Assembly: GCF_051622035.1 (NCBI RefSeq)
Contig: NC_135360.1
Span: 25,061,206-25,125,205, forward strand
Source: Arctopsyche grandis
Taxonomy: Eukaryota > Arthropoda > Insecta > Trichoptera > Hydropsychidae
Direction of reading: 5' to 3'
DNA: 64,000 nt
In this document: piece by piece, positions 1-64,000 of the stretch
How the letters are laid out: each line of letters starts with the position of its first letter
How positions within the stretch are numbered: position 1 is the stretch's first letter
Notes under the pieces: model-generated
Told to the model about the DNA's origin: nothing
The model's input: the letters and a program-made list of their open reading frames with translations, nothing else
Database searches by the model: none
Position numbers and translations under genes: made by a program

Positions 1-79
1 GGCCAAATTTGTAAATTTGCAGCATTTTATACAATTCCGCGGAATTCAAAATTGCTGAATACTCGAGATTTGTGAGAAG

Positions 80-252
80 ATGGTTAAGGTTGCCAATTTG
101 TTGGAATCGTTTTAATTAAAATCAGATAAATTGGCAAACTTTGATGGGAAACGATCGACCTGGAGTCACAAATCCAAGGTCTGGCCAGCAGAAACCAGTG
201 GAATTTGAACCTATGAACACATTGTTCAAAGCATTATATGCTAACCACTAGT
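80..252 (-). mobile_element. tRNA-derived SINE copy
   Basis: Read on the minus strand, it starts with a tRNA-like head: a box A-like TAGTGGTTAGCA followed about 35 nt later by a box B-like GGTTCAAATTCC. A body follows, with TTTGTGACTCCA, GGTCGATCGTTTCCCAT and AGTTTGCCAATTTATCTGAT. The same body recurs at 46842-47018 and, truncated, at 58622-58742, also on the minus strand. The internal pol III promoter boxes and shared tail are the basis for calling a SINE. Family name unknown. Confidence 0.7.
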
Positions 253-2430
253 CTTTTCTGCTGGTTAATAATCCACTTTTTCATTTACCGGTAATTACCG
301 GTAGTAGGAAAAATCGTTTACCGATTTATAAAGTTTTTCGCAATCTTAATGCAATCCCTAATGTTATATATAATATAATGCATATGTAGCAATGATACGT
401 CCTTCAATCAAGTACAGAAATATTTCGTCTAATAGACAATTCCTTCACACGTGTATAGTCATTATTTGAATATACATACATATGTACATTTGTATGAATG
501 GTGATTCATAAGTATCAAATTTGATTTGCTGTGCAATGTTGAATGAAAAGTCTTGAGTTTTATTTTTTGCGAAGCCTTACTAATTGAACCCATAAATAGA
601 TTTCAAAGTTCAACTACATCCAATTCAGTAGGTAATCCAGTATATTAATTACCAATGTTAAACGTGTATTTTTTTTCAACATACCGGTCGACGAGCACAC
701 TATTCGATGACACGTTTCATTTCAATCAACACACCGGCTATTAATTACCAGTCGTCTTCCTCTTATAACAGTACCATAATTTCAATGAGAGGATCCGACA
801 ATCCGAGACATGTTGCTCGATACCCATGGCGAAGCAGAAGCGCGGAACCCCATCGAACTGTCAACCATTTCCCGTAATTCGAAACGCACGAACATATGTA
901 TATATGTACATACATACTCGAATGCATTCCGAAATGATAAATACATAGGTGTGAATTATTCAAAAACTACTATACATGTATGCTCTACGAATGCACTGTG
1001 AGCGTGTGTGACTCATATTTAGAAAGGACGTAGACCTTATCTCGCGTTCATGAATAGTATTATAATATGAACAAGATGACCTCTAAAGCGTTGATAGTTG
1101 TTCGGTCGTGCGGGGCGAAGGCTCTTAATTTGTCGATATGTTGTGTTTGAGTTTGAGAAACGCTGACGGGTATGCCATGTCGAGTGCGTAGTGTGGCTTC
1201 GCCTTAACAATGATGGAGAATTTTGTCGGAATTTGGGATTTTATTGGGTCAGACGTGCGTTAATTGTCGAGAATGGATTCGAAACGGTCGGTACATTTTT
1301 TAAAAAGTGTTTGAAATTAACATTTCGATTCCGTTTGAAATTGTCGCCGAGCCGCCTTTTTATTGGACCTGTTCTCGTTGTCGAGATTAGAATCAAATGA
1401 TACAATGTTCGATTCCAATGGTGATTTTCCGTCAACAATCGTTTAGTTTTTTTTTTTTTTTAATATTCGAACTTGTTTGAATCGCGAATCGCAAAAAACT
1501 ATGCGAAGCACACTTTATTTTAAAATATTAATGCTATGAGATTTTTAAATCTGACTTAATGCATCTCTTCCGAGCTGTGATCGTTAAAATTTGAACTGAA
1601 ATTTAGTATACTAAAGTACAATTTACTTTTAAATTCACAAAATGTCAAATAGATACATATTTCTTTGGTCGTGTTTTACTCTCAGTGTCTAGTTTTTTAG
1701 ATTCACATAAATAGTATTACGGGTTTGGTAATATTTCTATCGTATTTTAAAAGGTTAAGTGATCTAATCTTATATGGAAAGTCTGATTTAATGCATCTGT
1801 AAGTGCTTATTTATATGCGATATCTCTTTAAATGTGCACCAGTGCGATAATACGTTATATCAAATGGCATTTATGTATTTAGTATGTATGTATGTAGATA
1901 TGTATATTATAATATAAAGTGTCTGTAATATAAAGATCTTAAGTATTCGAATCTATATAGTCATTGTTTTTTTTTACAATATGAATATTTAAATAGAGTT
2001 GACGACGTTTTCATTTTCATTTTTGACATGTAAAAAATATTCTGATTAGTTTTTTGTGTCTCAACTACTGGTTGTCTCAGATTCGCCAACGCTTCTCGTT
2101 AAATCTATTGTATTTATACGAGTCTGTAGACTATAAAATTATACGTTGCAAGTATTCGAGGTTAACAAGTTTGAAAGCAATATATCGATGTTTTTGAACT
2201 GTTCGTTCACAATCAGTTACACGAGAGTTCAAGTTAAAATATTGACATTCAAACACGACTCGCATTATTCTTGCTCTCGGCCTTTTTTGTTCACACATGT
2301 GTGAACTGATTTATGAACAAAACTACAACCGAATCTAGAAAAATATGTCATATTTAGCCTTCTAGCCAAAGACATTGTTCACAGAATTTTCTTATGGAGT
2401 GATAGGCACACAAATCAAAACCTAATATAT

Positions 2431-2690
2431 GTTACAGTTTAAGTATATCTTCCAGTTGTTATATATTTTAACTATTTGGAATATATTCCATCTAACCTGG
2501 TACCAACTACCGTTACAGTTTAAGTGTATTTTCAGTTGTATTGTATTTTGGCTAGTTGGAATATATTCCGTGTAACCCACTAAGTTGATTAATATGGTTG
2601 ATTCATAGTACATTCCAACTGGTCAAAATATATTATAACTGAAAATACAGTTCAACTATGTATGTATAAGTTGGTACCAGATTAGTAGGA
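2431..2690. repeat. Direct plus inverted repeat cluster, MITE-like
   Basis: Two direct units start GTTACAGTTTAAGT at 2431 and 2512 (81-bp spacing), each leading to TTGGAATATATTCC and TGGTACCAACT or a variant. An inverted relative follows at about 2612-2680 (ATTCCAACTGGTC, then ACTGAAAATACAG and AGTTGGTACCA). A further fragment, CCAGTTGGAATATATT, is at about 2942. The arrangement suggests a small palindromic transposon remnant, but no target duplication was identified. Confidence 0.4.
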
Positions 2691-4267
2691 AATTGAGTTG
2701 GAAAATCACGTTCTTATTTTGAACACATTCCTAGAGCAATCGTAATACGATTCTCACTAACATAATTCACGATACCTAGCAAATATTAACACGTTATTAA
2801 ATTCTAAAATATTCGTAAAAACATCAGAACTGTCTCACATATTATATCACAACTGGCGCACATTGTTGAAAGTGTATTTGCGCTTGTAGAATTATAATTT
2901 AATAGTTGATTTGTATTCGAATATGAATAACCTAAAACGCCAGTTGGAATATATTATAACTTAACTTTGACTTTACATTTTTTTACATAATATATAGTAT
3001 CATCCTCAATGTAGATACAATATATTTGATAATGGAATACTTATCATCAAAAAGACTTTTAAAGCTTCCTCACAATGAAGTTCAAACGTCTTTTCTCCAA
3101 ATAAAATATGTTTGCTGTATCACATTGTTTAATTTTTTTCAAATCATATTCAAACATTCGATCAAGTCGTCCTTGGGCTTTATTTGCTTTCGTTTGTTTG
3201 CCGTACCACATTTTAAGAAATTGGTAAATATTTGATACGTAAGATGCTTGATTCAGTGTCTCATGTAGTTTGAAACCGATGACAGTACCAATCTGTATAA
3301 AACAAAATGGAAATCAATCACACACTCATCACGTTAAGGTCCGGGTTGTAGAAATCCCCGAGAAAGACGGAACCGGCGTGAGGCGCCACTACTGTTCGAA
3401 TCACATTCTAATCGTCACTCTCCAAACGATCGATTCGACCGGTGCGTTGAGAATGTGTTCTCGGATGCGTCAGTGCCGTAGAAAAATATATTTTCATTTT
3501 TTTTACTACACAAGTGTAGAGAAAGGCCGTCAGTCGACTTCTGGCCGAGTGGCCTTTCTTGGACGCCCGCTCTTTGGTTATCGACGAGATGCGATGACAA
3601 GTGTAGACGATAAATACAGCATACATCGGACGCGTTGGTCGCATTCGTCATGTTGATAAATCGAATGGTTTATCCGTGTCTAAATATCGTCCAATAATAC
3701 CGGTTAAATTCGATATTTCGTGGGCGTGCACCATCTATGTATGGTCAACGGTAAATCCTCCGGGATTACGAGTCCGTAATGGGATTGCAATAATATTCAA
3801 CAATGCCAGCGTGAAATTAGAAAGTCACGACTTTTATGATACAGTTGTAGTGTCTATGTTGGGTCCATTGTACAAAAAGGTGTTTGTTTTTTGAAACTAA
3901 TTGAATTATAAATGGAGCAAGCAGACTGTAGAATTTCTTCAACTGGTGTTCTTTATTTAAATCTATACGTACCTACATATATACCCGCTATCTATTTTTT
4001 TTCATAATAAATACATACATACACATACATATATATGTTTATTCTTTAATCTGATGATCTTTTATAGACAATTGAAAATATAAAAATATAATAGATAGAT
4101 ATGTACAGCAATACTATGATGAAACCGTACAAATATGTGGATCTCTTGAATATATGTACCTACATATATAAAAAATAAATAAAAGCTTTTAAAAAAATAA
4201 ATATCATGATAAAATGTCTGTGGAATTCTCTAGAGAGGACAAAAAATAACGAAGTTAGAGACAGTGT

Positions 4268-4432
4268 TTTATAGGTGGTTCCAATTTTGTATGGAACCAT
4301 TTCAATAACTATGTACATTACATCAAGTCTTAACGAATGCAATGCTATTAATAAATCATTCAAGCGTATTAGGAATCGAACTGAGAACATTCAATCTTGA
4401 AGCCAATGCTCTATCGATTGAGCATATATTAT
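4268..4432 (-). mobile_element. Second type of tRNA-headed SINE
   Basis: On the minus strand, a tRNA-like head reads ATGCTCAATCGATAGAGCAT, then CAGTTCGATTCCTAAT (box B-like) about 30 nt later, followed by a non-tRNA body. The tail GAAATGGTTCCATACAAA resembles the GAAACGGTTCCAACAA tail of the SINE at 46842. It lacks the GTCGATCGTTTC body, so it may be a separate subfamily or a chimeric copy. It is not a functional tRNA: no acceptor-stem pairing is evident. Confidence 0.5.
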
Positions 4433-7400
4433 ATTAATAAATTGAACACATTTTTTGTATCTTTCTCATATGTAAGATCCGATGAAGGACACGGAACTGG
4501 CAAGTTCAACATGTAACCAGTTTCTTCACGCCGTATAACATTACCAACACAAGTAATTCGCCTTGTAAATTCATATGTGTGTACATATGTATCTATAAAC
4601 ATATGCATGCACTTGTTAAGTTGCATCTTTCAGGTCTCAAGGTTGGTCGACTCGTGCAGCGATTTTTGTCATGTAAATATTTTCAGCTATTTTGCATTCC
4701 ATTGGTCGACGTATTTTTAAGCTTCATTAGTGCATAGGTATTGTACACGTGAGTCGAATAGCAAATCGAACAAGTCATCGTTGACGATGATGATACTAGA
4801 GAAATATTTTTACCGATGATCTGATCGTTCTTTGGGTCTCGTTTGATAAATAATCAACCGCTTTGTGTTGGGTCGGGTTTTTTTATTTTATTTTTGTTGT
4901 TTTCATCGTTGTATATTTTTTACGTCGTATTCTGTTCACGATCTTGAAGTGGCATAGTTGCAATCGGGCGTTGGTATTTGTGAATGATGCATGATGGGAT
5001 GGATGATGTTATTGAAAAATTTATAAACTTAAGCTTAAATATAGGTAGGTATATCGATCGAATATAAATGAGGAATAAACTTTTGTTTTTTATTTATAAT
5101 ATTTAAAAAGGTGTTTATTGTTGATGACTTTGTGTATGTATGTATGTACATATGTATGTATATATATTCGTATGTTTTTATATAATAATTAGAAATGATC
5201 CAAGGACAACGATCAAAATCCAAAATTATATGAATTTATAAATATTTCCTATTTAAAAGTGGCGGAAATCCAATTTTCAGTTCCAAAAACACTATTTCGG
5301 TTTTACTTAATTCGCAAATTATTATCACCGCTTTTAATTCGATATGTCCAGAATCTTTGGAAAAAAGAATAAACTTATTAGAAGCCATCGGTATTCTTAA
5401 ATATTTTAAAACGCAAAACATTTTATTTAATGTTTTACGAGATATTTCTCGAAATGAAGGAAAGTGGACTTAGCCACTTACAAATAAACGGCTCATATAT
5501 TCATCTGAAAAAATAGCTTTTAAGCTAACATTTTAAAGCTAAAAAATATGTAGATGGAAACAAAAGATGTCCAGATATGAAACAAAGACCAAAAAAATGT
5601 ATATAAAAGTAAAATGGAAAAAAGTTGAAAATCAATATAAAAAGTACAAACATTTTTGAATTATAAGTTTGAAGTATCTGAACTTCATATAGTGCTGTAC
5701 TAAATTCTGTTAACTCAAGTTCAATATTGAGCACTCACTCTGGAGTGAATTTCTTTGGCACTCTCAGCTTCTAACGTTCACTGTTTGCTTTCCTAATCAA
5801 ACATGCACGTTTAATTTGCCCAAGAATTTAACGCTACCGCTTCTTTACAATCATACCTGTCTGTATTCGTACATTTCTTTCATTGTCATTTTAACCTTTA
5901 AAAGTAAGGATTCCTTAAACGTTTCGCCAGCTTCCCGGTTCCGCTATTAAATCATAATTATTCACATTACGAAATTGGTTTACGACGACTCTACGAAAAA
6001 CTACGGAAAACATAATAGGTCGCCATTGTTCCACAATCGTCGAGAACAATTGTGAGAAATCGCTGTCGTCGAATCGAACCAGCTTCATTTGGAGCAAACC
6101 GTGTGCCGTCTGGAAATGAGCGATCTCATTAAAACGGCTGAAAATTCAACGCATCCGTGTCCTCCGTCGAATGCATCACTTTTGTAATTTGCATAATTAA
6201 TTTTGTACGATTTTTTATGTGCACATCTTCCACGATGCACTCGTATATTCGTGCGTGCTGCAGATGGGTCTGTATGTGAATCGCGATTTCAATAGGGAAA
6301 GTACATATGTACGTACGGGTTGAATGTTATACAATCTTGATCGGAATAAAGCGTGATCCAAATGAGAATATAGAAAAACTTCATCATAATGGTGTCAATG
6401 CGAAAGAAAAATCGCGAAAAAAGTTCGCTATAATAATATAGCGTACATCACATTCTAGGTAGAGTCGTTTTAAAACGAAGAAAGTGTAACACGAGAACGT
6501 TCCTATGTAATTTTAAACAAATATTATATTGTTCTTGTTTCAAATTGAATGTAAGTACCTATTAGGTTTAGCAAAATGGGCATTTGAAAAAAAATCGATA
6601 CAATAAAACCCTTTTGATTTTAACCTATTTGGTACTGAGCTCCCTTTCTAATGTTTGATATGATCATTAATATTATAATGTGATTTTTTTTGTCAATATC
6701 TCGTTATTTTTAGTAAGTCCATAGATTCACTTGTCATATTGTCGCCTGTAAAGAATACCTTACGTTAGCTGTGTGAATTGTGAATTTTTCATTTTAATTA
6801 CAAGGCTTTTCATCTTTACAGACATTGCATTTTCATAGTACTTACATATTTTCGCTTATCTAATAAGTAATAACACACTTTGACGTCACACCCACAGTTT
6901 CTATTGTGAAAGTGCAACTGCAATTTGACGTGAAACTTGTTTACCTACAATTTTGAAAACTTTTCAGTGTGATTGACGTTCCGATCGATCCGCAAGCTTC
7001 AATTACACAATCGCAATAACAATTGCACAATAAATTGCATCGCACGCCGCAACGCATACAAGACAACGAGTAATATTTGCCGGTCGAACGGTCATGGGAC
7101 GGACAGCCAACAACCTCAGACGACCGCTGAAAAAAAACGCACATACGCTCATTTTTAACTATATACTGTTAACTTTGGCGAAACGGTAAAGATGAAAAGA
7201 CTACAACACAGACGGTCGAAACAAACAAAACGGAACTGTCCGCAAGAAAGAGTGAAATGAGCGAGCATTGTGTGCAGAGGAACCGTAACGGTTTCAATGT
7301 CCGACATTTGTCGACAATGATGTTAAATTTTGCTCATTCGTTGTTGAGCCACTGGGTTAACCGATTCTTTGATATCAAGTTTTAAAAATAAACAAACAGC

Positions 7401-7506
7401 CCTTAGATTGTCTTATAGTATATCAAATCAGTTCTTACATCGACTTTTACTACTTACATATTCATGTAGTACGTATACATATGTATGTTACAATGATATT
7501 GTTAGT

Positions 7507-7532
7507 GTCAGTGAAATTATAATTTCACTGAC
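7507..7532. repeat. Perfect 26-bp palindrome
   Basis: The sequence reads GTCAGTGAAATTA followed by its exact reverse complement TAATTTCACTGAC, with no spacer. Related half-sites (TTATAATTTCACT) recur at about 7938-7952 and 8062-8078, so this belongs to a local cluster of palindromic repeats covering about 7500-8080. It could be the core of a small transposon or a binding-site cluster. Confidence 0.6.
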
Positions 7533-8295
7533 TCAAATAGTGAGTACGGATGTATAAATATAATTGCAAATTCACTTCTTAAGTGGGTGAAATGGTAATA
7601 ACTATAATTCTATGTATAAATTGAAAATTTTTGACAAAGTGTAGTATTTTAATAACATAAGCTTTATTGATATTTAAAACTGATTTTTAGACAATTTTGA
7701 AATAAGTGAACTCAAAATTCTAAAGCCTTTATTTATTTTGACGATAATATGTGTGTTTCATTCTGCTTGGGTGAATGTAAAAGCTTCATTCGGGTTTTCG
7801 TAATCAGAAACTTTATTTTCATAGTGCATATGTACCTACATATATGTACATAGTATCAATTATGTAGTTGTTGAATGGTAAAGCATTCTATAAAATAATC
7901 TTAAGTTGGTATTTCCTGCCATTCAACTGTCTTAAATTATAATTTCACTAATAGAGGTTAGTGAATATGGAATTTCCGTAGTGAAAATATAACTATACCC
8001 AGTTAATGTATAATTGGATATAAATTCACTGAAACGTCAGTGTAATAATGATTTCGCTGTTGTTATAATTTCACTATTACATATGTACATATATCAAGTA
8101 ACATAACATATCTTAATAATTAGGGAATATTTTGATGATAAGAACCAAAATACAGAATTCAGTTTTTATTTTTATGATGATTATACATATATTTATTTTT
8201 CATTATCATTTAAAAGTTCTAAGCTCATTTTAGATATGTACGTAAGTATATTCGTTCGAAAGTATTCATAGACAATGAAAAATTATAATCTAATC

Positions 8296-8421
8296 GGTAT
8301 ACTGACAGCTCCTTGTTTTAATTAAGTTAATCAAGAAGTTTGAAGCTGTCTATTTCGTGACTAAAAAAAAATCTAATTCAAAACATCCAATTTTTGACTT
8401 AATGTTTTCTGTCAGTATACC
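8296..8421. mobile_element. Short MITE with 13-bp terminal inverted repeats
   Basis: The left end GGTATACTGACAG (8296-8308) and the right end CTGTCAGTATACC (8409-8421) are exact reverse complements and bound a 126-bp AT-rich segment with no ORF. No clear target-site duplication is seen. Size and structure fit a miniature inverted-repeat transposable element of unknown superfamily. Confidence 0.5.
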
Positions 8422-10349
8422 CAAGATCTGTTTAAATGACTAAATTTTAAACCTGTTTTATTACTCAGAAGATAATCTTGCTTTATGATGCAAAAATCAT
8501 CTTTGGGAAGATTAATGTTGAATGAAATCATCTTCAGGAAGATTATTTTTGAACCTCATTTTTCATTCCTATGTTTTGATAAAGATAAATTAAATTATTT
8601 AAATTAAAACTGCATTAAGTAGAAGTTTAGTTTAAGCAGTAAAGATGTTGTTTTTCTCATTCTTCAGATTTTAGTGTGTATTCAATATGGCATGAAAGGC
8701 TGTGCCATTCTGTTCAAGTGCACAAAGACAATAGTGCACAAGCCAATTACCATAATCTTCGATGGGATGTAATTACAGTGGACTCTTTGAACCTTAAGCA
8801 CGAAGAACAAACTCGTCCTCCATGTTCGATGAACCGACCGATGAGTCTATCGAACCTCGTCATAGATGTAAATCCTACTATTGTGTGTTTGACACGAATC
8901 TACTCTTGAGTCACACCGATCGATTCGCTAATTCAGCCGATTCTAGAAAAAGAAATCGCATCTCGATGGTTATATGATTCACAATTTTGACCTGGTATTT
9001 TGTAACGAATTAGTTATCTTTCGTCTTCGACACCGTTATTCGACGATGCTCTTCTTCTTCGCGGATTGATTTTGGAATTTATCGATTTTATTGGGCAATT
9101 ATTATTATGCGAGTGGCTATTAAGGCATTTGGGTAGCGTTGATTATAATTATCGGCGTATTTTTTTCTTTTATGCGTTATCGAAAAGCTACGGACAACTT
9201 ATTTTTAATGTACGTACATGGAAAAAATAATAATAAAAAATTCGTAAAGCGCACGAACCGAACAATCGTAGCTTTGCGTTAATTAATTAAAAATATACGC
9301 TTTAATGTATGAATAAAATTTACTGCGGCAACAAAATAACTGTTGTATATATTGCAGTCTATTCATTTTTATTTTGTACGAAGAATTTGCTGTTCCTAAT
9401 ATATTTTGACCATTTTAGAATAATGTATGTTTTACTGGCAAACAGATATATTGAAATTTTAATGAAGTTAAATGCTTTCTTTACGTGTCAATTTATTACA
9501 TACGAAAACGTTTAATATACAGTTTCAAAATTCTATTATGCTAGCTATTCTTATAAAATATTCAATTTATGTACATGCAAAACACATTCATTTTTTGCCA
9601 TGATACCATACACCATAATTTGTAATACATAACACATCTATTGGTTGATTAATCATGTTTTTGCATCGTAATCAAGGAACTATATAGTATATCTATAATA
9701 TTAATGTTGTGCATATGTATGTACATATACATACATATGTATGTGGATATATAAAATAAGTAGGTACCTTGATATAAGTCGCATATATAAAAATAAGTAC
9801 CTGAAGATAAGTCTCTCAAAATCAATCGTAATTAAATTTAGCTTCTATTTAGTTTTCCACCAATGATGTCAACGCACGTCGTATGAATGCTAAGCACTAA
9901 ACCCAATGTTTAAACTCAATTCTATGTACTTTTATATGGGTTACAAAAATAAAACAGTTTTACGATTGTAACCGTTTGTTTGAAAGCGTTAAATAGATTT
10001 GTTAGAACGTCGAAGCATTTAGTTAAGTTAATGACAAACCGAGATAGGCCGTAATTACCCAGTTTTCCGCGAGCCCACAGGTAGCTTTACTGGGAAAATG
10101 CATTACACATCGCATCCGCCTTCCGTTGTCGTCAACTTTCTAAATATTCGTACTGTCCACACGGGTGTCACAAAGGTTTCTAACCTCTGATCGATCTGAA
10201 ACAATCGTCAAAACGTCGAACCTTTTGGAAAGCATCTTCATCGACGTCTTACGCATTACGCGTAACCTTAATTCGCAATCGCCACACTTTTAATAAACGA
10301 GACAGTCAAAGTAATTATTCACATCTGAGTATCAATGCATATATCTACT

Positions 10350-10427
10350 CGATGATTTGTCGATAGTCATTGCGTGCCTATGTATAATCGATGATTTGTC
10401 GATAGTCATTGCGTGCCTACGTATAAT
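10350..10427. repeat. 39-bp tandem duplication
   Basis: Two consecutive copies begin CGATGATTTGTCGATAGTCA at 10350 and 10389 and differ by a single T/C change. Function unknown; probably a recent slippage duplication. A second short duplication, GAATTGTGAGATCACGCTAT, lies at about 10596-10640. Confidence 0.7.
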
Positions 10428-13400
10428 CGATCGTTGCTTTTGATCGTTTCGACAGAATTTTTCTAAAATGTATTGTGAAAATCTAGGTCGTATATAATAT
10501 TTTAATGGTGTACCTATATATTGGGATGTTTTATAAAATTTGTAATAAAATACTAATACTAATTATATTTGCATACAGTCACTCCGAATATTATTGAATT
10601 GTGAGATCACGCTATCATGGAATTGTGAGATCACGCTATATTATGGAATTTTATAATGATATGTATGTATGTATATGCATTGAAATATTAAGTCATGATT
10701 ATTGTGCTGTTTTCACAATTGTAATTAAATTTGACGTTACATCGGTTTTCCCCGAGCGACTTGAACGCGCGTACTATGACTTCTAAGCGCGAAACCCAAA
10801 TATTAAAATGTAAACAAATTGAAAGTTACATTTTATTATTTTTAGTTTGTTTGTTAAAGAAATTTCCGAGTGAATCTAATGTTTGAGATGAAAGTCGGAT
10901 ATGAGACCTAGACCGGCTCGCATTTTCTCGAAAGTTTCCCATATAAGTGGTGGTCACTACTTATTCTACGTGTGTAAATAATAATAACAACGAGTTTCAA
11001 GGCCGTAAAGTGCTCTTTCTAACACAAAACTACGCACTTTTCTTTCTATTTGCTTATCGTTGTTAACACTAGTGGTCGTTTACAGACGATTTTCGACTGC
11101 ACTGCGATTTGTGGGTCACTACAAGCACTCTGAACCGAATTGAGATTCCCTACGCATTGGCAAAATCCCATCGATGATGCCCATTTCTCGAAACTTTCCT
11201 ATGTGACCGTGATTCGAGACATGCACGTAACTCTAATTTACAATAATTGCCGTTTCGGTAATACCGATTGACTTCTTTAGCTACAAAACGCTTCCGTTTC
11301 GCTACAGTAGACAAAACGGAAGTACGTAACTTCGAAAAGTGGCCTCTAGGCGTGAACGATTAGCTCACTTCCTGCGTATGTGTTTTATTACCGATTATTA
11401 TGATATTATGGTCCAGCTGGGCTCTGATCGATGTATCCACATTGTAGGCATGCGAGTACTTGTGCGTTTCCTACGAAACGATTCGAGATCAATCGGTTCA
11501 GTGAAAGTGACTTTCGCGAAAATGGCAGACGTTAGCCGCATTCACAATATTTTAAATTGTTACAGTGAATTTGTAACAATTTTATAAATGTGTTGAGTTT
11601 CACTTTATATGAGCCATTCCGGGTAAAAGTGGATCGAGTCACCTATTTGAATAGCGATTTGATTCATCGGTTCATTCAATGGTTGCCTCTTTCTTTTATT
11701 TATCCTTGACTTTCTGTCCATTTATGCCATCTGCATACAATAAGAGTTTTCTTATTATGTACATATTTCAGCGAATCAAAATCAGCTGACCATGAAACGA
11801 ATAGGAGTATTAGAAGCAATGCTAATTCCTTCACGTAATTTTACACATTAAAAAATCATTATAATATGATGAATTAGTTCATTAAAAATACGTGCAGATA
11901 AAAATAGCAAAAAAAATCGTTAATGCATTCACACTCGAATTCGGGTTTCGCGCTTATTATTCATACGACACGCGTTAAAGTTTCCAAATAAAATGTGCAA
12001 TACATTCGATTGGCGTTTACTTAACTCATTTATGGGACAAATTAATTTTACCTTAAAATAAATAAATAAAATTAATCTCACTATGTAACTAGCACAACGA
12101 AAATATGGCTCATTTTATGCTGTACATTTTTACTGAGAAAATTTTTATTTTCCACAAAATTTTCTATCCTCATTGATCGAACCGCAGTTTCTTTGGTTTT
12201 CATATGAAGTATTTTGTTGTTTTTTATAATATTAAACAAAAATTTATTTCGTCATATTCAGTATGCTCTCGACTACTCATAGTCTTATTAGCCGTGATAA
12301 TAATATGAAAATCTTAAATATTTTTCCTTATCATACTAGTATAAGGTACATTAAAGTCTTTATATTATTTCTCCGAAATCTTAATCCGACAATGTATTCA
12401 AACGAAATCGACTTAAGTGAATTTTTCTAAAGGCTTTCCACGTTGTTTCAAAAACACACTGGTGAATGAAAACACACTAGGATAATCGAAATCGCGTGTC
12501 GGTCAACGGTAACACGTCGGTAGAATGAGACTCGTTAATCAAAAGTGCTCATGTCCGAAATTCAAAACAGGTATTATGTATCTGTGCGACTGCCGAGTGG
12601 AAAGACCTGCTCTAGCCGATGATAGAGTATACCGTTAGAAAACACCTGCAAAAGAACTTCTTCATCTTCCACCACCACTGAACAACCGACGCCTAATTTC
12701 ATCGGTAGATCCATCAGACGGAAGGACAGGCAATCTAGCTTTCTTCGTGACAATTCTTTTCGGCGAATAGTAGGACAGAGCGTTTAACCACAATCCTCCA
12801 ACCGAGAAGAGAGATGACACGTCAATGAATGGCATTTTATGCATTTCCTACTCGATCGTCCGTCTCTTGCACTTTGAAACATCCAAGATTTCGAACACGT
12901 GTTCGTCGATTTTTTTTATATACGCGCGATACTTGACTCTTCGTTTAGCGACCACACCCTCGGGTTAACTTTCTCTTCCACGAAACTCGCGTCGAAAACA
13001 CCAGACTAATATCGATTCTTCTAACTGATGAAAAATCTCTTCCAACTATCGTTAGTGATTTTCTGATCGAATCCACTTTGCAAATCTAGTCTAGTGTGGA
13101 ATGAATATGATTCATTACTCAATATCCCGTACGACACATACTCTGGTCGGTAATTATTATTGCGGTTGAGCAAGAAGAGCCGAGTTACCACACAAATGCT
13201 CATGTAACACATCCACAGTCACGAGATGTATTGAGCGACCGATCTGGATGCGTATAATGTTGTTGTTACATACTTATGTGAGACAATGGCGAATTTAGCT
13301 CATCTTCAATTGACTAAACGTGAACAGTTTTTTTTTGGAAAATTTTGTGTTGTTTTTACATACTATCCAAAGTTCAAGCCTACGAGCAAGTACTGTTAAC

Positions 13401-14910
13401 TACATACATACCTATGCTTTTACTTTTTTGCCCTAAAAGCATGATTGAATTTTTGATAATAATTCTCAGAACTTTTCACAATGAAATTGTGTAATATTAT
13501 ACTCAATTACTACATATTATATTTACAATCTGACGACAACATCTTAATTCGAACGAGGCGACAACAATTAAGCAAATTACTAACGCGACAATCGAGTTAC
13601 GATTTTACTTTTCTTAATTGAGGTCGTGTGAAACTTTTCATACGTAGGTTCCATTCCGCCATTCTCAACTTCCTCTTTTTACACAACACGAAGAAAAAAT
13701 GCGAATTGCACGTTAGGAAAATTCCGTGTCGATACGATTGACGAAAATGTAACGACAGGTTGCGATCAGAATCAACCTTAGCCTAGAAAAAAACTGACTT
13801 GTATTAGGCAACGAACATTTATTGTATATTGTACTTTGCAATAATTTCCCTTCACATTTTAACATATGTGGGTATCTTTCAATCAAAAACTTCAACCTGT
13901 TGGAACCAAAATAGTACTGGATTCATCCATCATCGTTCCTCCCACAGACTCATCCTCGATTGTCAATCATACCCAGTGGGGTCACAATCGGTTCAGCATG
14001 TGCCAGCCCGCCTTCGCAACAAAACAATGTATTATTTCATTGCGTTTTCCCATAGTATATCGCGTGTGAGAACATATCTACAAGTGGCTGGAACAATCGT
14101 ATTTTCGGCTAGCAAGCTCACTCAGTGTGTAATATTATGGCAAATTACGCTCTCCTAGTTGGTTGGCAAGCGAGCTTCATGGCGTGAAGCTCTCCAAGAT
14201 GTATATTTGATATTATATTGTATACACGTGAAGCAATCTGTGTGTGTGTGGCAACGCACCCACAGCAGCAAACTCGCTCTTATTCAGCGAATTCATTGTT
14301 TTAGTCGTAGGTGGTGTGGTAATAATGTTCTGACGATAAAGAACTTCTTGCGTATACCTTCGTATCCCACATAAAAACGGAATATTAAGAAAAAAACACA
14401 TCTGATGTGATCAACACGTGACTTTCTCTTCGCGAATTGCACGTACTATTTTAACCATATCGAAGAAACTTACTGACTTAAGTGCAACCAATAGTTTCGG
14501 TATGAAGCTTCATTGTTATGGGCTTTGGCATTTTTTTAAGTTATCATTCTTAGATCTCCAGTGCTTGTTGCTATTATATAAATAATCTCTAGCAATTTTT
14601 GCATAAGCATTTTTTATATACCAATGAGTTTTTTAAGGTATTTGAGTGATAAGTCCATGTGATATTCAATATAAATTATTAGGATAATGGATTAGCTAAA
14701 TGATACATTAAATTTCAAAAGATATTTCAAAATGAGACCATTAAAAACCTATTATCAAATTCAGAATAAACTTTGGGCTATTGCCCTTTTTTTAATTCAC
14801 CTGGAAAATTTGAGCCAAAAATTAAGTTCATACTGTCGAGACTGTGAAGCGAAGAAAATTAGAAATCTAATCTATAATTTGGAAAGAGACTTTGTATGTA
14901 AATATCCTTG

Positions 14911-14950
14911 GTCGTCGTCGTCGTCGTCTTCGTCGTCTTCGTCGTCTTCG
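14911..14950 (+). repeat. TCG/TCT microsatellite in Helitron copy 1
   Basis: A run of TCG triplets interspersed with TCT near the Helitron 5' end. An equivalent run is at about 38505-38545 in copy 2. Read on the minus strand it gives an arginine run in one spurious frame. Confidence 0.85.
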
Positions 14951-15069
14951 TCCGTAGATCGGTGACGTCATCGAACACGTGATTCGATTTTTTTTTTTTT
15001 TCGATCCATGGGCGCCGATTTTTTTTTTCGTTTCAATGGATTCACCCCCGCGGGGGCGCAAGGCGAGTA

Positions 15070-16098
15070 GCTTCATGGGGCCCCGCCAGGGGCGCCACAA
15101 GGGGCGCAGCCCCGTGGGGCTCAAAAGGGGGCGCCACAAGGGGCGCAGCCCCGTGGGGCCCCGAAGGGGGCCCGGGGGGCCCAGCCTCATGGGGCGCAGC
15201 CCCATGGGGCTCAAAAGGGGGTGCCACAAGGGGCGCAGCCCCGTGAAGCCCCGAAGGGGGCGCGGGGGGCCCAGCCTCATGGGGCGCAGCCCCATGGGGC
15301 TCAAAAGGGGGCGCCACAAGGGGCGCAGCCCCGTGGGGCCCAGCCTCATGGGGCGCAGCCCCATGAGGCTCAAAAGGGGGCGCCACAAGGGGCGCAGCCC
15401 CGTGGGGCCCCGAAGGGGGCCCGGGGGGCCCCGAAGGGGGCCCGGGGGGCCCCGAAGGGGGCCCGGGGGGCCCAGCCTCATGGGGCGCAGCCCCATGGGG
15501 CTCAAAAGGGGGCGCCACAAGGGGCGCAGCCCCGTGGGGCCCCGAAGGGGGCCCGGGGGGCCCAGCCTCATGGGGCGCAGCCCCATGGGGCTCAAAAGGG
15601 GGTGCCACAAGGGGCGCAGCCCCGTGAAGCCCCGAAGGGGGCGCGGGGGGCCCAGCCTCATGGGGCGCAGCCCCATGGGGCTCAAAAGAGGGCGCCACAA
15701 GGGGCGCAGCCCCGTGGGGCCCCGAAGGGGGCCCGGGGGGCCCAGCCTCATGGGGCGCAGCCCCATGAGGCTCAAAAGGGGGCGCCACAAGGGGCGCAGC
15801 CCCGTGGGGCCCCGAAGGGGGCCCGGGGGGCCCAGCCTCATGGGGCGCAGCCCCATGGGGCTCAAAAGGGGGCGCCACAAGGGGCGCAGCCCCGTGGGGC
15901 CCCGAAGGGGGCCCGGGGGGCCCAGCCTCATGGGGCGCAGCCCCATGGGGCTCAAAAGGGGGCGCCACAAGGGGCGCAGCCCCGTGGGGCCCAGCCTCAT
16001 GGGGCGCAGCCCCATGGGGCTCAAAAGGGGGCGCCACAAGGGGCGCAGCCCCGTGGGGCCCCGAAGGGGGCCCGGGGGGCCCAGCCTCATGGGGCGCA
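15070..16098 (+). repeat. Array A: about 90-bp GC-rich tandem units
   Basis: About eleven units, each anchored by GGGGCTCAAAAGGGGGCGCC, then ACAAGGGGCGCAGCCCCGTGG, CCCCGAAGGGGGCCC and CAGCCTCATGGGGCGCAGCCCCAT. Unit length varies because the CCCGAAGGGGGCCCGGGG block is deleted in some units and triplicated at 15407-15470. GGGGCGCAGCCCC is a perfect 5-bp stem with a GCA triloop and occurs twice per unit. The array lacks stop codons in several frames on both strands, giving ORFs of up to 410 codons of Arg/Gly/Pro repeats. With no start context, shared frame or family match, these are treated as non-coding. Confidence 0.9.
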
Positions 16099-16104
16099 AG
16101 CCCT

Positions 16105-17500
16105 AATAGGCATTAACTAAGGGGGGCGAAGCCCTAGACGGCAATTAATCATGGGGGCGCGGAGGGGCGAAGCCCTAAAAGGCAACTGATCATGGGGGCG
16201 AAGCCTTAGACGGCATTTAATCATGGGGGCGCGGAGGGGCGAAGCCCTAAAAGGCATTAACTAAGGGGGGCGAAGCCCTAAACGGCAATTAATCTTGGGG
16301 GCGCGGGGGGCGAAGCCCTAAAAGGCAACTGATCATGGGGGCGAAGCCTTAGACGGCATTTAATCATGGGGGCGCGGAGGGGCGAAGCCCTAAAAGGCAT
16401 TAACTGAGGGGGGCGAAGCCCTAAACGGCAATTAATCTTGGGGGCGCGGGGGGCGAAGCCCTAAAAGGCAACTGATCATGGGGGCGAAGCCTTAGACGGC
16501 ATTTAATCATGGGGGCGCGGAGGGGCGAAGCCCTAAAAGGCATTAACTAAGGGGGGCGAAGCCCTAAACGGCAATTAATCTTGGGGGCGCGGGGGGCGAA
16601 GCCCTAAAAGGCAACTGATCATGGGAGCGAAGCCTTAGACGGCATTTAATCATGGGGGCGCGGAGGGGCGAAGCCCTAAAAGGCATTAACTAAGGGGGGC
16701 GAAGCCCTAAACGGCAATTAATCTTGGGGGCGCGGGGGGCGAAGCCCTAAAAGGCAACTGATCATGGGGGCGAAGCCTTAGACGGCATTTAATCATGGGG
16801 GCGCGGAGGGGCGAAGCCCTAAAAGGCATTAACTAAGGGGGGCGAAGCCCTAAACGGCAATTAATCTTGGGGGCGCGGGGGGCGAAGCCCTAAAAGGCAA
16901 CTGATCATGGGGGCGAAGCCTTAGACGGCATTTAATCATGGGGGCGCGGAGGGGCGAAGCCCTAAAAGGCATTAACTAAGGGGGGCGAAGCCCTAAACGG
17001 CAATTAATCTTGGGGGCGCGGGGGGCGAAGCCCTAAAAGGCAACTGATCATGGGGGCGAAGCCTTAGACGGCATTTAATCATGGGGGCGCGGAGGGGCGA
17101 AGCCCTAAAAGGCATTAACTAAGGGGGGCGAAGCCCTAAACGGCAATTAATCTTGGGGGCGTGGGGGGCGAAGCCCTAAAAGGCAACTGATCATGGGAGC
17201 GAAGCCTTAGACGGCATTTAATCATGGGGGCGCGGAGGGGCGAAGCCCTAAAAGGCATTAACTAAGGGGGGCGAAGCCCTAAACGGCAATTAATCTTGGG
17301 GGCGCGGGGGGCGAAGCCCTAAAAGGCATTAACTAAGGGGGGCGAAGCCCTAGACGGCATTTAATCATGGGGGTGCGGAGGGGCGAAGCCCTAAAAGGCA
17401 TTAACTAAGGGGGGCGAAGCCCTAAACGGCAATTGCTCATGGGGCGTGGAGGGGCGAAGCCCTAGAAGGCAAAGGCTCAGGGGGGCGCCGAGGGCGAAGC
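16105..17500 (+). repeat. Array B: 143-bp tandem units with GCGAAGC hairpins
   Basis: The GGCATTAACTAAGGGG anchor recurs at 16253, 16396 and 16539 and onward with an exact 143-bp period. There are about eight full units and several shortened ones at the end. Each full unit carries four GGGCGAAGCCY hairpins separated by AAACGGCAATTAATCTTGG, AAAAGGCAACTGATCATGG or AGACGGCATTTAATCATGG spacers. The hairpin core equals the GCGAAGC near the Helitron 3' end. Confidence 0.9.
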
Positions 17501-17510
17501 CCTAGAAGGC

Positions 17511-17690
17511 AAAAAAAAATTTTGATTTTTTTTTTTGATTTTTTAAAAAAAAAATTTTTATTTTTTTTTTTATTTTTTTTTTATATATTTTTTAATTTTT
17601 TTTTTGATTTTTTTTTTATTTTTTTTTTATTTTTTTTTTTAATTTTTAAATTTTTTTTTAATTTTTTTTTTTTTTTAATTAAATTAGCTT
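17511..17690 (+). repeat. T-rich low-complexity tract of Helitron
   Basis: Almost pure T with scattered A and GA interruptions between array B and the unique 3' terminus. Copy 2 has the matching tract at about 39890-40055 with small length differences. Confidence 0.85.
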
Positions 17691-17748
17691 AGTCATGTTT
17701 AAGCGGTTTATATTATAAACACTGAGCGAAGCCGGGTAATACAGCTAG

Positions 17749-20700
17749 TTAATCAATAAAGAGAACTTATTAATTTTATTAACTTAAAAAAATTACGGAA
17801 AAAATGATAAACTTGTATATAGTTTAAGTTTCTAACGTTTTCACTTTCCAAAACTAACATTATTAATTAAAACTATAACTCAATTGGTCTCTTTTTATAC
17901 ATACATACGGAATCCATTCGAAAGATAACTCTCACTTCTACAAAATACCGCTATAAATTCACCACAATTTATTACCTCATCAAATTTATCGGTTTTCTAA
18001 CTCAAAGCGATTTACGCAACAAATTTTCATATTCAAACCAAAAAAAAAAATTATACGTCCCTACAGTAATGGGCGAGGAAGTCAAACATCACCGTTATCT
18101 AAACGTTTCCTTATTGTGTACGGCATTTTGTCCGGAAAAGAACGATTTCCAAATGGAAAACTGAAACTTATTCACCGGATATTTGAATTCTTCACTCGTT
18201 GACAACCAAAATTCACATGCCATTGCAGTGAAAGTTAACCTGGGGCGGAGCTAATTCAATTTCCCATCGATGAACCCATAACACCCGACATAATTCAGAA
18301 TTTTCTCATCATACATATGTACATACATACGTATAAGGCGAGGTCCTCTTGTACCAGAATTTCCATTTAATTGGGCCGTCGACAACCTTCAATTTCAGCG
18401 AACTCGCTCGCTCATGTGCATCTTGAGAGAATATCGACGCAGCCTCTTTAGCAATTACGGCCGTTGCAATTTCGAGGTCTGCGCCATTATTGTACGGCGG
18501 CTATTATTCGCCGTGGTCTCGTCGCCAACATTCACCCATTGCCACACTCGAAGGCCAAACTACAGATGCTTATGTGTTTCAACTCTTGGCGACAATCATG
18601 CAAATGATACGAGTTCATAGTCACCGAGTGTTCACACCCACAGGCAGAATGTCTCTTTTATTGTTTTCTTAGTCACCTTTAATAACCACTCGAGCGTCAA
18701 ACCCACATTTTTGACTACTTTTAGTAATGAATTTTTATTTTAATGCCCATCATAAAATATATTGTTCATAGGCTAGCAGATTATTCAATTTTACAACAAA
18801 AAAAAATAAATTATAGTGAATTCTATACAATACAATGTTTGATAATCTTTAACAAACAATTCTCAACAAATTCAATGGTTTCAGGTATTTTTTAAAAGCT
18901 TTCCCTGTATTTATCTTTTAGTAAATAATAATAATAATAACAACTTTATAAACAATACAAAGGATCGCTGACTGTAAAGAGTCTTTAACTAACTTATAAA
19001 ATGTGTTCTAATATGAACATTATATAATAATTGTCGATAAATGTTTGCCTTTCAACCAGGCCTTTGGAGTTATTATTTTCTTTTTTACAATATGTTTCAA
19101 TTAGACAATTTTATTGAATTAAATCCACTAATATGTAAATTGAAATTTAATAATTTAAATTACATTATAAATAAAATCGTTGAATTGCACGTATTTTGAT
19201 GGGTTCTGGTAAAAATCAATTGTTTCCTCCGTCTCATTGTTTTTACTCTTATTCTTTTATTAAATTGATTTTTTTGTGTATGCATAAACTATGAATGTAT
19301 ATACTTAATTTTTATTTATACCTATTTCATTACCAATAATTCAATAAATTGGGATAAATGTCAATTTCAGTGATTTTTTTAATTCCTTTAATTTTTGTAT
19401 ATTTTGAAAATAGCTTTTATTTTTGCTACTAATAATTTTATACGTTGGCAAGAAAATTAGATCTTACTAAAATCATTCAAGTTCGGAGTCGAAGTCGGAG
19501 TCGTAGTCGAATCATAAAATAAATTCTGAGTTGGTAAATTTTGAACCGACTCCACAGCCCTGCTTTAAACTCTACCATTAAAATAAAACAGACGTTGTTA
19601 TACAAAAACGACTGCAAAAAATGTATAAATCATGTAGATCATAATTGCTGTATCGTCAACTATTAGATTACACCTTATAAAAAGTAAAAATCTTTAAAAA
19701 ATCAAATCAAAATCATAGGAAAACAATTCGCTTTCTACAAATCGTCCCAAATACTACATACATTCAGTGATTGGGAATACAGAATACTCGACAGTCAGAT
19801 TTTCTTCTGGGAAAATGGCCTTTTCGATATACATACATATGTATGTTTGTCTGCATTTATATTAGTAAAACTAATGTAGTGAATAGGTACATAATGTCTT
19901 TTTATGCACAGATATATGTATGTACCTAATACATAATTTCATCAGAATTTCATCTCCGCTCATATTATATTAAATTAAACCTTTTATGTAATATGTTAGT
20001 AGTGCGTATTGTGGTATTGCTTTGTGGTCAAATGTTGACTGGTGAAAAATCTGCAAACACAAAACGCGTCTATAAGGAAATCGTTCCTCGCGTACCGACT
20101 GACCCAATGGAAACTTGTTCGTTACGTAAGAAATAAACACGAAATATTTATTGAGTAACGGCAAAGCATTTCAAGTCTCATTAACATTCACATATTAAGG
20201 CTTTTTTCTTTTCCGTACCAGTTCTACTGGGCGCGTTGGTACGCCCATAGAAAACGATGATCATCAATAATAAACATGTGATCTCATTTTTTAATGTAAT
20301 CACTGCTTGCGTGTACACTTGTACAGGTGTCACGAAAATATATCGTCGTACTTAGTCAGCTCGTACTTTTGGCTAATGAAAGAAATATTGAAATTATCAA
20401 TGGTACTCAAAAATATAAACTGAAAAAAATTGACTTGAAAAAGCGTCAGGGCCTTGAATATGATCTCACCTTTTCCTCTCAATCGCTTTTTTCGTCATTT
20501 AAACAACCATTTTCCTGTTTCGTACGTGTTTCAATATATACTCATATTTTATTAAGCTGATATAATACAAAGAAATCCATCTAAAAAGATGGAGAAATTA
20601 AGTGTTGATACTTATGATAGGAAGTCCTAGAACTACATAAGTTCCAATGTTTATTTATAGAAATTTTTAAAATATTGGAAAAGCGACCAATTCTGAATCT

Positions 20701-21082
20701 AAGTGAATAACTCTAATCCATTTTTTTAATTATCAATAATCCTAACATATATTAATATTGCGGCTGTTAAAATATGATCTCATTGTAAAATTAATGCGAC
20801 ATTTTTTTTATTATTTTTTTATGATGTTATTGAGAAAAAGGGATCTAAAATGATGTAGCTACTTCTGTTTCACTTTGTATCTCTTCTAAAGAAACAAAAC
20901 ATACATATGTACATATGTATATATAAGTACTTAATAAAGCCACACAGTGGTGTAATTTAATACACTGGCATATATAAATGTATGTGTGTAACTTAAAGAT
21001 TAGTCAATTTATTTTATTGGACATGATACGATGATAATATTATTCTAACCAAACTAACTGTATTCGTTTTATTTCGTTGCAG
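17749..21082. other. Intron or 5' flank of uif without recognised exons
   Basis: AT-rich sequence. A GC-richer patch at about 18060-18680 has short ORFs but no recognised motif. Simple repeats (CATATGTACATACATACGTA at about 18316, TAATAATAATAA at about 18925) are present. The tract directly precedes the lectin-domain exon of uif and ends in its acceptor ATTTCGTTGCAG, so at least its 3' part is intron. Confidence 0.6.
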
Positions 21083-34989
<13,907 letters not shown>

Positions 34990-35703
34990 AAATAACGTTT
35001 AAAAATAAAGAGGATTTAAGTGAAGAAATCAATTGACCAATTTAAATAGACTACTCAATTTTTCACTGTTGTGCATTCCATCAGTATTTTGTCTACTTTA
35101 TTATTTATTTCAAACACTAATATAATTCGCCGAAGTGATACATTTCTGTTTACATATATTTTTTATTTACATGTACATAAACATATCGAAAGTGTGAGAG
35201 GTCAAGAATGAGATTTGTGTTTATTAGATACTTACGTATGTATTAAAAAACTATTATGATTTTGAGACTTCTTTTGATGCATTTTTGTTTTTTTTAATAA
35301 GAGCCGTACCAATGTTTGAACATTTGTTATTGTTGTAATACCCAAAAATAAATAACAACCGAAACACAACATTTGTGTGTTCGTTTGATTAATGTTAAGA
35401 ACAATGCTCAAAAAGTTAGTGTGTTGATAATGGGCACTGCCATAAAAAAAAAACTTAGATCACATTAGGTCAGATAGGAACGGTATTTTGGCAACAATGC
35501 TTGCAATTCGTGGATTTGTGCATATGTGAGACATTTGAAATATTTTGAAACATATGTATATTTGAAGAAAATATCGTATGGTTACGATGAGTGCAAAATT
35601 TAAAACATAATGTTTTACATATGGACATTATACAATATGAACATTGCCAGTATTGCTTAGCAAACCTCGCCAAAGTACCGAATATTTTTTTATACTAGTT
35701 TCT

Positions 35704-35714
35704 TTTTATATATG

Positions 35715-35776
<62 letters not shown>
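35704..35776. repeat. (TA)n microsatellite
   Basis: More than 30 consecutive TA dinucleotides (with ATAC/TGTG edges) within the presumed uif 3' UTR. Confidence 0.9.
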
Positions 35777-35782
<6 letters not shown>

Positions 35783-36645
35783 ATTTTACAATACCTTACA
35801 TGTTACATTAATTTAAAAAAACTAACCAATTATGCTAGCTGCTAGGTAAATAAGATTAAGACTATATTTTTGATAAATCATGTAAATTTTTAAATTGAAA
35901 AATCAGATACAAAACGTAAATCGCACTTGTAAATAACCCCAATATAAATATTTATATAAATAGATATCTTCCTTTTGAATTTTGAGACAAAATTACAAAT
36001 AACTTTAATGTAAAGCATGTTCATCTAATGCTTACAGTGCTCACCAATGAATTTTAAGATGTACATATTGTGAAGTCAAATAATAGATTTAGATAATTAG
36101 AAACATTTAAATTTGTATGTGTGCGTGTGCGGGTGCCTGTTATTGAATAGTTGTATATGCATTTTATTATTTATATATTTTAAATGTACATATATGATTA
36201 ACATACACACGCAAATACCCCTTAATTAAGATACAAATTTATACAAAAAGGATTTTTTTAATTAAAAAGTACTTATTGGTTTGATATAATTTGTATTCTT
36301 AATAATTTTATATTAATAGTATTAATTTAGATTTGCTTGTGTATTATTATGAACGTACATACGTACAAATGCGCAAATTCATATGTGTGAATTTGTGTAT
36401 TTACAATATATTTATTATCCTGTGAAGCCGTTATTCTCTTAGTGTATTTTTGTTAACATTTTTGTATGATATTAATTATTGGACATAATGTTATTTTTTA
36501 TGTGACAAAGTGAAAAGTCTTCTTTTTTAACAGTCATCGCACATTTTTGTTTAAATATATCAAGTGTACCGTCGATGTGAGTACCTATCCAAATAACATT
36601 CGATATGTATTGTTTTTATTAAATTTATGTTGATGGATGAATGAA

Positions 36646-36651
36646 AATAAA
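36646..36651 (+). terminator. Poly(A) signal of uif (distal)
   Basis: AATAAA on the plus strand, last candidate before the convergent gene. Confidence 0.5.
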
Positions 36652-36682
36652 TGAACTGATATACATACATAAAAAAATGATT

Positions 36683-36688
36683 TTTATT
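36683..36688 (-). terminator. Poly(A) signal of PSAT
   Basis: TTTATT on the plus strand (AATAAA on minus), 72 nt beyond the PSAT stop codon. It lies only 31 nt from the uif signal, so the two transcripts probably meet or overlap here. Confidence 0.6.
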
Positions 36689-36759
36689 CAATACACAAGA
36701 CTTAGAACCCTTTCAAAACAATGATATAAAATTAATATGAAAAGCACACCATATTTGCA

Positions 36760-39700
36760 TTACTTTGAATACTTTTCTTGAAATTCTTTCATATACGTTG
36801 CTAGGCTTTCGACATTAGCTACCGATACGGCGTTGTATATGGAAGCTCTAATTCCACCGACACTTCTAAAATGTTAAAATTATTTAAAACAGACTGATCT
36901 TCTATACTGGTTTTATAAAAAAAATAACTATCAACTATTTATGTACCTGTGTCCCTTCAAATGTAACATTCCTCTTTGACTTGCCCCCTTCAAGAAGACA
37001 TCTTCCAGTTTACCTTCACTGCACTCTCCTGAAATTCTGAACGTGACGTTCATCTTACTGCGAACTTTCCTGTTGACAGTGCTCACAAAAAAGCCTTTGG
37101 AATTGTCGATAATGTTATACAAGATATCTGATTTTGTATTTGAATTTGTTTGCATGCCTTTGATGCCACCATTAGACTTAATCCACTTGAACACTTCTAG
37201 CATAACGTAAATTCTGAAATAAACATGCAAACAATAGCATCTAAATCTCAATTACATGTGTAAGCGAACGTTGACATTGAAGATTGCTTACGCAAACGTC
37301 GGTGGGGTGTTGTTGAGCGAATTTTCTTTTACGTTGACGGTGAAATCTAAAACTGCCGGAGTGATAGGCAGCGGTGATCCCAATAAATCTTCCCGTACTA
37401 TCACTAAAGTTACACCGGCTGGTCCAATATTTTTTTGGGCTCCAGCATATATTAGACCGAACTAAAAAAATATCATACTTTTAAAAAACTTATCTAAATA
37501 GTGTATTTAAAATAAAAATAAAAATTATACTTTGGAGATGTCTAGTTCTCTGGTCATGATATTGGAAGACATGTCAGCAACCAAGGGCACACCTTTAACA
37601 TCTGGTATATAAGGAAATTCAACTCCTGTAATAATTCAAAATATAGATAACTTAAAATAACAGCAAAGGAAAAAAATACAATTTTTTTATAAAAATACTA
37701 ATTTGTATACCATCTACTGTTTCATTGAAACAAACGTGAACGTACGATGCATTTGGGTCGAGTTTCCATGTGCTGATATCAGGAATATCTTGATATTTAT
37801 CAGTCTTTGGTAAGACCAAATTTATTTTTCCATATTTAGCTGCCTCTTTTGCCGCTTTTGCTGACCAAGTGCCTTAAATTTTGATTTAAGTTTATATATA
37901 CTGCAGACTTCAATCTATAAAGTTTACATACATATGTCTATTATAATACCAGTGACTACATAATCAGCAGATCCAGTCCTAGACATAAAGTTTAATGGTA
38001 TAGCAGCAAACAAAGCAGTGCCACCGCCTTGTAAAAATATTATCTTGTAATTATCAGGAACATTCCTGAAATTTTTAATAATTTTTAAGTATTAATTTGA
38101 TTATTTATTGAGTTCCTTTGTGTTTTATTTCTACACTTACAGCAAATCTCTTACAAATTGTTGGCAATCATCATTGATCTTCATGTAATCACTTGAGCGA
38201 TGGCTCATTTCCATAACACTGATTTGTGAGTTGCCATATTTTACCAATTCTTTTTGCACATTCACCAAAACCTTTAAATCATATAAACCAAATGATACAT
38301 ATAATCCTTGCAAGTGATAAGCTAGTTTGACTTGAGCAAAATTAAATGCCTTATTAATATAATAAATGTAATTATAGTGTATATTTAATTCCCATTATCA
38401 AGCATTTTGATTGTCATATTACTTGACACGTGTACATAAATAATAAAAATATAATCAAATCTAATCTATAATTTGGAAAGAGACTTTGTATGTAAATATC
38501 CTTGGTCGTCGTCGTCGTCGTCTTCGTCGTCTTCGTCGTCTTCGTCCGTAGATCGGTGACGTCATCGAACACGTGATTCGATTTTTTTTTTTTTTCGATC
38601 CATGGGCGCCGATTTTTTTTTTCGTTTCAATGGATTCACCCCCGCGGGGGCGCAAGGCGAGTAGCTTCATGGGGCCCCGCCAGGGGCGCCACAAGGGGCG
38701 CAGCCCCGTGGGGCCCCAGCCTCATGGGGCGCAGCCCCATGGGGCTCAAAAGGGGGCGCCACGAGGGGCGCAGCCCCGTGGGGCCCAGCCTCATGGGGCG
38801 CAGCCCCATGGGGCTCAAAAGGGGGCGCCACGAGGGGCGCAGCCCCGTGGGGCCCCGGGGGGGCCCAGCCTCATGGGGCGCAGCCCCATGGGGCTCAAAA
38901 GGGGGCGCCACAAGGGGCGCAGCCCCGTGGGGCCCCGAAGGGGGCCCGGGGGGCCCAGCCTCATGGGGCGCAGCCCCATGGGGCTCAAAAGGGGGCGCCA
39001 CAAGGGGCGCAGCCCCGTGGGGCCCCGAAGGGGGCCCGGGGGGCCCAGCCTCATGGGGCGCAGCCCCATGGGGCTCAAAAGGGGGCGCCACAAGGGGCGC
39101 AGCCCCGTGGGGCCCCGAAGGGGGCCCGGGGGGCCCAGCCTCATGGGGCGCAGCCCCATGGGGCTCAAAAGGGGGCGCCACAAGGGGCGCAGCCCCGTGG
39201 GGCCCCGAAGGGGGCCCGGGGGGCCCAGCCTCATGGGGCGCAGCCCCATGGGGCTCAAAAGGGGGCGCCACAAGGGGCGCAGCCCCGTGGGGCCCCGAAG
39301 GGGGCCCGGGGGGCCCAGCCTCATGGGGCGCAAGCCCTAATAGGCATTAACTAAGGGGGGCGAAGCCCTAGACGGCAATTAATCATGGGGGCGCGGAGGG
39401 GCGAAGCCCTAAAAGGCAACTGATCATGGGGGCGAAGCCTTAGACGGCATTTAATCATGGGGGCGCGGAGGGGCGAAGCCCTAAAAGGCATTAACTAAGG
39501 GGGGCGAAGCCCTAAACGGCAATTAATCTTGGGGGCGTGGGGGGCGAAGCCCTAAAAGGCAACTGATCATGGGAGCGAAGCCTTAGACGGCATTTAATCA
39601 TGGGGGCGCGGAGGGGCGAAGCCCTAAAAGGCATTAACTAAGGGGGGCGAAGCCCTAAACGGCAATTAATCTTGGGGGCGCGGGGGGCGAAGCCCTAAAA

Positions 39701-40394
39701 GGCATTAACTAAGGGGGGCGAAGCCCTAGACGGCATTTAATCATGGGGGTGCGGAGGGGCGAAGCCCTAAAAGGCATTAACTAAGGGGGGCGAAGCCCTA
39801 AACGGCAATTGCTCATGGGGCGTGGAGGGGCGAAGCCCTAGAAGGCAAAGGCTCAGGGGGGCGCCGAGGGCGAAGCCCTAGAAGGCAAAAAAAAATTTTG
39901 ATTTTTTTTTTTGATTTTTTAAAAAATTTTTTTTTAATTTTTTTTTAATTTTTTTTTTATTTTTTTTTTAATTTTTTTTTTTGATTTTTTTTTTATTTTT
40001 TTTTTATTTTTTTTTTTAATTTTTAAATTTTTTTTTAATTTTTTTTTTTTTTAATTAAATTAGCTTAGTCATGTTTAAGCGGTTTATATTATAAACACTG
40101 AGCGAAGCCGGGTAATACAGCTAGTAAATAATAAAAACAATCGCAAGAAATTGGTGATATGACGTCGACTTTATCAAGGGTCAAAAGTATAATGTAATCT
40201 TTCTCGAAACTATTTTCTTAGAATATTATATTGACTATTTTCTCTAATGTTTTTGATAAGAATAAGAACAAAATAGGAAACAAGAATAAAAATATAAACT
40301 AATTAAAGAATGGAAAATAAATTAACTAATATAAAAAAATCACCTCTTCGGGTAATTTGGCTGGACCAGCTCCAAAATTAATTACAGACGCCAT
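36760..40394 (-). CDS. Psat: Phosphoserine aminotransferase, complete, 8 exons
   Basis: Exons on the minus strand are 40394-40344, 38271-38141, 38065-37950, 37872-37711, 37625-37531, 37461-37292, 37213-36947 and 36865-36760. They total 1,098 nt, i.e. 365 aa plus TAA, the usual length for the family. The enzyme is PLP-dependent and converts 3-phosphohydroxypyruvate and glutamate to O-phosphoserine (serine biosynthesis, cytosol). Diagnostic motifs are the N-terminus [54 protein letters not shown], the Schiff-base lysine in [12 protein letters not shown] (about Lys195) and the C-terminal [16 protein letters not shown]. All introns are GT-AG. Intron 1 (2,072 nt) hosts a Helitron. All key residues are intact, so the gene should be functional. 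Confidence 0.95.
38655..39330 (+). repeat. Array A in Helitron copy 2
   Basis: About seven roughly 90-bp GC-rich units with the GGGGCTCAAAAGGGGGCGCC anchor at about 38733, 38802 and 38884, then every 90 bp. The first two units are short forms lacking the CCCGAAGGGGGCCC block and read CACGAGG where others read CACAAGG. Long ORFs (up to 255 codons) across it on both strands are not annotated as genes. Confidence 0.88.
39337..39885 (+). repeat. Array B in Helitron copy 2
   Basis: GGCATTAACTAAGGGG anchors at about 39343, 39487 and 39631, followed by shortened units. It carries the same GGGCGAAGCCC hairpins and the same terminal degenerate units (GCTCATGGGGCGTGGAGG, GGCTCAGGGGGGCGCCGAGG) as copy 1, but with far fewer internal units. 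Confidence 0.88.
40125..40343. other. Remainder of PSAT intron 1
   Basis: AT-rich intron sequence between the Helitron and the donor of exon 1 (GTGATTTTTTT on minus). No feature seen. Confidence 0.7.
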
Positions 40395-40890
40395 CCTTTC
40401 ACTAGCAAGAATGCCGATAAACTGTTAGTGCTCAAACCAGTAAACAGATCGAGTATCTCCTCCCTGAAACCAGTTTTATTGCGACTGGGTGCTGTCTCGC
40501 GTCTGCTTCAAAATACAATAAATTTTTTCGTCAGATAAAGTCGAATAGTAACACATACATATTACGTAATCATGTTTGTACATTACACAAGTTTATCGTT
40601 TACATACGACCAATACAAAACATTTGGTGTACACATTTACATACCAATTTATTTATAAGCAGTTGTTAGCCGACCTGAAAATTTGTATTAAAAAACTGTA
40701 ATTTCATTTGCTTTCAATCAAAAACCTATTCTTTAAATCTTTAAAGATCTAATCATCGATATGACTTCAATAGGTCTTGTGCAAGTTGTCTATAAAAATT
40801 AAAAAACGACTTTAACATACTTAAATAAATAACTACGTTTTCAGAACTATTATAATTTTCTTCCATATCAATTAATCAAACCATATATAA
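40395..40890 (-). promoter_or_regulatory. 5' flank and probable promoter region of PSAT
   Basis: AT-rich sequence upstream of the PSAT start codon. The ATG has the context GGATGGCG. A GC-richer stretch to about 40505 probably contains the 5' UTR. No TATA box can be assigned with confidence. The region has no shared upstream gene; the next gene is over 8 kb away. Confidence 0.35.
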
Positions 40891-41768
40891 TAGATTGTGG
40901 CTATTTGCAGGTACTATATCTGCGAATTATTGGCTATTTGCAGGTACTATATCTGTGACAGGCGCAAAGCCTTCTGCGCATGCGCGTGAACTTATAATCC
41001 GATTATAATTTCTTACATTTAATGTGGGTCTACGTGACGAGCCAGAATGTTAAATTACAGAAAACACAAATATCGGAAGGCAAAGATCGAAAATCGAAAG
41101 ATCTTAAGTCGAAAGATAAAAAAAAGGGTACATGATAAACGGTATATACTCACTTAATTTGCGCGAGCAGGGTACAACAGGAACAAGAGGAACAGGCTTT
41201 TCCTCCAGTATTCTGCGCGCGCACATTAATACGGGAGGAAAAGCCTGTTCCTCTTGTTCCTGTTGTATCTTGCTCGCGCAAATTAAGTGAGTATGTACCG
41301 TTTACCATGCACCCTTTTTTATCTTTCGACTTAAGATCTTTCGATTTTCGATCTTTGCCTTCCGATATTTGCGTTTTATGTAATTTAACATTCCGGTTCG
41401 TCACGGAGACCGATTTAATGTATGCTAAACTTGTTTAATCAATCGTTCATTATACATGAGGCAAATAAATTTCGCACGTTATTATTATAGATTTATATAA
41501 TTTAGCTAGTTCGCGGCTTGTACTTGTATGTAGGTATTATTCGTTACATATGTACATATATGATAATAATTTTCTAACAATTAATAATATTAACTAATTT
41601 GGATTATATTTTTTAATCTACGTCACTTTACGAGTTCGAACTAAATTTTAAGAGGTTTAAAACAAAATTTTAACAGTAAACACGCTGACAGTGACAGTTC
41701 ACGCGCATGCGCATGCAAATAGCTAATAATTTGCAGATATGGTACCTGCAAATAGCCACAACATATAA
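40890..41768. mobile_element. Larger inverted-repeat element enclosing the fold-back element
   Basis: The left arm at about 40895-40992 (TTGTGGCTATTTGCAGGTAC, then GCGCATGCGCGTGAACTT) is matched in reverse at about 41695-41763 (GTTCACGCGCATGCGCATGC, then GGTACCTGCAAATAGCCACAA). The left arm carries an extra direct duplication of GGCTATTTGCAGGTACTATATCTG. The arms enclose 41026-41412 plus AT-rich spacer. No clear target duplication was found. Confidence 0.5.
41026..41412. mobile_element. Fold-back element with about 180-bp arms and 9-bp target duplication
   Basis: The arms are near-perfect reverse complements: left GGTCTACGTGACGAGCC, right GGTTCGTCACGGAGACC, continuing through AATATCGGAAGGCAAAGATC, CGAAAGATCTTAAGTCGAAA and AACAGGCTTTTCCTCC to a spacer of about 20 nt around 41213. 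ATTTAATGT flanks both sides (41017-41025 and 41413-41421). Long terminal repeats with a 9-bp duplication are typical of Mutator-like MITEs, though the family assignment is an inference. The transcript would form a long hairpin. Confidence 0.7.
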
Positions 41769-42667
41769 AATATCATACTCAAAACTTTTGAAGTATTGAT
41801 TAATTAAATTTTCAAATGAAAATTTCATTTCATATTCTACGCCAAATGGCGTAAAAAATGTTGTGAACCTCTGGTTTTTTTTAGTCGCAATAAAATGTGA
41901 ACATTTTTTTTCATCTTAGAAACAAAAAAGCTTGTAAAAAACATTATAATTCGCCAGTTTATATATTATACATACATATGTACGTATAATGTTTCATGCT
42001 TTTTTTTCGTTTCATATATACATATATGTACATATGTACATTCATACATAGAATACATATGTATGTACAATATTTAAATATTTTTTATGAATGAAAATTA
42101 TTTTAAAAACATATGTATGTATATTGTAAGAATTTTATTTACTTACAAAAACGAAGTCTGGAGTAGAATGGTCATTTATTTAATTCCATTTGGCTCTACT
42201 TTAATAATCTCAATTTTTCTATACATCTACGATTTTTCCTTGAAACACCAATATTCCTTAGGACAAAGTCTAAGCAATCCATATCTACATAAAATATGTA
42301 TATAATTACAAACTAATATCTTCATCGATTAACTTGAACATAAACTTATTTTAATGAAAATCAAAGGCAACGTATCATAACTTTTTGTTTTTATACACCT
42401 TGTTACATTAGTAAATAAGATATGAGTTTCTAGATAAATTTGTTGCGAGACCTAGTCATATTTTGAAATATTACGTCTACATACATATATATTTAATTGC
42501 TTTTAAATAAATATTATCAATAGCAATGATTACAATTTCAATTTGTTATCTTGTATTCAGTTAAAGAAATCATTTTTAATGTCTGACAAAAAATAAATAA
42601 CGGAATGCATTTTTTTCAATATAAATGAAATGATTGAAAAAAGAAGAAATTTAAAGTTTTATATAAA

Positions 42668-42745
<78 letters not shown>
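42668..42745. repeat. (TA)n microsatellite
   Basis: About 38 TA repeats directly abutting the left end of the Tc1/mariner element. A shorter TA run follows its right end, so the transposon landed inside a TA repeat. Confidence 0.9.
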
Positions 42746-42748
<3 letters not shown>

Positions 42749-44362
42749 TAGCGGGCGATGAAAGGTGTCCACCCATAGAAAAGGGACAAAAGCTTGTGTA
42801 CATTTTTTTTGCGTGTCAGATGTTCAGGTAAAAGACCTTTTTTTGTTGAAAAGGATCCTTATCTTTAGGTATTCAAACAGTTGACCACTGTTTTTCGAAG
42901 GATTAGCACGTTTTGAAGTGATTTTGTGTACGATATGTCGGGTGTAAAACAATTAACCGAAGCGAATAAAGCGATAATTCTAACTCTGGCTGAAGAAAAA
43001 TTTAGTTCTCGCTACATCGCTCAGAAAGTAGGATGCAGTAAGACCTCTGTGCTTAATTGAATAAGAAAATATAAAAATTCAGCATCCCTAGAGAGGAAAA
43101 AAGGATCGGGAAAGCCCAGAAAGACCAACTCCGCCGAAGATAGACCCTTAAAAAGAATGTGTCTACAAAAACCGGTTCAAAAGTGCTGTGAAAATTAGAT
43201 CGGAGCTTATAGCAGCTGGGGGAAAAGAAATCAGCGTCGAAGTTGTACGTCGTCGCCTTAAAGAATACAGTTTAGTTGCCAGGATACCGGCGAAAAAATC
43301 ATTTTTGACCAAGAAAATGAGAATGCAACGACTGAATTGGGCCAAAAAATTTATTAATTGGACGGAAATGGACTGGAGGCGTGTTATCTCCTCGGAAGAA
43401 AGCAAATTTAATTTGTTTGGGTCCGATGGCATCCACTACATTCGACGAAGATCGGGCGAACGTTTGAGTGACGAATGTATTCAGCCTACGGTCAAACACC
43501 GTGCGGGCCAGATGGTCTGGGGATGTTTTTCTTTCCATGGGGTGGGTCCATTGGCCATAATTGATGGGACAGTTAACGCCGAAACATATAAAAAAATTTT
43601 AAAAGAACATTTGATACCAGCAATAGAAATGCACTATGCGTGGGAATCTGAATGCATTTTTCAAGACGATTCTGCACCATGTCATCTTGCCAAAACTGTA
43701 AGTAATCTTTTTTTTTATTGCTATGTATCCTAATCAACAAATAAAAATAAAAATATATCATTAAGTTATTATCTAAAATTTTAGGTCAAGAACTTCATTG
43801 CGGAAAGTGGCATTTCGCCCTTGGAACGGCCGGGTAACAGTCCGGATTTGAACCCAATAAAGAACCTGTGGGCTATAATGGGTTCTAAAATTAATAATAA
43901 GAAACCTTCCTCTAAATTATAATTAATTGAAAAAATAAAATATATATGGGATAACGATATCACAGATGAATATATTCAAAATTTAATTAAATCAGTGCCT
44001 CGAAGAGTTGAGGCTAATAAAAAAAATAAGGGGGGGCCAATCAAATATTGAAATAAATTTTATATATAAGTTTTATTATAATAAATGAAATGTGATTTTT
44101 AGATTTTTTATTAATACATGAGTTTTATGAAAAAATTTTTTTTTAATTACACTACTAAATTTTTCCATACATCACCGACTCCTAATAATTTGAATAACAT
44201 TATAGTTTCGTTTTAATTTCTTCGCATTACTACTTGAATTTCTTTCAAACTTCATAAATGCAATTTTAATAAACAAAAAAAATAAATACAATCGTTTATA
44301 AGTCCGAAAAACAAGAAAATATGAGTTTTTTCGAGGTGGACACCTTTCATCGCCCGTTACTG
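42746..44362 (+). mobile_element. Tc1/mariner transposon with degenerate transposase
   Basis: Terminal inverted repeats CAGTAGCGGGCGATGAAAGG at the left and CCTTTCATCGCCCGTTACTG at the right are flanked by TA. The total length of 1,617 bp is typical. It contains a broken transposase gene (separate entry). One mismatch in the TIRs and several lesions show an old, inactive copy. Confidence 0.85.
42935..44051 (+). pseudogene. Broken Tc1-type transposase
   Basis: The frame opens at ATG 42935 (MSGVKQLTEANK, a helix-turn-helix region with SSRYIAQKVGCSKTSV), hits TGA at 43058 and shifts frame near 43150-43180. It continues KSAVKIRSELIAAG to QDDSAPCHLAKT at 43697, where an 87-nt AT-rich segment with GTAAGT...TTTTAG ends (43698-43784) interrupts it. 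Then VKNFIAESGISPLERPGNSP continues, with TAA at about 43919. In the DDE triad the first Asp appears as Glu (SSEESKF), the second is kept (QDDSAP) and the third position, normally Glu in NPIENLW, is Lys (NPIKNLW). It cannot encode an active enzyme. Confidence 0.85.
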
Positions 44363-44491
44363 TATATATATATATATATGCACATACAATATTTAAACCA
44401 AAATTAATATTATGTTGGAACACACTGTAACAAATTGAAATACTTACTTTTATTATTGTTACAGTACGAAAATTTGTCCATTTTGTGAAAC

Positions 44492-44971
44492 CACTGGTGG
44501 ATCCAGGGGGGAGGGGTCATGGAACTAATGACCCCCATCCTAAAGAATTACATAATGTACTTATGCATGCGACAAGTGCAAAAATGCAAAAAAAAGAGGA
44601 AAAAGCGCCACAGTCGAAAATTTTTTTCCACAAATCTTCACATGGTCAACATTAATCGACCATCAAACTGAGTCATCAAAATCTATCAATTAACTTAATT
44701 TCTACCAACTGTCTTTTCACTTTATCTATGTACATATGTAAGTACGTAATAACAATAGATAAATTTTTGTTTTGTTTTTCTTCAAAGCACATAACAGCGA
44801 TTATTTTATTAGTTACCCAAAAATAACATATGTACATAAGAAATAAACGTAGCATTCATAGATCCATAGTATCTCATTAATCATTAAATTCATAATATTT
44901 TCTAAATTCACACTATTCCTTAATTTAGGGGGGCGAGTACCCCCCTATGGCCCCCCCAAATTACGTCCCTG
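44492..44971. mobile_element. Decayed inverted-repeat element with G/C-run ends
   Basis: The left end CACTGGTGGATCCAGGGGGG and the right end CCCCCCCAAATTACGTCCCTG are loosely inverted (CAGGGACGTAATTTGGGGGG when reversed). Ends of this CA-rich-then-G-run type occur in hAT-like MITEs. No target duplication is visible, so the assignment is weak. The interior is AT-rich without ORFs. Confidence 0.35.
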
Positions 44972-45221
44972 AAAAAAATGCATAATATTTTCAATTAATG
45001 TTAATCGAAAATCGGGATTTTGGGGAGGGGGCTCCTATCCTATATTTCTATTTACATGGATATGTCTAGATTAGGAATAGATTTTATATTCGGAAACTGT
45101 TTAAAATTGTGTATTTAAATCTTACTATATCATCGAAGTATAATCAAATGATATTTTGAAAGTATGGAGTAAATTTAAATCGCTGGTTGATGATGAATCG
45201 TCTTATCAAAATTGTTTATAT

Positions 45222-45440
45222 TGTAGGCGGGGTACGATGTGTTGACCGTATCCCGGCCTAACGAAACACTGTTGTGTGATTCAAAGATGGGGTCACCAAT
45301 GTAGGCGGGGTAGCGATGTGTTGACAGCGCTGTTGGATGATCAGAAGGTTGCGTAGATCACGTCGGAGTAGTACCAATGTAGGCGGGTTACATGTGTGTT
45401 GACCGTATCCCGGCCTAACGAAACACTGTTGTGCTAGTTT
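45222..45440 (+). repeat. Three 78-bp tandem units at LTR edge
   Basis: TGTAGGCGGG starts at 45222, 45300 and 45378, each followed by GTGTTGAC. The first and third units continue CGTATCCCGGCCTAACGAAA; the second is divergent. Confidence 0.8.
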
Positions 45441-45704
45441 TATAAAGTTTTATTGTTTGCCTATGGTTGTACAAAGGTATGGTATTTGTGGGCAAAAGTA
45501 TGTCGTTCAGCGGTCTCTGGATATGGTAGAGTGTCGCTGGCTCAGCATTCAGCTATGTTCGGCAAGTCGCTGGATATGGTAGAGTGTCGCTGGCTCGGCG
45601 TTCAGCTATGTTCGGCAAGTCGCTGGATACGGCAGTGTGTTGCTGGCTGGTTGTTCTTCCAAGTCCGCGTAGTGAAGTGGTGGCTGGTCAGGAGCTGGAT
45701 GTTG

Positions 45705-45885
45705 ACTGGTCTGCTGCTGTGTGTCGACGCTTGCTGCTCTGGGTCGACTGGTCTGGTGCTGTGTGTCGACGCTTGCTGTTGTGGGTCGACTGGTCTGGTG
45801 CTGTGTGTCGACGCTTGCTGTTGTGGGTCGACTCGTCTGGTGCTGTGTGTCGACGCTTGCTGTTGTGGGTCGACTGGTCTGGTTT
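45705..45885 (+). repeat. 42-bp tandem repeat
   Basis: Four to five copies of a 42-bp unit (GGTCTGGTGCTGTGTGTCGA, then CGCTTGCTGTTGTGGGTCGA). Being a multiple of three, it keeps frames open on both strands. Shared ORFs of 118-286 codons here are not considered genes. Confidence 0.85.
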
Positions 45886-45913
45886 GGGTTGTACCTCCTT
45901 TTATAGTGTTTTT

Positions 45914-46057
45914 GGAATGCTTGGTGGAAGTGGTTATTGACGCGTACGAAAGGAATTTTGTTTTCGTCGAGGCGTCGAATTTTCTGGAATGCTTGATGGA
46001 AGTGGTTATTGACGCGTACGAGAGGAATTTTGTTTTCGTCGAGGCGTCGAATTTTCT
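45914..46057 (+). repeat. 72-bp tandem duplication
   Basis: GGAATGCTTGGTGGAAGTGG begins at 45914 and repeats at 45986 with few changes; a third partial start is at 46058. Confidence 0.85.
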
Positions 46058-46341
46058 GGAATGCTTGGCGCCTTTCCGCTCGATGTATTTTAATGGTGGC
46101 GGCGTGTTTCGACCGTTTTGGTTCCACTCGACTGGTAGGGGCGTTCCGCCTGAGTTTAATATAACGACTGCAGGTGCATATCGTCTGGGTTTCGGGAATG
46201 TAGTTTGTTGTTGCGGAGTATTCTCGAAGGTTTCGATGACGATGACGACGACGAGATTCCTACAATATTATTCACGAAAATTTTTTTATTCCCATTTATA
46301 TTTCAGTAGTTAGTTGTTACATAGGTATTGGTATATACATA

Positions 46342-46625
46342 ATATTGACGTTGGAAATGGGCCCACGCAAATTTTGAAACTTACACGATTCGAGCCTAAT
46401 AAAAAAAGTTAACCGATCCTTGGGCTGTTAAAGCAGGTATTAGTTGTTTGTGTATATCGTAAGAAATTTGTTTTGTTGAAATACCCAAACTTTAGGTCCC
46501 AAAGTTGCAATACCCTATAAATAGTTAAAAAGTTATTTACTTTTACTGAGGGCCCATATTTTCTAACAGATAGTGGGGCCCACATGCCATCGGGCATGTT
46601 CGCTTGTATGGCCAGTCCGCCACTG
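46342..46625. mobile_element. Remnant of hAT-like MITE (right end clear)
   Basis: The right end reads GGCCAGTCCGCCACTG, i.e. CAGTGGCGGACTGGCC on the minus strand, a CAGTGG-type terminus typical of hAT MITEs. CATACATA follows the right end and TATACATA precedes the left (7 of 8 match), which could be an 8-bp target duplication, but such words are common here. The left terminus has decayed. Confidence 0.4.
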
Positions 46626-46841
46626 CATACATATACATATATTTTATTTTACATAGATATATCAGAGCTGTCGCCCTAATGGTTTCCACGGGTTTCCGGA
46701 AACCCGTTATTAAATCTAAAAAAAATCATATAATTTTTGTCAAAAATTATACAAATTTTGAAAATTTAATGTTATAGTGCCTTTTACGAAAAAACAAATA
46801 TATATGTATATGTATACATATGTATATGTATACATATGTAT

Positions 46842-47018
46842 TTTGCCAAATTGTTGGAACCGTTTCAATGAATATCAGATAAATTGGCAAACTCTAATAA
46901 GAAACGATCGACTTGGAGTCACAAATATCCAAGTCTAATTCAGCAGCATTAAAGATTAGCACGGGATCGAACCCGAAACCTTTCGGTGCTAAACATAAAC
47001 GCAACTACCGAGCCATAC
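46842..47018 (-). mobile_element. tRNA-derived SINE, best preserved copy
   Basis: On the minus strand, a box A-like TGGCTCGGTAGTTGCG and a box B-like GGGTTCGATCCCG are separated by about 30 nt. The shared body TTTGTGACTCCAAGTCGATC and AGAGTTTGCCAATTTATCTG follows, then tail GAAACGGTTCCAACAA and a TATG/CATA simple repeat. The head differs from the copy at 80-252 while the body is the same. Confidence 0.75.
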
Positions 47019-47039
47019 TGTATATATGTATGTAGTTTT

Positions 47040-47380
47040 TCAAAGATGAATATATGTACCTGCTCAGACCAATTGTCTGATGGTCGGCCTTACGACCCAC
47101 GAGCTGGCCGATGTTTTTTGTGCTGGCCACCTTGAGGCGCGGCCAACCACATTCCCGCTCCAACCGTCGCCGCTTGAACACTGCTTCTAAGCGGTGCGTT
47201 TCCTCGATCCCGAATCACCAGTTCGAGACTGGTGATGTTTGACGATACTTGAAAACCAGCTCCAGTATGCGTCCGGGGCGTATTGAGGAAGCCTGGTTTG
47301 TCTTCATCCCGAAGGCAGACAACTCAGACACGCATGCTTGGTGCATAACCTTAAGCACACGTGCTACCGTTGTATACAAC
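47040..47380. other. GC-richer unassigned segment, possible non-LTR retrotransposon scrap
   Basis: This 340-bp segment differs in composition from its surroundings. One plus frame reads EEAWFVFIPKADNSD, which resembles the FIPK(A/P)GK motif of R1/jockey-type reverse transcriptases. The match is too short to be sure. It ends against a C21 run. Confidence 0.3.
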
Positions 47381-47400
47381 CCCCCCCCCCCCCCCCCCCC
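47380..47400. repeat. C21 homopolymer
   Basis: Twenty-one consecutive C residues. Possible sequencing or assembly uncertainty in exact length. Confidence 0.9.
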
Positions 47401-47713
47401 GCTTGCTCTCTATACATTTAACTTGAAATATAGTTGCATACAAAACAGATTTACGACCTGTTGTCATTATATACAATCTCCCACCATTTTCAATCTCCAT
47501 TTTCCATCTCCCAACATCACGCTTACATACGCACACGGTACGAGAGAGGGAGACAGAGCAGAGCCATCATCAGCAGAGACCAGACCACAGACGACGATCA
47601 GCAGGCACCATTGGGGGAAAACTACGCCGACGCTTACCACGAGCTATACAAACATCACGACATCAGGTGGCATCTCGATTGAGAACCCCTGGCGTCCGTC
47701 CAGTACCTATAAA

Positions 47714-48465
47714 GGTCTGTTCATACTTATCCAGCACGACCCGAATCCTGCAAGTACGGACAGTATTCTTTAGTACATTCTATATGGACGCGCATGAATG
47801 CGTAAATGCGCATACGCGAATGAAGTATGAATACGTCCATATAATGTACCAAATAATACTATCCGCACTTGCAGGACACTTTTTTTTACGTGAGAGGGGA
47901 AAACCTTGCATAGGCCCCCCCCCAGCCTGAATTCCAGGGGGAGTGTGAGATTCTTACTCACTAAAAACCCCTCTGTCTTTCAGCTGCTGCCGGACCCGCA
48001 CTTAAGCATTACCAGGCAGCAGCTGGCCTTGCGCAATACGCTCATACAGGAGATAGCAGAGACCCACCTCAGGTCGCGGTGCTCTTATCAAGTCCTTGGC
48101 ATTCTCTGTGCGCTATAATTCACTAATGCAAATGCAATTTAAATTAAATTAAATATGAATTGAATCGAAACAATGAACAACTATCGAAACATTGTGACAA
48201 TAAAAGTACCTGATGCGATTATTGTTTTTATATTATCGCTGCCCGTGTACATGTGCAAAAATTATGTGCGCTCATTATACCTGTGTATAAACAGAGCAGT
48301 GCAGTAAAAATTGCCACTTATCGGATTCAGTTGTCCCAAAGAGCGCCAGGGATTTACACGCGAAGAGAGCTGCACCGCGAAGCACGCCCACCCACGACAA
48401 CATCCGGCCGCAACTTGCAGGATACCTGCAGGATACGGGTCGTGCTGAATAGGTATGAACAGACC
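47714..48465. mobile_element. TTAA-type MITE interrupted by a retroposon
   Basis: The ends GGTCTGTTCATACTTATCC and ATAGGTATGAACAGACC are inverted. TTAA follows the right end (CCTTAA) and TAAA precedes the left. The interior up to 47879 and from 48426 matches, in inverted order, the uninterrupted copy at 53365-53553. TTAA flanks suggest a piggyBac-type MITE; the family is inferred. Confidence 0.65.
47880..48412 (-). mobile_element. Retroposon inserted in the TTAA MITE
   Basis: 533 bp absent from the sister MITE copy, flanked by ACTTGCAGGACAC and ACTTGCAGGATAC (12 of 13 match), i.e. a target-site duplication. It begins with T8 on the plus strand, so it is a poly(A)-ended element in minus orientation. 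No ORF of known family is recognised; it may be a SINE or a truncated LINE 3' end. Confidence 0.6.
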
Positions 48466-48639
48466 TTAAATTTAGTAAATTTTTTGATTTTTTTTCTAGA
48501 ATTCATTTTTAGGAGAGACAGAAAGTCGGAAAGTATAAATTAGCGACGGAAATGATGAATTGCTTAAAATTGTTATTAAATTAAATTGTGACATAGTTGC
48601 TTTAGTAGACTTGATGAAAAATAATTAGGTTGATAAGAC

Positions 48640-48797
48640 AGGTAAAAAACTTTGCTCGTTGCCATCCTGTTTGCAGGTTGCCGAACGAAGCCAAGTTGGT
48701 AGACGTGAGTGTCAGCCGCTAGTGTCAGTCGGCGATAGCGAGCGGCGTTAGCGGTCGGCAGTCGACTAGCGATCGCAGTCGGTAGTCGGTAGTCGCG
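48640..48797 (+). promoter_or_regulatory. Probable promoter and 5' UTR of Mri1
   Basis: A GC-richer leader with repeated AGTCGG/AGTCGC words directly before the start codon. TCAGT initiator-like words occur at about 48724. No TATA box is evident. The transcript start cannot be fixed. Confidence 0.35.
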
Positions 48798-50742
48798 ATG
48801 TCTGCGGCCGAACCGGAATCCTCGCTGCAGTCGATCCGCTATCGCCGCGGCTCACTGGCAGTGCTCGACCAGCTGGCGCTGCCCCAACACACCAGATACC
48901 TGCCGGTCATACACGTGCAGGATGGCTGGAAAGTCATACATAAGATGCAGGTTACATGAGCCACCATTGTTTACTCTGCCACATGTTTCTCATTCAGCTC
49001 ATTTGCTCAACTCATTTCTCTTTTCTCTCCTTTGTCGCCTTTTTCTTTTTCACTTTTTATTACTTCCTCTAAACTTCAATTGTTTTGAATTTTAATATTA
49101 AAATTCAGTGTGTAAATTATATTGCAATATATCTTCTCTCATTGCATGCATGGAGATTTATGAATTTCGTACCGACTTTCAGCCGTATGGAAACTTGCTA
49201 GACATAACCTATAATATTTGAAAATATAATTTTAGGTACGAGGTGCCCCCGCCATTGCCATTGTCGGTTGCCTATCGTTAGCCGTAGAACTAGTCAACGA
49301 ACCACTGAGTGATAAGAAGACCATGCGTCAAGAGGTATTTTTATAATTCATTTCATAGTCATATAATGATAACTTTGTATACAATTTCATTTACACAACA
49401 TACTGTGCGCATTCTATGTAATACATCGAAATATTTTTATCTCACTAAGACATTGTATGGTAATCATGAAATAAACATTACATTACTTACCATAGCAAAA
49501 TTCAATTATTATTGTTCTGTCTAACATTTCAGATTGAAGGTAAATTAAACTATTTGGTGTCCGCTAGGCCTACAGCTGTTAATATTAAATTAGCTGCTGA
49601 TGATTTAATCGAATTCTCAAATTCTTTAAACGAAGACGAATTTGTATCCGCCGAAGATATGAAAGAGAGGTGTCATTTGAGTTTAAGAAAGTAATTTCAC
49701 CTATCACATTTTGTAAGTTTCTATGATTATATTGTCGAATTTCAGATTTATTACTCGAATAGAAGATATGCTTCAGAAAGATATCAACGATAATAAAGCT
49801 ATTGGAAAATTTGGAGCTGAAAGAATCATAAAGCAAACGTCCGGAGAAAGTATTAGAGTGCTTACCCACTGTAATACCGGTTCTTTGGCGACTGCCGGTT
49901 ATGGAACTGCCTTGGGTGTGATTCGTTCTATACATTCTGAGAAAAAATTAGGTACTGATGCTAAACTTAAGTCTGGCTAATTTTATTCTCACATATGCTT
50001 GGGAGTTGTAATGATGATTTTATTTTTAGATCATGTGTATTGTACTGAAACAAGACCGTACAATCAAGGTGCTCGTTTGACAGCCTACGAACTAGTTCAC
50101 GAAAAAATTCCTTCTACTTTAATTGTAGATAGTATGGTGGCAGCATTAATGAAAACGAGGAATATTACAGCCGTAATTGTAGGAGCTGATAGGGTAATTT
50201 TCTTCATATTGTACATATATGCATAAATTAAACAAGCTCATACAAATATAATTTGATGACAAAGCGAAACATATCTATATTTATTAAATTAAATCATTTC
50301 AAGTTTTTATTTGTATTTATATTTTTTAGGTGGCAGCTAATGGTGATACAGCAAATAAAATCGGTACTTATCAAATTGCCGTGCTTGCAAAGCATCACTC
50401 GGTGCCATTTTACGTAGCCGCTCCTTTGACCTCAATAGATATGTCAATTGTAAGCGGAGATCATATAACAATAGAAGAAAGACCTGAAAAAGAAATGACC
50501 CACATCGGAGAACATAGAATCGCGGCGAAAGGTATTATTTTAATTTTAAAAAATAACTTACAATACAATATAATGTTTTAAATTATGTCATAAATCTTTG
50601 ATATTTTAAAGGTATAAACTGTTGGAATCCATCTTTCGACATTACCCCTGCTGCATTAATAGCTGGAATAATCACTGAAAAAGGAGTGTTTCTTCCACAA
50701 AATTTACAGGATACTGTAAGCCTTCTAAAAAAGACTGAATAA
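48798..50742 (+). CDS. Mri1: Methylthioribose-1-phosphate isomerase, complete, 7 exons
   Basis: Exons are 48798-48950, 49236-49334, 49533-49669, 49746-49951, 50030-50193, 50330-50531 and 50612-50742. They total 1,092 nt, i.e. 363 aa plus TAA, normal for the family. The enzyme isomerises 5-methylthioribose 1-phosphate to the ribulose form in the methionine salvage pathway and is a paralog of eIF2B alpha/beta/delta subunits. Diagnostic motifs are [18 protein letters not shown] at the N-terminus, VRGAPAI (about 52-58), [19 protein letters not shown] with the catalytic Cys (about 172), [19 protein letters not shown] and [17 protein letters not shown] with the catalytic Asp (about 259). These MtnA-specific residues separate it from true eIF2B subunits. 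All introns are GT-AG and 70-290 nt long. The start ATG is the first in frame after the GC-rich leader. Confidence 0.95.
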
Positions 50743-52470
50743 TTATATCCAAAGGATGTTCAGTTTGAGTACACATTGTTACAATTTATATGATATAAAT
50801 ATATTTAATGTTATAGTCGTACATAAATGAAAGTTTACAAAATATTTTTATATTAAAATATTTTATATCAGATTGTGTTTTTGTATTATTTTCAAATGGA
50901 AACTCTAAGTCAGAAATTTAAACGCAATAACAGATAATTTTTCATCTACATATGTATATACATACATATGTAGTATCATATAACCTTGTACATGATAAGT
51001 ACATGTATGTATTTCCCATTAAATGGTTAGTCATTTTATAATTGCCACTAATTACTAATTAATATATTATTAGTATCAATAATAAAATGTTAGTCATTTT
51101 ATGTTTCTTTATATTCAATCTATTAAACGTAGATATCCTGGAGCAGTTTTTGCGACGGTTATCGGTCCCAAAACGTGAACATATATTTTTTACGGGAGAG
51201 GGATTTATTGTACCTAATTTAATAAAAATAAAGGTATTCCATTTTAGAGAACCTTTAGTTGTGGGTACTTCGAATATTTTTCTATTATTTATAGCATTAC
51301 GAAAACAAAAGTTGCAAACGGCCGTTATAAAATTTCAAGTGGTATCCAATTTCTGAATGAAATCATTGTTGCCATACCGTAATGTGATATTTTCCACCTT
51401 GGTGGGAATAAGTTATTACAGATTATTTTAAACCTATTTGTCTGGTAGCCTGCGCTCATTATACATGGAAGAGTGGTGTGAGTAGAATTCGTAATTTACT
51501 CAGTACTACTGAGTTTTTCTGTTTTTGTTTGATATTAATACATTGGATGCAGGACAACCCCCTACTCATAATGTAATTAACTTTGTATAATTTTTTTGAA
51601 ATGTATTCCATTGATTTTAATATCATGTGCCTCCAAACAATCGATTTATCTTGGCAAAATTTTCGAAAGAGTGGAGTTTTTCATATCTTTTTCTTGGAAT
51701 ATGTAGTTTTGAAGTGACATGAATTCAATTATAAAAGAATTAACGTCACTTCAAAAAAATGAATGGAAAAAATTGCAGGGTCACCTATTGCAGTTTGATT
51801 GGGTCGATTATGATTAGTTTTGACTGACAACAATTCATACAAAATGCGTTACGCCACAATTTTTTAATGTTCCCGTTGTTATTTCGAAAATAAAAGTTAA
51901 TGAGATAGAAGTAACTATATTTTAAACACAACAATTTACGAACATTATGAAGTATAAACAGATCAAAATGATCTATTTTGACGTGAAGCCTGGCATTTTG
52001 CAGTGGCGTCGATAGGGGTGGTATCACCAAAAATATTTGTTAATTGTTATGACTAGTCTTCGGCGGTGGAGGGTGCATTTGGAACAAAAAATGGGAGTTT
52101 TGGAGCTATTTTCCAGTAAAGTGGGCAAACTACAAAGCTAGAGAGCAAAAAAAAGGTTCACCATAAAAATGAACAACGGTGCGCAAGGTCACGCCGAAGC
52201 CTAGTCATGACTTACAAAAGAGAAGATAAGTTCACACATTGTCTCTGTTAACCTTTAGGTACATACATTGATTTCACAGGAATTCGAAGAGACGCCAATT
52301 ATGGCTCATATTTTATGCTATATACAGACGGATTTCGCGGTAGCTGTATAAATAAAGAAAGTTGTATATATACAGAAATTGAAATGAGGCGTGTAGCCGC
52401 TCGAGGACCGTCGTACAACGAATATGCACCAAAAATGGTGTTGCCCGGTGCAGACTACACTCCCGCATGA
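50743..52470. other. Intergenic repeats downstream of Mri1
   Basis: No gene recognised. An 89-codon ORF at 51087-51356 has no family signature. CAGTGGCGTCGATAGGGGTGG at about 52002 resembles a hAT-type terminus, but its partner end was not found. A GC-richer, unclassified stretch follows. Confidence 0.5.
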
Positions 52471-52471
52471 T

Positions 52472-52652
52472 AATTGGATTATTAGTCACATTGCGATCGC
52501 CCAAAAGACAATTTTTGTCATGAAAATCGCGAATGCGGAATATTTGGCATTCGAGTTCTCGTTACTATGATGGACTTTTCGACTGCCAGATGTTCCGTTA
52601 TTGAGATTTTAGTAACTTTCGGGCGAGCGCTTTGTGACCAATAATCACCGAA
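52472..52652. mobile_element. MITE family member (copy 1 of 2)
   Basis: The ends AATTGGATTATTAGTCAC (left) and GTGACCAATAATCACCGAA (right) form imperfect inverted repeats that extend through GCGATCGCCC and GGGCGAGCGC. The interior has TCATGAAAATCGCGAATGCG and TTGGCATTCGAGTTCTCGTT. The same element occurs inverted at 57918-58061. Confidence 0.6.
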
Positions 52653-52734
52653 CTCACCGCACAGGCCTAGTGCAACACTACTGCATTTTGGCGTATTAAC
52701 AGACTATAACACTACGTCTTCCTCATCGACCCTT

Positions 52735-53170
52735 TAGTTGGCAGCAATGCCAATGGTTAGGTTGGCATCCTGCTACCCCCACTCTCCGGATATAGATCTG
52801 TAAGCGAGCACGCACAGATGCGTTCTCTTCTCTCCAGACCCTCTCTTCTTTCCTGCCCAGCATTCATCCACGTGTAGTAGTAGTAGCTGTACAGTTCCTG
52901 GAGCTCCCACCCCCTTCATACGCCAGAAGTCGTTTACGTAGAAGAGGGACCCCGTCACCTGGTCTCCAGCTTTTCTCCCGCCAACTCGTACAACTGGTTG
53001 CGATTCGACGATGAACATAGAACCAGGAGAACTCCTACGACACATTCCAAAACAGTCCACGGATCCCCATAATATCGTGCTCCTAGAGGACACCTGTACG
53101 CCCCCTGCGCGTCCCAATGTGGGAGTCATTTCCGCGCGTAAAGTTGTTCGTCACAAGACGTTCTTATCTC
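52735..53170. other. GC-richer unassigned segment
   Basis: The composition differs from its neighbours and there are ORFs on both strands (118 codons minus, 68 codons plus) without recognisable motifs. It may belong to an unrecognised repeat. No function is proposed. Confidence 0.3.
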
Positions 53171-53291
53171 TTGTTTGTAATTTTACGATCATAATTATTT
53201 TAGGAATAAAAAAATGATCAATATTAATTAATATATGTTCAAAATAAAGAGAAGCATCTTTGAAAATTATAAACACCGACAATCCGTAGAC

Positions 53292-53671
53292 CAGTGGTTC
53301 TTAACCTTGTTGGAAGTACCGAACCCCACCAGTTTCATGTGCGCATTCACCGAATTCTTCTTAAGGTCTGTTCATACCTATCCAGCACGACCCGTATCCT
53401 GCAGGTGTCCTGCAAGTGCGGATAGTATTCTTTGGTACATTATATGGATGTATTCATACTCCATTCGCGCATGCACGTCCATATAGAATGTATTAAAGAA
53501 TACTGTCCGTACTTGCAGGATTCCGGTCGTGCTGGATAGGTATGAACAGACATTTAATTGGAAAAATAAAATATATTTTTTTTAAATCCAAAACATAGTT
53601 ATATATTTTACTAGTGCACAAAATGAACCGCGCATCAACATCACCGTGTTGATGTGCATTAAGAACCACTG
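53292..53671. mobile_element. Non-autonomous hAT element with perfect 8-bp target duplication
   Basis: The ends CAGTGGTTCTTAACC (53292) and GCATTAAGAACCACTG (53671) are inverted. CCGTAGAC lies immediately outside both (53284-53291 and 53672-53679), an exact 8-bp duplication as made by hAT transposases. About half of its length is the TTAA MITE nested within it (53365-53553). Confidence 0.85.
53365..53553. mobile_element. TTAA MITE, intact copy, nested in hAT element
   Basis: The ends GGTCTGTTCATACCTATCC and GGATAGGTATGAACAGACAT are inverted over about 27 bp. TTAA occurs at 53361-53364 and 53554-53557. The copy is 189 bp long with a subterminal GCAAGTGCGGATAGTATTCT inverted against AGAATACTGTCCGTACTTGC. 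It gives the uninterrupted form of the element at 47714-48465. Confidence 0.75.
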
Positions 53672-53734
53672 CCGTAGACGTATCGTAGTTCTAATTGTAA
53701 AACATGTTTTGTTGGGCCAAAAGACGAGCATAGT

Positions 53735-54123
53735 TTTCAGTCGAAGTGTAGGTTGGCAACGACGTGCACGATGGAAAGGGGAGAGGGGTGCGGCGAGGTG
53801 GGGGAGTAGTGTAGCGGGGGTTGTCAGTTGGCGCGCGTGTTCGGCGACGGCCAGCTGTGCGCGATGTCTGCCCGCCGACAACAATAGCGCACGGGGCGCG
53901 GCGCGCCGCGGCCGGATCGGGGCCACCGCGCCAACTGCACTCAGTGCTCAACACTCGGACTGCACCGCACCCGCACCCGCACACGCACCCGCACACGCAT
54001 TTGCACCCTGTCGCCAGTGACCAGTGGCCAGTGGCTAGTGAATAGTGAAGTGTCGCTATCGGAGAGTCGCGTCGCGGTGCGGCGCGAGCTGATGCGCTAG
54101 GAGGCGCTCGAGGCAGCCGCGCC
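53735..54123 (+). promoter_or_regulatory. GC-rich promoter and 5' leader of the gene starting at 54124
   Basis: This is the most GC-rich unique sequence of the window. It includes a CCGCACCCGCACACGCA simple repeat (53963-54000) and AGTGACCAGTGGCCAGTGGC repeats before GCCATGC. Its sharp compositional shift, followed by a start codon and a donor, suggests a CpG-rich promoter with 5' UTR. ORFs of 114-152 codons across it are treated as by-products of composition. Confidence 0.45.
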
Positions 54124-54184
54124 ATGCCGCGCGACCCTGGATACGTCATCTTCCTGCTGCTGCTGCTGCCCTACACCGAGAGTG
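54124..54184 (+). CDS. Signal-peptide exon of an unidentified secreted or membrane protein
   Basis: ATG in the context CGCGCCATGC opens MPRDPGYVIFLLLLLPYTES plus the first base of the next codon, followed by the donor GTAAGC. The product is a textbook signal peptide: short charged start, hydrophobic leucine run and a small residue near the probable cleavage site. It is a first coding exon only, ending in phase 1. The best downstream partner in the window is at 61780. The protein family is not known from this piece alone. Confidence 0.65.
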
Positions 54185-57100
54185 GTAAGCCACACCCCAC
54201 ACCACCCACCATACACCATACACCTACCCCTACACCTACACCCCTCGCTCCGAACGCATACACTCGACCCTTTGTCTCCGACTGGCGCGACCCCCTCTAC
54301 CCCAGACCCTCCTCACCCCCCTTGTTTTCATCCCCTCCCCTGACCTGCTCTATACTCCCCCGACCAATCAGAAACGTCAATTCAAATTTTGTTTTATTCA
54401 AATTATTATTTATCAATTCCGTCACGCTCATGATAAAAGTCGGCACTGCCAAATTTACAAACATTGTTTTGTATAAACAACCATACGTCAAAATTCATCA
54501 CCGAATCCAAATAAATAAACAATCGCTTGAAGTTAATACGTTCGCGAATGAACAACTTTTTATTTTGATTGTGAACTTGGTGCGTTTTGTCTAAACGGCG
54601 TTGAAAGTTTTAAATTTCAAATTTTAATTAACGATCAAAACAATTGAATTGCATTAAATTGAAAAATACGATATGTATGCATGCAAATTTTTCGGGAATG
54701 GAATCCGTTCGCATTTTCCCCATCCGTCTGATTCTCGACACGTAGAGTCTGTGCGGTGGTTGATATTTGCGATTAGAGCGCGGCGTCTCCATTGTTTAAT
54801 GTCGGGATGGATCAATCGGTGGTGTGCGGCGGGTGCCCTTTGTCCGCCTCCACATGGCCGAAATTGACGAACCATTTTATCGTTTGACAACACTCGAGCC
54901 CGTAAATAAACAAAGAAGATCGGGACGTGACCGCCGCTCCTCAAAGTGGGGGACGCGCCCCGTTTCCCGTGTCTGGTCGTTCGGGTGCTGCGCAGCTCGC
55001 GTGTCCAATGTCACTCGACAAAATGTCGAATTTTTATTTCAGCAGTCGCTGGAACGCGTATCTATGAAAATGGTCTTTACCGTTGTTCGCTAAATACCGT
55101 TCGTTATGTCGTAGATGAATGTGTGATTCGTTCGCATTGTCATATTTCTATTATATACGTAAATGTTTTATCGATATTGTAAAAATAATTTATTGTATTT
55201 TTTTAATCCCATCTTTATGTATATATTCGTTCCATTTAATAACTTTAAAAATTCACATTATGTATTGTTTACAACTCATTGTTGATAACTTCTTCATATG
55301 AATATATAACATTTTATAGTATTTCTTCGTATGCACATATAAATAACAATTTTAATTTAAAAAAAAACCTATCATTTCCATTGTAGATTTTTGTTCACGT
55401 TAAAATACCTTTCAATTGCATCGATTATTGTCCTTCAGGCATTGTATTGTATGTATTTTTATTGAAGTTCGAAGAATAGGTGTGATTTTTACAAGCTTTT
55501 TTATTAGTATGTTCTTTGTATTGGTTTGAGAACAAATCAACGGCTTAATTTTCCTTCGGAAACTATTTTGATTTTTAAATGCTTTTTATTATTACGAAAT
55601 TATGTTCACAATACATCTTATATCTATTTTAATAGCTACTGATCTACTGATCATTTTCTATTTTACAATTTAATTTAATTTGGTTAGTAATCATTAGTCA
55701 CCGGAGCCTGAGGGGGCCGTGTATTGTTCAAAGGTTGTAAATGCATTGTTAAAGGTTTGCCGAACAATAGATAGCACTGTGACTATCCTACCTCTAGTAA
55801 TCATAGTATTATATTATTCTAATGTTAATCTACAGCATAATAGGAAAAAGAGCTCAAAAACCTATATTCAGAAACTATGATTCTCAAAGCATCGAAATAT
55901 ATCGATAGTAAAATTTAATAAATCAAATTTCAAATTTTCATTTATAATTCCCGCATAAGTCAACGTTTAACTGTTGATATTGGCATATGTTGATGTTTAC
56001 GTCAAAATATCGACATTTTCGTATTCGAGAACCTTATTTGAACAAAGAGCCAAGTAGAAAAAACATTCGTGAGATTGGCAAATTCTGTGGCTGCAGTCTT
56101 AATATTTTAGAAATATTTCAGTCATTAATTTTAAAATCGCATTTTGTAGTACATTTATTTGAATTTAATGTAGATTTTGGAATCTTTGGATATATTCTAA
56201 TTTCTTGAAATCTATCAACAAGTGATTTTCAAATGTTAGCAATTATCTCCGTTGAAAAATTGCAAAATTAATTATTTGCAGCTTTATATATGCAATATGC
56301 AATAGATCCAAAATATGTTGAACAGTCGAAAAAAAATTTAAATTCTAGAGAAAACTAAAATAATAGTGATCGAGTTTATGACAAAATACTCATACAAATA
56401 TTAACATTAAAACAAGCATTTACTAACAAAAACAAATAAAAAAGAGTACATACATATCACAATAAACAAAATTGGGCATAGGGATCGTTTCATATTTTTA
56501 TTGTAACGTAAAAATGAGATGATATTGAGAGCCGCATGCGGCTCCGAAGCCGCTGGTTTCTGACCGCTGAACTATATAAACATAGGCAACAAGTGTTCAA
56601 ATATAAAATAAAATTCTTTCCACAAATACAGAGCTGAAAAAAAGTGTATAAATGAATCATATCTGCATTATTTTTCATATTTTAGAAAACATTGATATAT
56701 GGTTCATTTTTTCATAAAATGATATATTAGTTTTTGGATCGTTAGTCTCTGTTTTAAGTTACTATCTAAGAAAACTTCATTTGAAATGTTGCGTTTGTGC
56801 AACCCAAGATTTATCAAGGTTATTCAATGCTATTGTTTAAAAAGCGCCACAACGAGGAAATTACACGTATTAAGTACTCTTATCAACAACATTGCGGTCT
56901 TTTGTCGGATCGCATTTAATTTATCGATAATTTTAAATTTTTACGGAATGATTCATCATTTATGCGGTTCTTTAGTTTCTTTCACCGCCTGTAATACGTA
57001 ATGATTTAATGATTTTCCCGTAAAATTGTAACAATGATGCACGCCCGCCTAATCACGATTCTAGCCTTTTTTTATTATTTATATTATATAAAACGATGAC

Positions 57101-57910
57101 GTAAAAATACTAGAGATTTTACCCAAATATGTGGTTGAAAAAAAAAAACAACTAAACAATGGACAATACGCGGCCGATAAACATTTAACTGAACAATGCC
57201 TCGGTATTTTATGTATGTATGTAGGTAGTACTTAGCAGTTACATACATATTGCGAATATAATATGTACGTATGTATTAATTTCCATGGCACAGTAACCGC
57301 CGAACTGCAGACTCAAACGTCCGAAAAGATCCAAGAGGAGGGGGAGGGGATCGAGACTAATCAAAATGGTCGTCTGATTGTGATGTCGGAGGCGACTAAT
57401 AATTGCCGAAATCCACGGTCATCAGATATATCTGGTTGTAAAATAAGTAACTGCACGGTTATTACCTGCTAATCGGCTAATATGACCCAACGACCGACGC
57501 TCGCACTCGTCCTGTCCTGTAACTCTTGAGGTCAACGCACCACCGTTTGTGACTGTGTATTGTTGTAAAACACTGCACACTTCGTTCAATTTTGCTTTTG
57601 TCCAATTCGTATGTGGTCTAGTGACCTGTGCGGTTCTCGGATATTCTGCATATGCGAATGTTCGTAGGCTGTGTGAATGAGAGACGACACCTCAACCTTT
57701 TTCGAGCGTGACCCACTTCTGGGGGGGGTTGCTTTCAGTTATTCACACAGCGAGCCAGCTCTTTGATGAAAAGATGGTTGGTAGATGTGGTGGTGAAATT
57801 TTGTAAATACCAGGTCTGTGGAGTAGTGTCTTTTTGCTTGGCGTGCAAGTCGCAATTTGAGCGACTTCTACTCTCATTTCGCATTTTAATTAACTTACCT
57901 AACCAATATA
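54185..57910 (+). other. Presumed first intron, proximal part
   Basis: No recognised exon. The first 150 nt are C-rich (CACCC/TACACC repeats). Short ORFs at 54673-55093 and 57263-57472 show no family motif. A GAGCCGCATGCGGCTC palindrome-like word lies at about 56530. TE-like AT sequence makes up the rest. Confidence 0.5.
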
Positions 57911-57917
57911 TGTAGGG

Positions 57918-58061
57918 TTCGGTGATTATTGGTCACAAAGCGCTCGTCCAAAATTTGGCAGCCGAAAATTCCATCGTACTAACGAGAACTTGAGTGCCAA
58001 ATATTGCGTATTCGCGATTTTCATGGCAAAAATTGTCTTCGTGACTAATAAATCCAATTAC
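57918..58061. mobile_element. MITE family member (copy 2 of 2, inverted)
   Basis: It begins TTCGGTGATTATTGGTCAC and ends GTGACTAATAAATCCAATTA. It is the reverse complement of the element at 52472-52652 and about 35 bp shorter because of an internal deletion near the AAGCGCTCG end. Confidence 0.6.
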
Positions 58062-58621
58062 CGTATGTAGAAGTGAGACTAAGTGTTTCTGATTTTTTTG
58101 TCTTTTTTATGTTTAAGTCAAATGCGATGTATGTATTTATAAATAAAATATCTGACAAAACGAGTGGGGGGGGGGGGGCAGAAAATCAAACATATAAGAC
58201 TAGTGACAAAGGGCTAGCGGTCAACCTCTCCAAAATTTTTGGATTCTTAAACGTGTTTATAACAATTATATAATATTTCATCATCGAACTGGCGGAAGCA
58301 ATTGAAATTTCTATCGGCGGCCAAACCTCGCAAAATGGCAAAGTTTCAAAGCGATCGGAAGAATGTAGTAATGTTGTCAGACCGATTGGTAAAGTGAAGC
58401 TAATAAATACCTTGTAATTATAATAAAAAAAAATACAAAATATCGAACGAATATAATTGATATACAGCACTTTTTTTTAAATTTAATACTCGGGAAAGTC
58501 GTTGGACCCAATTTTTCTATGTCGTTTCGGGTCGCTCTGAGCGACACCCATGGTATTAAACTTTTTGGTATTTTTTTTGAAATCATACTCAGTTAGTGGT
58601 GAAATTGTGGATAGGATTGTT

Positions 58622-58742
58622 TTTGCTAATTTGACTAGGAACCTTTTCGAAAATGAATTTAGATAAATTGGCAAACTCTGGAAGGAAATGATTGACTTTG
58701 AGTCACCGAGCTATGCTGCTGGCTTGGTATACTACCATTGTA
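58622..58742 (-). mobile_element. SINE copy with shortened body
   Basis: On the minus strand, GGTGACTCAAAGTCAATCAT and AGAGTTTGCCAATTTATCTA match the body of the copies at 80 and 46842. The head is reduced to AATGGTAGTATACCAAGCC and AGCATAGCTCGG. Probably an older copy. Confidence 0.6.
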
Positions 58743-59849
58743 TAATATCTCTCTAGAGATACTCAAAAATTAACGCAATGGAAAAAAAATTGTGTCCGAG
58801 CTTGATAAATTATTATAATAAAAATGTTTCAGATTCATAAACTTTCAGAATAAAAAATGCGCTATAATACTTTTTTTTATATAATGCGCCGCAGATTATA
58901 ATTTCATTAATGTTTTCAAGCATTGAAAAGTGTTTTTACCTAGGTAGGTTTTTCTATATTGCAGGATATGAAGGTGGATGTGGTACATCCGCTGTTTTTA
59001 ATTTTGCATACTTTTACATATAAATAATAATAAAAAAAATGATGAATCATTTGCTCAATGATTTTTTTTTGTAAACGCAGCGAGAATTGAATGCGGGTCG
59101 TCGATTGTTCGATCTTGTTAGTCATCGTTCTATTTAGTTCGTGTCTCCTGACTATTTTTCACGGAAATGTTTACATAATGAAATATGTATGTATGCGTAC
59201 ATTGAAGGAAGATAGCGGCTTCGTAAGTTTTTGCCTTTCGGTGTATACACGTATGTTGATACCGTGTGTTGAAATATTTAGCTATGTATGTACTTTGAAA
59301 TTGAATTTTCTTTGGATTTTTTGTTTTGTATGGTGTATAATACAGCTTTGTTGTTACATCTAAAATGGTTCAACAAACTCATTACCGCTGAGCTCAATTG
59401 AATCACGAAACTTGCATATTTTATTCAGGTTTCTTTGTATAGTACTTAGTACACGGCGAATAAGGTAAAATCTTACTGAAATATTGCCAGTTCGGCGAAT
59501 GTGATTTTAAAATGTTGAAATTACGTGTTCGTCAGAATTTCCAGCGATGTTTTATATGCACGTATATACATTCGTTACAGCTTTGTATTAGTGTAGGCGG
59601 TAGTTAAGGCGTGGACAACGTTCAGACTATCTTTCTTCTACTTAACTAGTCTCACTTGAAGTCGAGCGTTTTAAAAAGTATGCATCACCATCTGCCACAA
59701 GTAAATATCCTGTCCAGTCTTCTTTAAGGAAAATAAAACAAAAAGAACGAATGAAAGAGGAATATGCAGATAGGAAGACAACGTGCAAAACCTTTCAATT
59801 AAATAAGGTATGTACTCCATTGACAATGATTGAACATTAAAAACATAAG

Positions 59850-60740
59850 ATAGTATCAGTTTTATTTATTTATTGAAAAATCAACAGACAACAGGTGTAG
59901 AAATGCATAAAAATAAAGAATAAATGTAACAAAATAACATTGAGCCCAATTATTTTAAAGAATAAAAAAACTAAAATATGACTAAATAAGACAGTGCATA
60001 ACTAAACATAAAGTGATGTAATATTGGATAAATATTATATAATAGAAGTAGAAATGGATTAATCAATCAAGCCTCTCCTGATGCAAGGAAATACCGAATA
60101 GATCAACGTCATTCAGCTCCCCGTTAAACATACGATAAACACATTGTAGATAGGAATATTTTAGGGAATTGGTTTTGAAAGGATTAAGTGAAAAGAGTGC
60201 AACGTGTCCAGAATACCTAACTGAGATCCTGAAACCATCCTTACTCAGTAAATCGGAACAATCAAGGAAACCATTTATCAGCTTAAAAAGCAATAGCATC
60301 AGTGAGTCGTCGCCTGACAAAAAGATTGTTTAAGGATAGGAGGTTTAAAATATCGGGAACAGTAGTATGGGCGTAGATAGGAAAACGGTAGCGTAAGGGT
60401 TCTTTTTCAATACAATTAATATGGGATATATGTATATATAAAGATGACCAGATGATTGTGCAAATTCAAGTTGAGACCTTACATAGGAAAAATAAAGTAG
60501 TTTAAGTACATGAGGATCATTTAAGAATTTAGTTAAGCGGAGTAGGAATCCAAAAGATGTATATGCTTAATTAGTAATGAAGGAAATATGTTCAAAGTAA
60601 TTAAAAGTTTTATTATTAAGTATTACACCAAGATCCTTAATAGATGATGTATTCTTATAAGGAAATGCCTTGACTAATATAAATTGAGCAGACATAAGAC
60701 TTCTGATCTGAATTTCAATAGCAGACATGTCTTGACTGCA
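59850..60740 (-). pseudogene. 3' end of a non-LTR retrotransposon (reverse-transcriptase C-terminal region)
   Basis: On the minus strand the broken frames read SSIKDLGVILNNK, then AYTSFGFLLRLTK, VLKLLYFSYVRSQLEFAQ and FKLINGFLDCSDLL, then NPFKTNSLKYSYLQCVYRMF. The order K-D-L-G-V-I, L-x-Y-S-x-V-R-S-x-L-E-(Y/F)-A and F-K-L-x-N-G is characteristic of the region after the catalytic core in jockey/CR1-like LINEs. It is interrupted by stops and frameshifts and truncated at its 5' end. The last open part is 60320-60063. Confidence 0.7.
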
Positions 60741-60859
60741 GCTACATATGTATGTAGCAAATGTCTTTGTTCAATTGGTTCTACTTCCAAAAATGTAGTC
60801 CTGTTTGATCCTAGTCCAAATTTAGAGGTATTGCCGCTCCACTTAGTCGATTCCATTCG

Positions 60860-61187
60860 GGCTATGTGACTCGGAATATCCGTAGAAAAAAAAGATAATC
60901 CTAAAACTTATGCATATATGAATATCGATCTCGTTCGACAGTTGTGACAAATACATACAGTTCTATCCAAATCGACAGTTGGAATCATATCAATATTTAC
61001 TGGCTTGGCAAATATTTAGCCATACCAGTGATGTGCTTTTCTGCTTGCATCGGCTGGTTGTTTGCATACACTTATGTATACATATGAAGGTTGTATATCG
61101 TTGCTGGTTTACAGTTTGTGTCGTTAGCGGTATATCTTATGGGATAGTTGATCCAGTTTGCTAAAGATAGGCCGCAAACTCAACGTG

Positions 61188-61219
<32 letters not shown>

Positions 61220-61779
61220 GTGTATTTGCATTTCCAGTCGCAAAATTGCCAACTTTTGCGAACAATGCTATTGTTATGATTTTCCCGATTTTTCAGGGTG
61301 TATTTTGCCTACGTAATGAGCGCTCGGTTTATATAGAGCGTATCGCGCATAAAGTTTTTTTTTACGTCTCTCGATTCGGAGAAAGAACAAAGAAAATTTG
61401 CGCACACACGTGGTTTTATTGAACGTCAAATTTGCGATGACGTGTAAAAATTGTTTGTACTTGCATATGTATGTATGTATGTTAGAGCGTGTGACTGTTT
61501 CGGGTCAATTTGGTCAGAAAATTTGACCTGTTTGTGCATCGAAGCCAAAATTTACGATTCCGTCGAAAGTTGCCATTCGAATCGTTTTACTTTCGCGGTG
61601 ATGTTTCTCGATTCTGTGGCGTTTTTGTCGATGTGATGAAATTTTTGCTAGTTCACTTTTTGTTTAAGTTGTTTTACAATATCTAAAACTAGAAAGGATG
61701 TATGTTTGCTTTTTTTGCATGGAAAAATATGGAGATTTACAAAATTAAATATTTCAATTATCAGAATTTCATAATGCAG
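60860..61779. other. Intronic or intergenic stretch without genes
   Basis: No recognised exon. It contains a TC microsatellite (61188-61219) and scattered short ORFs. The last 40 nt lead into the acceptor TTTCATAATGCAG before 61780. Confidence 0.55.
61188..61219. repeat. (TC)n microsatellite
   Basis: About 15 CT dinucleotides with one TTT interruption. Confidence 0.85.
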
Positions 61780-61839
61780 GAGATTGCGCCGTGAACACTG
61801 ACGAATGCACTTGGAGCAAAATCACACAGGGAAGAACGG
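61780..61839 (+). CDS. Candidate second exon, LRRNT-like cysteine segment (tentative)
   Basis: After the acceptor ATAATGCAG, the phase-1 reading continues the exon at 54124 as GDCAVNTDECTWSKITQGRTA. The cysteine spacing followed by W and GRTA resembles the cysteine flank that precedes leucine-rich repeats (C...C.W....GRxA), but no repeats are seen afterwards. The coding signal stops at a perfect 17-bp inverted repeat (61840-61878) where no good donor is visible. Chance cannot be excluded. Confidence 0.35.
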
Positions 61840-61878
61840 CACGTCGTGTGCTAAGCTCCCCGCTTAGCACACGACGTG
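61840..61878. repeat. Perfect 17-bp hairpin
   Basis: CACGTCGTGTGCTAAGC, loop TCCCC, then the exact reverse complement GCTTAGCACACGACGTG. It sits directly after the candidate exon and may be the end of an inserted element. Confidence 0.75.
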
Positions 61879-61942
61879 ACGCTATGGGATACACCGTTAT
61901 CGATCACTGTCAAGCAAGAATACAATTTTACCGAAAACACTC

Positions 61943-62740
61943 CAGGGGGGGGGGTGATTTTGGGACGATGTGCTGGGCATGCCGCATTATTTTTCGCTTG
62001 CTTAAAACTAACAAAAAAACCATGTGCCACGTTCATTGCTGTTTTTTCATGCCCTTATACATGCTCATTTGAAAGCGGACAGCCGAGCGAGCGTGCGGGG
62101 GTGGAATGAGGAAGCAGTGCGGGAGACAGGGTATTATATAGCGTAGATGCAATATGGGAATTGACCGCAAGGGGTGTACATGCTGATACCATTAGCGACA
62201 ATAGCCTCAGGTTTTGTTCATATATCAATTCCTTTCCAAAACCACATATTGATGTCTTTGAAAATGGGTTTATTTTAGTCATTTAAAGCCTCCTGCGAAG
62301 AATGCCCACAAGTCACCTGGCCACACCAGGTGACTTTTGGGCAACTTAGTGGGTGACATTGTTGCGCGACCAGGTCAAATGTATACAGTTGATGGAGCAT
62401 GCCACACAGGGCAACTCACCGGTTGCTCAAGCCATCAACGAGACCGGCGCGATCCTTCAAAATGTATAGCGTTGTATTGAGGGGTGTCATACTCGATGAT
62501 TAGTTGCCGGCGAAAATGTGAACCCGTGTGACTTAATCGTCACGAATTGAAAACTCTTAATATGTATTAGTGTGCGAATTCGTGATCGCTTCTGGTTGCC
62601 CGATTTGAGTAACCACGTGCAACTCGTTTGGACAACAAAGTCACTCCCTGTTTATAAGACAACATTTTTGTTTCCCTTATAAAGGCCCATCCTCCATTCA
62701 CTTGTAAACAAGTAAATCGTATTTTAGTATATGATACTCT
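61943..62740. other. Unclassified repeat-like tract
   Basis: GC-richer than its surroundings, with a G10 run at about 61946 and a 17-bp stem with one mismatch (GCCCACAAGTCACCTGG, loop CCACA, CCAGGTGACTTTTGGGC) at 62304-62342. No ORF of known family. Probably part of an unrecognised transposon. Confidence 0.4.
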
Positions 62741-64000
62741 GTTGCTTTATTTGTATGGTTGTTGCATTTAAGAAAAAAAATAGTAAGGAATTATATTTGT
62801 AGATCAAAAATAACTGTCCTTAATTTTCAATTGCAGATATATAATTCACTAAGTAGTAAATTTCTACTTCAATTCCGTATCCAATCTTATTCGAAAACAA
62901 ATCAGAAATCGGACTCTTGCCGTATTTTATTCTCTGTGCCTCGAAACTCAAGTTTCAAAGTCGCTTTGACTAACGTACTCACCTTATAGAAGAGGAATTT
63001 AAATCTTTATTTAAAAAAAAAATGTACGCCTAGCAACAGATGTGCATGTGGGGTGTGTAGTGTGTGTGTGTGGCATATGTACATGCATGCATACGCGTGT
63101 AGATATGCTTATTCGCATATTTTGGTGTTGCGCATTCAGTGTCGGCCACTTGGCGCCAGGTATGCCCCTACCTGACCTCCCCGAGCTCTTCAATAAATTT
63201 TTCCAACCCTCCTTCCCTTATGTGTCTTTTCCACTTCAACTTTACACGAACGTCAGAACCATTCACTCTCATAAATGAAACCAGACATTTTTCCAACCAC
63301 CCGTGTCGCGCTATCGACATCGCGCACATCCATCCGTGGCTTGCAAACTCGCGGGAACAAAGCGACCCGACACACTCGACGATGTGTTTGTTTTGTGGAA
63401 AATGTACCCTTAGTGGGGAGGGCGTTTTAAAATAAAGTGGTTTTAGACGTCGATGATTGATTTATCTATCTATGCACGGTGTTACAACCTTGTTGTATAT
63501 ATGTATATATACATATATGTACATATAATCCTGGTATAAATATATAAAGTGGTAGGTTTTCAATTTTATCTTAATTGTCATTTTCTATTTACTGATTGTC
63601 TCAACTTTTCCTACAATTAGATATTAGTATCCGAGTGTTTTTATGTTAAGGAAATTTTCTATCGTGTTGCATTCATATTTAACCATTTGAATATTTGGTA
63701 TTGTAGCGTGGACGTGTAGAGGTGTATCGTGATCCGTCGAACAGCCAGCTCAGAATGAACCACGGAACAAAGCCGCCGAATTACTCTCGGCACAGAGCGG
63801 TCATTGGTCGATGGGTCGCGAGACCTCATTGACTGTTGTATACAGCTTGTTCTTTATGGTAAACTAGTGGTCCTCGAGCACCATTTACCTAATATCTGCG
63901 TTACAGTATTGTTTTTTTTTTCAGTATAAACTAATAATAAACGAATGTGACATAATGTAGCGAAACACTCTCTTAACAAGTTATTATGAATATCTCAACG
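62741..64000. other. Gene-less distal tract
   Basis: No recognised exon. GC-richer patches lie at 63120-63430 and 63700-63850. The latter begins TGTAGCGTGGACGTG after an AT-rich stretch and could be the edge of an LTR, but the other end is not in the window. Confidence 0.45.

Follow-up and report, generated by a model that had tools for sequence, protein, structure and literature searches.

The 64,000-nt stretch analysed here (the window) contains two copies of a non-autonomous Helitron whose interior carries two tandem arrays of mini-hairpins, and the family to which they belong is young, recently amplified and present in high copy number. We consider it probable that these arrays arose from a duplicated 40-nt module and were resized block by block through slippage or exchange, the hairpins not being terminators themselves. 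In the host genome, the first 33 nt of copy 1 occur exactly 922 times and its terminal 24-mer 1586 times, and over the unique sequence (~159 nt) the median pairwise difference is 1 (28 of the 29 array-bearing elements, 378 pairs). This array-bearing set comprises 27 fetched elements and the two from the window. The fetched copies are those that head the listing for contig C1, together with two tandem clusters and a pair on contig C2 chosen by hand, and the fractions given below therefore do not estimate genome-wide proportions. L007 and L011 coincide with L015 and L019 and were excluded from the counts, and a place read twice (L030 and L031) was excluded from the junction, edge and module counts.

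Table 1. Features of the two Helitron copies, given as positions within the window
Feature	Position	Strand	Remarks
Copy 1, non-autonomous Helitron, 2883 bp	14866..17748	+	A at 14865, T at 17749
Copy 1, 5' end, starts TCTAATCTATAATTTGG	14866..14910	+	
Copy 1, GTC-rich microsatellite in 5' region	14911..14952	+	
Copy 1, array A	~15091..16081	+	GCA-loop hairpins GGGGCGCAGCCCC in units of 90 nt, 69 nt and variants
Copy 1, A/B junction	16082..16125	+	core kept in most array-bearing copies (see text)
Copy 1, array B	16126..17453	+	143-nt blocks, GAA-loop hairpin in every subunit
Copy 1, array B 3' edge	17454..17506	+	40-nt module, shared with some array-less relatives
Copy 1, T-rich spacer	17507..17676	+	array B to 3' terminal region
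Copy 1, terminator palindrome ACTGAGCGAAGCCGGGT (imperfect)	17721..17737	+	11 nt from 3' end
Copy 1, CTAG 3' end	17745..17748	+	
Copy 2, same Helitron family, 1665 bp	38460..40124	+	A/T flanks, arrays shorter
Copy 2, array A	38685..39315	+	
Copy 2, array B	39360..39829	+	six 143-nt blocks fewer than copy 1
Copy 2, array B 3' edge	39830..39882	+	40-nt module
Copy 2, terminator palindrome	40097..40113	+	last 86 nt same as copy 1

The sequence-only reading had placed TC...CTAG ends between A and T, and this is borne out both for copy 1 (TC at 14866, CTAG at 17745-17748, with A before and T after) and among the elements read elsewhere in the genome. T lies directly 3' of 40 of 41 elements, and A directly 5' of 23 of the 30 elements without CTAG or CTA immediately before them, the other seven having T or C. 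These are canonical Helitron ends (5' TC, 3' CTRR), and the insertion site, with A on one side, T on the other and no duplicated target, is canonical as well. The same reading took the GCGAAGC ahead of the end for the 3' hairpin. The motif is indeed there, 16 nt short of the 3' end, but it is not the whole terminator; rather, it sits at the tip of an imperfect palindrome of 17 nt in which 5 of 7 positions are paired. Canonical Helitrons have a palindrome of 16-20 nt roughly 11 nt away from their 3' end, and the present one lies at 11 nt, though in imperfect form. The TT or T-rich target of Helentrons and HINEs is not seen, A|T being used in 23 of 30 elements, and their subterminal inverted repeats are absent, the longest exact match between the first 80 and the last 120 nt of copy 1 being 6 nt. 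No Helitron transposase was seen among the longer open frames of the window. The element is a non-autonomous canonical Helitron.

Two tandem arrays are present, as had been described: array A with GGGGCGCAGCCCC hairpins and array B with four hairpins in each 143-nt block, which consists of subunits of 31, 41, 31 and 40 nt. Copy 1 contains 22 occurrences of GGGGCGCAGCCCC in array A, 37 of GGGCGAAGCCY and 40 of GCGAAGC (terminator copy included), whereas GGGCGAAGCCY and GGGGCGCAGCCCC are both absent from either strand of the window outside the two elements. With the ViennaRNA DNA model, which is not known to include a bonus for GNA loops, folding exceeds that of shuffled sequences for array A (z -2.52) but not for array B, which folds less than its shuffles (z +1.94); the terminator region shows no excess (z +0.30 and +0.99). 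The similarity between A and B units is equalled by 34 and 79 of 1000 shuffles, which is only suggestive of a common origin. Scanning the window for Rfam families (gathering threshold) and for tRNAs returned nothing, and no Pfam domain matches the long open frame across array A at E 0.01.

Copies 1 and 2 have unrelated flanks and are completely identical over their first 255 nt and last 86 nt, with 8 mismatches and two 1-nt gaps in the T-rich spacer. Their arrays differ in length: in array B, copy 2 falls short of copy 1 by exactly 858 bp (6 x 143), and array A shows gaps of 149, 52, 90 and 69 bp. Array counts and length differ in all 29 array-bearing elements, which gives the graded series of sizes that had been looked for; these sizes are assembly-derived, and may include assembly error within the arrays. 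The edges of array B are largely fixed. The core of the A/B junction is kept within 1 edit in 27 of 29 elements (a plain B block reaches 2 edits), and the 3' edge of array B within 4 edits in 28 of 29 (a plain B block, 11 edits). Among the 26 elements with both edges recognisable, the span of array B is 62 or 63 modulo 143 in 18, and therefore growth was mostly by whole four-hairpin blocks; since the other 8 have different residues, other events occur too. From these lengths, array B appears to change mainly in whole blocks between fixed edges, and not by single terminators. The one duplicated locus pair, L057/L058, which is 100% identical over 6580 bp, is uninformative on the timing of array change.

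The array hairpins do not seem to work as terminators. From the 64 exact 5' ends on C1, a subset of 29 was traced onward, and 27 of these run to the 3' terminator (25 array-bearing elements, and L053 and L056 with one mismatch); L054 stops within array A and L055 is without a 3' end. None of the 29 ends at an array B hairpin, internal hairpin-CTGA|T sites included. An exact 3' end lies within 6 kb of 60 of the 64 5' ends, these distances being upper bounds because at least two (L044 and L051, whose nearer 3' end carries one mismatch) span two elements. Sites that resemble the true end are nevertheless available: GCGAAGC followed by 12 nt, CTGA and T, at the spacing of the true end, is found in one of the four B subunits (at 8 of the 39 hairpins of copy 1 and at 2 of the 15 of copy 2), an arrangement that arises in 1.3% of 20000 shuffles.

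Array-less relatives of the family are shorter, have similar ends and carry a central GC-rich hairpin module. The sequence-only reading held that array-less copies at sites other than A|T would speak against it; array-less relatives exist, yet this objection does not arise because 8 of 12 are inserted at A|T. The 40-nt module was recognised within 4 edits at 4 of 21 array-less 3'-end places (L015, L043, L045 and L049), within 6 edits at L052, and within 4 edits at 29 of 31 array-bearing places (a plain B block, 7 edits). The relatives with this unit (4-5 of 21) hold one to three copies of it, and the same unit edges array B; the arrays have apparently grown from the short hairpin module of the array-less relatives. 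The GC module and the terminator have CCGAG(GG)CGAAGCC in common, and in 6 of 12 short relatives the element's own 5' end recurs internally, after the module; because of these two features a bypassed terminator is a possible, if unproven, seed.

According to the account that we favour, the ends would be the parts used in trans by a Helitron transposase. Older, shorter relatives with similar ends carry the GC-rich hairpin module mid-element, and in one lineage a 40-nt version of it would have been duplicated to give two unit types, A and B, from which higher-order arrays then built up. Later change would have consisted mostly of in-register gain and loss of whole blocks (143 nt in B; gaps of, for example, 90 and 69 in A) with the edges fixed. 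The most likely process would be slippage or unequal exchange on a strand folding into mini-hairpins, perhaps at the single-stranded stage of rolling-circle copying. Termination would rely on the single 3' palindrome and CTAG, and not on the array hairpins.

The growth mechanism of the sequence-only reading was a different one, in which the array is a stack of terminators and every unit results from bypass or re-use of the terminator during rolling-circle replication. The GCGAAGCC apex common to array hairpins and terminator is what one would expect from it, as is the B subunit type in four with CTGA and T at true-end spacing. The local similarity to the last 33 nt, however, extends over only 8 nt and is matched by shuffles in 97 of 1000 cases for the B block, 55 of 1000 for the B edge and 434 of 1000 for array A. 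Arrays differ mainly by 143-nt blocks, ~170 nt of T-rich DNA separate array B from the terminator, no traced 5' end stops at a B hairpin (0 of 29), and the tandem product found in this genome is the whole-element CTAG|TC junction, a different structure. These data do not favour the bypass mechanism, and we regard it as very improbable. Another version would confine the terminator to an ancient seed: the inner terminator of a fused head-to-tail dimer would have decayed to the GC module, and slippage would later have made the arrays from it. The alignment between module and terminator in several older relatives, equalled for instance by 5, 8 and 15 of 500 shuffles in L028, L036 and L035, is consistent with such a seed, as are the frequent CTAG|TC junctions of the host genome and the internal 5'-end copies (0-7 of 300 shuffles), which sit after the module where a dimer would have them after its terminator. 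But the 12 relatives are non-independent, shuffles often match the module alignment elsewhere (83, 100, 136 and 204 of 500), the internal 5' copy starts 32-75 nt past the last hairpin against 22 nt in a true junction (hand count), and GNA-loop hairpins could originate by chance in GC-rich DNA. An ancient dimer seed is in our assessment unlikely. The composite in which a dead dimer terminator seeded both arrays, growth was blockwise during rolling-circle copying and the live terminator is still read correctly beyond dozens of similar-looking hairpins strikes us as rather unlikely.

It could also be supposed that the arrays go back to a GC-rich host minisatellite, at first independent, which a Helitron then took up. 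Array GC content (58-79% vs 36% in the remaining window) would fit such an origin, and DNA capture by Helitrons is on record in the available part of PMC4778049. Against it, all 12 array clusters among the matches listed (first 100 places, C1:0.65-6.64 Mb) are within the element, each with a Helitron 3' end 154-988 nt downstream on the same strand, and none of the 12 is outside, the last of them being covered in part; the genome-wide satellite independent of Helitron ends that the sequence-only reading named as contrary evidence is not apparent among these matches. Relatives in which this position holds one to three modules also disagree with capture, which we hold to be most unlikely. Beyond the host, the B hairpin query matched viral contigs once (L001, a single hairpin within 301 bases), and a double A-type hairpin query had matches in three contigs (L002-L004). 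Exact-match scans of viral contigs were negative for the 3' end, also in relaxed form, and for part of the 5' end, as was a scan of bacterial and archaeal genomes with the 5' end.

Exact whole-element CTAG|TC junctions number 167 in the host genome, and 18 rows representing 14 places were read (one place twice, and three rows in the duplicated locus L058). Rolling-circle concatemers were considered as their only source and rejected, as tandem neighbours differ about like unlinked copies: over the ~159 unique nt, the 6 of 8 pairs that could be compared show 1, 1, 1, 2, 8 and 9 differences, the median of all pairs being 1. Some junctions link copies that differ greatly in their arrays or are not of the same age. 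In L018 a young 5' end follows a 3' end carrying 5 edits, in L057 an old-type 5' end follows a young 3' end, and in L016 and L045 the junction follows a CTAG from outside the Helitron family. True tandem copies probably occur too, because both members of the L030 pair have an identical run of A-array tokens.

Young copies of this family hold tens of GNA hairpins, and since none of the 29 traced ends stops at a look-alike site, they amount to a natural experiment on the features, besides a hairpin and CTRR, that a Helitron terminator requires. Comparing near-identical copies of graded array size could reveal whether array change belongs to rolling-circle transposition itself or comes later, and also how satellites arise from transposons.

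The sequence-only reading knew of no described Helitron with this architecture, which goes too far where internal arrays as such are concerned. Our literature search found no paper whose accessible text describes a Helitron family with these hairpin-block arrays, and the exact hairpin motifs led only to papers whose titles and abstracts concern other subjects. Hel-2 of Lepidoptera and insect viruses, as portrayed in the accessible portion of PMC4344730, comprises non-autonomous canonical Helitrons with internal tandem arrays, for which a figure gives length and unit, and shares with our family TC/CTAG ends, A/T flanks and a 3' stem-loop; higher-order arrays of hairpins are unmentioned there for Hel-2. 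HINEs, the non-autonomous Helentrons, also have internal arrays, and in the available parts of PMC7492417 and PMC4067079 HINE/DINE-1 elements have, as here, central tandem repeats placed after a microsatellite, with a palindrome at the 3' side. Several have GTC-type microsatellites, and oyster elements exceptionally have two consecutive array types, both as in copy 1. They are described as inserting at TT or T-rich targets and as carrying subterminal inverted repeats, whereas our element has an A|T site, a CTAG end and no exact repeat of that kind longer than 6 nt. Exact CTAG|TC junctions are likewise described for maize head-to-tail Helitrons in the accessible text of PMC2267711, which also cites bat Helitron tandems; the maize pair consists of unlike elements judged to be consecutive insertions, in contrast to 167 exact junctions within one family. 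Helraiser, the reconstructed bat Helitron, has the same TC/CTAG ends and a 3' palindrome 11 nt from the end, which acts as terminator; according to the available part of PMC4778049, exchanging its stem had little effect, while changing the loop and closing pair had an effect. Its palindrome is 19 nt, it has its own transposase and hairpin arrays are unmentioned in that part, while our elements are non-autonomous and combine a 17-nt palindrome with arrays. Going by the available portions of these sources, internal arrays in Helitrons are already known, and the hairpin-block form is a variant of them.

Copy 1 is a Helitron with TC...CTAG ends lying between A and T, as the sequence-only reading had claimed. 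Its interior comprises a GTC microsatellite, T-runs, array A, array B and a T-rich spacer. Array A consists of 90-nt units and variants carrying GGGGCGCAGCCCC, and array B of 143-nt blocks with four subunits (31, 41, 31 and 40 nt), each holding one GCGAAGC hairpin. The hairpin arrays of copies 1 and 2 are not due to chance, because the rest of the window contains neither GGGCGAAGCCY nor GGGGCGCAGCCCC. Hairpins of d(GCGAAGC) are unusually stable; the energy model used showed no unusual stability for them. The window (C6:25061206-25125205 of genome G000) also holds open frames encoding CUB, LDL-receptor and EGF domains, which suggest an animal host, probably an insect.

Features of the window and of the host genome (G000; C1 and C2 are its contigs, L numbers its fetched stretches)
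Feature	Location	Details
Copy 1, Helitron	window 14866-17748	5' TC, 3' CTAG; preceded by A, followed by T
Copy 2	window 38460-40124	flanks unrelated to those of copy 1
Nested inverted repeats	window 40883-41773	include arms of 97 and 93 nt, 95% and 94% complementary
Open frame	window 43152-43733	Tc3-type transposase helix-turn-helix domain
Tandem repeats in open frame	window 45513-46067	53, 42 and 72 nt; Pfam match sub-threshold only
Repeated 33-nt 5' end	G000:C1:27060073-27060197	three times, 46-nt spacing
CTAG/TC-joined Helitron run (L030, L031)	C1:10456500-10473400	
CTAG/TC-joined Helitron run (L032)	C1:19469000-19478400	
MITE-like inverted pair (L049)	C1:10871273- and 10871719+	~470 bp segment, Helitron 3' ends on both sides in opposite directions
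L057	C2:31.63 Mb, minus	6580 bp, inverted relative to L058, 100% identical including flanks
L058	C2:33.47 Mb, plus	

Counts over 475.7 Mb (189 contigs) gave 922 exact copies of the 33-nt 5' end, 1586 of the 24-nt 3' end and 8736 of the 19-nt B hairpin, with 0 for each reversed-pattern control. Of 64 exact 5' ends in the initial 19.65 Mb of C1, 60 are followed by an exact 3' end at most 6 kb downstream; the distances, spread over 918 to 4423 bp, are upper bounds, because at least two (L044, L051) span two elements, the nearer 3' end being mismatched. Twenty-nine of these 64 were read; 25 are array-bearing elements that continue past array B and the T-rich spacer as far as the 3' end. Among the four lacking an exact 3' end, L053 and L056 reach one that carries a single mismatch, L055 contains the array but no 3' end, and L054 ends within array A at a site without CTRR. 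A stop at a B hairpin with CTGA before T was seen at none of the 29 5' ends read on C1. The arrays showed no sign of being an independent satellite in the stretch covered: all 12 of the clusters among the first 100 listed places lay inside the element. Most fetched copies come from one end of C1, and assembly errors may be present in the arrays.

Copies 1 and 2 are identical over their first 255 and last 86 nt; their B arrays differ by exactly 858 bp (6 x 143), and their A arrays by gaps of 149, 52, 90 and 69 bp plus a few mismatches. Graded array sizes, which the sequence-only reading had proposed to look for, were found, with counts and lengths differing among all 29 array-bearing elements (27 fetched plus the two window copies) and no two alike. 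Allowing 1 edit, the A/B junction core is recognised in 27 of the 29 (plain B blocks already match it at 2 edits, leaving two elements ambiguous); allowing 4, the 3' edge of array B is recognised in 28 (against 11 edits for a plain B block). The span from junction to edge is 62 or 63 modulo 143 in 18 of the 26 elements with both, the other eight residues being scattered, and the unique sequence of about 159 nt has a median pairwise difference of 1 (28 of 29 elements). The arrays thus evolve far faster than the rest of the element, mostly in register and with fixed edges. Such variation would be accounted for by slippage or unequal exchange. Amplification by re-use or bypass of the terminator hairpin, adding terminators singly, does not account for it, since the changes are mostly in register between fixed edges.

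The true terminator, ACTGAGCGAAGCCGGGT, is an imperfect 17-nt palindrome with GCGAAGC at its apex, finishing 11 nt short of the element end; canonical Helitrons carry their 3' palindrome at the same position, according to the accessible part of PMC4067079. In most short relatives the terminator is ACCGAGCGAAGCCGGGT, paired by eye as CCG-a-GC-GAA-GC-CGG with one bulged A. The closest local match between a B block and the final 33 nt is the 8-mer GCGAAGCC, which 97 of 1000 shuffles equalled; shuffles did as well as the B edge in 55 of 1000 cases and as array A in 434. Judged on these matches, the arrays' resemblance to the terminator is weaker than the evidence that they are not due to chance. 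One of the four B subunits matches the true end exactly in its spacing (GCGAAGC, 12 nt, CTGA, T), a site found in 1.3% of shuffles, and we grade this pattern as weak because it was spotted while looking. The likeness of A and B units, equalled by 34 and 79 of 1000 shuffles, is only suggestive of a common origin.

Twelve array-less relatives of 342-1005 bp, read over their full length, share similar ends; eight have the site between A and T, and a GC-rich hairpin module is central in most. The 40-nt module, a hairpin unit at the 3' edge of array B, occurs with up to 4 edits in 29 of 31 array-bearing places (against 7 for a plain B block), in two or three copies within 4 edits at 4 of 21 array-less 3'-end places (L015, L043, L045, L049), and once within 6 edits at a fifth (L052). 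Together these form a staged series, from none through few modules to large arrays. L042 has a different array, of 15-nt GCGCAGC-type repeats. In L019, a 342 bp element, the 3' end is immediately preceded by its own inverted copy (CTAGCTGTATTACC ... GGTAATACAGCTAG), resembling the outcome of that end folding back and being copied.

Could the GC module be the former terminator of a fused head-to-tail dimer? Its alignment to the terminator reads CCGAG(GG)CGAAGCC in several old relatives, with 5, 5, 8, 15, 18, 32, 35, 42, 83, 100, 136 and 204 of 500 shuffles as good across the 12 relatives (the value 18 is for the longer L027 element, where the best match is another sequence). In six of the 12 (L022, both L027 elements, L028, L035, L036) the module is succeeded by an internal copy of the 5' end of the element itself, with 0-7 of 300 shuffles as good; L025 scored as well, though its match was to a microsatellite. 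Terminator then 5' end is the order that such a dimer would leave. Because the 12 relatives are not independent of one another, and module and internal 5' end lie farther apart than in a true junction, we hold a terminator origin to be rather improbable.

Exact junctions of CAGCTAG with TCTAATCTATAATTTGG number 167 genome-wide, and an exact 5' end lies within 300 nt after 15 of 100 listed C1 3' ends, 11 directly abutting. This head-to-tail pattern fits consecutive insertion, because neighbours mostly have unlike arrays (three adjacent units in L032 share an equal B span with unequal array A), their unique sequence is no closer than in unlinked copies, and some CTAG/TC junctions join copies of different age. 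A new element inserting between host A and the resident's first T would create an exact CTAG/TC. For head-to-tail Helitrons of maize, the accessible part of PMC2267711 discusses two models, and consecutive insertion is among them. Some true tandem copying likely also occurs (L030). In both L057 and L058, three young elements in a row precede an old-type 5' end; the pair reflects either very recent duplication or one locus assembled twice.

In the accessible parts of the sources, Hel-2 elements are insect Helitrons of the canonical type that hold internal tandem arrays (PMC4344730) and Helentron HINEs combine a microsatellite with central repeats (PMC7492417, PMC4067079), both resembling the present element in their internal repeats. 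For Helraiser, the part available describes the 3' palindrome as the terminator, in which stem exchange mattered little and a loop change did (PMC4778049). The view that no described family has such an architecture holds only in part: internal arrays are already published, and a Helitron with an interior of higher-order GNA-hairpin blocks was not found in the literature searched, so far as its accessible text goes, with Repbase and Dfam outside that search. We call the present element, with its hairpin-block interior, a variant of the known Helitrons with internal arrays.
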